A stretch of DNA of 64,000 nucleotides from Xanthobacter sp. YC-JY1 (GTDB lineage: Bacteria > Pseudomonadota > Alphaproteobacteria > Rhizobiales > Xanthobacteraceae). Of the stretch, positions 1-64,000 are shown one piece after another. Location: the NCBI RefSeq assembly GCF_021730305.1, contig NZ_CP032674.1, positions 3,209,001-3,273,000 of the forward strand. The letters run 5' to 3'. Position 1 is the stretch's first letter, and the number at the start of each line of letters is the position of its first letter. The notes under the pieces are model-generated. The model worked only from the letters and a program-made list of their open reading frames with translations. It ran no database searches and was not told where the DNA came from. The translations under genes were made by a program, and so were the position numbers.

Positions 1-2
1 TG

Positions 3-416
3 ACGCTGGTCGGCCCCGGGGCCGGGGGCGATGCGACCGCCTCGGCGGTGGTGGGCGACATCTTCGACGTGGCGCGTGGCGCGAAGGGCTATGCCTTCGG
101 CCTGCCGGTGGAGCGCCTCGCACGGGCCGAGCGCGCCGCCATGCAGCGCCACGAGGGCGGCTACTACATTCGCCTCGCCGTGGTGAACAAGCCGGGCACG
201 GCGGCCACCATCACCCGCCGCATGGCGGACGAGCAGATCTCGCTGGAATCCATCGTCCAGCGCCAGCCGGGCGGCGGCGTGCCGTCCGACACCGCGCATG
301 TGATCCTCATCACCTATGCCACGACCGAGGCCGCGGTGCGTCGCGCCATCGCCGCCATCGAGGCGGACGGCGTGGTTGCCTCCCTGCCCCAGGTCATCCG
401 GATCGAGAAGGACTGA
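3..416 (+). CDS. hom: Homoserine dehydrogenase, C-terminal part (5' end outside window)
   Basis: Homoserine dehydrogenase reduces aspartate-semialdehyde to homoserine with NAD(P)H, on the path to threonine and methionine. Only about the last 137 residues are present, and the frame is open at the left edge. The visible part begins with the family segment GPGAGGDATASAVVGDI. It then carries a C-terminal ACT domain (YYIRLAVVNKPGTAATI onward), the ligand-binding module that gives threonine feedback control in this family. It ends 37 nt before glpX on the same strand, and hom-glpX is a familiar alphaproteobacterial neighbourhood. The identity is secure; the regulation is known for the family and not shown here. 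Confidence 0.93.
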   Translation, partial: TLVGPGAGGDATASAVVGDIFDVARGAKGYAFGLPVERLARAERAAMQRHEGGYYIRLAVVNKPGTAATITRRMADEQISLESIVQRQPGGGVPSDTAHVILITYATTEAAVRRAIAAIEADGVVASLPQVIRIEKD

Positions 417-453
417 TCCGGAGCGCGGCGACAAAACCAGAAGGACCGACGTC

Positions 454-1485
454 ATGAGCGGTGCCCGGACGACCCAGAGGACGCCAGAGAAGGCCACGGA
501 ACACGGGCAGAGAGCCCCGCAGGTGCTCGACCGGCGCCTTGCCCTCGATATGGCCCAGGCCATGGAGCGCTGCGCCGTCGCCGCCGCCCGTTTGCGCGGC
601 CACGGCGACGAGCAGGCCGCCGACATCGCCGCCATGACCGTCTGCCACCGCGAGGTGAACGAGATTCCGGTCTCCGGCACGCTGGTCATCGGCGAGGGCA
701 TCGAGGGCGAGTGCGACCAGCTCTTCGTCGGCGAGAAGCTGGGGCGCGGCGGGGCGGAAGTCGACCTCGCCGTGGACGCGCTCGAAGGCACCACGCTCTG
801 CGCCAAGAACATGGAGGGCTCGCTCTGCGTGCTCGTGCTCGCCGAGCATGACACGCTGCTGAAGATGCCGCCCTGCTACATGGAGAAGATCGCCATCGGG
901 CCGGGCTATCCGGAAGGCATCGTCTCCCTTTCCCAGAGCCCGCAGGACAACATCCGCGCGCTGGCCGAGGCCAAGGGCGTGCCGCCGTCCGACGTCACCG
1001 CCCTCATCCTCGACCGGCCGCGCCACGGCCCGCTGATCGACGCCGTGCGCAAGACCGGCGCGGCCATCAAGCTCATCACCGATGGCGACGTGGCGGGCGT
1101 GGTGCACACCGCCAACCCGCACGAGAGCGGCATCGACATCTATCTCGGCCTTGGTGGCGCCGCCGAGGGCGTGCTGGCCGCCGCCGCGCTGCGCTGCATC
1201 GGCGGGCAGATGGAAGGCCGCCTCGTGCTCGACACCGAGAAGAAGCGCGCCCAGGCCAAGGCCCTCGGCATTACCGACTTCTCCAAGGTCTACAAGCTGG
1301 ACGAGATGGTGCGCGGCGACTGCCTGTTCGCCGCGACCGGGGTGACGGACGGCGCGCTGCTGAAGGGCGTTCGCTTCGGCCGGGACGTGATCTCCACCGA
1401 CACCATCGTGATGCGCGCCGCCACCGGCACCGTGCGCCGCATCGCCACCGAGCACCGCGACTTCTCCAAGTTCCGCCTCGCGTGA
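454..1485 (+). CDS. glpX: GlpX-type (class II) fructose-1,6-bisphosphatase, divergent
   Basis: A 343-residue member of the class II fructose-1,6-bisphosphatase family, which hydrolyses FBP to fructose-6-phosphate (and sometimes sedoheptulose bisphosphate) in gluconeogenesis and the Calvin cycle. The ATG at 454 is preceded by an AGAAGGA ribosome site; the frame is open further upstream, but that part overlaps hom. Conserved landmarks are HGDEQAAD, VIGEG, YMEKIAIGPGY, ILDRPRH, DGDVAGV and GVLAAAALRCIGGQMEG. Several normally fixed positions differ. The usual GEGxxDEAPM stretch reads GEGIEGECDQ, the DP[IL][DE]GT metal motif reads DALEGT, and GGAPEG reads GGAAEG. The metal-binding D and E are retained, so it is probably active, but substrate range may differ. 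Confidence 0.9.
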   Translation: MSGARTTQRTPEKATEHGQRAPQVLDRRLALDMAQAMERCAVAAARLRGHGDEQAADIAAMTVCHREVNEIPVSGTLVIGEGIEGECDQLFVGEKLGRGGAEVDLAVDALEGTTLCAKNMEGSLCVLVLAEHDTLLKMPPCYMEKIAIGPGYPEGIVSLSQSPQDNIRALAEAKGVPPSDVTALILDRPRHGPLIDAVRKTGAAIKLITDGDVAGVVHTANPHESGIDIYLGLGGAAEGVLAAAALRCIGGQMEGRLVLDTEKKRAQAKALGITDFSKVYKLDEMVRGDCLFAATGVTDGALLKGVRFGRDVISTDTIVMRAATGTVRRIATEHRDFSKFRLA

Positions 1486-1501
1486 GCACACCCCTTTAGG
1501 T

Positions 1502-1604
1502 GTCATCGCCCGGCTTGTCCGGGCGATCCACCCGTCCGCAGGCTGGATGTACGAAGACCTGCCCCGGTCCAGCCGTGGATTGCCCGGACAAGCCGGGCAA
1601 TGAC
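1502..1604. repeat. REP-like inverted-repeat element, copy 1
   Basis: Two 30-bp arms (1502-1531 and 1575-1604) are inverted copies with 2 mismatches, separated by about 43 nt. Each arm also folds on itself around the core CCCGGCTTGTCCGGG. Arm 1 is identical over all 30 bases to an arm at 62151-62180. The element fills most of the glpX-argC spacer (1486-1779), which otherwise shows no gene. It resembles the palindromic intergenic repeats of Rhizobiales genomes; the function (transcript end, mRNA stabiliser or mobile relic) is inference. Confidence 0.85.
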
Positions 1605-1779
1605 GGTCCCGGTTCTCCCCTCTCCCGTGCGGCGGCGGGGAGGCATCGCCAGTTCTTCCGCAAAACGTGGAACGGCCATGCGCACCCCTGTCTTTTCCCT
1701 GACGTGTGATTGGGTGTAAGCACCTTCGCCCCGTTCGCCGGCTGCGGCCGCGCGACGGGAGACCCCTCGGGAGAGCAAG

Positions 1780-2832
1780 ATGTCTGACGCAAAGGCTAGG
1801 ATCGCGGTATTGGGCGCCTCGGGCTACACCGGCTCCGAGCTGGTGCGCCTGCTGCTGCGCCATCCGCGCGTCGAGATCGTCGCGCTCACCGCGGACCGGA
1901 AGGCCGGCCAGTCCATGGCCGACGTGTTCCCCCAGTTCGCGCCCTTCCCGCTGCCCAAGCTCGTGACCATCGACGAGGTGGATTTCACCGCCGTCGACGT
2001 GGTGTTCTGCGCCCTGCCGCACGCCACCACCCAGCTCGTCATCAAGAAGGTGTTCGACGCGGCGCCGAACGTGAAGGTGGTGGACCTTTCCGCCGACTTC
2101 CGTCTCTCCGATCCTGGCGCCTATGAGGAATGGTACGGCCATCCCCACCAGGCGCTCGACCTCCAGAAGGAGGCGGCCTACGGCATCGCCGAGATCTATC
2201 GCGACGAGATCCGCAAGGCGCGCCTCGTCGCCAATCCCGGCTGCCATTCCTCCACCGCCATCCTGCCCATCGTGCCGCTGCTGGAAGCCGGCGCGCTGGA
2301 GCCGGAGACCATCGTGGTGGATTCCAAGACCGGCATGTCCGGCGCCGGGCGCTCGGCCAAGGAGGCCATGTTGTTCTCCGAGGTGTCGGAGGGCATCCAC
2401 GCTTATGCCGTCTCCGGCCACCGCCACATGGGCGAGCTGGACCAGGAATTCTCCAAGGCCGCCGGCCGGCCGGTGAAGCCCATGTTCGTGCCGGTGCTCT
2501 CGCCCATGAACCGGGGCATCTACGCCACCATCTATGTGCGCACCACCGGCGCCACCGCCGAGGACCTGCACCGCATCCTGACCGACTTCTACAAGGGCGC
2601 GGCCTTCGTCCACGTGCTGCCCTTCGGCCAGGTGCCGCAGTCGCGGCATGTGCGCGGGTCCAACATGGTGTTCCTGGGGGTGGTGGCCGACCGCGTGCCC
2701 GGCCGGGCGATCATCATCTCCACGCTGGACAACCTCGTGAAGGGGGCGTCCGGCTCGGCTGTGCAGAACATGAACCTCGTCATGGGCTTCCCCGAGACCG
2801 AGGGGCTGGAGCAGATCGCGCTGATGCCGTGA
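1780..2832 (+). CDS. argC: N-acetyl-gamma-glutamyl-phosphate reductase
   Basis: ArgC reduces N-acetyl-glutamyl-5-phosphate to the semialdehyde with NADPH, the third step of arginine synthesis, in the cytoplasm. The 350-residue protein starts with the Rossmann nucleotide-binding segment IAVLGASGYTGSELVRLLL. The catalytic cysteine lies in VANPGCHSS (Cys155), with the general-base histidine in SGHRHMGEL. The length is normal for the family. The ATG at 1780 follows a GGGAGAGCAAG ribosome site. It is probably transcribed alone, because a repeat element precedes it and a strong terminator follows 24 nt after the stop. Confidence 0.97.
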   Translation: MSDAKARIAVLGASGYTGSELVRLLLRHPRVEIVALTADRKAGQSMADVFPQFAPFPLPKLVTIDEVDFTAVDVVFCALPHATTQLVIKKVFDAAPNVKVVDLSADFRLSDPGAYEEWYGHPHQALDLQKEAAYGIAEIYRDEIRKARLVANPGCHSSTAILPIVPLLEAGALEPETIVVDSKTGMSGAGRSAKEAMLFSEVSEGIHAYAVSGHRHMGELDQEFSKAAGRPVKPMFVPVLSPMNRGIYATIYVRTTGATAEDLHRILTDFYKGAAFVHVLPFGQVPQSRHVRGSNMVFLGVVADRVPGRAIIISTLDNLVKGASGSAVQNMNLVMGFPETEGLEQIALMP

Positions 2833-2855
2833 GGCCGTGACGCCGACCTGATGCG

Positions 2856-2890
2856 AAAAGGCCGCGCCCGGTGAGGGCGCGGCCTTTTTC
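2856..2890. terminator. Bidirectional intrinsic terminator (argC / His-rich gene)
   Basis: A perfect 10-bp GC stem (2860-2869 with 2875-2884) and a 5-nt loop are flanked by AAAA on the left and TTTTT on the right. It can therefore end argC on the plus strand and the converging ArsR/His-rich operon on the minus strand. Confidence 0.9.
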
Positions 2891-2917
2891 TTTTGGGGCA
2901 CTCCTGCGGATCGCGGA

Positions 2918-3274
2918 TCAGCCGCGGACCACCTCGACCGGGCCATGGTCGTCGCAATGGCCGTCGTGGGGGTGGTGCAGGTGGCCGTCCACGAGATAGT
3001 CGACATGATCGCCGTGGGGCACCGCCTCATGACCGCAGCCGGGGCCGTGGACATGGCCTGGCTCGTGGCCCGCGCAGCTGTGGTTGGGGGTGCAGCGGTC
3101 GGGATTGGTCTCGCTCACCGCGATCACATGCTCGTCCACATGGTCGCCGTGCATGTGGTGGAGGTGGCCGTCGTGGAGATAGTCCACGTGCCCCTCGTGG
3201 CGGATGGCGGTGTGGCCGCAGCCGGGGCCATGCTGGTGGTCGTGGTTCGGGTGGATCTTGCAGGTCCCAGACAT
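2918..3274 (-). CDS. Histidine-rich duplicated-repeat protein, putative metal-binding
   Basis: A 118-residue soluble protein with about 27 His and 6 Cys by my count, and no signal peptide or membrane segment. It consists of two copies of one unit of roughly 35 residues: GPGCGHxAxxHxxHVDYLxDGHLHH, then more His/Asp. The first copy covers about residues 16-50 and the second about 72-108, with a short linker holding two extra Cys. Its start lies 15 nt downstream of an ArsR-family regulator with a zinc-type sensor site, so the two are probably co-transcribed. This composition suggests binding or buffering of zinc, cadmium, nickel or similar ions. Related small His-rich proteins are widespread but I know of no assigned function. 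It ends at a shared terminator. Confidence 0.8.
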   Translation of the reverse strand: MSGTCKIHPNHDHQHGPGCGHTAIRHEGHVDYLHDGHLHHMHGDHVDEHVIAVSETNPDRCTPNHSCAGHEPGHVHGPGCGHEAVPHGDHVDYLVDGHLHHPHDGHCDDHGPVEVVRG

Positions 3275-3289
3275 GGCTTGCTCCTCGCT

Positions 3290-3601
3290 TCAATGATTCT
3301 CGCAGGCGTGCTCCACCGCGCTCGCCACGAGGGCCAGCACATGGTCGTCCGCCAGGTGATAGAGGATCGACTTGCCCTCGCGCCGCCGCCCGACGAGGCG
3401 CGCGGCATGAAGCACCTTCAGCCGCACCGACACCGTCGAGAGCTTCTCCCCCTGGGCCTCCGCCAACTCCGTGACCGAAGCCTCGCGACCGGCCAGCAGG
3501 ATCAGCAGCCGCAGGCGCTGGGGATCGGCCAATGCGGAGAACATCCCCGCCGCCTCATCCACCTGCCGGCCCGTGAGCGAACGCTGCGCGTCGAAACTCA
3601 T
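3290..3601 (-). CDS. ArsR/SmtB-family metal-responsive repressor
   Basis: A 103-residue winged-helix repressor. Family signatures are FSALADPQRLRLLILL near residue 20-38 and the recognition helix segment EKLSTVSVRLKVLHAARLV. The C-terminal helix matches the SmtB/CzrA alpha-5 metal site exactly in the spacing DxHx10HxxE (Asp85, His87, His98, Glu101), which in characterised relatives binds Zn and sometimes Co, Ni or Cd at the dimer interface. The alpha-3N cysteine pair used for Cd/Pb sensing is not evident. It heads a two-gene operon with the His-rich protein. The predicted -10 lies so close to the ATG that the mRNA may be nearly leaderless. Confidence 0.92.
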   Translation of the reverse strand: MSFDAQRSLTGRQVDEAAGMFSALADPQRLRLLILLAGREASVTELAEAQGEKLSTVSVRLKVLHAARLVGRRREGKSILYHLADDHVLALVASAVEHACENH

Positions 3602-3609
3602 GTGAACAC

Positions 3610-3638
3610 TCTATCAATCGTTGAAGCGTTGAAGTCAA
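3610..3638 (-). promoter_or_regulatory. Promoter with overlapping direct/inverted repeats for the arsR operon
   Basis: Reading the minus strand, a TTGACT -35 (3633-3638) and a GATAGA -10 (3610-3615) are spaced by 17 nt. The spacer contains two adjacent copies of CTTCAACG. On the plus strand the same region shows TCAA-N3-TTGA (3614-3624) and TTGA-N2-TCAA (3629-3638). Repeats between -35 and -10 are where ArsR-type repressors usually bind, so autorepression is a reasonable inference. Confidence 0.6.
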
Positions 3639-3803
3639 GAGGTATCCAGGGCCTTTTCGACTCGGCCCGTGCTTCATCGTGCGCCTTCTGCCGGTTACCG
3701 CAAGGTCCGTCAGGTCCCCCATACCAATGGACAAGCTGTGTCCGGTCGCGGGCCGCACTAGTGTCCGGCCCGATCGCATTCTTACCTCCACCGGATTCGT
3801 CCC

Positions 3804-5195
3804 ATGAGCTTTGTCGTCTGCCTTGCGGCACTCTTCTTCCTGATGCTCGTGGCCTATCGGGGCTTCAGCGTCATCCTGTTCGCCCCCGTCGCCGCCATCG
3901 GCGCGGTGCTGCTCACGGATCCGGCCGCGGTGCCGGTCGTCTTTTCCGGACTTTTCATGGAAAAGATGGTGGGCTTCATCAAGCTCTACTTCCCGGTGTT
4001 CCTGCTGGGCGCCGTCTTCGGCAAGCTCATCGAGCTGTCGGGCTTTTCGCGGTCCATCGTCGCTTCGGTGGTGAAGCTGCTGGGGCCAGGCCGCGCCATC
4101 CTCTCCATCGTGCTGGTGGGCGCCCTGCTGACCTACGGCGGCGTCTCGCTGTTCGTGGTGGTGTTCGCCGTCTATCCCTTCGGCGCGGAAATGTTCCGCC
4201 AGGTGGGCATTCCCAAGCGGCTCCTGCCGGCGGTGGTGGCGCTCGGGGCGTTCTCCTTCACCATGGACACGCTGCCCGGCACGCCGCAGATCCAGAACAT
4301 CATCCCCACCACCTTCTTCCACACCACCGCTTATGCCGCGCCCATCCTGGGCCTCGTCGGAACCGCCTTCATTCTCGCGGTGGGGCTGTCCTACCTCGAG
4401 TTCCGCCGCCGCCAGGCGGCGAAGGCCGGCGAGGGTTACGGCACCGGCCACCTTAACGAGGTGGTGGTGGACGAGACCGTGCCGCTCGTTTCCCCGATTC
4501 TCGCCTTGCTGCCGCTGGTGGTGGTGGGCATCGCCAACCTGATCTTCGCCCGCCTCATCCCGCAGTGGTTCGAAGCCACCGCGACCGCCACGCTGGTTCC
4601 GGGCGCGGCCCCCGTCAGCGTGCCGACCAGCACCTGGGCGGCGATCTGGGCCGTGGAAGCCGCACTGCTTCTCGGCATTTTCACGGTCGCGGTGTTCGGC
4701 TTCAAATCCATCGCCGGCAAGTTCTCCACCGGCTCCAAGGATGCCGTGTCGGGCGCGCTGCTCGCGGGCCTCAACACCGCCACCGAGTACGGCTTCGGCG
4801 CGGTCATCTCGGCGCTGCCCGGCTTCCTTCTCATCAAGTCGGCGCTATCGGCCATCCCCAATCCGCTGGTCAACGAGGCCATCACCGTGACCACGCTGGC
4901 CGGCATCACCGGCTCGGCCTCGGGCGGCCTGTCCATCGCGCTCGCAGCCATGTCGGAGCAGTTCATCGCCCAGGCCAATGCCGCCGGCATCCCCATGGAG
5001 GTGCTGCACCGCGTCGCTTCCATGGCCTCCGGCGGCATGGACACGCTGCCCCACAACGGTGCCGTCATCACCCTACTCGCCGTGACCGGTCTGAGCCACC
5101 GGCAGGCCTATGGCGACATCTTCGCCATAACGCTGGTGAAGACCGCCGCGGTGTTCTTCGTGATCGGCTTCTATTATCTCACCGGCCTCTATTGA
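3804..5195 (+). CDS. GntP-family permease, copy 1
   Basis: A 463-residue inner-membrane permease made almost wholly of hydrophobic helices, from MSFVVCLAALFFLMLVAYRG to the C-terminal FVIGFYYLTGLY. It belongs to the GntP (gluconate:H+ symporter) superfamily, whose members also carry hydroxybutyrate and other small organic acids. Typical segments are LTYGGVSLFVVVFAVYPF, DTLPGTPQIQNIIP and the HNGAVITLL region near the end. It is followed 202 nt later by a second permease of exactly the same length and very similar sequence. No catabolic gene lies beside it, so the substrate is open. The start is chosen because it matches the start of the second copy. Confidence 0.88.
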   Translation: MSFVVCLAALFFLMLVAYRGFSVILFAPVAAIGAVLLTDPAAVPVVFSGLFMEKMVGFIKLYFPVFLLGAVFGKLIELSGFSRSIVASVVKLLGPGRAILSIVLVGALLTYGGVSLFVVVFAVYPFGAEMFRQVGIPKRLLPAVVALGAFSFTMDTLPGTPQIQNIIPTTFFHTTAYAAPILGLVGTAFILAVGLSYLEFRRRQAAKAGEGYGTGHLNEVVVDETVPLVSPILALLPLVVVGIANLIFARLIPQWFEATATATLVPGAAPVSVPTSTWAAIWAVEAALLLGIFTVAVFGFKSIAGKFSTGSKDAVSGALLAGLNTATEYGFGAVISALPGFLLIKSALSAIPNPLVNEAITVTTLAGITGSASGGLSIALAAMSEQFIAQANAAGIPMEVLHRVASMASGGMDTLPHNGAVITLLAVTGLSHRQAYGDIFAITLVKTAAVFFVIGFYYLTGLY

Positions 5196-5397
5196 GCGGG
5201 TGCAGCGTCGCGTCCGGTCACGCCCGGGTCGCGGCGCTACAGGGGTTGGCAGGGAATGAGGCCGACCCGGCGGATGCCGCGGCGGCCTCAAGCCATTGCA
5301 GTGCAACAATTCTTATGAATTCCGAAGCTGGTGCTCGGCCGTAGGGCGCATTACTGTCCCGCTTGAGGACTCCCCTACCTGCGCCGGATTGACAGCC

Positions 5398-6789
5398 ATG
5401 AGCTTCGTCGTCTGCCTCGCCGCGCTCTTCTTCCTGATGCTCGTGGCCTATCGCGGCTTCAGCGTCATCCTGTTCGCGCCGGTCGCCGCCATCGGCGCGG
5501 TGCTGCTGACCGATCCGGCGGCGGTGCCGGTGATCTTTTCCGGCCTGTTCATGGAAAAGATGGTGGGCTTCATCAAGCTCTACTTCCCGGTGTTCCTGCT
5601 GGGCGCCATCTTCGGCAAGCTCATCGAGCTGGCCGGCTTCTCGCGCTCCATCGTCTCGGCGGTGGTGAACCTGCTGGGGCCGAGGCGGGCCATCGTCTCC
5701 ATCGTGCTGGTGGGCGCGGTGCTCACCTATGGCGGCGTCTCGCTGTTCGTGGTGGTGTTCGCGCTCTATCCCTTCGGCGCGGAGATGTTCCGGCAGGTGG
5801 GCATCCCCAAGCGCCTGCTGCCGGCGGTGATCGCGCTCGGCGCCTTCTCCTTCACGGCGGATACGCTGCCCGGCACGCCGCAGCTGCAGAACATCATCCC
5901 CACCGCCTTCTTCGGCACCACGGCCTATGCGGCGCCCATCCTCGGCATCGTCGGCTCCATCTTCATCTTCGTGACGGGCATCTCCTATCTGGAATTCCGC
6001 CGGATGCAGGCTCACCGCGCCGGCGAAGGCTACGGCACCGGCCACCTCAACGAGAGCCTGCCCGACGACAGCGTCCCGCCCGTGCCGCCGCTGCTCGCCG
6101 TACTGCCGCTGGTTGTGGTGGGCCTCGCCAACCTGTTCTTCGCCTGGCACATCCCCGGCTGGTTCGGGCCCCACGCCAGCGCGACGCTGGTGGAGGGCGG
6201 ACCGGCGGTGAGCGTTGAGACCCACGTCTGGGCCGGCATCTGGGCGGTGGAGGCGGCACTACTCCTGGGCATCCTCACGGTGGTGGCGTTCGGCTACCGG
6301 GCCATCGCCGGCCATTTCGCCGGCGGCTCGAAGGAAGCAGTGGGCGGCGCGCTCCTCGCCGGCCTCAACACCGCCACGGAATACGGCTTCGGCGCGGTCA
6401 TCGCGGCGCTGCCGGGCTTTCTCGTCATCAAGGCGGCGCTCACCTCCATCCCCAATCCCCTCATCAACGAGGCGATCACGGTGACGACCTTGGCCGGCAT
6501 CACCGGCTCGGCCTCGGGCGGCCTCTCCATCGCGCTCGGGGCCATGGCGCAGCAATTCATCGCCGAGGCGCAGGCCTACGGCATTCCGCTGGAGGTGATG
6601 CACCGCGTGGCCTCCATGGCCGCCGGCGGCATGGACACGCTGCCGCACAACGGCGCGGTCATCACCCTGCTCACCGTGACCGGGCTGACGCACCGTCAGT
6701 CCTACGGCGACATCTTCGCCGTCACCATCATCAAGACCACCGCGGCCTTCTTCGTGATCGGCTTCTATTATCTCACCGGCCTCTATTGA
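5398..6789 (+). CDS. GntP-family permease, copy 2
   Basis: The second 463-residue GntP-family permease, nearly collinear with the upstream copy. The first 50 residues are almost identical. The clearest divergence is in the central cytoplasmic loop (about residues 210-260), where copy 2 reads ESLPDDSVPPVPPLL in place of EVVVDETVPLVSPIL. The start at 5398 is chosen by alignment to copy 1; the frame is open further upstream but that part has no homology to copy 1. The duplicates could differ in affinity, substrate or induction. As with copy 1, the transported compound cannot be read from the neighbourhood. Confidence 0.88.
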   Translation: MSFVVCLAALFFLMLVAYRGFSVILFAPVAAIGAVLLTDPAAVPVIFSGLFMEKMVGFIKLYFPVFLLGAIFGKLIELAGFSRSIVSAVVNLLGPRRAIVSIVLVGAVLTYGGVSLFVVVFALYPFGAEMFRQVGIPKRLLPAVIALGAFSFTADTLPGTPQLQNIIPTAFFGTTAYAAPILGIVGSIFIFVTGISYLEFRRMQAHRAGEGYGTGHLNESLPDDSVPPVPPLLAVLPLVVVGLANLFFAWHIPGWFGPHASATLVEGGPAVSVETHVWAGIWAVEAALLLGILTVVAFGYRAIAGHFAGGSKEAVGGALLAGLNTATEYGFGAVIAALPGFLVIKAALTSIPNPLINEAITVTTLAGITGSASGGLSIALGAMAQQFIAEAQAYGIPLEVMHRVASMAAGGMDTLPHNGAVITLLTVTGLTHRQSYGDIFAVTIIKTTAAFFVIGFYYLTGLY

Positions 6790-6850
6790 GCAGATGCAGC
6801 ATCGCCTTTAGGTTGCGGCGCAACATGGGCTGCGAGGGGTGGGTGCGGAC

Positions 6851-7804
6851 ATGGCTGAAGTCGGGGGGGCCGAAGCCGGGGGGGCCGATCCTGGAGGGGC
6901 CGCTGCCGGGGGGCAGGTGATCGCCGTCGCCAACATGAAGGGCGGGGTGGGCAAGACCACAACCGTGGTCATGCTGGCGGAAGGCTTCGCGGAGCAGGGC
7001 GCGCGGGTGGCGGTGGTCGATCTCGACGCACAGGCCAACGCCTCCTACTGCTTCGCCCATGACGACGAATTGCGGGCGATCCTCGACCGCCGCCAGTCCG
7101 TGACATCCTTCCTCGCCGACCGGCTGCTCTATGGTGATCGCACCTCCATCGCCCAGTACATCACGCCGAGCATCTGCCATGTGATGAAAGCGGGCGAGGA
7201 GCTGGCCATCGACATGGTGGTGGCGAGCCCCCGCCTGCGCCTGCTGGAACGCGAGATCGTGCTGCGGCTGGCGGAGAAGAATTACGGCCTGCGCTCGCTG
7301 GAGGGCCAGTCGCTGAAGGTGCTGGACGAGGCGCTCGCATACCTGCGCGCGCACTATGACGTGGTGCTGTTCGACTGCGCGCCCGGCATCTCCGCCTTCA
7401 CCGAGGTGGCCATCCGCCTCGCCGACATGGTGATCGTGCCCACCATTCCCGACTATCTCTCCACCCTCGGCTTCGACGCCTTCCGCGCCTCGGTGTGGGA
7501 GAACGCCCATGTGACGCGCTCCACCCTGCCCCAGCCCCGGCGCCGGCCGCTGGTGCTGGCGAGCCGGGTGCACGCGCAGAAGATCCAGCATCGCGACACC
7601 CTCATCAGCCTCCGGGACGAGGCGGAGGAAGCGGATGCGGTCTATGAGATGTTCGACACGGAGGTCCGCAACCTCGCCGCCATCGAGCGGGCCATGGACC
7701 CGGAAAACTTTCCCTACGCGCCCTCCTTCGAGCAGAAATGGTACAACGCGGTGGATTCGGTGCGCGACTTGGTGAACGAGACGCGGAGGCGGCTCCATGG
7801 CTGA
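6851..7804 (+). CDS. ParA/MinD-like ATPase, orphan
   Basis: A 317-residue P-loop ATPase of the ParA/MinD type. After a Gly/Ala-rich N-terminal stretch comes the deviant Walker A NMKGGVGKTT (about residues 28-37) with its signature lysine. Then follow VVDLDAQANAS and the Walker A' VVLFDCAPGIS. Proteins of this class dimerise on ATP, often bind DNA non-specifically, and position plasmids, chromosomes, carboxysomes or chemoreceptor clusters together with a small partner. No parB, parS or plasmid gene is nearby. Its last 8 nt overlap the next gene, so the two are translationally coupled. ATG 6851 is preferred over an in-frame GTG at 6839 because of ribosome-site spacing. Confidence 0.85.
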   Translation: MAEVGGAEAGGADPGGAAAGGQVIAVANMKGGVGKTTTVVMLAEGFAEQGARVAVVDLDAQANASYCFAHDDELRAILDRRQSVTSFLADRLLYGDRTSIAQYITPSICHVMKAGEELAIDMVVASPRLRLLEREIVLRLAEKNYGLRSLEGQSLKVLDEALAYLRAHYDVVLFDCAPGISAFTEVAIRLADMVIVPTIPDYLSTLGFDAFRASVWENAHVTRSTLPQPRRRPLVLASRVHAQKIQHRDTLISLRDEAEEADAVYEMFDTEVRNLAAIERAMDPENFPYAPSFEQKWYNAVDSVRDLVNETRRRLHG

Positions 7805-8288
7805 GACTTCGGATTTCTTCGCTCTGCTCGCGGCCATCGGCGGCAAGGCCGGCCTGTTCCCGGCCGGCGGCAATCTCGCGCGCAAGGCGGTGAACGAGAT
7901 CGTCCGCGCCCAGCTGGTGGCGGAGGGGACGGACCTCGACGCCCTGCGCGCCATCCGCGCTTTGCTTGGCCCAGCCGCCTTCGCCGAGGCGCTGGACGGC
8001 GTGCCCGCCCCCAAGACCAAGACGCTGCTCACCCGCGTCGATCCCCACGCCCCGGCCCTCGCCCAGCCCGGCGACCGGGTGAAGGCGCTCCTCACCCTCG
8101 CGGATGCCAGCCGCGCGCCGGCTGCGCCGGCCGCCAAGCCCGCGAAGAAGGCCTCTTCCCGCAAGGCCCCTGCGGTGGCGCCCGCTCCAGCGGCGCCGGC
8201 CGAACCCGCGCCCCTCGATGGGAAGCCCGCGCCGCGCAAGCGCAAAATCACCGGGCGGACGGCGCTTCGGGTGTCGGAAGAGCGGTGA
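7797..8288 (+). CDS. Hypothetical protein, probable partner of the ParA-like ATPase
   Basis: A 163-residue protein I do not recognise. The N-terminal 110 residues look helical and soluble (FFALLAAIGGKAGLFPAGGN, ALRAIRALLGPAAFAEALDG). The C-terminal third is a low-complexity Ala/Pro/Lys tail ending in the basic segment PRKRKITGRTALRVSEER. The start ATG lies inside the end of the ParA-like gene (overlap ATGGCTGA), so expression is tightly linked. Small adaptor proteins with a short basic or disordered part are the usual partners of orphan ParA ATPases; a partner role here is inferred from position and architecture only. Confidence 0.7.
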   Translation: MAETSDFFALLAAIGGKAGLFPAGGNLARKAVNEIVRAQLVAEGTDLDALRAIRALLGPAAFAEALDGVPAPKTKTLLTRVDPHAPALAQPGDRVKALLTLADASRAPAAPAAKPAKKASSRKAPAVAPAPAAPAEPAPLDGKPAPRKRKITGRTALRVSEER

Positions 8289-8303
8289 GCCCGCGAGGCG
8301 GGA

Positions 8304-8993
8304 CTACGCTTGGTCCTTCTTCGGCGCCGGGTCCGGCCCCAGCGTGAAGATCTCCGCTACCGCCACGAAGGTGGGCACGAACAGGCACCACATGCCCACC
8401 GCGCGATAGAGCAAGGCGGCGGAGAGGCAGCCGCCGATGAAGGCGGCGAGGTTCGCGGTCATGCGCCCAAGGCGGGCGCGGGTGGCGGGGATGTTGGTGC
8501 CCTCCAGCGGCCGCCAGAGATTGGCGATGTCCACCAGCAGCTGCGTGAAGGTGCCGGTCATCATGGTGGAGGGCGGTGAATCGGTGAGGTGGGTGCGGTG
8601 GAGCGCGTTCTGCAGCGCCATGGCCGCCACCAGCGTCATGCCCATCATCACGGCGGCGGGGGCGTCGTGGTCGTAGAAGGGGCCGGACTGCACCGCCACC
8701 AGCGCCGCATGGGCGAGCAGCACGAGCTTTGCCGCCATCAGCACGCGGAAATCGTCCCGCCCGCGCCGAGCGAGGAACAGGCTCAGTTCCCGCGCGCACA
8801 GCACCACCACGGCGAACACCGGCAGCGCCGCCACCTTCGCCAGCGAGGGCGTATCGCCATGGGCCAGCGAGGCGGCGATGGTTACGAAATTGCCGGTCAC
8901 ATGGGCCGCGAACAGCCCGCCGAGCGCGACGAAGCCCGCCGCATCCACGAAGCCGGCATTGAAGCAGAGGAGGACGGCGAGCAGGACCTTCAC
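8304..8993 (-). CDS. DUF1275 (YoaK-type) membrane protein
   Basis: A 229-residue integral membrane protein with about six hydrophobic segments. It shows the DUF1275 hallmarks NAGFVDAAGF near the N-terminus, AAHVTGNFVTIAA, and TGTFTQLLVDIANL in the second half. The family function is unknown. GTG 8993 is chosen as start because it gives the normal family N-terminus (MKVLLAVLLCFNAG) and is preceded by GATGAGG, which itself spans the recJ stop. It starts 10 nt after recJ and is likely co-transcribed with it. It converges on the ParA-partner gene, with only a weak CCCGC/GCGGG hairpin between them. Confidence 0.85.
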   Translation of the reverse strand: MKVLLAVLLCFNAGFVDAAGFVALGGLFAAHVTGNFVTIAASLAHGDTPSLAKVAALPVFAVVVLCARELSLFLARRGRDDFRVLMAAKLVLLAHAALVAVQSGPFYDHDAPAAVMMGMTLVAAMALQNALHRTHLTDSPPSTMMTGTFTQLLVDIANLWRPLEGTNIPATRARLGRMTANLAAFIGGCLSAALLYRAVGMWCLFVPTFVAVAEIFTLGPDPAPKKDQA

Positions 8994-9003
8994 GGCAGCA
9001 ACC

Positions 9004-10803
9004 TCATCCGGCCTCTGCCACGTCGCGGATGCGCAGCGCCACCCGCGTCTCGCCCTGCCAGGTGTCGATGTCGAGGCACCCCGCCACATGCAGATTGCGT
9101 CCGCGAGCGGCCAGAAGCGCCCGGCCCAGCGGCTCCTCGGCGCAGCGGAAGGCGGTGGCTTTCAGCGTCGTGCCGTCCGGCGAAGAGATGCGGGCGCGCA
9201 CATGGCCGGCGCCGAAGCTCTCCACATAGCTGATGCGGTGGCCGGGAAAGGCGAACACCGGCTCGGGATTGCCGGCGCCGAACGGGCCGGCGCGGGCGAC
9301 CGTCTCCACGAGGTCCAAAGTGGCGCCCCGGGCGGTCAGCGCGCCGTCGATGGAAAGGGTGCCCTCGGCGCGGGCACGTTCCACATCCGGCGCGAGGCGC
9401 TGCTCCAGCTCCGCGCGTAGCGCGCCAAGCTGGCGGCGCTCCACCGTGAGGCCGGCCGCCATGGCATGGCCGCCGCCCTTCACCAGGAGCCCGCTCTCCA
9501 CCGCCCCGCGGACCGCGCGGCCGATGTCCACGCCGGGAATGGAGCGGCCGGAGCCTGTGCCGGTCTCGCCATTGAAGGCGATGGCGAAAGCCGGGCGCTG
9601 GAAGCGCTCCTTCAGCCGCGCCGCGACGAGGCCGACGACGCCGGGATGCCAGCCCTCGCCGCTCACCACCACCACGGCGCCCTCCTCCGAGATGCCGAGC
9701 GCCGCGTGCGCCTCGGCCTCGGCGGCGGCGAGGATGGCGCGCTCCACCTCCTGCCGCTCGGCGTTCAGGCGGTCCAGCTCGGCGGCGATACCGCGCGCCT
9801 CGGCGGGGTCCTGCGTCAGCAGCAGGCGCGCGCCCAGCGTCGCCTCGCCGATGCGCCCGCCGGCATTGATGCGCGGGCCGATGAGAAAGCCGAGATGGAA
9901 GGGCCGCGGCGGCCCATCCAGCCGCGCCGCGTCCATCAGCGCCGTGAGGCCGATGCGGGTGCGCCGGCGCATGGCGATGAGCCCCTTCGCCACGAAGGCG
10001 CGGTTGAGGCCAATCAACGGCACCACGTCCGCCACCGTGGCCAGCGCCACGATGTCGAGGGCTTCGAGCAGGTCCGGCGCCGGCCGCTCGGCGTTGAAAT
10101 GTCCGCTCTGGCGCAGCGCCCGCACGAGACCCACCGCCACCACGAAGGCGAGCCCGGCCGCGCAGACATGGCCGAGGCCGGAGAGGTCGTCCTCCCGGTT
10201 CGGGTTCACGATGGCAGTGGCGGGCGGCAGCGTCTCCCCCGCCTGATGGTGATCGATGACCACCACGTCCATGCCGAGCCGTTTCGCGGCCGCCAGCGGT
10301 TCCAGCGAGGTGGTGCCGCAATCCACCGTCACCAGCAGGGTCACGCCCCGCGCGGCGAGCTGCTCGATGGCCGGCACATTGGGGCCGTAGCCCTCGAAGA
10401 TGCGATCCGGAATGTGGAAGAACGGGTCGAGCCCGCCGGCCTGGAGCACGCCCACCATGAGGGCGGTGGAGCAGGCGCCGTCCACGTCATAGTCGCCGAA
10501 CACCGCCACCTGCTCGCCGGTGGTGACCGCGCGGGCGAGCCGCGCCACGGCGGCGGGCATGTCGGTGAGCGTGTCGGGATCGGGCAGAAGGGTGCGGATG
10601 GAGGGGTCGAGATAGCGCTCCACCTCGTCCAGCCCCACATTGCGGGCGGCGAGCACGCGGGCCAGCAGCTCGCTGATGCCGAAGCGCTGGGCCATGGCGA
10701 GCGCCGTCTGCCCTCCGCGCACGTCCAGCCGTTCCCGCCAGGTGCGGCCGGTGGCGGAGCGGGCGACGTCGAGGAAGAGGCGATTCGGTACGGCGATGTT
10801 CAC
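9004..10803 (-). CDS. recJ: Single-stranded-DNA-specific exonuclease RecJ
   Basis: RecJ degrades single-stranded DNA 5' to 3' in recombinational and mismatch repair. DHH-superfamily motifs are present: GDYDVDGACSTAL (about residues 104-116), VTVDCGTT, and VIDHHQAG (DHH near 184-186). The DHHA1-type C-terminal part contains GGGHAMAAGLT, and a terminal OB-like region precedes the stop. The GTG at 10803 gives a 599-residue protein that begins like relatives (NRLFLDVARSATGR). An in-frame TTG at 10860 would add 19 residues. Neither has a good ribosome site, so the start is uncertain. In many alphaproteobacteria recJ follows hom-glpX; here it lies 7.5 kb away in the opposite direction. Confidence 0.94.
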   Translation of the reverse strand: MNIAVPNRLFLDVARSATGRTWRERLDVRGGQTALAMAQRFGISELLARVLAARNVGLDEVERYLDPSIRTLLPDPDTLTDMPAAVARLARAVTTGEQVAVFGDYDVDGACSTALMVGVLQAGGLDPFFHIPDRIFEGYGPNVPAIEQLAARGVTLLVTVDCGTTSLEPLAAAKRLGMDVVVIDHHQAGETLPPATAIVNPNREDDLSGLGHVCAAGLAFVVAVGLVRALRQSGHFNAERPAPDLLEALDIVALATVADVVPLIGLNRAFVAKGLIAMRRRTRIGLTALMDAARLDGPPRPFHLGFLIGPRINAGGRIGEATLGARLLLTQDPAEARGIAAELDRLNAERQEVERAILAAAEAEAHAALGISEEGAVVVVSGEGWHPGVVGLVAARLKERFQRPAFAIAFNGETGTGSGRSIPGVDIGRAVRGAVESGLLVKGGGHAMAAGLTVERRQLGALRAELEQRLAPDVERARAEGTLSIDGALTARGATLDLVETVARAGPFGAGNPEPVFAFPGHRISYVESFGAGHVRARISSPDGTTLKATAFRCAEEPLGRALLAARGRNLHVAGCLDIDTWQGETRVALRIRDVAEAG

Positions 10804-10992
10804 GCGCGCATGAAGCCAGAGGAGAGACGCGGCGTCGAGCGCGGGCCGGGCATGGCTCAATTGTTGCCATTCTGTTCCCCTCGCCCGCCGGCTCTGTCAC
10901 TATGGGGAAATCAGGGGCCGCGGCGCCGTCCCGATTCGCGCCGGCCCTGCCGTTCTGCTATCTGGCGCCCAAACCTCCGACCTCAGAGTCCC

Positions 10993-13077
<2,085 letters not shown>

Positions 13078-13150
13078 GCCGGCGCGGGGGCGCGGGCTGT
13101 GATCGGGGGGACTTAACGCCGCTGTCGCGGCGCCTCTGGCGGGGAAGACC

Positions 13151-13498
13151 ATGGGGGATGAAACGAAAGTGACACGCGCGGGGCGCGGCGTGCGGCTCGC
13201 CGTGGCGGCGGGCCTTGCTGTGGCGACGCTGCTGCCGGGGGCGGCGCGGGCGCAGTCGTTCGGCAATGACGAGCAGTCCTGCGTCTATTACGGCTACTGG
13301 GCGGTCTCCGTCATCTATCTGGCGGCCAGCCAGGGCTGCGACTGGAAGCGCGCCAACGAATGGATCGACCCCATGCGCCACGCAAAATGGTGCATGGGCC
13401 AGTCGGCGCAATCCATGTCCAAGGCGCCGCAGGTCCACCGCAACGGCGTCACCGCCCGCTGCGCCAAGCAGGGCGCATCGGTGAAGATCAATATCTGA
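13151..13498 (+). CDS. Small secreted four-cysteine protein, hypothetical
   Basis: A 115-residue protein with a clear Sec signal peptide: basic N-terminus, the hydrophobic stretch VRLAVAAGLAVATLLPG, and cleavage probably after AARA. The mature part is about 80 residues with four cysteines (SCVYY, GCDW, WCMG, RCAK), enough for two disulfides, and is rich in Trp and Tyr. A GGGGAAG ribosome site precedes ATG 13151. I do not recognise the family. It sits between parE and a converging LysR gene with no functional hint. A periplasmic location is inferred. Confidence 0.7.
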   Translation: MGDETKVTRAGRGVRLAVAAGLAVATLLPGAARAQSFGNDEQSCVYYGYWAVSVIYLAASQGCDWKRANEWIDPMRHAKWCMGQSAQSMSKAPQVHRNGVTARCAKQGASVKINI

Positions 13499-13536
13499 CC
13501 CGGGCGGCCCGCCTCATTCCGGGGCGGGCTGCGCGT

Positions 13537-14433
13537 TCACGAACTCTCGGCCTTCACGAAATCCACGAAGGCCCGCAGCGGTGCCGGCATCAGCCGGCGG
13601 CTGGGGAAATAGAGGCGGGGGCCGGGGAAGTCCTGCTCCCAGTCCGTGAGCACCGGCACCAGCCGCCCGGCGTCAATGGAGGGCTTGAGCAGTTGGTCGA
13701 AGCTGTGGATCAGGCCGAGCCCCGCCTCGGCGGCAGCCACCTTGAGGTCAATGCTGGAGGCGACCAGCCTCCCCTCCGGCCGCACCTTCACGATTTCCCC
13801 CGCCTTCTCGAACTCCCACACCGGCATGTGCCCGCTGGCGAAGCGGTGGCGGATGGCGGCGTGCTTCAGCACGTCGTCGGGATGTTCGGGCCGGCCGTGC
13901 CGCGCCAGATAGGCCGGCGCGGCGGCGGTGACGAAGCGCTGCACGCGCGGGCCGATGGGAACGGCGATCATGTCCCGCTCCAGCCGCTCGTCATAGCGGA
14001 TGCCGGCATCGAAGCCGCCCGCCACCACGTCGATGAAAGTGTCGTCCGCTGACACCTCCAACGTGACGCCGGGATGGCGCGCGAGGAAGGGAGTGGTAAT
14101 CGGTGGCAGGATGACGCGCGCCACCGCGCTGGGCACGCTGAGCCGCAAGGTGCCGGTGGGGCTGTCGCGGAAGGCGTTCACCGCGTCGAGCGCGCCTTCC
14201 ACCTCCGCCAACACGGGTGCGAGGCGTTCCATGAGCCGTTCGCCCGCCTCGGTGGGGGTGACGCTGCGGGTGGTGCGGTTGAGCAGGCGCACGCCCATGC
14301 GCGCCTCCAGCCGCCGCACCGCCGTGCTCAGGGCCGAGGGAGACACCCCGCGCGCCACCGCCGCCCCGCGAAAGCCGCGGGCACGCGCCACCGCCATGAA
14401 GGCATCGAGATCGGAGAGGCTGGCACCGGTCAT
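13537..14433 (-). CDS. LysR-family transcriptional regulator
   Basis: A 298-residue LysR-type regulator. An N-terminal winged helix (LDAFMAVARARGFRGAA, SPSALSTAVRRLEARMGVRLLNRTTRS) is followed by a two-lobed effector domain. It diverges from an aldo-keto reductase gene, the classical layout in which the regulator controls both itself and its neighbour. Directly before its start codon lies the perfect-arm palindrome TGTGCAAAATATTGCACA. There is no purine-rich ribosome site in the usual place, because the operator occupies it; the mRNA may be leaderless or poorly translated. The effector is unknown. Confidence 0.93.
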   Translation of the reverse strand: MTGASLSDLDAFMAVARARGFRGAAVARGVSPSALSTAVRRLEARMGVRLLNRTTRSVTPTEAGERLMERLAPVLAEVEGALDAVNAFRDSPTGTLRLSVPSAVARVILPPITTPFLARHPGVTLEVSADDTFIDVVAGGFDAGIRYDERLERDMIAVPIGPRVQRFVTAAAPAYLARHGRPEHPDDVLKHAAIRHRFASGHMPVWEFEKAGEIVKVRPEGRLVASSIDLKVAAAEAGLGLIHSFDQLLKPSIDAGRLVPVLTDWEQDFPGPRLYFPSRRLMPAPLRAFVDFVKAESS

Positions 14434-14451
14434 TGTGCAAAATATTGCACA
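14434..14451. promoter_or_regulatory. LysR-type operator abutting the regulator start codon
   Basis: TGTGCAA-AATA-TTGCACA has perfect 7-bp arms and fits the T-N11-A LysR binding rule. It lies in the 101-nt divergent spacer and touches the LysR ATG. Binding should block the regulator's own expression and may position the protein to activate the aldo-keto reductase. Confidence 0.75.
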
Positions 14452-14534
14452 GGGCTTGCCGAACTCACAGGATTATCGAACAACCGATTGCGAGGCATGC
14501 TCCGGCCATCAAACACGCCATCCGGCCACGGAGC

Positions 14535-15554
14535 ATGAAGATGACCGCCCTCGCCCCCTCCCCCCGCCGCCTCGGCACCACCGGCCCCGACGTCTTCCCC
14601 CTCGGCCTCGGCTGCATGGGCATGTCCGATCTCTACGGCCCCGCCGACCGCACGGAGAGCATCGCCACCCTCCACGCCGCACTCGATGCCGGCGTGACGC
14701 TGCTCGACACCGGCGATTTCTACGGCATGGGCCACAACGAGCTGCTCATCGCCGAGGCGCTGAAGGGTCGGCCGCGGGAGAACGTGGTGCTGAGCGTGAA
14801 GTTCGGCGCGCTGCGCGATCCCGCCGGCAACTGGATCGGCTTCGACGGGCGCCCGCAGGCGGTGAAGACGGCACTGGCCTACACGCTGAAGCGCCTCGGG
14901 GTGGATTACATCGACATCTACCGCCCGGCCCGCCTCGATCCCGTCGTGCCCATCGAGGAGACGGTGGGCGCCATCGCCGACATGGTTCAGGCCGGCTATG
15001 TGCGCCATGTGGGCCTCTCCGAGGTGGGCGCCGAAACCATCCGGCGGGCGGCGGCGGTGCATCCCGTCAGCGATCTCCAGATCGAATATTCGCTGATCTC
15101 CCGCGGCATCGAGGACGGCATCCTTCAGACCTGTCGGGACCTCGGCATCGGCATCACCGCCTATGGAGTGCTCTCGCGCGGCCTCATCAGCGGCCACTAC
15201 CAGGCCTCCGGCGCCGCCTCGGACTTCCGCGCCCACAGCCCGCGCTTCCAAAGCGAGAACGTCGCCGAGAATTTGAAGCTGGTGGAGGCGCTCAGGCAGG
15301 TGGCGCAGGCGCGCGGGGCCTCGGTGGCGCAGGTGGCCATCGCCTGGGTGGCGGCGCAGGGCGCGGACATCCTGCCCCTCGTCGGCGCCCGCCGCCGCGA
15401 CCGGCTCGCCGAGGCGCTGGGATCGCTCAACGTGACGCTCGATGCCGCGGCGCTGGCCGCCATCGAGGCCGCCATCCCCAAGGGCGCGGCGAAGGGCGAG
15501 CGCTATGCCGCCGCACAGATGGAAATGCTCGACAGCGAGCGCACCGGCGCCTGA
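14535..15554 (+). CDS. Aldo/keto reductase with altered catalytic tetrad
   Basis: A 339-residue NAD(P)H-dependent oxidoreductase of the aldo/keto reductase family (TIM barrel, cytosolic). Seen are LGLGCMGMSDLYG, LLDTGDFYGMGHNELL (Asp58, Tyr63), SVKFG (Lys89), SEVGAETIRRA, DLQIEYSLISRGIE and LPLVGARRRDRLAEALGSL. The histidine of the D-Y-K-H tetrad is normally in LYYQHRVDP. Here the segment reads IYRPARLDP, with Ala132 at the His position. The family tolerates some changes there, but kinetics or substrate class could differ. The start MKMTALAPS lies after GGAGC. The gene is divergent from a LysR gene and presumably regulated by it. Confidence 0.9.
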   Translation: MKMTALAPSPRRLGTTGPDVFPLGLGCMGMSDLYGPADRTESIATLHAALDAGVTLLDTGDFYGMGHNELLIAEALKGRPRENVVLSVKFGALRDPAGNWIGFDGRPQAVKTALAYTLKRLGVDYIDIYRPARLDPVVPIEETVGAIADMVQAGYVRHVGLSEVGAETIRRAAAVHPVSDLQIEYSLISRGIEDGILQTCRDLGIGITAYGVLSRGLISGHYQASGAASDFRAHSPRFQSENVAENLKLVEALRQVAQARGASVAQVAIAWVAAQGADILPLVGARRRDRLAEALGSLNVTLDAAALAAIEAAIPKGAAKGERYAAAQMEMLDSERTGA

Positions 15555-15576
15555 CGCACGCCTCCCCGAAGCGTCC

Positions 15577-16746
15577 CTAGAACGTCTCGGGGGGCGAGAC
15601 ATGGCCCCGCCGCGGCTGGAGCAGCCCGGCGGGGCCGGCCAGCACCAGCATGCCCACCCCGGCGGCGACGAACATGGCCGCGACACCGGCAAAGCCCGCC
15701 CCCTGCGTCAGCCCCAGCGCGCCCACCGCCTGGCCGATGAAGAAGGCGGAGGCGAACAGCGCCAGCGCCGATCCGCGCGCCTCCGGAGCCAGTTCCGTGG
15801 CGAGGATCTGGAGCACGTTGTGGATCATGTAGAAGGCGAAGCCCGCCCCGGCGAAGATCGCCGCCATGAGCACCAGCCCATGGGCGCGGCTGGCGAGAAT
15901 GAGCAGCACGCCCACCCCCGCCGCGCCCCAGCGCACCATGCCACTAAGCCCGAGATAGCGCACCAGAAGCGGCACGGCGAACGTGTAGACGGCGCCGCCG
16001 ACGGCGAAGGCCGCGAGCGCGATGCCCGCCTCCTTGGCATCGCCGATGCCCTGCTGGACCATCAGCGGCGCCACCAGCGGGAACACGCCGAAGCTCAGCG
16101 CCCCCTCGATGGCCACCACCCCATAGACCTTGATGGACAGGGGATTGCGCAGCACCAGCGCGTAGCGGGCCATGGAGGCCGCAAACGACAGCGGCTGGCG
16201 CTCGCCCTCCTCCGTCAGGCCGAACGTGGTGGCGAGCGCGGCGAGGGCGGCGACCCCGAAGGCGCACCAGAACACCTCGCGCCACCCCGCCATCTCCGCG
16301 ATGAAGCCGGCCAGCGCCGAGCCGGAGAGCTGGCCCAGCACCAAAGCGAGCAACACCCGGCTGAGCGGCAGCGGCCGCTGCTCGAACGGTACCCGGTCGC
16401 CCACCGTCGCCAGCACCACGGGAATGATGCCGCCGGCGAAGGCGCCGCAGAAGACGCGGGAGGCGAGCAGCATCTCGTGGCTGGTGGCGGTGGCCGAGAC
16501 CACGAGGCCGATGGTGAGCATGGCGAGGTTCACGCGGATGAGGCGCACCTTGCCCACCGCATCGCCGATGGGGCCGAACACCAGCTGCATCAGCGCATAG
16601 GGAAAGGTGAAGGCGCTGGCGAGCATCGCCACCTGCTGCAACGTCACCTGCAGCTCGCTCGCCAGGATGTTCAGCATGGGATCGACGACGCGCATGGAGA
16701 ACGCGCTCGCGAACGCCGCAAGACCGAGGACCAGGAGGAAGGGCAT
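15577..16746 (-). CDS. MFS transporter
   Basis: A 389-residue major facilitator with about 12 hydrophobic segments. MFS signatures are GPIGDAVGKVRLIRVNL (loop 2-3), SRVFCGAFAGGIIPVVLATVGDRVP and GWREVFWCAFG, then a charged central loop (TEEGERQPLSFAAS). The repeat half ends in ARGSALALFASAFFIGQAVGALG. The pattern resembles the drug/sugar efflux-type branch; the substrate is unknown. ATG 16746 is chosen because it starts directly at the first helix (MPFLLVLGLAAFAS); the frame is open for 44 further codons without family character. It converges on the aldo-keto reductase and diverges from the helicase gene. Confidence 0.88.
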   Translation of the reverse strand: MPFLLVLGLAAFASAFSMRVVDPMLNILASELQVTLQQVAMLASAFTFPYALMQLVFGPIGDAVGKVRLIRVNLAMLTIGLVVSATATSHEMLLASRVFCGAFAGGIIPVVLATVGDRVPFEQRPLPLSRVLLALVLGQLSGSALAGFIAEMAGWREVFWCAFGVAALAALATTFGLTEEGERQPLSFAASMARYALVLRNPLSIKVYGVVAIEGALSFGVFPLVAPLMVQQGIGDAKEAGIALAAFAVGGAVYTFAVPLLVRYLGLSGMVRWGAAGVGVLLILASRAHGLVLMAAIFAGAGFAFYMIHNVLQILATELAPEARGSALALFASAFFIGQAVGALGLTQGAGFAGVAAMFVAAGVGMLVLAGPAGLLQPRRGHVSPPETF

Positions 16747-16944
16747 GGGATCCGGAAGGACGCCGACAGGGACGCCATCCGTGCGGCGTCGGCCGGGACG
16801 GGTCAACCCGACGAGGCCGCATGGGTGCAGTGCACACTCATTCGTGACGCGCATGGCGCGTGCCCGCAAAGCGTGCATTTGCGCGCGAGCGCCCGCGGAT
16901 TGGCGCTTTTCACGCGCCGAATCGGAGAGACCGGCCGGAAAACA

Positions 16945-16972
16945 TTGACACGGCGCATCATTTTCTTATGTT
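16945..16972 (+). promoter_or_regulatory. Sigma-70-like promoter of the RNA helicase gene, long leader
   Basis: TTGACA (16945-16950), a 16-nt spacer and TATGTT (16967-16972). A start near 16979 would leave an untranslated leader of about 110 nt before ATG 17089. The rest of the 342-nt divergent spacer (16747-17088) shows no gene. Long leaders are common on cold-inducible DEAD-box helicase mRNAs, so post-transcriptional control is possible. Confidence 0.65.
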
Positions 16973-17088
16973 GCTATGCGTCGTCCGAGATATGTCGAAT
17001 CCAAGCGCGCCGACCGACGACCACTCGTCTGACCCCGTACGGCACGGGACGTTCGATCAGCGGCGCGCCGCCGCATCCAAAAGATGCA

Positions 17089-18687
17089 ATGTCATTTTCC
17101 GAGCTCGGCCTGAGCGATAAGGTTCTCGCGGCTGTCGCCGATACTGGCTACACGACCCCGACCCCCATCCAGGCCCAGGCCATCCCCCATGTTCTCGCGC
17201 GCCGGGATGTTCTCGGCCTCGCGCAGACAGGTACCGGCAAGACCGCCGCCTTCACGCTCCCCATGCTGACGCTGCTGGAGCAGGGCCGCGCCCGTGCCCG
17301 CATGCCGCGCACTCTCATCCTGGAGCCCACCCGCGAGCTCGCGGCCCAGGTGGAAGAGAATTTCACGCGCTATGGCAAGTACAGCAAGCTGAACGTCGCC
17401 CTGCTCATTGGCGGCGTTTCCTTCGGCGACCAGGACACCAAGCTCGTTCGCGGCGTGGATGTGCTGATCGCCACCCCCGGCCGCCTGCTCGACCATGTGG
17501 AGCGCGGCCGCCTGCTCCTCTCCGGCATCGAAGTGCTCGTCATCGACGAGGCCGACCGCATGCTGGACATGGGCTTCATCCCGGACATCGAGCGCATCTG
17601 CAAGCTCGTGCCCTTCACCCGCCAGACGCTGTTCTTCTCGGCCACCATGCCGCCGGAGATCCAGCGCCTCGTCTCGCAGTTCCTCTCCAGCCCCGTGCGG
17701 GTGGAAGTCTCCAAGCCCGCGTCCACCGCCACGACGGTGACGCAGGAACTGGTCGCCTCCGGCCGCGAGGACTACGAGAAGCGCGAGGTCCTGCGCGAGC
17801 TGATCCGTAGCTGCGAAAACCTGCAGAACGGCATCATCTTCTGCAATCGCAAGCGCGATGTGGCGGTCCTCCACCGCTCGCTGCAGAAGCACGGCTTCAA
17901 CGCCGTGGCCCTGCACGGCGACATGGACCAGCACGCCCGCATCAAGGCCCTGGACGAGTTCCGCAACGGCGAGGCGACCCTGCTGGTGGCCTCCGACGTG
18001 GCCGCCCGCGGCCTCGACATCCCGGCGGTGAGCCACGTCTTCAACTATGACGTGCCCCACCATTCCGAGGATTACGTCCACCGCATCGGCCGCACCGGCC
18101 GCGCCGGCCGCGCCGGTACGGCCTACACCATGGTCACGCACCTCGATGCCAAGTCCCTCTCGGCCATCGAGAAGCTCATCGGCAACCCGATCCCCTGGCA
18201 TGGCGCGCCCCTGGGCGACGCCCCGCCGGCCTCCGAGCGCCGTGGGCGCGACGATGGCCGTTTGCGCGGCAAGCGCCGCATGGACAAGGAGCCCCGCGAG
18301 GGCCGTGGTGATCGCGAAGGTCGCGGCGAGCGTGAGCCGCGCCGCGAGCGCGAGCCCCGGGCCGAAGGCGCGGAGCGTGGGGAGCGTCCCGAGCGTCAGC
18401 CGCGGGCTGAACGGGCGGAGCGTCCCGAACGCGCCGATCGTCCTGAGCGCACGGAGCGTCCCGAGCGCACCGAACGTCCCGAGCGTCAGGAGCGGGAACG
18501 CGCCGCGCGTCCGGAACGGACCGCCGAGCGTGGCGACCGCCCCGAGCGCAACCGCCGTCCCGCCCGCGAGGAGGCCGCCGAGGCGCGCCCCCCGCGCCGC
18601 GAACGTGCCCCCGCCAACGAGCCGGCGGACATGTCCCACCTCCCCGCCTTCCTTCTGCGCCCCGTGCGCGTGAAGGCGGGTGCGTGA
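17089..18687 (+). CDS. DEAD-box ATP-dependent RNA helicase, RhlE type
   Basis: A 532-residue RNA helicase acting in ribosome assembly and RNA turnover. All motifs are present: Q motif (TPTPIQAQAIP), AQTGTGKT (45-52), PTRELAAQV, TPGRLLDHV, VIDEADRMLDMGF (DEAD form), FFSATMPPEI, VASDVAARGLDIP and HRIGRTGRAGRAG. After about residue 380 comes a disordered tail of about 150 residues dominated by Arg, Glu and Pro. It includes tandem ERPERTERPER-like repeats and RGDRxGRGER-like RNA-binding stretches. The end is PADMSHLPAFLLRPVRVK, a terminus typical of alphaproteobacterial RhlE proteins. The start at 17089 matches the family N-terminus. Confidence 0.93.
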   Translation: MSFSELGLSDKVLAAVADTGYTTPTPIQAQAIPHVLARRDVLGLAQTGTGKTAAFTLPMLTLLEQGRARARMPRTLILEPTRELAAQVEENFTRYGKYSKLNVALLIGGVSFGDQDTKLVRGVDVLIATPGRLLDHVERGRLLLSGIEVLVIDEADRMLDMGFIPDIERICKLVPFTRQTLFFSATMPPEIQRLVSQFLSSPVRVEVSKPASTATTVTQELVASGREDYEKREVLRELIRSCENLQNGIIFCNRKRDVAVLHRSLQKHGFNAVALHGDMDQHARIKALDEFRNGEATLLVASDVAARGLDIPAVSHVFNYDVPHHSEDYVHRIGRTGRAGRAGTAYTMVTHLDAKSLSAIEKLIGNPIPWHGAPLGDAPPASERRGRDDGRLRGKRRMDKEPREGRGDREGRGEREPRREREPRAEGAERGERPERQPRAERAERPERADRPERTERPERTERPERQERERAARPERTAERGDRPERNRRPAREEAAEARPPRRERAPANEPADMSHLPAFLLRPVRVKAGA

Positions 18688-18755
18688 AGGCAGCCGCATG
18701 AAGGCGCGCGCCGACCTCCGGGCCGACGCGTCCTTTCAAATATTCTGATGGATCA

Positions 18756-18793
18756 GCGCGCCGCTCAGCCTTGGGCCGGCGCGCTTTTCTTTT
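18756..18793 (+). terminator. Intrinsic terminator of the helicase gene, inside the 3' end of the next gene
   Basis: An 8-bp stem (GCGCGCCG at 18756-18763 with CGGCGCGC at 18777-18784) is followed by TTTTCTTTTT. It overlaps the last codons of the converging TfoX-like gene, whose lysine codons supply the T-run on this strand. Confidence 0.8.
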
Positions 18794-19232
18794 TGGCGGT
18801 GGGCTTCTTCCCGGCCGCGCCGGCTGCCGGCTTCGCCTTCTTCGCAGACGCGCCGCCTGCCGGCTTCGCTTTGTTCGCAGACGCCCGGCCTGCCGGCCGG
18901 GCTTTGGCTTTGGCCTCATTGGCCGCATGGGCCACGAAGAGGGCGCGGCGGGCGAGGGCCGCGAGGTCGTCGGCATCGTCCAGCGCCTCTTCGGGCACGG
19001 ACCAGAAACCGCCCATGGTGCGGGTGACGCCCTTGGCCACATAGCTGAAGGGCACGGAGCCCCGCCCCTTCAGATCCTCGGCCAGCGCCGCATCGGCCTT
19101 GAGATAGAAGCTGTCGCCGGCCCACAGGGCGAACATCAGCCCGTCCGCATAGAGCCCGGCCCCGCCGAACATGCGCCGGACGGCCACCGGGCCGAAGGCG
19201 GCGAAGAGATCGGCAATCGCGTCCTCGTCCAT
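18765..19232 (-). CDS. TfoX N-terminal-domain protein with lysine-rich tail
   Basis: A 155-residue protein. The first 100 residues match the TfoX/Sxy N-terminal domain (RRMFGGAGLYADGLMFALW, FYLKADA, PFSYVAKG, MGGFWSVPEEALDD). The C-terminal TfoX domain is absent, as in many alphaproteobacterial versions. The last 50 residues are a low-complexity Ala/Lys/Gly tail with two copies of KAKPAGGASAKKAKPAA-like sequence, typical of DNA- or RNA-contacting disordered tails. A role in competence should not be assumed. It converges on the helicase gene, whose terminator overlaps its 3' end. Confidence 0.82.
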   Translation of the reverse strand: MDEDAIADLFAAFGPVAVRRMFGGAGLYADGLMFALWAGDSFYLKADAALAEDLKGRGSVPFSYVAKGVTRTMGGFWSVPEEALDDADDLAALARRALFVAHAANEAKAKARPAGRASANKAKPAGGASAKKAKPAAGAAGKKPTAKKKSAPAQG

Positions 19233-19261
19233 TCCCCCCTCCCCGCTCGCGCGTGGCCTTC

Positions 19262-19325
19262 CCCGCTCAGGCGCCGCGTGGGCTCTTGTTCCACCTCGCT
19301 CAAGCGCCGCGCGGCTTGAGCGCGC
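19262..19325. repeat. Dispersed paired repeat, locus A
   Basis: On the minus strand, two units similar to GCGCGGCGCTTGAGCG and ACGCGGCGCCTGAGCG lie about 35 nt apart, directly after the ATP12 stop. CGCTCAAG and CTTGAGCG form an 8-bp stem. The same paired arrangement occurs at 26421-26495. It occupies the ATP12-TfoX spacer; its role is unknown. Confidence 0.6.
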
Positions 19326-19328
19326 GGA

Positions 19329-20102
19329 TCAGCCCACCAGCGCCAGCACCTGCGCGGCCGCGTCCATCTCGGTGCGGCGGGCGGCGCGGCGGGCGGTGGC
19401 GAGTTCGTCCTCGCCCCACTGCTCGCGGTTGAAATCCTCGTCCACATGGGCCGCCGTCCACGCCGCGTCGGCGGAGAGCGCCCCCTCGGCCACGGCCAGG
19501 GCGAGGAGGGCGGAGCCGGTCAGCGTCGTCATGGAATGCACGGCGGCGAGGCGCAGCGGATCGGCCGGCACCCGCGCCCGCACCTTCGCCAGCGACTCTT
19601 CCGGCTGCGCCACATGGGTGATGCCCTCGGCGAGATAGAAGCGCGCGCCGTGGGTGGCCTTCATCCAGTCCAGCACCGCATCCCAGTGCTTCGCCTGCCG
19701 GTCCAGCAGCTTCTGCGGACCGTCGGCGCGGTAGAAAAGCATGTCGGTGCCGGCATAGTTCACCACCTCGTCCGCCACCGCCTGCGCCTCCGGCGCCACC
19801 CGGTCGAGGGCGACGTTGACGAGGCGGGTCAGCGGCATGGTGAATGGGTCGATCTCGGTCTGCTGGGCCGCCCATTCGGCGGCCATGGCTTCGGCCAGCG
19901 CGCGGGTCGGCGCCTTGAGCAGGCCGCGCGCGGGGGTGCGGACGGGGCGGCCGTCGAGGAGGATGGTGAAGCCGCCCTCCCCCTCGCCCACGCTGACGTC
20001 CTTATAGAAGCGCTTGGGCAGAGGCGCCCGCTGGGCGGCGCGGGCGCGGGCGACGGGATCGCCCGGATCGCCGCTCTCCACATCTTCCAGGAACTCACGC
20101 AT
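19329..20102 (-). CDS. ATP12-family F1-ATPase assembly chaperone
   Basis: A 257-residue protein of the ATP12 family, found in mitochondria and alphaproteobacteria, where it helps alpha subunits assemble into F1-ATPase. Family landmarks are KRFYKDVSVGEGEGGFTILLDGRPVRTPA, LAEAMAAEWAAQ, DPFTMPLTRLVNVALDRV, YAGTDMLFYRADGP and a C-terminal helical half with DEDFNREQWGED. The length is normal. It is the last gene of a minus-strand run with the HAD phosphatase 12 nt upstream, a pairing common in Rhizobiales. Identity is secure; the bacterial function is inferred from the mitochondrial counterpart. Confidence 0.93.
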   Translation of the reverse strand: MREFLEDVESGDPGDPVARARAAQRAPLPKRFYKDVSVGEGEGGFTILLDGRPVRTPARGLLKAPTRALAEAMAAEWAAQQTEIDPFTMPLTRLVNVALDRVAPEAQAVADEVVNYAGTDMLFYRADGPQKLLDRQAKHWDAVLDWMKATHGARFYLAEGITHVAQPEESLAKVRARVPADPLRLAAVHSMTTLTGSALLALAVAEGALSADAAWTAAHVDEDFNREQWGEDELATARRAARRTEMDAAAQVLALVG

Positions 20103-20114
20103 CTCAAGCTTTCC

Positions 20115-20834
20115 TCAGATCACGACGCGGCGGCGGGCCAGAAGCTCGGCGATGGCCTCGGGCACCTCGCGGAAGTGCTGGACGATCCGATCCGCGCCCG
20201 CCCGCTCCAGCGCCGGAACCTCATGATAACCCCAGGCGACGCCGAGCGCCGAGGCCCCGGCCTGCAGGGCCATGGAGATGTCATAGGTGGTATCGCCGAT
20301 CACCACCGTATCCTCCGGCCGTGCGCCGATCTCCCCCATGGCCTGGAACACCATGGCCGGATGGGGCTTGGAGGGCGCGTCGTCGGCAGTCTGGATGGTG
20401 GAGAACCAGCCCTCCATGCCCTGCACGGACAGGATGCGGTTCACGCCCCGCCGCGACTTGCCGGTGACGATGCCGAGCACCACGTCCTCGCGCTGGCGCA
20501 GCCCCTCCAGCACCTCGCGGGCGCCGTCGAACATGGGCTCGGGGGCGTCCGCATTCAGCAGGCGGTTGAAGGCGACCTTGTAGGCATCGACCATCGCCTC
20601 GATGGGATAGGACGCATCCCCCTGCGACAGCACCGCGAAGGCCTGCGGCAAAGAGAGGCCCACCAGCGAGAGCAGCTTCTCCCGGTCCGGCACGGGCACG
20701 CCGTGGGCGGCGTGCACATCGTGCATGGCGGAGACGATGAGGTGCTGGCTGTCCACCAGCGTGCCGTCGCAATCGAACAGCACCAGCTTGAGGCCGGCGG
20801 AGGAGGAAGGTTCGGCGTCGGCTGCTGCGCTCAT
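20115..20834 (-). CDS. HAD-superfamily phosphatase (phosphoglycolate-phosphatase-like)
   Basis: A 239-residue HAD subfamily IA hydrolase. Motif I is LFDCDGTLVDS (nucleophile Asp21, acid Asp23), motif II is GIVTGKS, the motif III lysine is in SKPHPAM, and motif IV is DTVVIGDTTYDISMA. The four-helix cap between residues 35 and 100 fits phosphoglycolate phosphatase-like enzymes, but the substrate cannot be fixed from sequence. Its start overlaps the end of the zinc-ribbon gene by 4 nt (ATGA), so the two are translationally coupled. ATP12 follows 12 nt downstream. Confidence 0.9.
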   Translation of the reverse strand: MSAAADAEPSSSAGLKLVLFDCDGTLVDSQHLIVSAMHDVHAAHGVPVPDREKLLSLVGLSLPQAFAVLSQGDASYPIEAMVDAYKVAFNRLLNADAPEPMFDGAREVLEGLRQREDVVLGIVTGKSRRGVNRILSVQGMEGWFSTIQTADDAPSKPHPAMVFQAMGEIGARPEDTVVIGDTTYDISMALQAGASALGVAWGYHEVPALERAGADRIVQHFREVPEAIAELLARRRVVI

Positions 20835-21508
20835 TTCTGCGTCATCTGCTGGGTCGCGATATCATAGGTCCATGTGGTGCCGGAGGGATCGACGAACAAC
20901 ACCTGCCGGAAGCCGCGCTGCTCGCACTGCTTGGGGAAGGGGCCGGCGACGATCAGCTCGGCCGCCGTCTTGGCCGGGAAGTTGAACTTGATGGTGAGCA
21001 GCGTCGCGTCGTCGCCGCCCGCGGTCACCGTCAGGTCGAGGCCGTTCTGGGCGAAGCTGTCCTGCTTGCTCTTGGCGAAGGCCCGGCGCGCGGCGGCGTC
21101 CGCGGCCGGTGCCGAGGCGGCGCCGTTCACCGTGGGCAGCGGCAGCGAAGCGTCCTGCGCCGGCGCGCCGGCGGGCGGTGTCGCCGGGGTCGGCGCGGCG
21201 GCCTGTGCCGGAGGCGGGGCGGGAGCGGGCGCCGGCTGGGCAGGCGCTACCTGTTGCGGGGCCGGAGCCGCCGGGGCCGGTGCTGTCGCCTGAGCTTGCG
21301 GCTGGGCGTCGGGCGTCTCTCCCGGCTCGGCCGACATGACCCACCAGACGAGGCCGCCCGAGATCAGCGCCACCACGGTGCCGCCGAGGCCCACGAGGAA
21401 CGGCATCACATAGCTCGTATGGAGCTTGCGGCCGCAGAAGGGGCAATGGGCCTCCTCGGGATAGACCTGCGCCCCGCAGCCGGGACAGAAGTCGGGCCTC
21501 GGGTTCAT
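20831..21508 (-). CDS. Zinc-ribbon membrane-anchored protein, hypothetical
   Basis: A 225-residue protein. Four cysteines in FCPGCGAQ and HCPFCGRK (residues 8-27) form a zinc ribbon. One transmembrane helix follows (about residues 35-57, FLVGLGGTVVALISGGLVWWV), then a 75-residue Pro/Ala/Gln linker and a C-terminal domain of about 85 residues with KFNFPAKTAAELIVAGPF and a final TYDIATQQMTQK. The ribbon would be cytoplasmic and the C-terminal domain periplasmic. The start at 21508 is set by the near-perfect ribosome site GGAGGTGAT. It ends inside the HAD gene (4-nt overlap). I do not recognise the C-terminal domain. Confidence 0.8.
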   Translation of the reverse strand: MNPRPDFCPGCGAQVYPEEAHCPFCGRKLHTSYVMPFLVGLGGTVVALISGGLVWWVMSAEPGETPDAQPQAQATAPAPAAPAPQQVAPAQPAPAPAPPPAQAAAPTPATPPAGAPAQDASLPLPTVNGAASAPAADAAARRAFAKSKQDSFAQNGLDLTVTAGGDDATLLTIKFNFPAKTAAELIVAGPFPKQCEQRGFRQVLFVDPSGTTWTYDIATQQMTQK

Positions 21509-21701
21509 CGCAATCACCTCCGCACGCTCGGCCCGGCAAGTCCCGGTCACCGTGGTCCCGGTCGCCGTAGCTCCGGTCCGCCCTGGCTGCGCCACGCTGG
21601 CGGCGTCACCCCGGCCGGTCCAGCACCTTGATCGATCGATGTGGCCCTGTGCCCGCGGCGCGCCGCGAATCGCAAGGCCTCCCCCGTCACCACGAATGCA
21701 C

Positions 21702-21735
21702 GACGGGGCGGAGGAACAGAAGCCCCCGCCCCGTC
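21702..21735. terminator. GC hairpin after the TRAP operon (possible terminator)
   Basis: A perfect 10-bp inverted repeat (GACGGGGCGG at 21702-21711 with CCGCCCCGTC at 21726-21735) has a 14-nt loop. It lies downstream of the TRAP genes on the minus strand but has no T-run, so a terminator role is uncertain. The rest of the 280-nt spacer 21509-21788 shows no gene. Confidence 0.4.
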
Positions 21736-21788
21736 ATGTCCATTCCGAATGCGCCCTTAGGAGGGCAAGGCCGGCCCGCCGGCGCCCG

Positions 21789-23741
21789 CTATTTCCCGAA
21801 GCCGAGGTCGAGGGGCGGCGGTGACGTTGCGTCGAGGCCGGGGGTGAGGTTCTCGAACTGCTGCTGGATCTGCTGCTGGTCGAGCTGGATGCCGCCGCTC
21901 TTGTAGTGGGTCACCATGCCCGGGAAGAGGATGATGAGCGCCACCATCACGAGCTGGATGCACACGAACGGCACCGCGCCCCAGTAGATCTGCCCGGTGG
22001 TGACCGGCTGCATCATCTTGCCCGTCACCCGGTCCACATAGGGCACCTTCGCCGCCACCGAGCGCAGGAAGAACAAAGCGAAGCCGAAGGGCGGATGCAT
22101 GAACGAGGTCTGCATGTTCACCGCCAGCATCACGCCGAACCAGATGAGGTCGATGCCGAGCTTGTCGGCGGCGGGCCCCAGCAGCGGGATGATGATGAAG
22201 GCCAGCTCGAAATAATCGAGGAAGAAGGCCAGCACGAAGACCAGCGCGTTCACCGCGATGAGGAAGCCGGTCTGGCCGCCGGGCAGCGACACCAGCAGTT
22301 CCTCTACCCACTTGTGCCCGTCCACCCCGTAGAAGGTGAGCGAGAACACGCGCGCGCCGAGCAGGATGAACAGCACGAAGGCGGAGAGCTTGGCGGTGGA
22401 ATAGGTCGCCTGCCGCAGCAGGTCGAACTTCAGCCGGCCGCGGGCGAAGGCGAGGATGACCGCGCCAAGCGAGCCCATGGCGCCGCCCTCGGTCGGCGTC
22501 GCGACGCCGATGAAGATGGTGCCGAGCACGAGGAAGATGAGCGCCAGCGGCGGCACCATCACGAACACCACCTGCTCGGCGAGCTTGGACAGCAGCTTCA
22601 GCCGGAACACGCGGTTGATGACGGCCACCACGAAGGCGATGCCCACGGTGGCCGACATGGTGAGCACCACATAGTCGGCGCCGAACTTCACATGGCTCAT
22701 CTCCATCAGCTCGATGGCGCCGGCGATGGACAAGGCGAGAGCGATGAAGAGCGAGGGCGTCAGCAGCTTCGCCGTGCCCGACATGATGAAGAACAACACC
22801 ACGAATGAAACGATGCCCCACACCGCCATGTTGGCGACGCCGGGAAGCGCGCCCGCCGTCAGGCCCGGCAGGGAGCCCCGGGCGATCAGGAAGGCGAAGC
22901 CCGCCGCAGCCACCGCGCCCATGATGCGCGAGGGCAGCGTCCTCTGGTCCGGATCGCGCAGGGTCTGCGCCTCCAGCGGCAGGCCGGGCGCCGCGCTCGG
23001 GAAGATCGAGGACACGATGAAGATATAGAGCGCGTAGAGGCTGGCGAGCAGCAAACCGGGCACGAACGCGCCCTCATACATGTCGCCCACCGAGCGGTTC
23101 AGCTGGTCGGCCATGACGATGAGCACGAGGGAGGGCGGGATGATCTGCGCCAGCGTGCCCGACGCCGCGATGACGCCCGAGGCGACGCGCCGGTCGTAGC
23201 CGTAGCGCAGCATGATGGGCAGCGAGATGAGGCCCATGGAGATGACCGAGGCGGCCACCACGCCGGTGGTCGCGGCGAGCAGCGCGCCGACGAAGATCAC
23301 CGCATAGGCGAGGCCGCCACGGATGGAGCCGAACACCTGCCCGATGGTGTCGAGCAGGTCTTCCGCCATGCCGGAGCGCTCGAGGACGAGGCCCATGAAG
23401 GTGAAGAAGGGCACCGCGAGGAGCACTTCGTTATTCATGGTGCCGTAGACGCGCTCGGGCAGCGCCTGCAGGAACTTGGGCTCGAACAGGCCGAGATAGA
23501 TGCCGATGAGGCCGAAGATCAGGCCGTTGGCCGCCAGCGAGAAGGCCACCGGGTAGCCGAGCAGCAGGAACAGCACCAGCGCGCCGAACATGATCGGCGC
23601 CATGTTGTGGATGAACCAGCCGCGGAAGCCCGGCTCCGCCGCCATCGCCACGTCGGGCAGCGCGATGAGCAGGACGGCGAGGAGCGCGACGGCGAGCGCG
23701 GCGAGCGGGCGACGCTTCAGGAGCGTACGGACGAAGGACAT
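21789..23741 (-). CDS. TRAP transporter large permease subunit (DctM type)
   Basis: A 650-residue multi-helix permease of the tripartite ATP-independent periplasmic (TRAP) class, which imports organic acids with Na+. Typical DctM segments are LLGYPVAFSLAANGLIFG, AVPFFTFMGLVLERSGMAEDLLD, GGLAYAVIFVGALLAATTGVVAASVISMG, ASGTLAQIIPPSLVLIV and VATPTEGGAMGSLGA. It is longer than the usual 430 residues because of a central hydrophobic insertion (about residues 235-390). The charged C-terminal tail is rich in Gln. The start at 23741 follows AGGAGCG. It lies 10 nt after the DctQ gene. No solute-binding (DctP) gene is present next to it. Confidence 0.92.
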   Translation of the reverse strand: MSFVRTLLKRRPLAALAVALLAVLLIALPDVAMAAEPGFRGWFIHNMAPIMFGALVLFLLLGYPVAFSLAANGLIFGLIGIYLGLFEPKFLQALPERVYGTMNNEVLLAVPFFTFMGLVLERSGMAEDLLDTIGQVFGSIRGGLAYAVIFVGALLAATTGVVAASVISMGLISLPIMLRYGYDRRVASGVIAASGTLAQIIPPSLVLIVMADQLNRSVGDMYEGAFVPGLLLASLYALYIFIVSSIFPSAAPGLPLEAQTLRDPDQRTLPSRIMGAVAAAGFAFLIARGSLPGLTAGALPGVANMAVWGIVSFVVLFFIMSGTAKLLTPSLFIALALSIAGAIELMEMSHVKFGADYVVLTMSATVGIAFVVAVINRVFRLKLLSKLAEQVVFVMVPPLALIFLVLGTIFIGVATPTEGGAMGSLGAVILAFARGRLKFDLLRQATYSTAKLSAFVLFILLGARVFSLTFYGVDGHKWVEELLVSLPGGQTGFLIAVNALVFVLAFFLDYFELAFIIIPLLGPAADKLGIDLIWFGVMLAVNMQTSFMHPPFGFALFFLRSVAAKVPYVDRVTGKMMQPVTTGQIYWGAVPFVCIQLVMVALIILFPGMVTHYKSGGIQLDQQQIQQQFENLTPGLDATSPPPLDLGFGK

Positions 23742-23751
23742 GAACGCGCTC

Positions 23752-24375
23752 CTACTTCTTGGCCGCAGGGGCGACGGACGCGCCATCGGGAAGTTCCGCA
23801 TCGGCCAGCAGGCGCTCGGCCTCGGCCGCAAGGGCCGCATGGCTGCCGCCCGCGCCCTCGTGGGGGTCCTCCATCTTCCCGGTGAAGATGGCGATGCGCT
23901 TGATGAGCTCGGAGATGCCCTGCAGCGTCAGGAAGAAGAAGCCCACCGGCACCAGCAGCTTCGCCGGCCACTGCGGCAGGCCGCCAGCATTCAGCGACTG
24001 CTCGTTGATCTCGAAGGAGGCCAGGAAGAAGGGCCACGAGGTCCACAGCAGCAGGATGGAGAAGGGCAGAAGGAAGAAGAGGTGGCCGAAGATGTCGATG
24101 CCATCGCGGGTGCGCTTGGGCAGCCGGGAATTCACGATGTCGATGCGGATGTGCTCGTTATCGATGAGGGTCCAGGACGCGCACAGCAGGAACACCGCGG
24201 CGAACAGCACCCATTGCAGCTCCAGCCACGAATTGGAGCTCATGTCGAACAGCTTGCGGATGATCGCATTGAGCGCCGACACAAGGATGGAGACGAGGAT
24301 CAGCCACGCCGCGGCCTTGCCGATGCGGGTGTTGACGGCATCGATCCCCCGCGAGAGGGCGAGAAGGGCTGTCAT
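23752..24375 (-). CDS. TRAP transporter small permease subunit (DctQ type)
   Basis: A 207-residue protein with four membrane helices, the DctQ partner of the following large subunit. Landmarks are WLILVSILVSALNAIIRKLF, the signature WLELQWVLFAAVFLLCASWTL, NEHIRIDI (typical EHVRVDI-like motif), and a last helix before GISELIKRIAIF. The polar C-terminal tail is Ala/Glu-rich. ATG 24375 is preferred over ATG 24384 because GAGGGA sits at the right distance only for the former. The 167-nt spacer before it (24376-24542) shows no binding-protein gene, so the periplasmic receptor must be encoded elsewhere. Confidence 0.9.
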   Translation of the reverse strand: MTALLALSRGIDAVNTRIGKAAAWLILVSILVSALNAIIRKLFDMSSNSWLELQWVLFAAVFLLCASWTLIDNEHIRIDIVNSRLPKRTRDGIDIFGHLFFLLPFSILLLWTSWPFFLASFEINEQSLNAGGLPQWPAKLLVPVGFFFLTLQGISELIKRIAIFTGKMEDPHEGAGGSHAALAAEAERLLADAELPDGASVAPAAKK

Positions 24376-24542
24376 TGGGATCATTTCCCTCGGGCTCGGC
24401 CGGAGATGGCTCCGGACTGCTTCTTCTTTGGCCTTCAGGCCTTGGCGCGCACCATAGGGGAAGATGCTGTGACTTCAAGCCGGAGGCGGTTACCAGACTG
24501 CCGAATGCGGCAGGGGTCAGACCAAAGTCGAAGACGCCGGCT

Positions 24543-25241
24543 TCAGCGCGGCGCGGGCGCGTCCGGCCAGGGCGGCGGACCGGGCAGACTCTGCCCTTGG
24601 GTGAAGCGGGCGGCGGCCCGGTCCCATTCCAGCACCCGGCCGGTTCCCGCGACCGGGCTGGGCGCCACGCACCACACCGCAAGGTCCGTGCCCTGGCGTG
24701 GCAGCAGCGTGATGGCCCGGCCGAGGCCCTCGAACGCCGCCGTGCTCTCCTCCACCTCCTGCGGCTCGGTGCGGCACAGGCTTTCATCCTGCGGCGGCAT
24801 CACCTTGTCGGTGACCAGATTCCACCGCCCGGATGCGTGGGAATAGAAACGCACCCGCCCGCCGAGCGGCACACCACCGCGCAGCGCGCGTTCGCTGAGG
24901 CCGAGCAGCGGAAATCCCTCCCGGTCGAACCACACGGCGGCTTCCGTGACGAAGTGCGCCGCCCCGTCCCCGTCGCCCCGGTCGTCGATGCGCAGATAAC
25001 CGTGCGGGACATCGAGGGTCAGCGTCACCCGCGCCCGCGGCCCGTAGAGGCGGCCGCCCGAGGCTGTGGCGCTGGCGGCCTCCCCCCGGATCTCGTAGTC
25101 GGGAAAGCCGGTCGCCTGGGCGATCTGGAGATCGCGGAACCAGTAGAGCACGCCCTCCCGCTCGGCCCCGGCACCGCCCGCCGCCGCCGGCGCGACGGCC
25201 AGAGCCGCCGCAGCAAGGCACAGCAGGGCGGCGCGCCTCAT
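24543..25241 (-). CDS. Secreted hypothetical protein
   Basis: A 232-residue protein with a Sec signal peptide (MRRAALLCLAAAALAVAPAAAGG). The mature part looks like a beta-rich soluble domain. A WFRDLQIAQATGFPDYEIRG segment is followed by alternating hydrophobic strands (RVTLTLDV, GYLRIDDR, VWFDREGFPLLG), and two Cys lie far apart (SLCRTEP, VWCVAP). The C-terminus is Pro-rich. I do not recognise the family. Its start overlaps the end of the pseudouridine synthase gene by 4 nt (ATGA), so they are coupled although the functions look unrelated. A periplasmic location is inferred. Confidence 0.75.
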   Translation of the reverse strand: MRRAALLCLAAAALAVAPAAAGGAGAEREGVLYWFRDLQIAQATGFPDYEIRGEAASATASGGRLYGPRARVTLTLDVPHGYLRIDDRGDGDGAAHFVTEAAVWFDREGFPLLGLSERALRGGVPLGGRVRFYSHASGRWNLVTDKVMPPQDESLCRTEPQEVEESTAAFEGLGRAITLLPRQGTDLAVWCVAPSPVAGTGRVLEWDRAAARFTQGQSLPGPPPWPDAPAPR

Positions 25242-26332
25242 CCCTCCGGCGCTTCCAGGATAGGATCGTATTGCGAGGCGTCGAAGCCGAGCACCGCGAA
25301 GGTCTGCGCCATGTGCTGCGGCAGCGGCGCGGAGACGTCGATCACCCCATTGCCGCGCGGATGCGGGATGACGAGGCGGCGCGCCAGCAGGTGCAGGCGG
25401 TTCTGCAGGCCGCCGGGCAATTCCCAGTTCTCGATGTCGAAATACTTCGGGTCGCCGAGGATCGGATGGTGGATGTGGGCGAGATGCGCGCGCAGCTGGT
25501 GGGTGCGGCCCGTCACCGGCTTCAGCGACAGCCAGCTCATCTTCTGCGCAGCCTGGTCCACCACGGCGTAATAGGTGATGGCGTGGCTCGCCTCGTCCTC
25601 CCCATGGCGGGCGACGCGCATCTTCTCCTCGTCCTCGTCGCGGGCGAGATAGGTGGAGATGCGCCCCTGCCGCGGCTTCGGCACGCCGGGCACCACCGCC
25701 CAGTAGACCTTGCGCGCCTCGCGCGAGCGGAAGCTCTTGGCCAGCACCGAGGCGGCGAGCCGCGACTTGGCGATAAGCAGGCAGCCGGACGTATCCTTGT
25801 CGATGCGGTGGACGAGGCGGGGCTTCTGCCCGTCCCGGTCCTTCAGCGCCTCAAGCAGCCCGTCCACATGGCGATAGGTGCCCGAGCCGCCCTGCACGGC
25901 GAGGCCGAACGGCTTGTTCAGCACCATCACATCCTTGTCCTCGAACAGGGTGATGGATTTGATGAAGGCCCGGTCCTCCTCCAGCTTGCGCACGGCCGGG
26001 TCTTTCGACGCGCGCGGCTTTGCCGGCGGAGTGGCGCCGGGCTCGGCTGAGGCCGCGCAGGCACCGTCCTTGCCGGCCTCGCCGCTACGCGCCCCCTTTG
26101 CCGGGGCGGCCGCCGCCTCGGGCTCTTCCAGGCCGAGCGGGGGAATGCGCACGCTCTGGCCGGGCTCGACGCGGGAAGAGGTCTTCACCCGGCCGCCGTC
26201 CACCCGCACCTGCCCAGTGCGCACCAGCTTCTGCAGGTGCCCGAAGGAGAGGTCCGGATAATGCACCTTGAACCAGCGGTCGAGGCGCATGCCCGCCTCG
26301 TCCTCGGCCACGGTTCTGGTCACGACAGCCAT
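25238..26332 (-). CDS. rluC: RluC/RluD-family 23S rRNA pseudouridine synthase
   Basis: A 364-residue enzyme that isomerises uridine to pseudouridine in large-subunit rRNA. An N-terminal S4 RNA-binding domain (about residues 14-65: RLDRWFKVHYPDLSFGHLQKLVRTGQVRVDG) is followed by an Ala/Pro/Lys-rich linker (70-120). The catalytic domain has NKPFGLAVQGG, the signature HRIDKDTSG with catalytic Asp178, and the closing PVTGRTHQLRAHLAHIHHPILGDPKY. That layout matches RluC. ATG 26332 gives the normal N-terminus. It is the normal neighbour of crcB in this order of bacteria. Confidence 0.93.
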   Translation of the reverse strand: MAVVTRTVAEDEAGMRLDRWFKVHYPDLSFGHLQKLVRTGQVRVDGGRVKTSSRVEPGQSVRIPPLGLEEPEAAAAPAKGARSGEAGKDGACAASAEPGATPPAKPRASKDPAVRKLEEDRAFIKSITLFEDKDVMVLNKPFGLAVQGGSGTYRHVDGLLEALKDRDGQKPRLVHRIDKDTSGCLLIAKSRLAASVLAKSFRSREARKVYWAVVPGVPKPRQGRISTYLARDEDEEKMRVARHGEDEASHAITYYAVVDQAAQKMSWLSLKPVTGRTHQLRAHLAHIHHPILGDPKYFDIENWELPGGLQNRLHLLARRLVIPHPRGNGVIDVSAPLPQHMAQTFAVLGFDASQYDPILEAPEG

Positions 26333-26420
26333 ATTCGACCTAGTCCTCGCGCAAACCCTTTGATGCCGCAGCAATAGAGCTTTCGCCGCGCCATGGCCAC
26401 CGTCTCGCCGAAAGTCCTGC

Positions 26421-26495
26421 GCGCACTTAAGCCCGCGCGGCGCTTGAGCGTCGGCAGCGCGCCAAAACCCGCGCTGCGCCTGAGCGTCGGCAAAC
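26421..26495. repeat. Dispersed paired repeat, locus B
   Basis: Two units (GCGCGGCGCTTGAGCGTCGG and GCGCTGCGCCTGAGCGTCGG) lie 36 nt apart in the rluC-crcB spacer, matching locus A at 19262-19325 in inverted orientation. A short open frame crosses the region, but its period of 12 residues comes from the repeat and it shows no family resemblance, so I do not call a gene. Confidence 0.6.
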
Positions 26496-26501
26496 CCACC
26501 G

Positions 26502-26891
26502 TCACGTCAGGCTGCGCACCAGCATGATGCCGGCCCAGACGCCGCCGAAGCCCAGCAGCACCGAGCCGAGGGCATAGGCCAGCGCCATCCCCAGCTCGCC
26601 CCGCTCAGCCAGATAGAGGAAATCCAGCGAGAAGGTGGAGAAGGTGGTGTAGCCGCCCAGCACCCCGGTGGTGAGGAACAGCCGCACCGGCTGCGTCCAG
26701 GTCTCGCCGTCCTTGAAGGCGAGATAGCCCGCCATCAGCCCCATGATGAGGCTGCCCGACACGTTGATGAGGAAGGTGGCGAAGGGAAAGCCCGTGCCCA
26801 GCAGCCGCGGCACGGCCATGTTCACGAAATGCCGGATGGTGCCGCCGAGGCCGGCGCCGAGGAAGACGATGAGGGCGGGGGGCAGGGTCAT
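26502..26891 (-). CDS. crcB: Fluoride exporter CrcB/Fluc
   Basis: A 129-residue fluoride channel with four helices, a member of the CrcB/Fluc family that assembles as an antiparallel dimer in the inner membrane. Signatures are GAGLGGTIRHFVN (GGxxR), FATFLINVSGSLIMG with the pore Asn, and GVLGGYTTFSTFSLD with the phenylalanines that line the fluoride path. The length is normal. I see no fluoride riboswitch in the 18 nt upstream. It lies directly after a toxin gene, but rarA-crcB-rluC is the conserved order elsewhere. Confidence 0.95.
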   Translation of the reverse strand: MTLPPALIVFLGAGLGGTIRHFVNMAVPRLLGTGFPFATFLINVSGSLIMGLMAGYLAFKDGETWTQPVRLFLTTGVLGGYTTFSTFSLDFLYLAERGELGMALAYALGSVLLGFGGVWAGIMLVRSLT

Positions 26892-26909
26892 GGCGGGTTC
26901 CGGAACTGA

Positions 26910-27188
26910 TCAGGAGCGCGCACGGCGCGCGGCATGGAGAACGGCGAGGATGGTGATGCCATCCGCATCCACACGATAGATGACAAGGTAGGGCGTATCG
27001 GCGATGGCGAGTTGCCGCGTGCCCGGCACGGTGCCCGCTGGAGCGGACAAAGGGTGGTCTGCGAGATTGAGGATAGCCCGCTCGATGCGGGCGACAAGAC
27101 GGCCCGCTGCGGCGGGGCTGTCGGAGGCGACGTAGTGCTCGATCTGCCTGAGGTGCCCGAGGGAGCGGGCACGGAAGGTGACCTTCAT
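26910..27188 (-). CDS. RelE/ParE-superfamily toxin
   Basis: A 92-residue protein with the RelE/ParE fold pattern: FRARSLGHLRQIEHYVASDSPAAAGRLVARIERAILNLADHP, then PGTRQLAIADTPYLVIYRVDADGITILAVLHAARR. The AxxxLxxIxxYIA-like N-terminal helix pair and the terminal R-V-x-H-x-x-R points to ParE-type proteins, which target gyrase, although RelE-type mRNA cleavage cannot be excluded. Its start overlaps the antitoxin end by 4 nt (27185-27188). The pair lies between rarA and crcB, which are normally adjacent. Confidence 0.85.
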   Translation of the reverse strand: MKVTFRARSLGHLRQIEHYVASDSPAAAGRLVARIERAILNLADHPLSAPAGTVPGTRQLAIADTPYLVIYRVDADGITILAVLHAARRARS

Positions 27189-27415
27189 CCCCGGAAGCGG
27201 GCAAAAAAGGCTTCGACCTCCTCGGGGGACGCGTTCGGCTCCCCATCCTCCAGCGCGCGGCGGACCTCCTCCTCCTGCTCGGGGGTAAGGACATAGACCG
27301 CGCCCTCGCCGGCGCCGGCTTCGATCACGTGGAGGAACTCGCGGGCAAGCGCGTCCTGCTCGGCCTCGGGCAGGGCTTCAAGCTTCTCGATGAGTTCGCG
27401 CATCAGCCGGGTCAT
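27185..27415 (-). CDS. Antitoxin of the RelE/ParE-type pair
   Basis: A 76-residue acidic protein (MTRLMRELIEKLEALPEAEQ onward) ending in EEVEAFFARFRG. It is encoded immediately upstream of a RelE/ParE toxin with a 4-nt overlap, the normal antitoxin-toxin order. Residues 1-40 form an amphipathic helix; residues 41-76 are strongly acidic (PEQEEEVRRALEDGE) and could wrap the basic toxin. No classical DNA-binding motif is obvious. ATG 27415 is preceded by GAAGG and fits better than an upstream in-frame start. Confidence 0.75.
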   Translation of the reverse strand: MTRLMRELIEKLEALPEAEQDALAREFLHVIEAGAGEGAVYVLTPEQEEEVRRALEDGEPNASPEEVEAFFARFRG

Positions 27416-27484
27416 GGTCGCCTTCAGGAGTCCAGCCTCGGGGCGGATCATATACGAAGGCTCCCGCCCTCGCCATTTGCCCCG

Positions 27485-28795
27485 CTATTTCCCGCCGCGC
27501 TCGGACCGAAGGCGTGCCCAGTAGTCCAGACGCTTCTTGATCTCGCGCTCGAAGCCCCGCTCCACCGGGCGGTAGAAGTTCTGGCGGCCAAGCGCCTCGG
27601 GGAAATAGTTCTGGCCGGAGAAGGCATCCGGCTCGTCATGATCGTAGCGATAGCCGGTGCCGTAGCCCTCGGCCTTCATCAGCTTGGTCGGCGCGTTGAG
27701 GATAACCTTGGGCGGCACCAGCGAGCCGCCCTCCTTTGCGACGCGCATGGCGGCCTTGAAGGCGGTGTAGACGGCATTCGATTTCGGCGCGGTGGCCACA
27801 TAGACGACCGCCTGCGCCAGCGCCAGTTCGCCCTCGGGGGAGCCGAGGAAGTCGTAGGCCTCCTTCGCCGCATTGGCGACGACGAGAGCCTGCGGGTCGG
27901 CATTGCCGATGTCCTCGATGGCCATGCGCACGATGCGCCGGGCGAGGAACAGCGGGCTCTCCCCCGCATCCAGCATGCGCGCGAGATAATAGAGCGCCGC
28001 GTCGGGGTCGGAGCCGCGCACCGCCTTGTGCAGCGCGGAGATGAGATTGTAGTGGCCGTCCTCGCTCTTGTCGTAGATGGGTGCCCGGCGCTGCACCACC
28101 TCGCTCAGGCCGGCGACGTCGAACACCTCGCCCGGCCGCCCGGCGCGCCACACCTCTTCCGCCAGCGTGAGGGAGGCGCGGCCGTCGCCATCGGCCATGT
28201 TCACCAGTGCCACCCGCGCTTCCTCGGTGAGGGGCAGTTCGCGGCCCTCCACCTCCTCGGCGCGGGCGAGCAGCTTGGCGACCGCCTCGGCATCGAGGGA
28301 GCGGAACACCAGCACCCGGGCGCGGGAGAGGAGCGCCGCGTTCAGCTCGAAGGAGGGATTTTCCGTGGTGGCGCCGACCAGCGTCACCGTGCCGTCCTCC
28401 ATGACAGGCAGGAAGCTGTCCTGCTGGGCGCGGTTGAAGCGGTGAATCTCGTCCACGAATAGCAGCGTCGCGGTGCCCGAAAGCCGGCGGCCGCGGGCCT
28501 GCTCGAACACCTTCTTCAGGTCCGCGACGCCGGAGAAGATGGCGGAGATCTGCTCGAAGTGCAGGTCCGTGGCCGAGGCCAGCAGGCGCGCGACGGTGGT
28601 CTTGCCGGTGCCCGGCGGCCCCCACAGGATGAGCGAGCCGAGGGAGCGTGTCTCCAGCATGCGCGAGAGCACGCCATCCGGCCCCACCAGATGGTCCTGC
28701 CCCACCACCTCCGAGAGGCGCGACGGGCGCAGCCGGTCTGCGAGGGGGCGCGCCACCCCCTCCCCCAGTCCCGCCGCCTCGAACAGGTCGCTCAT
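27485..28795 (-). CDS. rarA: Replication-associated recombination protein A (MgsA) AAA+ ATPase
   Basis: A 436-residue AAA+ protein related to clamp loaders that acts at stalled replication forks. An N-terminal [16 protein letters not shown] segment is followed by Walker [10 protein letters not shown] (about residues 59-67), Walker [12 protein letters not shown], sensor 1 [14 protein letters not shown], the arginine finger region [11 protein letters not shown], and the C-terminal tetramerisation domain ([20 protein letters not shown]). It follows the HtrA gene by 19 nt and is likely co-transcribed with it. Identity is secure. Confidence 0.95.
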
Positions 28796-28814
28796 GGGTG
28801 CCTCGGCCGGTCCA

Positions 28815-30317
28815 TCAGCCGCGCAGGACGGCGGTGATGCTGCGCCCGCCGCGCAGGACCGTCACCCGCCATCCCCGCTGGGGCACGGCGGCAAGCTGGT
28901 TGAGATCGCCGGTGCGGGCGACCTTCTCGTTGTTCACCTCGACGATGACGTCGCCGGGGCGGAAGCCGGCGGCGGCGGCGGGGGAGTTGTCCTGAACGTC
29001 ATAGACCACGACGCCGGTGGCGTTGGTGTCCACCTTCAGTTCCTCCGCCACGGCCGGCGACAGGTTGACGATGGTGGCCCCGGCGAAGGGCGAGCGGCCA
29101 CGCAGCAGCAGCTCCTCGCGCGGGACGGTCTCGGGTGCCACCTCCAGCACCACCACGAGAGTCTGATCCTTGCCGGAGCGGTTCACCAGCAGCGCCGCCT
29201 TGCCGCCGACGGGGCGGGTGGCGAGGCGGTAGTTGAGGGATTCGGGATCGTCGATGCCCTGCCCCTCCACCGACACCACGAGGTCGCCGGTCCTGAGCCC
29301 GGCCTTGGCGGCGGGGCTGCCGGCGGTCACGCTCTGCACCAGCACGCCGGTGGGGCGCGGCAGGCCGAGGCTTTCGGCGATATCCGGCGTCACCCGCTGC
29401 AGCTTGGCGCCGAGCCAGGGCCGCCGCACGGACTTGGAGCCGCTCTTGGCCTGCTCCACCACCACCCGGCCCATATTGGCGGGAATGGCGAAGCCGATGC
29501 CGTGGGAGCCGCCGGAGCGCGAATAGATGGCGGAATTGATGCCCACCACGCGCCCCGCCATGTCCACCAGCGGCCCGCCCGAATTGCCGGGATTGATGGC
29601 CGCATCGGTCTGGATGAAGAACTGATAGTCGGAGACGCCCACCTGCGTGCGGGCGAGCGCGGAGACGATGCCCTGCGTCACCGTCTGGCCGACGCCGAAG
29701 GGATCGCCGATGGCGAGCACCAGATCGCCCACGGCGAGATTGTCCGAATCGCCCAGCTCCAGGAAGGGGAAGCGCTCCTTCGCCTCGGTCTTGATGCGCA
29801 GCACGGCGAGGTCGGTGCGCTGGTCGCGCAGCAGCACCTCGGCCTCGTACTCGCGCCGGTCGTTGAGGGCGATGCGGATTTCGTCCGCCCCCTCGATCAC
29901 ATGGTAGTTGGTGAGCACCAGCCCCGAGGGATCGACGATCACCCCCGAGCCGAGCGAGCGCTGCACCCGCTCGGGCGCGCGCAGGCCAGGCCCCTCGCCG
30001 GGGCCACCGGGACCGCCGGGTCCGGGCATGCCGAAGAAGCGGCGGAAGAAGGGATCGTCGAAGATCGGGTTGACGCGCTGCTGCGCCGTCTTCAACGCAT
30101 AGACGTTCACCACCGCCGGCGCCGTCTTCGCCACGACAGGCGCGAAGGTGAGCGTCACCTCCGCCTGCGACGCCGGAACACGCTGCTGCGCCGCCGGCTG
30201 GGCGAAGGCGGGCGTGCCGAGGAGAACCAGGCTTATGAGGCCGAGTGCCGGAGCACCCCTGCGAGCGATGCCCTTAAGCACGTTTGTCCAGATGCGGAAG
30301 TGGGAAGAAGCGATCAT
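28815..30317 (-). CDS. HtrA/DegQ-type periplasmic serine protease with two PDZ domains
   Basis: A 500-residue envelope protease. A signal peptide (APALGLISLVLLGTPAFA) precedes a Gly/Pro-rich loop with PGGPGGPGEGPG. The trypsin-like domain has the triad His139 (LTNYHVIEG), Asp169 (RTDLAVL) and Ser246 (INPGNSGGPL). Two PDZ domains follow (about 290-380 and 405-495). It degrades or refolds damaged periplasmic proteins. A second HtrA-family gene (degP) lies at 62.5 kb; the two differ in loop and PDZ sequence. No good ribosome site precedes ATG 30317, so the exact start is moderately certain. It diverges from the DUF2235 gene. Confidence 0.93.
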   Translation of the reverse strand: MIASSHFRIWTNVLKGIARRGAPALGLISLVLLGTPAFAQPAAQQRVPASQAEVTLTFAPVVAKTAPAVVNVYALKTAQQRVNPIFDDPFFRRFFGMPGPGGPGGPGEGPGLRAPERVQRSLGSGVIVDPSGLVLTNYHVIEGADEIRIALNDRREYEAEVLLRDQRTDLAVLRIKTEAKERFPFLELGDSDNLAVGDLVLAIGDPFGVGQTVTQGIVSALARTQVGVSDYQFFIQTDAAINPGNSGGPLVDMAGRVVGINSAIYSRSGGSHGIGFAIPANMGRVVVEQAKSGSKSVRRPWLGAKLQRVTPDIAESLGLPRPTGVLVQSVTAGSPAAKAGLRTGDLVVSVEGQGIDDPESLNYRLATRPVGGKAALLVNRSGKDQTLVVVLEVAPETVPREELLLRGRSPFAGATIVNLSPAVAEELKVDTNATGVVVYDVQDNSPAAAAGFRPGDVIVEVNNEKVARTGDLNQLAAVPQRGWRVTVLRGGRSITAVLRG

Positions 30318-30464
30318 CCGTTTGCACCGTGAATAGATAGCATTCCGAACCGGGCGACGATCCGGCGCCTCGCCTCCCTACATAGTCATAGCCGACGTGA
30401 AGGCCAGCATGACCAAGCGACAGGCCCTGTAGAAGTTTTGACCCGCGACAACCACAACTCTGAA

Positions 30465-30492
30465 TTGAACTCAGATTCGTCCCCTGTAAACT
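30465..30492 (+). promoter_or_regulatory. Possible promoter of the DUF2235 gene
   Basis: TTGAAC (30465-30470), a 16-nt spacer and TAAACT (30487-30492) lie 42 nt before the start codon in the AT-richer divergent spacer 30318-30534. A second TTGACC lies at 30438. This is a weak-consensus call. Confidence 0.35.
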
Positions 30493-30534
30493 GAACCTGC
30501 GCATTGAGTGCGGGATCATGTCGGGGGGCGGGCG

Positions 30535-32130
30535 ATGGGCCGGAACATCATCATTTTTTCCGACGGCACTGGACAGGGTAGCGGCATTCATTTCGACGAG
30601 CGCCGATCCAATATCTACAAGATGTACCGGGCCATGCGCTGCGGGCCCGACACCTCGGTCGATCCGAACGATCAGGCTGCGTTCTACGATCCGGGCCTTG
30701 GCTCCGAACTGGATGGGGCGAGCCATTATGGCGGCCCGATGAGATGGCTCTACAAGTTTGTGAGCCAAGCGACCGGCTTCGGCATCACCGCCAACATCAT
30801 CGATTGCTACGCAGCACTCATCCGCCTCTGGCGCCCGGGTGACCGCATCTTCCTCTTTGGCTTCAGCCGCGGCGCGTACACCGTTCGCTGCCTGTCCGGC
30901 GTGATCCGACAGTGCGGGATCCCGACCCGCATGCCGGACGGCTCGCCCGTCCCGCTCGATGGCTATTCCACTCGCGAACTGGCCACCTATGCCGTCAAAC
31001 ACGTCTACCAGTTCACCACATCGAGGACTAAGGAGCGAGCGGACGAGCGCCAGAAGTTCCTGCTGGATACACGCTCGGCCATCGCAGCCCGCTTCCGTGC
31101 GGAGCACGGTTCGCAACATCTGGAATTGCCCGACCGACCCAACGTCGCGCCTTACTTCATCGGCGTCTTCGACACCGTGGCCTCGCTGATCGATCCAGCC
31201 AAGTTCGCGCTGTTCATACCGGCCGTTATCATCGCCATAGCGGCTGCCGCAGGAGCGGGCGTCTGGTTGTTCGCCCAGTCATGGACACTTGCTCTGCTGA
31301 CAGCGAGCCTCATCGGTATCGCGATCGCCTTTATCGCTCTCGTGTACACCCATCTGAAGTTCGATTTCCGGGTCCCCGGGTACGATTGCAAGGACAGTCT
31401 CAGGACCGTCCACTTCACCGACCTTTTCCTGACCTTCGACGACAAGTCGCTCGATTCCCATGTCGCCTATGCCAAGCACGCCCTTTCCATTGACGAGAAT
31501 CGCAAGCCCTTCGCCCGGGTCAAATGGGATCCGAGCGAGCAGCCCTTCCATGGCGAAAGAGACGATCACGGCCAGATCCGATTCGAACAGATATGGTTCA
31601 GCGGCGTCCATTCCGACATCGGTGGCAGCTATGAGGAGCAGGAATCCCGCCTCTCCGACATCGCACTGAAGTGGATGGTGGATTGTGCCACGGATATTCC
31701 GAACGGGCTAAGGTGCGACCCTGGCCTCCTTCGCACCTACCCCGATCCGCACGGCTTCCAGCACGACGCCCGCAAGGACGGTTTTCCCTGGCTTACGCGC
31801 AAGCTTGGCCTCACATACCCACTCGGACGGCGCGACCCGACGCCCGATGCCATCCTCCATCCTTCGGTCTATGACCGCTTTGATGCAGATGGCGTGCCGG
31901 TCTACGACCGGATCGAGCCCTATAGGCCGGCGGCGCTGACGGGCCACATCGACGTGGCCCATCTCTATCTCGAAACGAAATCAACCGAGCCGCAGAAGGC
32001 CGCGCGATCCCGCGTCTGGGCCCCGTCGAGCGGCGCCCCTCGCCCGGCTCCGCGCAAGATCTATCCCCAACGTCCCAAGGCCCGAAAGGTCCGGCAGCCA
32101 GACGCCAGCCGGCCTCGCAAGGGACATTAG
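30535..32130 (+). CDS. DUF2235-domain putative hydrolase (phospholipase-like)
   Basis: A 531-residue protein of the DUF2235 alpha/beta-hydrolase family, which includes type VI secretion phospholipase effectors of the Tle1 class. Seen are IIIFSDGTGQG at the N-terminus, the nucleophile elbow FGFSRGAYTVRCLSG (Ser111), the acid GVFDTVAS, and the histidine motif FSGVHSDIGGSYEE. Between them lie two predicted membrane helices (about residues 220-270: ALFIPAVIIAIAAAAGAG, LALLTASLIGIAIAFIALVY). The C-terminal tail is Arg/Pro/Lys-rich. No type VI or immunity genes are adjacent. Base composition is less GC-biased than its neighbours, so transfer is possible. A housekeeping lipase role is an alternative. 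Confidence 0.88.
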   Translation: MGRNIIIFSDGTGQGSGIHFDERRSNIYKMYRAMRCGPDTSVDPNDQAAFYDPGLGSELDGASHYGGPMRWLYKFVSQATGFGITANIIDCYAALIRLWRPGDRIFLFGFSRGAYTVRCLSGVIRQCGIPTRMPDGSPVPLDGYSTRELATYAVKHVYQFTTSRTKERADERQKFLLDTRSAIAARFRAEHGSQHLELPDRPNVAPYFIGVFDTVASLIDPAKFALFIPAVIIAIAAAAGAGVWLFAQSWTLALLTASLIGIAIAFIALVYTHLKFDFRVPGYDCKDSLRTVHFTDLFLTFDDKSLDSHVAYAKHALSIDENRKPFARVKWDPSEQPFHGERDDHGQIRFEQIWFSGVHSDIGGSYEEQESRLSDIALKWMVDCATDIPNGLRCDPGLLRTYPDPHGFQHDARKDGFPWLTRKLGLTYPLGRRDPTPDAILHPSVYDRFDADGVPVYDRIEPYRPAALTGHIDVAHLYLETKSTEPQKAARSRVWAPSSGAPRPAPRKIYPQRPKARKVRQPDASRPRKGH

Positions 32131-32234
32131 ACCTGAGGCAAACCGGCCCGTCTTTGGGGGCCGGCCGCCTGGGGAGGGCGGCGCACGTTGGGCACCCACT
32201 GCGGACTCCGCGCCGCGTCTTCGGCCGAAACATG

Positions 32235-32265
32235 AAAAAAGGGCGGTCCGAGGACCGCCCTTTTT
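32235..32265. terminator. Bidirectional terminator (DUF2235 gene / rplQ)
   Basis: A perfect 9-bp stem (GGGCGGTCC at 32241-32249 with GGACCGCCC at 32252-32260) and a 2-nt loop are flanked by AAAAAA and TTTTT. It serves both the plus-strand DUF2235 gene and the minus-strand ribosomal operon. Confidence 0.92.
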
Positions 32266-32288
32266 CATAGCCTCAAATCAGCTGAAGC

Positions 32289-32708
32289 TCACGCAGCTTC
32301 GGCGGCAGCGGCAGCAGTGCGGGCGTGGTCGGCGGCGCCCTTGGCGTCCACGTCACGATCCACGAACTCGATCACCGCGACGGCGGTGTTGTCGCCATAG
32401 CGGAAGCCGGCCTTGACGATGCGGGTGTAGCCGCCCGGGCGGGCCGCATAGCGGGGCGCCAGCACGTCGAACAGCTTCTTGACCACGGCCTGGTCCTTCA
32501 GCTCGGCGATCGCCTGGCGGCGGGCGTGCAGGTCGCCGCGACGGGCGAGGGTCACGAGCTTCTCCACCACCGGGCGAAGATCCTTCGCCTTGGGCAGGGT
32601 GGTCACGATCTGCTCGTGGGTGATGAGGGCGCCCGCGAGGTTGGAGAACATCGCCTTGCGATGCTCCCAGGTGCGGTTGAACTTGCGATGAACCTTGCCG
32701 TGACGCAT
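32289..32708 (-). CDS. rplQ: 50S ribosomal protein L17
   Basis: A 139-residue L17, the last gene of the ribosomal block. Core sequence [20 protein letters not shown], then [29 protein letters not shown] and [30 protein letters not shown] short Ala-rich tail ends the protein. It lies about 100 nt after rpoA and just before a bidirectional terminator. L17 binds near the polypeptide exit region of the large subunit. Confidence 0.97.
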
Positions 32709-32811
32709 GACGGCGAACTCCTGAAGATGGCGACGGACGAGCCGGTCGAGTGGTTGCGCGGCTCGGGCCGCTCAAAAGGGGTCGGGGCAGCGTGCCGCCC
32801 CGGATTGCGGA

Positions 32812-33828
32812 TCAGTAGTGCTCCTCGAAGCGCTTGGCCAGCTCTTCGATGTTCTCAGGCGGCCAGCCGGGCACTTCCATGCCGAGATGCAGGCCGAGGG
32901 AGGCGAGCACCTCCTTGATCTCGTTGAGCGACTTCCGGCCGAAGTTCGGCGTGCGGAGCATCTCCGTCTCGCTCTTCTGGATCAGGTCGCCGATATAGAC
33001 GATGTTGTCGTTCTTCAGGCAGTTGGCCGAACGGACGGAGAGCTCAAGCTCGTCCACCTTCTTCAGCAGCGCCGGAGAGAACGGCAGCGTCTGGATCGCG
33101 GTTGCCTCGCTCTCGCGCTTGGGCTCCTCGAAGTTGACGAAGATCTCCAGCTGGTCCTGCAGGATGCGCGCGGCATAGGCCAGCGCGTCCTCGGCCGTGA
33201 TCGAGCCGTTGGTCTCGATCTGGAGCGTCAGCTTGTCATAGTCGAGGATCTGACCCTCACGGGTGTTCTCGACCTTGTAGGAGACCTTGCGCACCGGCGA
33301 GTAGAGGCTGTCGATCGGGATCAGGCCGATCGGAGCATCCTCGGGACGGTTGCGGTCGGCGGCCACATAGCCCTTGCCGGTGTCGACCGTGAACTCGATG
33401 CGCAGCTCCGCGCCCTCGTCGAGGGTGCAGATCGGCAAATGCGGGTTCAGGATCTGCACGTCGCCGACGGTCTGGATGTCGCCAGCCAGCAGCACGCCGG
33501 GGCCGGTCTTCTTGGCCACCATGCGCTTCGGGCCGTCGCCCTGCATCTTGATGGCCACATCCTTCACGTTGAGGATGATGTCCGTCACGTCCTCGCGCAC
33601 GCCGGGGATCGACGAGAACTCGTGCAGCACGCCGTCGATGTGGATCGAGGTCACAGCCGCGCCCTGCAGCGACGACAGGAGGATGCGGCGCAGGGCATTG
33701 CCGAGGGTCATGCCGAAGCCGCGCTCCAGCGGCTCGGCGATGACGGTCGCGAGGCGCTTGGGATCGTGGCCGGGATTGACCTGCAGCTTCTCGGGCTTGA
33801 TCAGCTCTTGCCAGTTCTTCTGAATCAC
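32812..33828 (-). CDS. rpoA: RNA polymerase alpha subunit
   Basis: A 338-residue alpha subunit. The N-terminal assembly domain ([39 protein letters not shown]) and the C-terminal DNA/activator-binding domain ([37 protein letters not shown]) are both complete. GTG 33828 gives the canonical M-I-Q-K-N-W start, with AAGG at proper distance; a second GTG at 33837 would add three residues. It is transcribed with rpsM-rpsK and rplQ. Confidence 0.97.
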
Positions 33829-33970
33829 TTGCTTCACCTTGCTTTCTCGCCGGGCCACGGCAGCTGCCGGGGTGGTGAGCCTCAACCGGAGGCCTGGCCC
33901 GTCCCGCTCGGGGGAGGAGAAACCGGGCTTGATCCCCGCGGGCCGGGCCCGCGGAGGAACGAAGAGCGGA

Positions 33971-34360
33971 TCAGACGCGACGGCGCTTGCGCGGACGGCA
34001 GCCGTTGTGCGGGATCGGCGTCACGTCGCGGATGGAGGTGACGAGGAAACCCGCGGCCTGCAGCGCGCGAAGGGCGGACTCACGGCCGGAACCCGGACCG
34101 CAGACTTCCACCTCGAGGGTGCGCATGCCGTGCTCGGCAGCCTTGCGGGCCGCGTCCTCAGCCGCGACCTGCGCGGCGTACGGGGTGGACTTGCGCGAGC
34201 CCTTGAAGCCCATGGCGCCGGCCGAGGACCAGGAGATGGTGTTGCCCTGGGCGTCGGTGATGGTGATCATGGTGTTGTTGAACGACGCGTTCACGTGCGC
34301 CACGCCAGAGGCGATGTTCTTGCGCTCGCGACGACGGACGCGTGTAGCTTCCTTGGCCAT
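33971..34360 (-). CDS. rpsK: 30S ribosomal protein S11
   Basis: A 129-residue S11 of the small-subunit platform. Signature segments are [40 protein letters not shown], and the conserved end [17 protein letters not shown]. It is preceded by rpsM and followed by rpoA with a 142-nt spacer, normal order for the alpha operon. Confidence 0.98.
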
Positions 34361-34481
34361 TCTTCTGTCGATCCTTCAGGCGCGCCCGTAGCTCCAGGCG
34401 CTCGGGATGGCCCACCATGGGCCGGAAATGACCGGAGCCGGCAAGGCCGGCATCCGGGAACTCAAAAAGCCTTGCGGCCGA

Positions 34482-34850
34482 TCACTTCTTCTTGCCAGCG
34501 ATCGGCTTCGCCGGGCCCTTGCGGGTGCGGGCGTTGGTGTGGGTGCGCTGGCCGCGCACCGGCAGGCCACGACGATGGCGCAGGCCGCGGTAGCAGCCGA
34601 GGTCCATCAGGCGCTTGATGTTCATCGCCACTTCGCGGCGCAGGTCGCCTTCCACGAGGTAGTCGCGGTCGATGGTCTCGCGGATCTGCAGCACTTCCTG
34701 GTCGGTCAGCTGGTTCACGCGACGCTCGGCGGGAATGCCCACCTTCTCGACGATCTCTTCAGCCTTCTTGGGGCCGATGCCGTGGATATACTGGAGCGCG
34801 ATGACGACGCGCTTGTTGGTCGGGATGTTGACGCCTGCAATACGAGCCAC
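34482..34850 (-). CDS. rpsM: 30S ribosomal protein S13
   Basis: A 122-residue S13 that contacts the large subunit and the P-site tRNA. The sequence runs [20 protein letters not shown], then [21 protein letters not shown] and the basic tail [16 protein letters not shown] 34850 is chosen as start because it gives the canonical N-terminus and has GGAGAG 4-5 nt upstream; an ATG 12 nt upstream would add MESA. It is the first gene of a separate transcription unit (rpsM-rpsK-rpoA-rplQ) with its own promoter. Confidence 0.97.
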
Positions 34851-35026
34851 TGCGCTCTCCATGTGAGCCTGCGCCCGAAGGCGGCTGGCCGGTTGTTGTC
34901 CCCGCGTCCGGTGGAGGCCGGCCCCTGCGGGATCTTGACGAATGCTGCCCCGGATACGACAAAGCCGCCGCCCTGCCCAACCCTTTCGGGTGGACCGAAC
35001 GGCACCTTTTCCGAAGCGAGGAAGTG

Positions 35027-35055
35027 CCCATAGCGGAGATTCCGCGAGGGGTCAA
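35027..35055 (-). promoter_or_regulatory. Promoter of the rpsM-rpsK-rpoA-rplQ operon
   Basis: On the minus strand TTGACC (35050-35055), a 17-nt spacer and TATGGG (35027-35032). Transcription would begin near 35020, leaving a leader of about 170 nt before rpsM that contains several GC hairpins. It lies just downstream of the toxin-immunity pair, so that pair does not separate the operon from its promoter. Confidence 0.7.
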
Positions 35056-35067
35056 GTGCGGGAGGGA

Positions 35068-35334
35068 TCAGCGCCTCACCAGCGCGTAAAGCTGCTCCGC
35101 CGCCTGCCGCGATTGCCCCGCATCAGCGGACAATCCGATCTGCTCCTCGACAATCCGGATGAGCAAGGCGCTCAGTTCAGGCACCTCCGCCCCATTGCGA
35201 AGCGCCTGTAAGACGGGGATCAAATAATCATCATACTCATCTTGAGCATCGGGGACATCTCGTATTCCGATCGGGTCCCATACATTCAAGAGTACCTGCC
35301 TAACACCCTTCAGTAGTTCGTTCATTTCATTCAT
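35068..35334 (-). CDS. Putative immunity/antitoxin protein
   Basis: An 88-residue acidic protein (MNEMNELLKGVRQVLLNVWD onward). The segment VWDPIGIRDVPDAQDEYDDY is characteristic of small proteins found beside polymorphic toxins and in DUF1871-like families. The rest is helical. It begins 10 nt after the stop of the toxin-like gene, and ATG 35334 has AAGG at the right distance; an upstream GTG at 35343 is too close to it. Base composition is visibly less GC-rich than the flanking ribosomal genes. The immunity role is inferred from position, size and acidity. Confidence 0.7.
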   Translation of the reverse strand: MNEMNELLKGVRQVLLNVWDPIGIRDVPDAQDEYDDYLIPVLQALRNGAEVPELSALLIRIVEEQIGLSADAGQSRQAAEQLYALVRR

Positions 35335-35344
35335 AGCGATCACC

Positions 35345-35728
35345 TTACTTCGGCCAAGCCGTTATCACTACACCTGCGGGATCGAGAACCACTGTCGCAC
35401 CTGCGCCCCTAAATTGAGTGGACCCGTTGGCGCGCGGGACAATTCGCAAAGGGTTCTTGACAGCATCAAGAATGGCTGACGGCGACACGCCGCGATTGAT
35501 TGCCTGGTTGATGCCGTGCCTTGTAAAGCCGGTAATACCCTCTGCCACTTGGACATATCGGCTGTGGTTGCTACTGGTCGCCCCTGATGAGGCGCCCAAT
35601 CCCCCGGCCCATCTCCCGCCATCAGGATTTCCCGCTGGCACCCTCGGTTGCTCGGGATTGTATTTCCAAGCAAGCGAGCATCGCAGTAGCGCGACGCGCA
35701 AGCGCGTAGCCGCCAAGTCGGCCCGCAC
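35345..35728 (-). CDS. Small toxin-like protein (DUF4258-like C-terminus)
   Basis: A protein of about 127 residues. It has the pre-toxin motif YNPEQPRVPAGNPDGGRWAG seen in Rhizobiales polymorphic toxins, a short Ser/Gly linker, and a C-terminal domain with TRHGINQAINRGVSPSAIL, then DAVKNPLRI and VLDPAGVVITAWPK. That domain pattern resembles DUF4258/BrnT-like small RNase-fold toxins, but I cannot confirm the fold. The start is uncertain. GTG 35728 directly abuts GGAAGG. The frame stays open to about 35775, where GTGGAG lies 9 nt before an ATT codon at 35758. An immunity-like gene follows immediately. Confidence 0.65.
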   Translation of the reverse strand: MRADLAATRLRVALLRCSLAWKYNPEQPRVPAGNPDGGRWAGGLGASSGATSSNHSRYVQVAEGITGFTRHGINQAINRGVSPSAILDAVKNPLRIVPRANGSTQFRGAGATVVLDPAGVVITAWPK

Positions 35729-35783
35729 CCTTCCAACGTCAAACTTATCTGGGATAATATTCCGATCTCCACATCGCTATATA

Positions 35784-35801
35784 TAGGAATATTCTCCTAT
35801 C
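35784..35801. promoter_or_regulatory. Palindrome upstream of the toxin-like gene
   Basis: ATAGGA-N6-TCCTAT with an AT-rich centre, next to a TATATA stretch that could be the -10 of the cassette. It may be an operator for self-regulation. The spacer 35729-35908 otherwise holds the adk terminator. Confidence 0.45.
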
Positions 35802-35810
35802 TTCAGACAA

Positions 35811-35845
35811 AAGAAAAGACCCCTTCGCTCGGCAGCGCGAAAGGG
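35811..35845 (-). terminator. Terminator downstream of adk
   Basis: On the minus strand a stem of CCCTTTCGC with GCGAAGGG (one bulge) around 35821-35845 is followed by the T-rich run TCTTTTCTTT. It would end the long rpsL-to-adk transcript before the toxin-like gene. Confidence 0.6.
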
Positions 35846-35908
35846 CCCTTCTTCAAATCCTCTATGTCAAATGGACCACGGCCGAAAAACGGCCGAAGCC
35901 CCCTGCCC

Positions 35909-36496
35909 TCACGCCGCCTCGGCGAGAACCCCGTCGATGGCGGCGGTGACCTGATCGATGGGCGCCATGCCGTCGATCTGCTTCAGCTGGCCGCGCGCCT
36001 TGTAATAGGGCGCGACCACGGCGGTATCGCGGTTGTAGGCTTCCAGGCGGGTCTTGAAGACCACCGGATCATCATCCTTGCGCACCGGCTCGCCCTTGGA
36101 GGCGGCCTCGGCGGCGCGGTTGAGGATGCGGTTGACCAGCTTCTCCTGGTCCACCACCAGCTCGATCACCGCGTCGAGCTTGAGGCCCTTCTCGGTGAGC
36201 AGATGGTCCAGCGCCTCGGCCTGCGCCACCGTGCGCGGGAAGCCGTCGAGGATGAAGCCGTTTCGGGCATCCGCCTCGCCGATGCGCTCGGCGATGATGC
36301 CGATGACGATCTCATCCGAGACCAGCCCGCCGGCATCCATCACCGCCTTCGCCTTCAGCCCCACCGGCGTGCCCGCGGCAACGGCCGCGCGCAGCATGTC
36401 TCCGGTGGAAAGCTGGACGATGCCGTGACGGGCCACCAGCCGCTGTGCCTGAGTTCCCTTGCCTGCCCCGGGCGGGCCCAACAGCACCAGCCTCAT
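35909..36496 (-). CDS. adk: Adenylate kinase
   Basis: A 195-residue short-type adenylate kinase (ATP + AMP to 2 ADP). P-loop [16 protein letters not shown] at residues 5-20, the AMP-site segment [10 protein letters not shown], the signature [18 protein letters not shown], and a short lid in place of the long zinc lid. It begins 1 nt after secY, the classical secY-adk arrangement. In most bacteria rpsM or infA follows; here a toxin-like pair comes first. Confidence 0.97.
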
Positions 36497-36497
36497 A

Positions 36498-37832
36498 TTA
36501 CTTCCTCCTCCCCCCGCGCAGCTTGGCCTTCTTGACCAGTCCTTCGTACTGGTGGGCCAACAGATGTCCCTGGATCTGGGACACGGTGTCCATGGTCACG
36601 CTGACCACGATCAGAAGCGACGTTCCTCCGAAATAGAACGGAAGAGAGGCGTAGGAAATCAGCAGTTCGGGGAAGAGGCAAACCGCCGCAATGTAGGCGG
36701 CGCCCACGACGGTGATGCGGGTGAGTACATAGTCGATGTACTCGGCCGTCCGCTCACCCGGGCGGATGCCCGGAATGAAGCCGCCGTGCTTCTTCAGATT
36801 GTCGGCCGTCTCCACCGGATTGAACACGATCGCGGTGTAGAAGAAGCAGAAGAACACGATCAGCGCCACATACAGCACCATGTAGAGCGGGCGCCCGTGG
36901 CCGATGTGGGTGGTGACGGTCTGCAGCCACTCCGGCCCCGAGCCCTGCATGAAGCTGGCGATGGTGGTGGGGATGAGCAGCAGCGAGGAGGCGAAGATCG
37001 GCGGGATGACGCCCGACGTGTTCAGCTTCAGCGGCAGATGCGAGGACTGGCCCTCATAGATGCGGTTGCCGACCTGGCGCTTGGGATACTGGATCAGCAG
37101 CCGGCGCTGGGCACGCTCCATGAACACGATGAAGGCGATGACCACCACGGCCATCACCAGCATGGCGAGAATCACCACGGTGGAGATGGCGCCCTCGCGG
37201 CCGAGTTCCAGCGTGCGCACGAAGGCGCCGGGCAGTTCGGCGACGATGCCGGCGAAGATGATGAGCGAGGTGCCGTTGCCGATGCCGCGCGAGGTGATCT
37301 GCTCACCCAGCCACATCAGGAACATGGTGCCGCCAGTCAGGGTGATGACCGTGGAGATGCGGAAGAACCAGCCCGGCTCCGCCACCACGCTACCCGAGCC
37401 CTCGAGGCCCACGGCGATGCCATAGGCCTGGAACAGGGCCAGCACCACGGTGAGGTAGCGGGTGTACTGGTTGAGCTGCTTGCGGCCCGCCTCGCCTTCC
37501 TTCTTCAGCGCCTCCAGCGTCGGCGAGACGCTGGTGAGGAGCTGGATGATGATGGAGGCGGAGATGTACGGCATGATGTTCAGGGCGAAGATGGCCATGC
37601 GCTGCACGGCGCCGCCCGAGAACATGTTGAAGAGGCCGATGATCCCCTGCTGGGCGTTCTTGAAGACGTCCGCCAGCGCGTCCGGATTGATGCCGGGCAT
37701 GGGGATGTAGGTGCCGAGCCGATAGACGAGAAGCGCGCCGAGGGTGAACCAGATGCGCTTCTTCAGCTCCTCGGCCTTGCCGAGGGCACCGAAATTGAGG
37801 TTCGCCGCGAGTTGTTCCGCCGCCGAGACCAT
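36498..37832 (-). CDS. secY: Protein translocase subunit SecY
   Basis: A 444-residue, ten-helix pore subunit of the Sec translocon. Landmarks are [20 protein letters not shown], the plug region [65 protein letters not shown] and the C-terminal loop [17 protein letters not shown]. The start at 37832 is set by GGAGCAAGGC and the family N-terminus [13 protein letters not shown]. It is separated from rplO by an unusually long 505-nt spacer. Confidence 0.97.
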
Positions 37833-38337
37833 GCCTTGCTCCGATGGACGCCACCCTGGTGGGCGGCCCTTATATGAGGGCGCAACGCTCGGGTGCCAAG
37901 GCAAAGGGACCAGGGCTCCCCGCCGACGGTCCCGCTACCGGCTCCCTTGCCGAAGCGCTGGACCCTGGCGGGAGTGCCATGGGCCGGTGCCCGGGCGCGT
38001 CCTGGACGATCAGTCCCGAACGGAGCGTTGGGGCAAACTGGGCCGGCGCGACGGATGGCCGCAGTCCGGCAGGAAGAGCCGATATCCGGCCGATGGTGCG
38101 CCCGCCGGGGGCACGCGGGACCGATCCCGACTCGGATGCTGGAGGCCGAAGCCGCCCTCGCACCCGTCACACCTTCGGCGGCACCGGAGCGTCACCTGAA
38201 ACCGGGCGCCTCAAAGGAGCGCCCGAAACACGAAGACCCGGCCAAGAGCCGGGCATCCGCAAGAGGTTGGCCCGAACATGGGTTCGGCGCGGCGGCATGA
38301 AGCCCCGCGCCGTCCCCTGTTCCGGATCAGCCTCGGC
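37833..38337 (-). other. Long rplO-secY spacer with tandem stem-loops
   Basis: A 505-nt GC-rich stretch with no convincing gene between two co-directional genes that are normally almost adjacent. On the transcript (minus strand) two hairpins occur shortly after rplO: 38237-38242 paired with 38248-38253, and 38203-38209 paired with 38219-38225. They are followed by TCTTCGTGTTTC and GTTTC. They may act as attenuators or processing sites. I see no ribosome-site plus frame that suggests a missed gene. Confidence 0.5.
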
Positions 38338-38814
38338 TCACTCGGCCTCGACGGCCGCCGCGAGCACGGTCACCAAGCCACCGGCCTTCTCCACAGCGGC
38401 GACGGCGGACTTGGTGGCGTAGGCCACTTCGAGCGTCACCTTGGCGGAGAGCTCACCGTTGCCGAGCACGCGCACACCATCCTTCACCCGGCGCAGCACG
38501 CCGGCGGTGACGAGGGCGGCCTCGGTCACGGGCTGGCCCGCGTCGAGACGGCCGGCATCGACCGCGGCCTGGATCTTGGCGAGTGAGACCTCGTTGTAAT
38601 CCAGGCGGAAGATGTTGTGGAAGCCGCGCTTCGGCAGGCGACGATGCAGCGGCATCTGGCCGCCCTCGAAGCCCTTGATGGCGACGCCGGTCCGGGCCTT
38701 CTGGCCCTTCACGCCGCGACCCGCGGTCTTGCCCTTGCCGGAGCCAATGCCCCGACCCACGCGCATCCGCTTCTTGCGGGCGCCGGGATTGTCCCTGATT
38801 TCGTCGAGCTTCAT
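38338..38814 (-). CDS. rplO: 50S ribosomal protein L15
   Basis: A 158-residue L15. The sequence runs [20 protein letters not shown], then [38 protein letters not shown] and the beta-rich C-terminal half. ATG 38814 follows AGGAGCGGG; an upstream in-frame start gives no family sequence. It comes after rpmD by 10 nt. Confidence 0.97.
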
Positions 38815-38824
38815 GTCCCGCTCC

Positions 38825-39007
38825 TCACTCGACCACACGGACGAGGTGGGCGACCTTGGCGATCATGCCGCGGACGGCCGGGGTATCCTTGAGAGTGGAG
38901 CGGCGGTGCCGCTTGTTCAGCCCGAGGCCGACGAGGGTGGCCTCCTGATCGAACGGACGGCGGATCGGCGAGCCGATCTGCTCCACGGTGACTGTCTTGT
39001 CGCTCAT
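38825..39007 (-). CDS. rpmD: 50S ribosomal protein L30
   Basis: A 60-residue short bacterial L30 ([30 protein letters not shown], then [20 protein letters not shown]). It lies between rpsE and rplO in the normal spc order. The length and the single beta-alpha-beta fold pattern are typical. Confidence 0.97.
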
Positions 39008-39031
39008 GATGGCGCGCTCCTAATCCGACGC

Positions 39032-39589
39032 TCAGTCCGTCGCTTCCGCGTCTTCGACGCGGCGGCGGGACTGGAGCTGCGACACCTTGATGCCGCGACG
39101 CGCAGCGACCGAGCGCGGCGAGTCCTGGTTCTTCAGGGCGTCGAAAGTGGCGCGCACCATGTTGTAGGGGTTGGAAGACCCGAAGGACTTCGCCACCACA
39201 TCGTGCATGCCGAGGGTTTCGAACACCGCGCGCATCGGGCCGCCGGCAATGATGCCGGTACCAGCCGGGGCGGCGCGGAGCACCACCTTGCCGGCGCCGT
39301 GGTGACCATGCACGTCGTGGTGCAGGGTCCGGCCTTCGCGCAGCGGCACGCGGATGAGGGCGCGCTTGGCGCTCTCGGTGGCCTTGCGGATCGCCTCCGG
39401 CACCTCGCGGGCCTTGCCGTGGCCGAAGCCGACGCGGCCCTTCTGGTCACCGACCACCACCAGGGCAGCGAAGCCGAAGCGACGGCCGCCCTTCACCACC
39501 TTGGCGACGCGGTTGATGTGGACCAGCTTGTCCACGAACGTATTGTCGCGGTCCTCGCGCTCGTGGCGCTGTTCCCGTTCACGGGCCAT
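39032..39589 (-). CDS. rpsE: 30S ribosomal protein S5
   Basis: A 185-residue S5 involved in translational accuracy and mRNA unwinding. Signature segments are [45 protein letters not shown], and [19 protein letters not shown]. The N-terminus is charged ([15 protein letters not shown]), as is usual in alphaproteobacteria. Confidence 0.97.
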
Positions 39590-39606
39590 GTTCGCTCGTC
39601 CTTGCG

Positions 39607-39969
39607 TCAGAACTGAAGGCCGCCTTCGCGGGCGCCCTCAGCGAGCGCCTTGACGCGCCCATGATAGATGTATGCGCCACGATCGAACACGACCGCGGTC
39701 ACGCCCTTGGCCATCGCCCGCTCGGCAACAAGCTTGCCGATGGTCTTGGCGGCCTCGGTGTCCGCACCGGTCTTCAGCGACCCGCGCAGATCCTTCTCGA
39801 GGCTCGATGCGGCGGCGAGAGTCTCGCCCTTCGCATCGTCGATGACCTGCGCATAGATGTGCTGCGAGGTCCGGTGCACCGACAGGCGCGGACGCCCGTT
39901 CGCAGCAACGCGGATCGCACGGCGCACCTTGGCCTTGCGGCGCGCCTGCGCCTCCAAATCCTTAGCCAT
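39607..39969 (-). CDS. rplR: 50S ribosomal protein L18
   Basis: A 120-residue L18, a 5S rRNA-binding protein. It shows [51 protein letters not shown] and [28 protein letters not shown]. It sits between rplF and rpsE, and its length is normal. Confidence 0.97.
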
Positions 39970-39981
39970 GGTTCGCCTCCG

Positions 39982-40515
39982 TCACTTCTTCTTGCCTTCC
40001 TTGCGGAAGATGAATTCGCCGGCATACTTGACGCCCTTGCCCTTGTAGGGCTCGGGGCCACGGAACTCGCGGATCTCCGCCGCCACCTGGCCGACCTTCT
40101 GGCGGTCGATGCCCGTGACCACCACTTCGGTGGGCTTGGGGGTGACGATCTGGATGCCCTCGGGGATCGCGTAGATCACGTCGTGGCTGTAGCCGAGCGA
40201 GAGGTTCAGGTTCTTGCCCTGCACCGCCGCCTTGTAGCCGACGCCGGTGATCTCGAGCTTCTTCTCGAAGCCCTTGGTCACGCCTTCGACCAAGTTGGAG
40301 ACCAGCGTGCGGGACATGCCCCACATGGCCTTGTGACGGGAGGTCTCGCCGTTCATCGAGAGCTGGATTTCCGAGCCCTCGATCTTGGCGGCGATCTCTT
40401 CCACCAGGATCACTTCAAGGGCGCCCTTCGGGCCCTTCACCTTCACCGTCTGTCCGTCCAGGCTGGCGGTGACGCCAGCCGGAATGGCGACGGGCAGCTT
40501 GCCGATCTTCGACAT
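39982..40515 (-). CDS. rplF: 50S ribosomal protein L6
   Basis: A 177-residue L6 made of two repeated domains near the GTPase-associated centre. It begins [15 protein letters not shown], has KGPKGALEV in the first domain, and contains the conserved [17 protein letters not shown] near the C-terminus. It follows rpsH by 14 nt. Confidence 0.97.
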
Positions 40516-40529
40516 CTTGTCCTCCGTCG

Positions 40530-40928
40530 TCAGAACACGGTGAAGAGCACTTCGCCGCCGACGTTCTTGTCGCGGGCTTCGTGGTCGGCCATCACGCCCT
40601 GGGGCGTGGAGACGACGGCGATGCCGAGACCGTTGGCGACGCGGGGAAGGTTCTTGACCGCCGCATAGACGCGACGGCCGGGCTTCGACACGCGGGCGAT
40701 CTCGCGGATCACCGGCGTTCCGTCGAAATACTTCAGCTCGATCTCGAACTCGGTACGGCCGTTGCCGTGGTCGGTCGAGGTGTAGCCGCGGATGTAGCCC
40801 TCGTCGCGAAGGACATCCAGGACCGAGGCGCGCAGACGCGAGCCGGGGGTCGAGGTCTTGTCCTTGCGGCGCATCTGGGCGTTGCGGATGCGGGTGATCA
40901 GATCGCCGATGGGATCAGTTACAGCCAT
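40530..40928 (-). CDS. rpsH: 30S ribosomal protein S8
   Basis: A 132-residue S8, which binds the central domain of 16S rRNA and in enterobacteria represses the spc operon. The sequence includes [49 protein letters not shown] and the final GGEVLFTVF. Position after rpsN is normal. Confidence 0.97.
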
Positions 40929-40938
40929 CGTTCCCTCC

Positions 40939-41244
40939 TCACCAGCTCGACTTCACGAGGCCGGGCACCATGCCCTGGTTGCCCAGCTCGCGCAGCGCGA
41001 TACGGCTCATCTTGAGCTTGCGGTAGAAGGCACGCGGACGGCCAGTCACCTCGCAGCGGTTGCGGATCCGGATCTTCGCGCCGTTGCGCGGCATTTCCGC
41101 CAGCTTGAGGGTCGCCTGGAAGCGCTCCTCGATCGGCAGGGTCTTGTCATTCACGATCGCCTTCAGACGCGCGCGCTTCGCCGCCTGGCCAGTGGCCAGC
41201 TTGCGGCGGCGCTCGTTCGTCTCGATCGCGCTCTTCTTCGCCAT
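40939..41244 (-). CDS. rpsN: 30S ribosomal protein S14 (zinc-free type)
   Basis: A 101-residue S14 of the long form that lacks the two CxxC zinc motifs; only one Cys occurs, in [19 protein letters not shown]. It starts [16 protein letters not shown] and ends [18 protein letters not shown]. It is separated from rplE by 145 nt in which I see no gene. Confidence 0.97.
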
Positions 41245-41389
41245 CTTTAGCTCCTGTTCTCCGCGTCTGAGCAGCTCGTCCTGAGCCCCTCACGGCCGGA
41301 AAATCACGTCCTCACTCGTCTCGTCGTCCGGGCCCGGCCATGAGCCGGAACCGAAGAGGCGCTTCGAGCGAAGCGCCCCTCATACCCGC

Positions 41390-41947
41390 TCACTGGCGGA
41401 AGGGGAAGTTGAAGGCCTTCAGAAGCGCGCGGGCTTCCTCGTCGGTCTTCGCCGTGGTGCACACGATGATGTCCATGCCCCAGATCTGCTCGACGCGGTC
41501 GTAGTTGATCTCGGGGAACACGATGTGCTCCTTCACGCCCATGGCATAGTTGCCACGGCCGTCAAAGCTCTTCGGGTTCAGGCCGCGGAAGTCGCGGACG
41601 CGGGGCAGAGCCACGGTCACGAGGCGGTCCATGAACTCGTACATGCGGGTCTTGCGAAGGGTGACCTTCGCGCCGACCGGCTGGTTCTCGCGCAGCTTGA
41701 AGTTCGAGATCGCCTTGCGGGCCCGGGTGATGACCGGCTTCTGGCCGGCGATCTGGGCGAGGTCCGCGGCGGCGGTCGTCACCTTCTTGGTGTCGGCGGT
41801 GGCTTCGCCCACGCCCATGTTGATGACGATCTTCTCGATGACCGGCACTTCCATGGCGTTCTTGTAGCCGAACTGCTCGATCATCTTCGGCCGCACCACC
41901 TCGTCATAGAAGGTGCGCAGCCGCGCGTTATAGGTCGCCTCAGCCAT
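41390..41947 (-). CDS. rplE: 50S ribosomal protein L5
   Basis: A 185-residue L5, a 5S rRNA-binding protein contacting the P-site tRNA. Segments are [36 protein letters not shown] and [29 protein letters not shown] 41947 overlaps the end of rplX by 8 nt, so translation is coupled. Upstream codons in the same frame are antisense or other-frame sequence. Confidence 0.97.
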
Positions 41948-42257
41948 CGATCCTCTCCCCGGAACGCTTGGCCACGCGGACCTTGCGTCCGTCATCCAGC
42001 ACCTCGAAGCCGACGCGGGTCGGCTTGCCGTCCTTGGGGTCGGCAATGGCGACGTTCGACAGGTGGATGGGAGCCTCCTTGGAGATGATCCCGCCTTCCT
42101 GGTTCGCCGACTGGCGCTGGTGACGCTTCACGATATTCACGCCGCGCACGAGAGCCTTCTCGTCCTTCGGCATCACCTGAATGACCTCGCCGGTGCGGCC
42201 CTTGTCGCGGCCGGCGAGGACGACGACCTTGTCGCCCTTCTTGATCTTCGCGGCCAT
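41940..42257 (-). CDS. rplX: 50S ribosomal protein L24
   Basis: A 105-residue L24, an early assembly protein of the large subunit. The KOW motif is in [20 protein letters not shown], followed by [12 protein letters not shown] and a C-terminal [19 protein letters not shown]. Its start shares one base with the rplN stop (TGATG) and its end overlaps rplE by 8 nt. Confidence 0.97.
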
Positions 42258-42625
42258 CACAGCACCTCCGGCGCCAGCGAGATGATCTTCATGTGGTTCT
42301 TGGAGCGCAGCTCGCGCGGAACCGGTCCGAAGATGCGGGTACCCACCGGCTCCTTGTTGTTGTTGATCAGCACGGCCGCGTTGCGGTCGAAGCGGATCAC
42401 GGAGCCATCGACGCGACGGATGTCCTTGGCGGTGCGAACCACCACGGCCTTCATCACGTCGCCCTTCTTCACGCGGCCGCGCGGGATCGCCTCCTTGACC
42501 GACACCACGATGATGTCGCCGACGTGGGCATACTTCCGCTTCGAGCCGCCAAGTACCTTGATGCACATGACGCGACGGGCGCCGGAATTGTCCGCCACGT
42601 CGAGATTGGTCTGCATCTGGATCAT
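42257..42625 (-). CDS. rplN: 50S ribosomal protein L14
   Basis: A 122-residue L14 at the subunit interface. It begins [20 protein letters not shown], then [21 protein letters not shown] and [20 protein letters not shown]. Length and start are canonical. The 191-nt spacer before it (42626-42816) shows no gene. Confidence 0.98.
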
Positions 42626-42816
42626 GACGCACCTGTTCTCGTCATCCAGCGCCGCCGGCGCACCGGCATTGCCTTAACCCTTGTTCGCCGTGCCCGCTCA
42701 TCGGAACACGGTGTTGCCGCGGTGCGGTCTCCACTCGATCCTCCCTTAGGACGATCGACGGACCCGGCACCGGAGCCCTCCCAGCCGGACGATCCATCCG
42801 GACGGGAAACTCTCTA

Positions 42817-43065
42817 TCAGACCTCGGCGCGCTTTTCGCCCTGGATCACGATCCAGTTCTTCAGCTTCGAGATCGGACGGTGCTCCTCGATCCAAACGGT
42901 ATCACCCACATGCCAGGCATTGGCCTCGTCATGGGCATGGTACTTCTTGGACCGACGCACGGTCTTCTTGAGCAGCGGATGGGTGAAGCGGCGCTCCACC
43001 CGGACCACCACGGTCTTGTCGGTCTTGTCGCTCACCACGACGCCCTGGAGCACGCGCTTCGGCAT
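42817..43065 (-). CDS. rpsQ: 30S ribosomal protein S17
   Basis: An 82-residue S17 with the OB fold ([52 protein letters not shown]). It starts 7 nt after rpmC and binds the 5' domain of 16S rRNA. Confidence 0.97.
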
Positions 43066-43072
43066 CGCTTCC

Positions 43073-43285
43073 TCACTTCGCCTTCTGCACCGGCGAACCG
43101 GTGCGCTTATTAGTCTGCACGGTCTTGATCCGCGCGATGTCGCGGCGGATCTGCTTGGACCGGGCGGTATTCTCGAGCTGGCCCGTCGCCTTCTGGAAGC
43201 GCAGGTTGAACTGCTCCTTCTTCAGCTTCAGCAGCTCATCGGCGAGCTGATCGGGGCTGAGGGCCCGAACGTCCTCGGCTTTCAT
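43073..43285 (-). CDS. rpmC: 50S ribosomal protein L29
   Basis: A 70-residue two-helix L29 near the peptide exit tunnel. It shows [29 protein letters not shown] followed by [11 protein letters not shown]. It lies between rplP and rpsQ, the normal order. Confidence 0.97.
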
Positions 43286-43295
43286 GAGCCTCTCC

Positions 43296-43709
43296 TCACT
43301 CGGCGATGCGCTGGATGAAGCGCGTCTTGATGGGCAGCTTCGCCGCGGCGAGGGTCAGCGCCTCGCGCGCGGTCTCGACGCTAACCCCGTCGATCTCGAA
43401 CATGATACGGCCGGGCTTGACGCGGGCCGCCCAATACTCGGGCGCGCCCTTGCCCTTACCCATACGGACTTCCGTGGGCTTGGCCGACACCGGGACGTCG
43501 GGGAACACCCGGATCCAGACGCGTCCGGCGCGCTTCATGTGGCGGGTGAGCGCGCGGCGGGCCGCCTCGATCTGGCGGGCAGTCACGCGCTCCGGCTCGA
43601 CGGCCTTGAGGCCGAATTCGCCGAAGTTCAATTCCGTGCCGCCCTTGGCGACGCCGTGAATGCGTCCCTTGAACTGCTTGCGGAACTTGGTGCGCTTGGG
43701 TTGCAGCAT
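43296..43709 (-). CDS. rplP: 50S ribosomal protein L16
   Basis: A 137-residue L16 near the A site. Segments are [42 protein letters not shown] and [20 protein letters not shown]. The arginine that is hydroxylated in some bacteria lies in the conserved MGKGKGAPE-adjacent loop. It is 29 nt downstream of rpsC. Confidence 0.97.
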
Positions 43710-43738
43710 GGCTTGATCGCCTTCTCTCTAGCCGGCCA

Positions 43739-44497
43739 TCAAGCCCGGGAGCCGCGGTCGCGGTCGCCGCGATCGCCACGCTCACGGTCACCGCGCTCGC
43801 GCCGCTGGGGACGCGAAGAGGGACCGGCTTCCTGCTCGGCCTGGCGCTTGTCCTGCGCCATGGGATCGTGCTCGAGGATCTCGCCCTTGAAGATCCACAC
43901 CTTGACACCGCAGGTGCCGTAGGTGGTGAAGGCAGTGGCGGTGCCGTAGTCCACGTCCGCACGCAGGGTGTGCAGCGGAACGCGGCCCTCGCGGTACCAC
44001 TCAAGGCGCGCGATCTCAGCGCCGCCGAGACGGCCCGAGCAATTGATACGGATGCCTTCGGCGCCGAGGCGCATGGCGGACTGCACGGCGCGCTTCATGG
44101 CGCGACGGAAGGCCACGCGGCGCTCCAGCTGCTGGGCGATGGACTCGGCGACAAGGCGCGCGTCGATTTCCGGCTTCCGGATCTCGACGATGTTGATGAA
44201 GACTTCCGAGTTGGTCATCTCGGAGACCTTCTTGCGCAGCTTGTCGATGTCCGCGCCCTTCTTGCCGATGACCACGCCCGGACGACCCGAGTAGATGGTC
44301 ACGCGGCACTTCTTGTGCGGGCGCTCGATCACCACCTTGGACACCGCCGCCTGCTTGAGCTGCTTCATCAGCATCTCGCGGATCTTGATGTCCTCGTGCA
44401 GCAGCTTGCCGTACTCGCCCTTGTTGGCGAACCAGCGGCTGTCCCACGTGCGGTTGATGCCGAGCCGGAGCCCGACCGGATTGACCTTCTGACCCAT
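43739..44497 (-). CDS. rpsC: 30S ribosomal protein S3 with charged C-terminal tail
   Basis: A 252-residue S3 at the mRNA entry site. [20 protein letters not shown] starts the protein. The KH domain has [19 protein letters not shown], and the C-terminal domain has [20 protein letters not shown]-like sequence. After about residue 225 there is a disordered tail rich in Arg, Asp and Glu with repeated RGDR units. The start at 44497 shares one base with the rplV stop (TGATG). Confidence 0.97.
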
Positions 44498-44877
44498 CAG
44501 GCCCGCTCCTCGACTTCCCGCACCACGATGGTGATGTGGGCGAAGGGCTTCTCGATACGCGAGGCGCGACCGCGCGCCCGCGGCGAGAACCGCTTCATGA
44601 CCAGACCCTTGCCCACGTGCGCCTCGGCGACGATGAGATCGTCGACATCGAGCTCGTGGTTGTTCTCGGCGTTGGCGATCGCGCTCTCGAGGCACTTCTT
44701 CACATCGCGGGCGATCCGCTTGTGAGAGAACTCGAGATCGGCGAGCGCCGTCGCCACCTTCTTGCCGCGGATCAGACCCGCGACCAGGTTGAGCTTCTGC
44801 GGCGAGACGCGCAGGTTGCGCGCCACCGCCTTGGCTTCGTTGTCCGCGAGCGCGCGGGGCTTTGCCTGCTTACCCAT
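44497..44877 (-). CDS. rplV: 50S ribosomal protein L22
   Basis: A 126-residue L22 lining the exit tunnel. It shows [50 protein letters not shown] and the loop [26 protein letters not shown] slightly extended N-terminus ([17 protein letters not shown]) is normal in alphaproteobacteria. Confidence 0.97.
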
Positions 44878-44883
44878 GACCGA

Positions 44884-45162
44884 TCACCGCCGCTTCGACT
44901 TCTTGTCGGCCGCGTGCCCGTAGTAAGTCCGCGTCGGAGCGAACTCGCCGAACTTCTGGCCGATCATGTCCTCGGTGACATTCACGGGCACGTGCTTGTG
45001 ACCGTTGTAGACGCCGAAGGTTAAGCCCACGAACTGGGGCAGAATGGTGGAGCGCCGGCTCCAGATCTTGATCACATCGCGGCGACCCGAACCCGCGGCA
45101 GCTTCCGCCTTCTTCAGCAGGTAGCCGTCGACGAACGGGCCTTTCCAGACAGAGCGAGACAT
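44884..45162 (-). CDS. rpsS: 30S ribosomal protein S19
   Basis: A 92-residue S19 of the 30S head ([72 protein letters not shown]). It lies between rplB and rplV with short spacers. Confidence 0.98.
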
Positions 45163-45173
45163 AGCTCAGGCCC

Positions 45174-46007
45174 TCACTTCTTGCGCTTGTGGCGGCTGGA
45201 CACGATGAACTTGTCCGTCGCCTTGTTGCTGCGGGTCTTCTTGCCCTTGGTGGGGATGCCCCAGGGCGTGACCGGATGACGGCCGCCCGAGGTGCGGCCT
45301 TCACCGCCGCCGTGCGGGTGATCCACCGGGTTCATGACGACGCCGCGGTTATGCGGACGCTGGCCCAGCCACCGGCTACGGCCGGCCTTGCCCAGCGAGA
45401 TGTTCATGTGGTCCGGGTTCGAGACCGCACCGACGGTGGCGTAGCACGCACCGTGCACGAGGCGCTGCTCGCCGGAGTTCAGGCGAACGATCACGTAGCC
45501 TTCGTCGCGGCCGACAATCTGAGCGTAGGTGCCGGCGGAGCGGGCGATCTGACCGCCCTTGCCGATCTTCAGCTCGACGTTGTGCACGATCGTGCCGACC
45601 GGGAGCGAGGACAGCGGGCCGGCATTGCCGGGCTTCACGTCCACGTTGTCGCCGGCGATCACCTGGTCGCCAACGGCCAGGCGCTGCGGCGCCAGGATGT
45701 AGGCGAGTTCGCCGTCCTCATACTTGATGAGGGCGATGAACGAGGTGCGGTTCGGATCGTATTCCAGCCGCTCCACCGTCGCCGACATGCCGCGCTTGAG
45801 GCGCTTGAAGTCGACGAGACGATAGGTCTGCTTGTGGCCGCCGCCGCGGAAGCGGACGGTGATGCGGCCATTGTTGTTGCGTCCGCCCGAGGAGCTCTTG
45901 CCCTCGGTCAGGGTCTTGACCGGCTTGCCCTTGTAGAGGCCGGAGCGGTCCACGATCACGAGCTGGCGAAGGCTCGGCGTGACCGGCTTGAAATGCTTCA
46001 GCGCCAT
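45174..46007 (-). CDS. rplB: 50S ribosomal protein L2
   Basis: A 277-residue L2 needed for subunit joining and peptidyl transfer. Segments are [39 protein letters not shown], the conserved [19 protein letters not shown] with the functional histidine, and the basic end [12 protein letters not shown]. Confidence 0.98.
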
Positions 46008-46032
46008 GGTCTTATCCCGTTCCCCTCGGCTC

Positions 46033-46338
46033 TCAGAGGCCCGTGGTGATGTCGATCTTCTGGCCCTCTTCGAGGGTCACGACCGCCTTCTTGACGTCGC
46101 TCTGGACGCCCTTGCGGCCCTTGAAGATCTTCGTCTTGCCCTTACGGACCAGCGTGTTCACGCTCTTGACCTTCACGTCGAAAAGCTTCTCCACGGCTTC
46201 CTTGATGGAAGGCTTGGAAGCGGTCTTCGCGACGTTGAAGACAACCTTGTTCTGCTCGCTCGCGGTCGTCGCCTTCTCGGTGATGACGGGCGAGACGATC
46301 ACGTCGTAATGACGCGGTTCGATGTTGCGCGTGCTCAT
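46033..46338 (-). CDS. rplW: 50S ribosomal protein L23
   Basis: A 101-residue L23 at the tunnel exit, docking site for trigger factor and SRP. It shows [50 protein letters not shown] and [11 protein letters not shown]. Its start overlaps rplD by 4 nt. Confidence 0.97.
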
Positions 46339-46955
46339 TTGAAGCGCGCCTCCAGCGCGTCCACGGCGGCCTTGGTCAGGACCAGGGTGTCGCGGCGCAG
46401 GATGTCATAGACGTTGATGCCCTGGATGGGCAGCACGTCCACGTAGGGCAGGTTGCGCGCCGCGAGCGCGATGTTCTGCTCCACCTGGGCGCCGTCCACG
46501 AAGAGAACGGACGAGATGCCGAGCTTCTCAAGCCGCTCCTTGAGCGCCTTGGTCTTCGGATCGGCCAGGTTGGCGGTGTCGAGCACGATGATCTGCTCGG
46601 CCTTCGCCTTCGACGACAGCGCATGCTTCAGCGCGAGGGCACGGACCTTCTTCGGCAGGTCGATGGCGTGCGAACGCACCACCGGGCCGAAGGCACGACC
46701 GCCGCCGCGGAACTGCGGAGCGGACGCGGCGCCGTGACGGGCGTTGCCGGTGCCCTTCTGCTTGTACAGCTTCTTGGACGTGCGGTTGATTTCCGAACGG
46801 CCCTTGGTGCGGTGCGTCCCGGCCTGGCGGCGCGAGAGCTGCCAGGTCACGCAACGATGCAGGATGTCCGCGCGCGGCTCGAGACCGAAGATCTCGTCCG
46901 ACAGGATCACGGAGCCGGCTTCGGAGCCGTCGAGCGTCTTGACGGTGAGTTCCAT
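46335..46955 (-). CDS. rplD: 50S ribosomal protein L4
   Basis: A 206-residue L4, which in enterobacteria also represses the S10 operon. It has [20 protein letters not shown], then [22 protein letters not shown] in the tunnel loop and a C-terminal [26 protein letters not shown] 46955 is used because it shares one base with the rplC stop (TGATG); a GTG three bases upstream is also in frame. Confidence 0.97.
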
Positions 46956-47683
46956 CACGCGCCCTCCTCATTGGCGGCTTCAGCGGCGGGAGCCGCATCC
47001 GAACCGTTGCCGAGCTTGAACGCGCCGGGCTTGGGGGCCTCGGCGGGCAGCTTCTTCTTCACGGCGTCGCGAACGGTGATCCAGCCACCCGCGTGGCCGG
47101 GAACGGCGCCTTCGACGGCGATGAGGCCGCGCTCGACGTCGGTCATCACGACCTTCAGGTTCTGGGTGGTGACGGTGACGTCACCCATGTGGCCAGGCAT
47201 CTTCTTGTTCTTGAAGGTCTTGCCGGGGTCCTGACGACCGCCGGTCGAACCGATCGAACGATGCGAGATGGAGACGCCGTGCGAGGCGCGAAGACCACCG
47301 AAGTTGTGGCGCTTCATGCCGCCGGCGAAGCCCTTGCCGATGGTGGTGCCGGTGACGTCCACATACTGGCCCACGACGAAGTGGTCAGCGGTGATCTCGG
47401 CACCGACGGGGATGAGCCCGTCTTCCGGCACGCGGAACTCGGCCATCTTCCGCTTGGGCTCGACCTGAGCCACGGCGAAGTGGCCGCGCTCGGCGCGGGT
47501 CACGTTCTTGGGCTTGCGACGGCCAGCACCGAGCTGGACCGCGACGTAGCCATTCTTGTCGAGCGTGCGGTGGGCAACCACCTGGCAGCTCTCAACCTTC
47601 AGCACAGTGACCGGCACGTGCTCGCCAGCATCGGTGAAGATGCGGGTCATGCCGACCTTCTGGGCGATGACGCCTGACCGCAT
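46955..47683 (-). CDS. rplC: 50S ribosomal protein L3
   Basis: A 242-residue L3 near the peptidyl transferase centre. [20 protein letters not shown] starts the protein. [23 protein letters not shown] carries the glutamine that is methylated in some bacteria. The Ala-rich tail after residue 215 is an alphaproteobacterial extension. ATG 47683 follows GAGGAGACACG, which decides the start. Confidence 0.97.
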
Positions 47684-47705
47684 GGTCGTGTCTCCTCGCA
47701 CCACG

Positions 47706-48014
47706 TCAGAGCTTGATTTCGACGTCAACGCCGGCGGCGAGGTCGAGCTTCATCAGCGCGTCCACCGTCTGGGGCGTCGGATCGACGATATCGAGCAGGC
47801 GCTTGTGGGTGCGCATCTCGAACTGCTCACGCGACTTCTTGTCGATGTGAGGCGAACGGTTGACGGTGAACTTCTCGATCCGCGTGGGCAGCGGGATCGG
47901 GCCGCGCACCTGCGCACCCGTGCGCTTGGCCGTGGCGACGATCTCGCGCGTCGACGCATCGAGGATGCGGTGATCGAACGCCTTCAGGCGAATTCGAATG
48001 TTCTGGCCGTTCAT
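47706..48014 (-). CDS. rpsJ: 30S ribosomal protein S10
   Basis: A 102-residue S10 ([56 protein letters not shown]), also the NusE transcription factor. It follows tuf by 65 nt, which hold a stem-loop. Length and sequence are canonical. Confidence 0.98.
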
Positions 48015-48037
48015 GGCTCAATTGGCTCCAGGAAGAG

Positions 48038-48068
48038 GAAACGCGCACGCCGGTGCGCAGCGCGTTTC
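48038..48068 (-). terminator. Stem-loop between tuf and rpsJ
   Basis: A perfect 9-bp inverted repeat (48038-48046 with 48060-48068: GAAACGCGC and GCGCGTTTC). On the minus strand it is followed by CTCTTCC, so it could be a partial terminator or processing site between the str and S10 parts. Confidence 0.45.
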
Positions 48069-48079
48069 GTTCTTGTTGA

Positions 48080-49270
<1,191 letters not shown>

Positions 49271-49335
49271 GGGACTCTCCGTTGGGTCTCTCTGGCGTGA
49301 TCAGAAAGGGTGAAGTGGGGTTCAGGCCAACGCGA

Positions 49336-51411
<2,076 letters not shown>

Positions 51412-51428
51412 CGCTCAGTCCTCTCCGA

Positions 51429-51899
51429 TCACCAGCGGTAATGCGAGAACGCGCGGTTGGCTTCCGCCATACGGTGCGTATCTTCGCGCTTCTTCACGGC
51501 GGAGCCGCGATTGTTGGCAGCATCGAGCAACTCGGCGGAGAGACGCTCCACCATGGTCTTCTCGTTGCGGGCGCGGGCCGAGGCGATGAGCCAGCGGATC
51601 GCGAGGGTCTGGCGACGCTCAGTGCGCACCTCGACCGGAACCTGGTAGGTCGCGCCACCGACGCGGCGGGAGCGAACTTCCACCGCGGGGGCAACGTTCT
51701 CGAGCGCCTGGATGAAGACCTCGACCGGATCGTGCTTCGCCTTGGCCTCGACCACGTCGAGGGCGCCATAGACGATGCCTTCGGCAACCGACTTCTTGCC
51801 GTCGCGCATGACGGAATTCATGAAGCGCGACAGGGTGGTCGAGCCATACTTGGCGTCCGGGATGACTTCGCGGCGCTCGGCCTTGTGACGACGGGACAT
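51429..51899 (-). CDS. rpsG: 30S ribosomal protein S7
   Basis: A 156-residue S7 that nucleates assembly of the 30S head and in enterobacteria regulates the str operon. Segments are [36 protein letters not shown]-like sequence, [25 protein letters not shown] and [21 protein letters not shown]. Confidence 0.98.
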
Positions 51900-51916
51900 C
51901 GTTCAGATCCTCACTA

Positions 51917-52288
51917 TCACTTCGGCCGCTTCGCGCCGTACTTCGAACGGCGCTGCTTGCGGTTCTTCACGCCCTGGGTATCCAGCACGCCACGCAGAAT
52001 GTGGTAGCGCACGCCGGGAAGATCCTTCACGCGGCCGCCACGGATCATCACCACGGAGTGTTCCTGAAGGTTGTGACCTTCACCGGGGATGTAGCCGATC
52101 ACTTCGTAGCTGTTGGTGAGCCGCACCTTGGCGACCTTACGAAGAGCCGAGTTCGGCTTCTTCGGGGTCGTCGTGTAAACGCGCGTGCAAACGCCGCGCT
52201 TCTGCGGGCTCGCCTGGAGCGCCGGCGCCTTGTCGCGCGCCTTCTGCGCTTCGCGCGGCTTACGGATCAGCTGGTTGATCGTCGGCAT
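51917..52288 (-). CDS. rpsL: 30S ribosomal protein S12
   Basis: A 123-residue S12 of the decoding centre, first gene of the ribosomal block. [20 protein letters not shown] starts the protein, and [20 protein letters not shown] holds the unmutated lysines linked to streptomycin sensitivity. The second site [13 protein letters not shown] is also wild type. ATG 52288 is canonical and has GAAGG upstream. An in-frame ATG at 52336 would add 16 residues ([16 protein letters not shown]), which relatives normally lack. Confidence 0.97.
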
Positions 52289-52640
52289 GTACGCCTTCGC
52301 CTCGTCCTGATCTGCGGCCTTGGCCGCATCCTTCATTTCGACGACCCCTGTGAAGGATCGCCACGACTGGCCCCGAGGGGGCCTGAATTCCCTTCGCACC
52401 GACGAACACGAAAGGCGCCGTCCACCGCCCAAACGGGGGCAGACACGCCTTTCTCGCGACAGAGGATCACAGCGCGCTATACCGGGGCTTTTTTCCCGGC
52501 CGGCGCCGCGATCATGCACCTGAAGTTATCGCAGTGCTGTTCCTGGCAGCGTTTCGGCTTCAAGATCGGCCCTTCAAGCACTTGGGAGCGCTGAAATCGA
52601 AGGGAACAATCACTCAGACGCCGACCGCCTGCCGCGAAAG
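52289..52640 (-). other. Long 5' leader of the rpsL operon
   Basis: From the predicted start of transcription (about 52641) to the rpsL ATG lie some 350 nt without a convincing gene. An in-frame extension of rpsL covers the last 48 nt. A leader of this length leaves room for autoregulatory RNA structure, but I cannot identify a known motif. Confidence 0.45.
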
Positions 52641-52647
52641 TGGGCTG

Positions 52648-52676
52648 CTTCTAACCGGAGAGTCGCGTTCAGTCAA
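52648..52676 (-). promoter_or_regulatory. Sigma-70-like promoter of the rpsL (str) operon
   Basis: On the minus strand TTGACT (52671-52676), a 17-nt spacer and TAGAAG (52648-52653), each 4-5 of 6 to consensus, in AT-richer DNA upstream of rpsL. It is the only good match in the 539-nt spacer 52289-52827. Confidence 0.65.
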
Positions 52677-52784
52677 TAAGGATCGACCTGACTTTCCCGT
52701 AATTACGCGGCTTTGAGGCTTACGAAGGCGTGACCGCAGCCGTAAATCACACCCACCCCGCCGGTAATTCATTCTTTTTTAACA

Positions 52785-52812
52785 AATGACCCCTCCCGCG
52801 GCGCGGGAGGGG
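52785..52812 (-). terminator. Terminator downstream of mdh
   Basis: A 10-bp perfect GC stem (CCCCTCCCGC at 52790-52799 with GCGGGAGGGG at 52803-52812) has a 3-nt loop. On the minus strand it is followed by TCATTTGTT. It lies 15 nt after the mdh stop. Confidence 0.75.
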
Positions 52813-52827
52813 CGATCTTGAAAGGAA

Positions 52828-53811
52828 TCAGCCGAGGAGGGCGGCGACGCCGTCGCGCTCTTCCAGCAGCTCCTTGAGGGTCTTGTCGAACTGGGCCTTG
52901 GAGAAGTCGTCCATGGGCAGGCCCTGGACCACTTCATACTCGCCCGCGGTGCAGATGGCAGGCATGCCGAAAACGATGCCCTCGGGCACGCCATAGGAGC
53001 CGTCGGAGGCTACGCCCATGGACACCCACTTGCCGGCGGTGCCGTGGATCCAGTCATGCATGTGGTCGATGGCGGCGTTGGCCGCGGAGGCCGCGGACGA
53101 CAGGCCACGGGCCTCGATGATGGCGGCGCCGCGCTTGCCGACAGTCGGCAGCAGGGTCTCGCGATACCAGGTCTCATCGTTGATGAGCTCCGGCAGCGGC
53201 TTGCCCTTCACGGTGGCGAAGCGGTAGTCGGCATACATGGTCGGGGAGTGGTTGCCCCACACCGCCACCTTCTCGATGTCCTTGCTCTCGACGCCGGCCT
53301 TGGCCGCGAACTGCGACAAAGCGCGGTTGTGGTCGAGGCGGAGCATGGCGGTGATGTTGCGGGCCGGCAGGTCCGGGGCGCTCTTGGCGGTGATGTAGGC
53401 GTTGGTGTTGGCGGGGTTGCCGACCACCAGCACCTTCACGTCGCGCTTGGCCACCTCGTTCAGCGCCTTGCCCTGGACCTTGAAGATCTCGGCGTTGGCG
53501 GAGAGGAGGTCGGCGCGCTCCATGCCCTTCGAGCGCGGACGGGCGCCCACGAGAATCGCGGCGTCGATGTCCTTGAAGGCGACCTTGGGATCGTCGGTGA
53601 TGACCACGCCCGCGAAATTCGGGAACGCGCAGTCCTCGATCTCCATCACCACGCCCTTCACCGCACCCTGCGCCTGGGGGAGGTCGAGAAGCTGGAGGAT
53701 GACCGGCTGATCCTTGCCGAACAGGTCGCCGTTGGCGATGCGGAAAAGGAGAGAATAGCAAATCTGACCGGCGGCGCCCGTAACTGCGACGCGAACGGCG
53801 GGTTTGGTCAT
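52828..53811 (-). CDS. mdh: Malate dehydrogenase, cytosolic-like type
   Basis: A 327-residue NAD-dependent malate dehydrogenase of the TCA cycle. The Rossmann motif is [20 protein letters not shown], the NAD/malate segments are [16 protein letters not shown] and [12 protein letters not shown], with RLDHNRA and the catalytic histidine in [13 protein letters not shown]. It belongs to the cytosolic-like branch (GAAGQI and not GSGMIG), whereas many Rhizobiales carry the LDH-like branch beside sucCD. The start at 53811 gives [12 protein letters not shown]. It is bounded by a terminator and a gap on either side, so it is probably monocistronic. Confidence 0.95.
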
Positions 53812-53961
53812 GAGAGGAAGCCCTTTGCCTTGGATGAGCCCCGAAGGCTCGGGCGCGCAATCTATGCTGCGGCGCGGCCGATGGAAAGGCGCTCGCGCAC
53901 CCGTCAATCGGCCGCGCCGCACGACCTTCGGCTAAGCGCCTTGTGGCCGGTGCCTTCCCTT

Positions 53962-54345
53962 TCAGACGTTGGCCGGGACAGGCGGAAAGGCGGCGGCCTT
54001 GAGGAAGGCGAGCGTGCTCTCGAACTCTGCCGGCGTGACCCCGTAGTCGTAAATGCCATCATACAACCTGAAGAGACTGCCGCTGATCTCCACACGGAGC
54101 CGCGGCGGAGTCTCCCCCTCGGCGGGCAGCAGGCGGCAAGCGACGTTGACGTCGGGGCCCGACACATCTCCTCGGCAGAGGATGGCGGCTGCCCCGCTGG
54201 CTCTCAGGTCGTAGAGCTTGATGATGGTCACGTCCTTGGGCCCATCGGGATCGATGCGGATGAAGCCCTTGTCGGCCGCCGTCTTCTCCAGCGTGATGCT
54301 GTAGCGCTGACCGTTGGCGTCCACCGGATTGACCATAACCCGCAT
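53962..54345 (-). CDS. Hypothetical cytosolic protein
   Basis: A 127-residue protein with no signal peptide or membrane helix. It has alternating short strands (ITLEKTAADKGFIRIDPD, VTIIKLYDLRASG, RLRVEISGSLFRLYDGIYDY) and a helical end (TPAEFESTLAFLKAAAF). ATG 54345 is preceded by the strong ribosome site GGGGGAGGA, which decides the start; the frame is open 26 codons further. I do not recognise the family. It stands alone between mdh and the TPM genes. Confidence 0.65.
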   Translation of the reverse strand: MRVMVNPVDANGQRYSITLEKTAADKGFIRIDPDGPKDVTIIKLYDLRASGAAAILCRGDVSGPDVNVACRLLPAEGETPPRLRVEISGSLFRLYDGIYDYGVTPAEFESTLAFLKAAAFPPVPANV

Positions 54346-54437
54346 GATGTCCTCCCCCACCACCTCAAGGTGGCCGGGCCGGACAATACAACTAAAACGA
54401 GCCCTATGAAATAAGACAACCAAAGAGCCGGATGCCG

Positions 54438-55100
54438 TTACAGCACCACCACATGGTTGGGGATCTCGTTGCGGTCGTCGGGTTTGCGCGGGAGGGGGCC
54501 GGCGAGGAGGTCGCCGGCCTTCTCGACGCCGGCGACAAGCCCCTCGGCGAGGCTTCCCTCCCGGGCGCGGGCGGCGACCGCATCGCAGATGTCGCGCCAG
54601 GCGGCAGCGCCCAGCGGGCCGTGGGTGGCGTCATCGGCCACCACCTCCACCAGCCGCTCGCGCGCCGCGGCGAAGATGAGGATGCCGGTGCGCCCCGCCG
54701 TCTGGGGAATGCCGTAGCTCAGGAAGGTCTCGATGGCCGCATTGCGCGCCGCCGCCTTGAGCGCGAGGCGGGGCACCGCCTTCTCCGCCATTCCGGGCAT
54801 CAGCAGCGCCGCAGCGAGGATGACGAACAGCATGGACTGCAGCGCCAGCGCCGAGAGCGCCGACATGGGATAGGCCAGCACGATGAGCCACGGCAGCACC
54901 AGCGCCGCCAGCGAGGCCCACAGGATGGAGAAGAAGGGGTGCTGCACCAGCGGCGCCCGTGTCACCACCACCCGGATCTCGGCAGACGTCTTGGCTTCCG
55001 CCAGCGTCACCGCCTCGGCGATGCGCTGAAGCGCGTGCTGCGGCAGGCCGTAGCGGCCCGCATCCTCGGTGGTGGTCGTCGTGGCGGATTGCTGGTTCAC
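54438..55100 (-). CDS. TPM-domain membrane protein
   Basis: A 220-residue protein. A truncated TPM-like N-terminal segment (LQRIAEAVTLAEAKTSAEIRVVVT) is interrupted by two membrane helices (about residues 57-100, FFSILWASLAALVLPWLIVLA and ALQSMLFVILAAALL). The TPM core then continues (FLSYGIPQTAGRTGILIFAAARERLVEVVADD). This split layout is common for the second TPM gene in LemA clusters. It lies 73 nt after the secreted TPM gene. The family function is uncertain; some plant and bacterial TPM proteins act as phosphatases. Confidence 0.83.
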   Translation of the reverse strand: MNQQSATTTTTEDAGRYGLPQHALQRIAEAVTLAEAKTSAEIRVVVTRAPLVQHPFFSILWASLAALVLPWLIVLAYPMSALSALALQSMLFVILAAALLMPGMAEKAVPRLALKAAARNAAIETFLSYGIPQTAGRTGILIFAAARERLVEVVADDATHGPLGAAAWRDICDAVAARAREGSLAEGLVAGVEKAGDLLAGPLPRKPDDRNEIPNHVVVL

Positions 55101-55173
55101 GGAAAGCTCTCACCCTACGCCGGCGGAACCGGCAGTTTGCAGGCGCACGGTAAAATCGCAAGGGCGGGCCGCA

Positions 55174-56028
55174 CTACCAGTCGCCCGAGGCGCCGCCCCC
55201 GCCGGAGGAGCCGCCGCCGCCTGACCAGCCGCCGCCCGAAGAGCCACCGGACCAGCCGGAGCTGCCGGTGCCCCATTCCCACGAGATCGGACCGCCGGCC
55301 ACCGCGCCGCCGCGCTTCCTGCGGGCCGCCGGGCCGCCCGGCCCGCCCCCGCGCACGACGCGCCAGATGATGAAGCCCATGAAGATGACCATCACCGCCA
55401 GGAAGATGAGGTTGTCCACCTCCTCCTCGGTCCAGTCGGAGGATTCCAGCTTCTTCGCCCGCGCTTTCGCCTCGTCCGGATCAAGGTTGAGGATTTCGAG
55501 GATGGCGTCCGTGCCTTTCACGATGCCGGCCGCCATGTCGCCGGACTTGAAGGCAGGCACGATGGCGTTGCGGATGATGGTGGCCGACACCGCGTCCGTG
55601 AGGATGCCTTCGAGCCCGTAGCCCACCTCGATGCGCACCTTGCGCTCGCTGGGGGCGACGAGGAGGAGCACGCCGTTGTTCTTCTTCGCCTGGCCGATCT
55701 GCCAGGTGCGGAACAGGCGGTTGGCGTAATCCTCGATGGAGGTGCCCTGCAGCGAGGGAACGGTGGCCACCACCAATTGGTCGCTGGCCTTCGCCTCCTG
55801 CGCCGCGAGCTTGGCATCCAGCGCAGCGAGGGTGCCGGCGTCGAGCACATGGGCGGCATCCACCACCCGCCCGGTGAGGGGCGGGAAGGTCAGCTCAGCC
55901 CATGCGGGCGCGACGGCGACGGACGCGACGGCAAGGCACAGCGCCAGAAGCCCGGCCAGCACGAGCGCGAAGCGCGTGGCCGGCCGGGGAACCGCAAGGG
56001 CGCGCGGCCGGCCCATCTGGTGGCCCAT
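55174..56028 (-). CDS. Secreted TPM-domain protein with glycine/serine tail
   Basis: A 284-residue protein. The signal peptide (LAGLLALCLAVASVAVAPAWA) is followed by a TPM domain (about 45-185: FPPLTGRVVDAAHVLDAGTL, DQLVVATVPSLQGTSIEDYA, NNGVLLLVAPSERKVRIEVGYGLEG). One membrane helix (about 205-225) precedes a tail of nearly pure Gly, Ser and Trp ending GGGGASGDW, typical of YgcG-type proteins. ATG 56028 is selected by GGGGAG at the right distance. It is 16 nt downstream of lemA. The TPM domain would face the periplasm. Confidence 0.88.
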   Translation of the reverse strand: MGHQMGRPRALAVPRPATRFALVLAGLLALCLAVASVAVAPAWAELTFPPLTGRVVDAAHVLDAGTLAALDAKLAAQEAKASDQLVVATVPSLQGTSIEDYANRLFRTWQIGQAKKNNGVLLLVAPSERKVRIEVGYGLEGILTDAVSATIIRNAIVPAFKSGDMAAGIVKGTDAILEILNLDPDEAKARAKKLESSDWTEEEVDNLIFLAVMVIFMGFIIWRVVRGGGPGGPAARRKRGGAVAGGPISWEWGTGSSGWSGGSSGGGWSGGGGSSGGGGASGDW

Positions 56029-56044
56029 CGCCGTCACTCCCCGC

Positions 56045-56656
56045 TCAGTTGAACTTCACCTTCGGCACCTGCATCTGCTGCTCGGAGATGGTGAAGGTCT
56101 CCATGGGCTTGTAGGCGCGATAGAGGGTGGCGGCCCAAAGCGCCCCCGGGAAGGTCTTCAGCTCGGTGTTATAGACCCGCACCGCCTCGATATAATCGCG
56201 CCGTGCCACGGCGATGCGGTTCTCGGTGCCCTCGATCTGCGATTGCAAGGCGAGGAAGTTGGCGTTGGACTTCAGGTCCGGATAGGCCTCCGACACCGCG
56301 ATCAGCCGGCCCAGCGCCGAGGACAGCCCCGCCTGCGCATCCTGGAACTGCTTGAACTGCTCGGGATTGGTGATGGTCGAGGCATCCACCCGGATGGAGG
56401 TGGCCTTGGCGCGCGCCTCGATCACCGAGGTCAGCACGTCCTTCTCCTGGGCGGCATAGCCCTTCACGGTTTCCACCAGATTGGGAATGAGGTCCGAGCG
56501 GCGCTGGTACTGGTTCAGCACCTCGCTCCACGCCGCCTTGGCGCGCTCCTCCTCGGTGGGAATCACATTGATGCCGCAGCCCGCCAGCGTCAGCGCGGCA
56601 AGCATGGCGAAAAGCGGCGCCCGCAGGCGGGCAAATTCACGAAGCACGATGGACAT
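56045..56656 (-). CDS. LemA-family lipoprotein
   Basis: A 203-residue LemA-family protein. The lipobox LTLAGC is preceded by a short hydrophobic signal, so it should be acylated and membrane-anchored. The coiled-coil body has NQYQRRSDLIPNLVETVKGYAAQEKDVLTSV, VYNTELKTFPGALWAATLYR and the terminal QMQVPKVKFN. The start at 56656 follows GGGGAGGGG. It heads a lemA-TPM-TPM cluster widely conserved in bacteria with unclear envelope function. Confidence 0.92.
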   Translation of the reverse strand: MSIVLREFARLRAPLFAMLAALTLAGCGINVIPTEEERAKAAWSEVLNQYQRRSDLIPNLVETVKGYAAQEKDVLTSVIEARAKATSIRVDASTITNPEQFKQFQDAQAGLSSALGRLIAVSEAYPDLKSNANFLALQSQIEGTENRIAVARRDYIEAVRVYNTELKTFPGALWAATLYRAYKPMETFTISEQQMQVPKVKFN

Positions 56657-56751
56657 GGTGGCCCCTCCCCTGTCGCCGCATCCCGGCTGCGGCGTGCTTA
56701 TAACACGGCAAAGGTCGAGAAAGGTTCCGGTACAATCCGGAGCCCCCATCC

Positions 56752-57351
56752 TCACGCCTTGCCCAGATAGCCCGGCAGATCCTGCGCCTCGTCGAGCAGC
56801 GAGACCTTGATGGCAAGCTTTTCGGCCAGCGCGATGTCAGTTTCCAGCAGGCGCGTGGTCATGAAGGAGCGGTAGTAATTGCCCCACATGAATTCCTGGA
56901 ACGGCGTGTCCTCATTGGCATAGGCCTTCCCGCGCACGCCGCGGGCGAGCGTGCGCCACGGGTTGTCGGTGAGCTCGCTGACGTGGCGGGGGATCTTCAG
57001 GCAGGGGCGGCGGTTGCCGTCCACGTCGATGGGCCAGCACAGGCCCTCGGCTTCCATGCGGTGCCAGAAGGCCTTCAGGTCGAGGTCCGACCAGTCGGCT
57101 CGCGCCTCGCCGAGGAGCACGGTCTCGTCGCCGATGTCGATGAGCGCCCGGCACAGATGGTGGTGGTCGATCATGTAGAATCGCCGCTTCGGCCCGACGA
57201 CGTAGGGCACGGGCCGGTTCTCCTTCAGCGCCCTCAGCTCGCGGCGGGAGAACTTGCGCATCTGCGTGGCGCGCCGCTCCACCTCCTGCAAGCCGAGCGT
57301 GAGCTGGGTGGGGTTGAGCGCCGCGATGTCGATCTCGGTGAGGTCCGCCAT
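56752..57351 (-). CDS. ParB/Srx-superfamily protein
   Basis: A 199-residue protein with a ParB/sulfiredoxin-like fold core: IAALNPTQLTLGLQEVERRATQM, VPYVVGPKRRFYMIDHHHLCRAL, and HVSELTDNPWRTLARGVRG. Relatives are annotated as ParB-like or chromosome partitioning proteins, but there is no helix-turn-helix and no partner ParA next to it. The motif MIDHHHLCRAL resembles the phosphate/nucleotide site GxHR of the superfamily (D-H-H-H). The start at 57351 follows GGGGAGAG. The function is uncertain; a nucleotide-using enzyme is possible. Confidence 0.75.
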   Translation of the reverse strand: MADLTEIDIAALNPTQLTLGLQEVERRATQMRKFSRRELRALKENRPVPYVVGPKRRFYMIDHHHLCRALIDIGDETVLLGEARADWSDLDLKAFWHRMEAEGLCWPIDVDGNRRPCLKIPRHVSELTDNPWRTLARGVRGKAYANEDTPFQEFMWGNYYRSFMTTRLLETDIALAEKLAIKVSLLDEAQDLPGYLGKA

Positions 57352-57457
57352 TCGCTCTCCCCTGCCCGCTTCCGCCATGGCGGGAGCAGGCCCGAAAACG
57401 AAGGCGGCGGCAACCCGTGCCGGGTGCCGCCGCCAAGCTTCCATGATCGGGGATCGA

Positions 57458-58846
57458 TCAGCCGGGAGAGATCATCTTCTCCGGCCGCACCACCTCGTCG
57501 AACTCTTCATTGGTCACGTAGCCGCCGCCCACGGCCTCCTCGCGCAGGGTCGTGCCCTTCTTGTGCGCGGTCTTGGCGATCTTGGCGGCGTTGTCGTAGC
57601 CGATCTTCGGGGCGAGCGCGGTGACCAGCATCAGCGAGCGCTCCAGCGCCGCCTTGATGTTGTCCTCGCGGGCCTCGATGCCGACCACGCAATTGTCGGT
57701 GAAGCTGATGGCCGCGTCGGACATCAGGCGCACAGACTGGAGGAAGTTGTAGGCCATCACCGGATTGTAGACGTTGAGCTCGAAATGGCCCTGGCTGCCG
57801 GCGAAGGTGAGCGCGGCGTTGTTGCCGAAGATCTGCACGCAGACCTGGGTCAGCGCCTCGCACTGGGTGGGGTTCACCTTGCCCGGCATGATGGAGGAGC
57901 CGGGCTCGTTCTCGGGCAGCGACAGCTCGCCGAGGCCGGAGCGCGGGCCGGAGCCGAGCAGGCGGATATCGTTGGCGATCTTGAACAGTGAGGCCGCCAC
58001 CGTGTTGATGGCGCTGTGCGAGAACACCATGGCGTCATGGGCGGCGAGCGCCTCGAACTTGTTCGGCGCCGAGGTGAAGGGCAGGCCGGTGATGCCGGCG
58101 ATCTTCTCCGCCACCTTCTCGGCGAAGCCGACCGGGGCGTTGAGGCCGGTGCCCACGGCGGTGCCGCCCTGCGCCAGCTCCATGAGCGCCGGCAGCGTCA
58201 TCTCGATGCGCTTGATGCCATTCTCGACCTGCTGGGTGTAGCCGGAGAACTCCTGACCCAGCGTGAGGGGCGTCGCATCCTGGGTGTGGGTGCGGCCGAT
58301 CTTGATGATGCCCTTCCACTCGGCCGACTTGGCGGCGAGCGCCCCGTGCAGGTGCTTCAGCGCCGGCAGCAGGCGGTGGACGATCTCCTCCGCGCAGGCG
58401 ATGTGCATGGCGGTGGGGTAGGTGTCGTTGGACGACTGGCTCATATTGACGTGATCGTTGGGATGCACGGGCTTCTTGGAGCCCATCTCCCCGCCGAGCA
58501 TTTCGATGGCCCGGTTCGAGATCACCTCATTGGCGTTCATGTTGGACTGGGTGCCGGAGCCGGTCTGCCAGACGGCCAGCGGAAAGTGGGCGTCGAGCTT
58601 GCCCTCGATCACTTCCTGGGCGGCGGCGACGATGGTCTCGGCGAGCTTGGGATCGAGGCGGCCGAGATCGCGGTTCACTTCCGCGGCGGCACGCTTGACG
58701 ATGCCGAGGGCGCGCACCACCGGCAGCGGCTGCTTCTCCCAGCCGATCTTGAAGTTGCCGAGCGAGCGCTGCGCCTGTGCGCCCCAGTAGCGATCGGATT
58801 CAACCTCGATGGGACCGAATGTGTCGGTCTCTGTGCGGGTGGTCAT
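57458..58846 (-). CDS. fumC: Fumarate hydratase, class II
   Basis: A 462-residue iron-free fumarase that interconverts fumarate and malate in the TCA cycle as a homotetramer. Signatures are [74 protein letters not shown], and the catalytic loop [15 protein letters not shown]. The length is canonical. It stands alone, with mdh 4 kb away on the same strand. Confidence 0.97.
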
Positions 58847-58939
58847 GGCGGGCCTTTCCTTAAGACGCGGGCGGGCGGGTCCTTAGCACAGCTCACGCCC
58901 GCTGGGGGAGGCGCAGGGCTACCCTAAAATAGTTCCAGA

Positions 58940-59003
58940 GAGGTATCGGAGGGATGTTACCTCCTTGGAATTTAGCCATATCTTGACTGTGCTCAATGAG
59001 GTA
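58940..59003. promoter_or_regulatory. Operator-like repeats upstream of the DUF4169/RHH genes
   Basis: GAGGTA at 58940-58945, TACCTC at 58958-58963 (inverted) and GAGGTA again at 58998-59003, with GGAATTT and AAATTCC also inverted in the same stretch. The DNA is AT-richer than its surroundings and lies between fumC (divergent) and a gene pair encoding a ribbon-helix-helix protein. Autoregulation is a guess. The spacer 58847-59104 holds no gene. Confidence 0.4.
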
Positions 59004-59104
59004 AAATTCCTCGGCGGGCTAAGTGGCCTGACGCGTGACGCCGGCCGTACAGAAGATCATCTGCCGTCGGCGCGGAGGAATCCGACGGCAAGGTGAGGCA
59101 AGCG

Positions 59105-59308
59105 TTGGGCGACGTGGTCAATCTTCACCGGGCGCGCAAGGCGAGGGCCCGTCAGGCGGCTGATGCGGCAGCCAGCCAAAATCGGATCCGATTCGGTCGG
59201 ACCAAGGCTGAGCGTCAGCAACAAGCGGACGAGCACGCGCGACAAGAGCGCCACCTTGAGGGCCACGCCCTGACCGAGAGGGATGAACATGAAAAGCCCC
59301 GTGGTTAA
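59105..59308 (+). CDS. DUF4169-family protein
   Basis: A 67-residue, highly charged protein of the DUF4169 family (GDVVNLHRARKARARQAADA, RFGRTKAERQQQADEHARQ). It is predicted to be one long helix and has no assigned function. TTG 59105 gives the family N-terminus M-G-D-V-V-N-L and has GAGG 6 nt before it; GTG 59093 is an in-frame alternative with GGAGGAA at 12 nt. It overlaps the next gene, a ribbon-helix-helix protein, and this pair is conserved in Rhizobiales. Confidence 0.85.
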   Translation: MGDVVNLHRARKARARQAADAAASQNRIRFGRTKAERQQQADEHARQERHLEGHALTERDEHEKPRG

Positions 59309-59567
59309 AAGATCCATCGTCATCGCCGGGCACAAGACCAGCGTCAGTCTCGAGGATGCCTTCTGGGAGGCTCTGAAGGAGATTGCGAGCGGCCGCCGGC
59401 TTACCCTGTCCGATCTCGTGGCGACCATCGATTCCGGCCGGTCGCAGGGGAATCTCTCCTCCGCCATCCGCCTGTTCGTGCTCGACCATTATCGCGGCGC
59501 GGCCACGCAGGCGCGCGCCCAGGCCGCAGGAGAACGTCTCCAGGTCGCCAGCCCTCCCGTTGCGTAA
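59289..59567 (+). CDS. Ribbon-helix-helix domain protein
   Basis: A 92-residue protein with a ribbon-helix-helix domain of the RHH_4 type: VKRSIVIAGHKTSVSLEDAFWEALKEIASG (beta strand and first helix), then LTLSDLVATIDSGR and NLSSAIRLFVLDHY. Relatives dimerise and bind DNA through the strand. ATG 59289 is preferred over ATG 59283 because AGAGGG lies 6 nt before it. It overlaps DUF4169 by 20 nt and is followed by a terminator. It is probably a small transcription factor; its targets are unknown. Confidence 0.88.
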   Translation: MKSPVVKRSIVIAGHKTSVSLEDAFWEALKEIASGRRLTLSDLVATIDSGRSQGNLSSAIRLFVLDHYRGAATQARAQAAGERLQVASPPVA

Positions 59568-59600
59568 GCGCGAGGTCAACCTTATCTGCGCACTGAGCTG

Positions 59601-59635
59601 ACCGCGCACCGCGTTGAAAGGCGGTGCGCGGTTTC
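59601..59635 (+). terminator. Terminator after the RHH gene
   Basis: A perfect 12-bp stem (ACCGCGCACCGC at 59601-59612 with GCGGTGCGCGGT at 59621-59632) and 8-nt loop, then TTCC. The T-run is short but the stem is very stable. The rest of the 290-nt spacer to hflK shows no gene. Confidence 0.75.
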
Positions 59636-59857
59636 CTATAACCACCTGGCCCGGCGGGGCAGGCCTGACGCGGCGTGCCACGTCCCGGTCCTTCCCGCCG
59701 AACGGGTTTGCCCGGCAGATGCGCTCCCCAGCGGAGTCGTCTGCCCCGGGCGACCCGCTGCGGGCGGCGTGCTAGCGTGCGGCCAGTCCGCATCCGCGCC
59801 GGTGGCAGGATCAGCGACGCGGGTGCCGGTGGCGGCACCGCCCACGGGAGACGACGG

Positions 59858-60991
59858 ATGTCGTGGAAGAATCAGAGTGGCGGCCCATGGGGTAATGGGC
59901 CGCGGGGTCCCTGGGGTTCGGGACCCTCTTCATCGGGACCGACGCCGCCAGACCTTGAAGACCTGATCCGCCGCAGCCAGGACCGCCTGCGCTCCATCAT
60001 GCCCGGATCTTTCGGGATCAATGGCATCATCCTCGTCATCGCGCTCGTGGTGGCCGGCTGGTTCCTCTCCGGCTTCTATCGCGTGCTCCCCGACGAGCAG
60101 GGCGTGGTGCTGCGGTTCGGCAAGTTCGTCGGCATCACCCAGCCGGGCCTGAACTATCACTGGCCCTATCCCATCGAGACCGTGCTCACGCCCAAGGTGA
60201 CGTTCGTCAACCGCATCGATATCGGCATGCGGGTGAGCGAGGACACGCGCCGCAACGGCACCCGGACCACCGACGTGGCCGAGGAGAGCCTGATGCTCAC
60301 CGGCGACGAGAACATCGTCGACGTGGACTTCTCGGTGTTCTGGGTCATCAACAACGCCGAGGAATACCTCTTCAACGTGCAGAATCCCGAGGGCACCATC
60401 AAGGCCGTGGCCGAAAGCGCCATGCGCGAGGTCATCGGCCGCACCAACATCCAGCCCATCCTCACCGGCGCCCGGCAGAACATCGAGACCGGCGTGCAGG
60501 AGCTGATGCAGCAGGTGCTCAACGGCTACAAGGCCGGCGTGCAGGTCACCCAGGTGCAGATGCAGAAGGTCGATCCGCCCAGCCTCGTCATCGACGCCTT
60601 CCGCGACGTGCAGGCCGCCCGCGCCGACGCCGAGCGTGCCCAGAACGAAGCGCAGACCTACGCCAACCGCGTGCTGCCGGAAGCCCGAGGCGAAGCCTCC
60701 CGCATCGAGAATGCGGCCCAGGCCTATCGCGAGCGGACCGTGGTGGAGGCCCGCGGCCAGGCGGCCCGCTTCCTCAAGGTGTTCGACGAGTACAAGAAGG
60801 CGAAGGAGGTCACGCGCCAGCGCATGTACCTCGAAACCATGGAGCGCGTGCTCGGCAGCGTGGACAAGGTGCTGGTCGATCCCTCCGCTGCCCGCCAGGG
60901 CGGTGGCGGCGTCGTGCCCGTCCTGCCTCTGACCGATACGTCCCGCCGCGCCCCGGCGCCGGCCACGCAGCCCCAGGGAGCCGCCCGATGA
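59858..60991 (+). CDS. hflK: FtsH protease modulator HflK
   Basis: A 377-residue inner-membrane SPFH-family protein that forms with HflC a complex around FtsH. A Gly/Pro/Asn-rich cytoplasmic N-terminus (SGGPWGNGPRGPWGSGP) is followed by one helix (about 52-72, IILVIALVVAGWFLSGFY). The SPFH/band-7 domain (VLRFGKFVGITQPGLNYHWP, IVDVDFSVFWVIN) and a long coiled coil (AARADAERAQNEAQTYANRV) come next. ATG 59858 is the family start. It overlaps hflC by 4 nt (ATGA). Confidence 0.96.
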   Translation: MSWKNQSGGPWGNGPRGPWGSGPSSSGPTPPDLEDLIRRSQDRLRSIMPGSFGINGIILVIALVVAGWFLSGFYRVLPDEQGVVLRFGKFVGITQPGLNYHWPYPIETVLTPKVTFVNRIDIGMRVSEDTRRNGTRTTDVAEESLMLTGDENIVDVDFSVFWVINNAEEYLFNVQNPEGTIKAVAESAMREVIGRTNIQPILTGARQNIETGVQELMQQVLNGYKAGVQVTQVQMQKVDPPSLVIDAFRDVQAARADAERAQNEAQTYANRVLPEARGEASRIENAAQAYRERTVVEARGQAARFLKVFDEYKKAKEVTRQRMYLETMERVLGSVDKVLVDPSAARQGGGGVVPVLPLTDTSRRAPAPATQPQGAAR

Positions 60992-61902
60992 GAAATCCGG
61001 TCCTCGGCGGCGTCATCGCCGTCCTCGGCGTCATCGCCCTCGTCCTCGTCTACTCGTCGGCCTACATCGTCAGCCAGACCCAGCAGGCGCTGGTGCTGCG
61101 CCTGGGCGATCCGCTGGCGCCCGTGACCACGCCCGGACTGCACTGGAAGGTGCCGTTCATCGACAGCGTGGTCTATATCGACAACCGCATCCTCGACCTG
61201 GAAAACCCCCAGCAGGAAGTGATCGCGGCGGACCAGAAGCGCCTCGTGGTGGACGCCTTCGCGCGCTACCGCATCACCAACCCGCTGCGCTTCTACCAGT
61301 CGGTGGGCACGGTGCAGGGCGCCAATTCCCGCCTCTCCACGGTGCTCAACTCGGCCCTGCGCCGGGTGCTCGGCGAGAACACCTTCACCAGCGTGCTGCG
61401 TGACCAGCGCGAAGCGCTGATGCGGCAGATCGGCGAGCAGGTGAACCGCGAGGCGGCGAACTTCGGCATCACCGTGGTGGATGTCCGCATCCGCCGCGCC
61501 GACCTGCCGGAGGCCAACAGCCAGGCCGTGTTCCAGCGCATGCAGACCGAGCGCCAGCGGGAAGCCGCCGAAATCCGCGCCCAGGGCAACGAAGCGGCCC
61601 AGCGCCTGCGCGCCCGCGCCGACCGCGAGGTCACCATCGTGGTGGCGGAGGCGAACTCCAAGGGCGAGCAACTGCGCGGCGAGGGCGATGCGGAGCGAAA
61701 CCGCATCTTCGCCGACGCCTACCAGCGCGACCCGGACTTCTTCGCCTTCTACCGCTCCATGCAGGCCTATGAGGCGAGCATGAAGTCGTCCGACACCCGC
61801 ATGGTGCTGGCGCCGGATTCGAACTTCTTCCGCTTCTTCCAGAACCCGACGGGAGTGCCCGCGGCAGGCGCCCCCGTCGCCGTGCCCGCGGCCGGCAACT
61901 GA
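60988..61902 (+). CDS. hflC: FtsH protease modulator HflC
   Basis: A 304-residue partner of HflK. The N-terminal helix (VLGGVIAVLGVIALVLVYSS) is followed by the band-7 domain (FIVSQTQQALVLRLGDP-like start, GLHWKVPFIDSVVYIDNRILDLE, ADQKRLVVDAFARYRI). The coiled coil has REAAEIRAQGNEAAQRLRARADREVTI, and the C-terminal DSNFFRFFQNP is typical of HflC. Its start is coupled to hflK. Together they regulate FtsH quality control of membrane proteins. Confidence 0.96.
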   Translation: MRNPVLGGVIAVLGVIALVLVYSSAYIVSQTQQALVLRLGDPLAPVTTPGLHWKVPFIDSVVYIDNRILDLENPQQEVIAADQKRLVVDAFARYRITNPLRFYQSVGTVQGANSRLSTVLNSALRRVLGENTFTSVLRDQREALMRQIGEQVNREAANFGITVVDVRIRRADLPEANSQAVFQRMQTERQREAAEIRAQGNEAAQRLRARADREVTIVVAEANSKGEQLRGEGDAERNRIFADAYQRDPDFFAFYRSMQAYEASMKSSDTRMVLAPDSNFFRFFQNPTGVPAAGAPVAVPAAGN

Positions 61903-61919
61903 CCGGCCCGGCAGGCGGC

Positions 61920-62108
61920 ATGAAGGACCTCCTGGCCGCCCTCGGCCTCATGCTGGCCATCGAGGGCCTGTGCCTCGCCGCCTTCCCGGCGGCGTGGCGC
62001 AAGGCCATGCGGGCGGTCCTCCACGCCCCGGAAACCCCCATGCGCCTCGCCGGCCTTGGCGTCGGCGCCCTGGGGGTGCTGGTGGTGTTCCTGGTGCGGA
62101 GCTTCTGA
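61920..62108 (+). CDS. DUF2065 small membrane protein
   Basis: A 62-residue protein with two membrane helices (DLLAALGLMLAIEGLCLAAF and RLAGLGVGALGVLVVFLVRS) separated by a basic loop. It matches the DUF2065 family (YjeT-like), which is regularly found right after hflC. It starts 17 nt after hflC and ends at a terminator, so it closes the hflK-hflC operon. Function unknown; a link to the HflKC complex is inferred from synteny. Confidence 0.9.
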   Translation: MKDLLAALGLMLAIEGLCLAAFPAAWRKAMRAVLHAPETPMRLAGLGVGALGVLVVFLVRSF

Positions 62109-62110
62109 CG

Positions 62111-62133
62111 ACGGGGCCTTCCGGCCCCGTTTT
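62111..62133 (+). terminator. Terminator of the hflKC-DUF2065 operon
   Basis: A perfect 8-bp stem (ACGGGGCC at 62111-62118 with GGCCCCGT at 62123-62130), 4-nt loop, then TTTCTC, beginning 3 nt after the DUF2065 stop. Confidence 0.85.
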
Positions 62134-62150
62134 CTCATCGATCCATCCGA

Positions 62151-62264
62151 GTCATCGCCCGGCTTGTCCGGGCGATCCACTTTCGGGCCGCAGGTGCGGA
62201 TGTGTCCGCTTGCCGGGAGCCCTCACTCGGCGCGGTGGATCCCCCGCACAAGCCGGGGGATGAC
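62151..62264. repeat. REP-like inverted-repeat element, copy 2
   Basis: Arms at 62151-62180 and 62235-62264 are inverted with 3 mismatches in 30 and separated by about 54 nt of unrelated sequence. The left arm is base-for-base identical to the left arm of the element at 1502. It fills most of the 362-nt spacer between DUF2065 and degP, which otherwise holds no gene. Confidence 0.85.
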
Positions 62265-62470
62265 AAAAGGTAAGGAACGCGGACGCGCGGCAACTGAGCG
62301 GGAAACGACCAGGGGCGGCATGGCGGTCCCTGTCGCTTGCGGGCGGTGATGAGATTGCCGCAATCGTCCCCGAGGGTGCCCCCTCCCCTGCCCGCCGGAT
62401 CGTGAGCATCGCGGGGCTTGCGCCCGGCGCGCTGGCGTCGCAGCCTCAGGGGATGATCTCGAGGACAGCC

Positions 62471-63961
62471 ATGCCTGCACCGTTCGTGCCTTCCCGTCTC
62501 CCCTCCGGCCGCTCCCGGCTGCCCGCGCTGCTCCTGGCGGCAGTGGTCGCCTTCGGCGGCATCGGCAGCGCGCCGCTTCATGCCGCGCCCGGCAAGGGGC
62601 CGGACACGGTGGCGGACGTGGCCGAGAAGGTGATGGACGCGGTGGTGAATATCTCCACCTCGCAGAACGTCGCCCCCTCCCGCTCGGTGCCCGCGCCGCA
62701 ACTGCCGCCCGGCTCGCCCTACGAGGACTTCTTCGACGAATTCTTCAAGCGCCGCCCGGAGGATGGCAGTGAACAGCGCTCGCGTCGCGTCTCCTCGCTG
62801 GGCTCCGGCTTCGTCATCGACCCCACGGGCTTCATCGTCACCAACAACCACGTCATCTCGGACGCCGACGAGATCTTCGCCAATTTCAACGACGGCTCGA
62901 AGCTGAAGGCCGAGGTGATCGGCCGCGATACCAAGACCGACCTTGCCCTGCTGAAGGTCAACCCGGCTAAGCCCCTCGTGGCGGTGAAATTCGGTGACAG
63001 CGAGAAGCTGCGCGTGGGCGACTGGGTGATGGCCATCGGCAACCCGTTCGGCCTCGGCGGCACGCTCACGGTGGGCGTCGTCTCTGCCCGCAACCGCGAC
63101 ATCAATTCCGGCCCCTACGACAACTTCATCCAGACCGACGCGGCCATCAACCGGGGCAATTCCGGCGGCCCGCTGTTCAACATGGAAGGCGAGGTGATCG
63201 GCATCAACACCGCCATCATCTCTCCCTCGGGCGGCTCCATCGGCATCGGCTTCGCCGTGCCCTCGGCCACCGCCCAGCCGGTGATCGCCCAGATCGAGCA
63301 GTTCAAGGAGGTGCGTCGCGGCTGGATCGGCGTGCGCATCCAGCCCGTCACTGAGGACATCGCCGAGAGCCTCGGCCTCGGCAAGCCCCGCGGCGCGCTC
63401 ATCGGCGTGGTCACGGAGAACAGCCCGGCCGCCCAGGGCGGCATCAAGGCCGGCGACGTAATCGTCAAGTTCAACGGCCGCGACATCAAGGAAGTGCGCG
63501 ACCTCACCCGCACGGTGGCCGACACCATGGCCGACAGCGAAGTGGAGGTGGTGGTCATCCGCAAGGGCAAGGAAGAGACCCTGCGCGTCAAGGTCGCCCG
63601 CATGCCCGAGGACGACAAGCCGGAGGGCTCCAAGCCCGCCCCCGAGGCGCAGAAGGTGCCGCCCCGGAAGGCGCTCGGCATCGAGCTGTCCGCCATGAGC
63701 GACGATCTGCGCAAGCGCTACAAGATCAAGAGCGAGATTTCCGGCGTCGTCATCACCGACGTGGACCGCTCCTCGCCCGCCTCCGACAAGGGGCTGAAGG
63801 CGGGGCAGGTGATCGTGCAGGTGGGCCAGGAGGCGGTGGCGAGCCCCGCCGACGTGGAGAAGCAGATCGATGCCCTGCGCAAGGCCGGCAAGCGCTCCGC
63901 TCTGTTCCTCGTCTCCGATGGCGAGGGCAAGCAGGAGTTCGTGACGGTGCCGCTGAACTAA
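62471..63961 (+). CDS. degP: Do-family periplasmic serine protease DegP
   Basis: A 496-residue HtrA/Do protease-chaperone. A signal peptide (LPALLLAAVVAFGGIGSAPLHA) precedes the protease domain with His127 (VTNNHVISD), Asp157 (TKTDLALL) and Ser231 (INRGNSGGPLF). PDZ1 covers about 290-390 and PDZ2 about 405-490, joined by a Pro/Lys/Glu-rich linker. ATG 62471 is chosen because GAGGA lies 5-6 nt upstream; the frame is open to 62402. The hflK-hflC-DUF2065-degP order is typical for alphaproteobacteria. It acts on misfolded envelope proteins, complementing the HtrA at 28.8 kb. Confidence 0.95.
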   Translation: MPAPFVPSRLPSGRSRLPALLLAAVVAFGGIGSAPLHAAPGKGPDTVADVAEKVMDAVVNISTSQNVAPSRSVPAPQLPPGSPYEDFFDEFFKRRPEDGSEQRSRRVSSLGSGFVIDPTGFIVTNNHVISDADEIFANFNDGSKLKAEVIGRDTKTDLALLKVNPAKPLVAVKFGDSEKLRVGDWVMAIGNPFGLGGTLTVGVVSARNRDINSGPYDNFIQTDAAINRGNSGGPLFNMEGEVIGINTAIISPSGGSIGIGFAVPSATAQPVIAQIEQFKEVRRGWIGVRIQPVTEDIAESLGLGKPRGALIGVVTENSPAAQGGIKAGDVIVKFNGRDIKEVRDLTRTVADTMADSEVEVVVIRKGKEETLRVKVARMPEDDKPEGSKPAPEAQKVPPRKALGIELSAMSDDLRKRYKIKSEISGVVITDVDRSSPASDKGLKAGQVIVQVGQEAVASPADVEKQIDALRKAGKRSALFLVSDGEGKQEFVTVPLN

Positions 63962-64000
63962 AGGCTGCCCTCTTTATCCCGACCAATGGTCATGCCCGGG

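Follow-up and report, generated by a model that had tools for sequence, protein, structure and literature searches.

A SmtB-type ArsR repressor gene paired with a conserved histidine-rich protein gene in Xanthobacter: a putative zinc-responsive operon

Results

arsR and the gene for a histidine-rich protein form a two-gene operon

The window (the whole stretch of 64,000 nucleotides from Xanthobacter sp. YC-JY1 that was analysed) contains an arsR gene followed, after a gap of 15 nt, by a gene for a 118-residue protein with 27 His and 6 Cys, exactly as a preliminary description made from the sequence had reported. The features recognised at this locus are as follows:

3633..3638 (-), candidate -35 hexamer TTGACT, tentative, read from the sequence
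3605..3630 (-), putative ArsR operator, a 26-bp imperfect dyad AACGCTTCAACGATTGATAGAGTGTT that ends 3 nt before the arsR ATG (expectation-maximisation motif)
3290..3601 (-), arsR, SmtB-type ArsR repressor, 103 aa (HTH_5, NF033788 and SmtB matches)
3299..3349 (-), alpha5 metal site D85-x-H87-x10-H98-x2-E101 of ArsR (alignment to the SmtB zinc ligands)
2918..3274 (-), gene for the His-rich protein, 118 aa, two beta-repeat units (ORF, alignment, AlphaFold2)
3128..3232 (-), repeat unit 1, residues 15-49, HGPGCGHTAIRHEGHVDYLHDGHLHHMHGDHVDEH (alignment, model)
2945..3049 (-), repeat unit 2, residues 76-110, HGPGCGHEAVPHGDHVDYLVDGHLHHPHDGHCDDH (alignment, model)
2856..2888 (-), hairpin terminator 3' of the His-rich protein gene, 14-bp stem (RNA fold z -3.57)

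Because this strong hairpin lies directly 3' of the His-rich protein gene, we conclude that the two genes make up an operon without a transporter. The terminator has a T run on either strand, was also recovered on the + strand by a terminator scan, and is common to the operon and a converging argC-like gene. Both genes are under purifying selection when compared with X. autotrophicus (dN/dS 0.10/0.63 for the His-rich protein gene and 0.06/0.71 for arsR). No zinc-related neighbour adjoining the operon was seen, which we count against a role in zinc overload; elsewhere, the same genome has six genes for CDF-family exporters.

Two tandem membrane permeases are encoded nearby (3804-5195 and 5296-6789, both + strand); they are 82% identical to each other and GntP-like to the eye, and neither Pfam nor NCBIfam returned a match (E 1e-5 / 1e-3). 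A role in anti-phage defence was ruled out, ArsR giving generic HTH matches only, as was phage cargo (zero phage records, two IMG/VR contigs).

ArsR has the alpha5 metal site of SmtB

The repressor matched Pfam HTH_5 (PF01022; 31.2 bits, cut-off 22) and NCBIfam NF033788 (HTH_metalloreg; 76.4 bits, cut-off 55), and the solved structure closest to it was SmtB (E 1e-16, 1r22/1r1t alignment). When the proteins were aligned with phmmer, D85, H87, H98 and E101 fell on the SmtB zinc ligands D104, H106, H117 and E120, the site in the window reading D85-D-H87-x10-H98-A-C-E101. The exact DxHx10HxxE site claimed at the outset is thus correct at all four ligand positions, and covers the alpha5 site only. 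An N-terminal C-x-H arm resembling the SmtB alpha3N site was additionally seen in many operon-linked ArsRs (34-locus alignment), and the window protein was found in that alignment to be without such a Cys/His arm. The pattern DxHx10Hxx(E/H) was kept in 38 of the 39 operon-linked ArsRs (window included; the linked set comes from the best 80 of at least 587 relatives). Variants were noted at locus L015, where Glu replaces Asp, and at L068, where the final position is His.

The His-rich protein belongs to a conserved family with a predicted two-block fold

The preliminary description had recognised two copies of one unit in the His-rich protein, and we found that 24 of 35 positions are indeed identical between residues 15-49 and 76-110 (69% over 35 aa). 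Across 77 aligned family members the mean column identity was 72%, which together with the dN/dS values rules out a chance or spurious open reading frame. There are 38 invariant columns in this alignment, among them about 20 His, C19, C61, C80 and C107 and the DG/DH turns. AlphaFold2 modelled the protein with good confidence (pLDDT 88.4, pTM 0.82) as two blocks, each with four short strands. A low-complexity His tail can be dismissed in view of the invariant columns, which include Gly, Asp and Cys, and the confident fold. The protein is without a signal peptide and no membrane segment is evident.

Searches for known relatives were largely negative. No Pfam or NCBIfam family was matched, and no solved relative was found by sequence or by fold, the top fold match in the PDB having an E-value of 4.2. 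A known metallothionein, Zn-ribbon or Pfam domain was rejected as the identity of the protein, there being no significant match; with 6 Cys in 118 aa and no profile match it also lacks the metallothionein character of SmtA and BmtA. The sole fold match was to a cation-efflux (CDF) protein of the giant virus Yasminevirus (BFVD A0A5K0U9W0; 33% identity across 100 columns, E 7.5e-4). This match suggests that the His-rich protein and zinc transporters have a domain in common. Some divergent two-unit relatives (L112, L113, L139 and L140) have apparent N-terminal signal peptides, and this suggests that they could represent a periplasmic branch of the family. Among the open-access papers searched, we found none that describes the protein, its motif or an operon of ArsR with a His-rich protein. 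The family is widespread, has neither a name nor a described function, and is in that sense a new element.

A 26-bp dyad at the arsR promoter is the putative operator

Expectation-maximisation over 38 arsR upstream regions returned a 26-bp palindrome with the consensus ATCATTCCATnAATTnATGGAATGAT, which was present upstream of 38/38 of the genes tested, although weak at L023 and L061. The motif had an LL of 627 against 57-72 in shuffled sets (one ninth of the likelihood gain), and the top operator score in 2690 background windows was never above 12.9 bits. The window copy scores 26.6 bits; it is among the less symmetric ones, which again counts against the zinc-overload interpretation. In size this palindrome matches the 12-2-12 repeats to which SmtB-type repressors bind (PMC8790569), so that an inverted repeat of the kind expected for the ArsR/SmtB family is found at the arsR promoter. 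It lies downstream of the TTGACT hexamer and covers the spacer and -10 region; a consensus scan did not find a full sigma-70 site at this promoter.

When up to 3 mismatches were allowed, positions 3605-3630 were the sole operator site in the 5.39-Mb genome, and a second ArsR target was excluded at the same stringency; the repressor therefore looks dedicated. In relatives the operator also occurs where arsR is not adjacent. At L067 the His-rich protein gene has the operator at its own promoter (24.4 bits), and at L136/L149 it lies directly upstream of that gene (29.5 bits), the ArsR gene being 2.1 kb off and having its own weaker site. These cases tie the repressor to the His-rich protein gene independently of adjacency.

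Many, but not all, relatives are linked to arsR

A scan of 84,980 species genomes (one genome per species) recovered at least 587 relatives of the His-rich protein. The co-occurrence with SmtB-type regulators that had been proposed for checking was borne out: an SmtB-like ArsR is encoded immediately upstream on the same strand in 38 of the best 80 of these relatives, the two genes being in most cases separated by 2-50 nt or overlapping at ATGA, and the linked pairs come from Alpha-, Beta- and Gammaproteobacteria, Planctomycetota, Myxococcota and Acidobacteriota. One such operon is borne by a conjugative Pantoea plasmid. Within the Xanthobacteraceae the His-rich protein gene was found in 16 of 120 genomes, with ArsR beside 10 of 15 intact copies (the window not counted in the ten).

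However, about half of the best 80 of the at least 587 relatives are without an adjacent ArsR, and some of those have a Zur-type box instead, so the pairing holds as a frequent arrangement and not as a rule. Beyond the best 80, linkage is scarcer: in a random phylum sample and the G390 family, where copies were few, ArsR was adjacent at the window's own copy only, although one unlinked copy has the operator, with ArsR 2.1 kb away. With an adjacent ArsR missing from roughly half of the best 80 and from almost every copy in this small random sample, universal linkage is excluded. On a tree of poor resolution at least 18 changes of linkage state are needed, indicating that the arrangement was repeatedly lost or regained. 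In another genome of the window's genus (G114; L096/L097) the His-rich protein gene has decayed: it persists as two fragments that lie in different reading frames, and the flanks retrieved contained no ArsR gene. The operon is therefore dispensable in the genus. Taken with the operator, the comparisons support the view that arsR and the His-rich protein gene are a genuine co-conserved unit, the His-rich protein being the only plausible output of the operon.

Many relatives lie among zinc genes or behind Zur-type boxes

Genes for CobW GTPases lie within 6 kb in 15 of the best 80 of the at least 587 relatives, where about 2 would be expected (the loci are not all independent). Neighbours of the relatives include ZnuB (several loci), zur, TonB receptors, paralogues of ThrRS and QueD, and CobW/ZigA; Zur-regulated clusters have been listed with such ThrRS and QueD paralogues and with COG0523 genes among their members (PMC2770081). 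On a Paraburkholderia plasmid the gene adjoins znuABC and zigA, and on another plasmid a GTP-binding-protein gene and a WD40 gene. The absence of a transporter noted in the preliminary description accordingly applies to the window, where the terminator follows the His-rich protein gene, and does not extend to relatives, some of which adjoin znuABC or, at L149, have a permease in between. At L152 (474-4126, + strand) a zur-cobW-DUF1007-NicO cluster adjoins the gene, possibly a zinc or nickel handling island.

Zur-type boxes were found 120-190 bp upstream of the His-rich protein gene at six loci; they are strong at L007, at L017 of Halomonas and at L073, where they lie at 130-170 bp, and weaker at L027, L030 and L078. 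All six relatives are without ArsR. Some ten of the ArsR-linked copies also have such a box no further than about 1.1 kb away. Matches in the shuffled control came at 1 per 0.9 Mb. No Zur-type box was found at the window operon, which on this evidence does not belong to a Zur regulon. The boxes upstream of some copies indicate that in some relatives the gene is something other than a zinc-excess gene, while the zinc-starvation islands and the boxes at copies without ArsR make zinc the likely metal.

Short similar stretches were also seen in the upstream regions of two Rhodopseudomonas copies (L024, L072) and two from Verrucomicrobia (L029, L044); they match neither the ArsR operator nor the Zur-type box.

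Discussion

A probable zinc-overload operon whose product may buffer or store zinc

The reading that we favour, and hold to be probable though well short of certain, is that this is a two-gene zinc-overload operon in which the His-rich protein buffers or stores zinc. An ArsR dimer on the 26-bp dyad, an operator proposed from its conservation, would hold both genes off; a rise in cytosolic Zn(II) would fill the alpha5 site and, by analogy with SmtB, release ArsR, and the His-rich protein would then be made. On its two predicted beta-repeat units some 20 invariant His and four invariant Cys could bind several zinc ions and so buffer or store them. The protein would work beside exporters and not instead of them: export is probably handled elsewhere, given the six CDF-family genes of this genome, and for the same reason the buffer may add little tolerance. 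In relatives the protein appears to be wired into zinc-uptake islands, with either the same ArsR or Zur as the link. A reservoir that guards against overshoot after uptake, and that may hand zinc back, fits this wiring, and the twin connection to ArsR and Zur would be easier to understand for such a reservoir than for a protein of detoxification alone. That zinc is the metal and buffering or storage the role is likely.

An alternative would be that the protein is a delivery chaperone that supplies zinc enzymes or COG0523 GTPases mainly in starvation, with ArsR tuning its level. The frequent neighbours CobW/ZigA, znuABC, zur, TonB receptors, QueD and ThrRS paralogues are what this would predict, as are the Zur-type boxes, strong at three loci and weaker at three more. 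We nevertheless think it unlikely, since a SmtB-type repressor releases at high zinc, the wrong direction for starvation, since the window operon has no Zur-type box nearby, and since about 27 His in 118 aa exceeds the need of a one-ion carrier. The metal itself might also be another one, with Ni, Co, Cd or Cu both inducing the operon and being soaked up by a detoxification sponge. Poly-His proteins such as Hpn can bind Ni (PMC4671568), SmtB-family repressors such as AzuR are released by Cd and Pb too (PMC8790569), and a NicO-type gene is present in the L152 cluster; but the alpha5 set of ArsR ends in Glu, like that of SmtB, and the relatives have zinc-uptake genes and Zur-type boxes around them, so that we regard a non-zinc sponge as quite improbable. 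Least credible of all would be an accessory subunit or sensor of a membrane metal transporter, in the manner of PacL1 for CtpC. The giant-virus cation-efflux protein that seems to bear the same domain and the permease at L149 could be read in this way, yet no constant transporter partner is present among the relatives, the window operon has no transporter and the His-rich protein no evident membrane segment.

In L149 itself (4424-6286, - strand) the intervening gene is for an ArsP_1-type permease, placed between a SmtB-like ArsR and the His-rich protein gene, with operator matches at both ends.

Relation to known metal-sequestering systems

Metallothioneins are known from few bacteria, and we found no dedicated cytosolic zinc-storage family in Proteobacteria, metallothioneins aside, described in the papers searched. 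It is conceivable, at somewhat less than even chance, that the His-rich proteins are a new, widespread and structured His-based zinc-storage family, a counterpart of metallothioneins outside cyanobacteria that is wired to SmtB-type and Zur regulators and has periplasmic relatives and a transporter-fused form. With one genome counted per species, the family occurs at no fewer than 587 places; its conservation across phyla is strong, and its predicted fold has no counterpart in the PDB. Control by both zinc-excess and zinc-starvation regulators would open to direct experiment the question whether, and in what way, bacteria store zinc, and the protein is amenable to standard metal-binding and reporter assays.

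To our knowledge Hpn and Hpn-2 of Helicobacter have not been described within a SmtB operon. By description they are likewise small His-rich metal-binding proteins (PMC4671568), but they bind nickel, unlike the zinc proposed here. PacL1 of Mycobacterium is likewise a small metal-binding helper in the response to zinc overload (PMC9374683), although it is a membrane-anchored partner of a P-type ATPase and no relationship to the His-rich protein has been shown. Zur-regulated COG0523 clusters of the ZigA/YciC type keep the same genomic company as many of the relatives, according to the passages of PMC2770081 that were consulted, which do not describe the His-rich protein; COG0523 proteins are GTPases, whereas the His-rich protein is not, and the window copy has no Zur-type box.

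The idea that a stand-alone output of this sort is uncharacterised survives for the protein family but not for the kind of circuit, which is known from SmtB-SmtA and AzuR-NmtA: SmtB/SmtA, BxmR/BmtA and AzuR/NmtA are textbook cases of a SmtB-type repressor whose stand-alone output sequesters metal (PMC8790569). The linkage and the alpha5 site of a SmtB-SmtA type circuit were both found at the window operon. In SmtB-SmtA of Synechococcus and in BxmR-BmtA an alpha5-site repressor is likewise combined with a 12-2-12 dyad and a small cytosolic metal sink; however, SmtA and BmtA are Cys-rich metallothioneins, whereas the sink here would be a His-rich protein of larger size, made of beta repeats and lacking relatives in Pfam, and smtB-smtA is a divergon whereas arsR and the His-rich protein gene are a same-strand operon. 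AzuR-NmtA of Anabaena likewise has an alpha5-type repressor with a sequestering protein as target (PMC8790569). There azuR and nmtA are unlinked and NmtA is a metallothionein, whereas the genes described here are linked; azuR lies inside znuABC (PMC8790569), much like those relatives of the arsR operon that are found in zinc-uptake islands.
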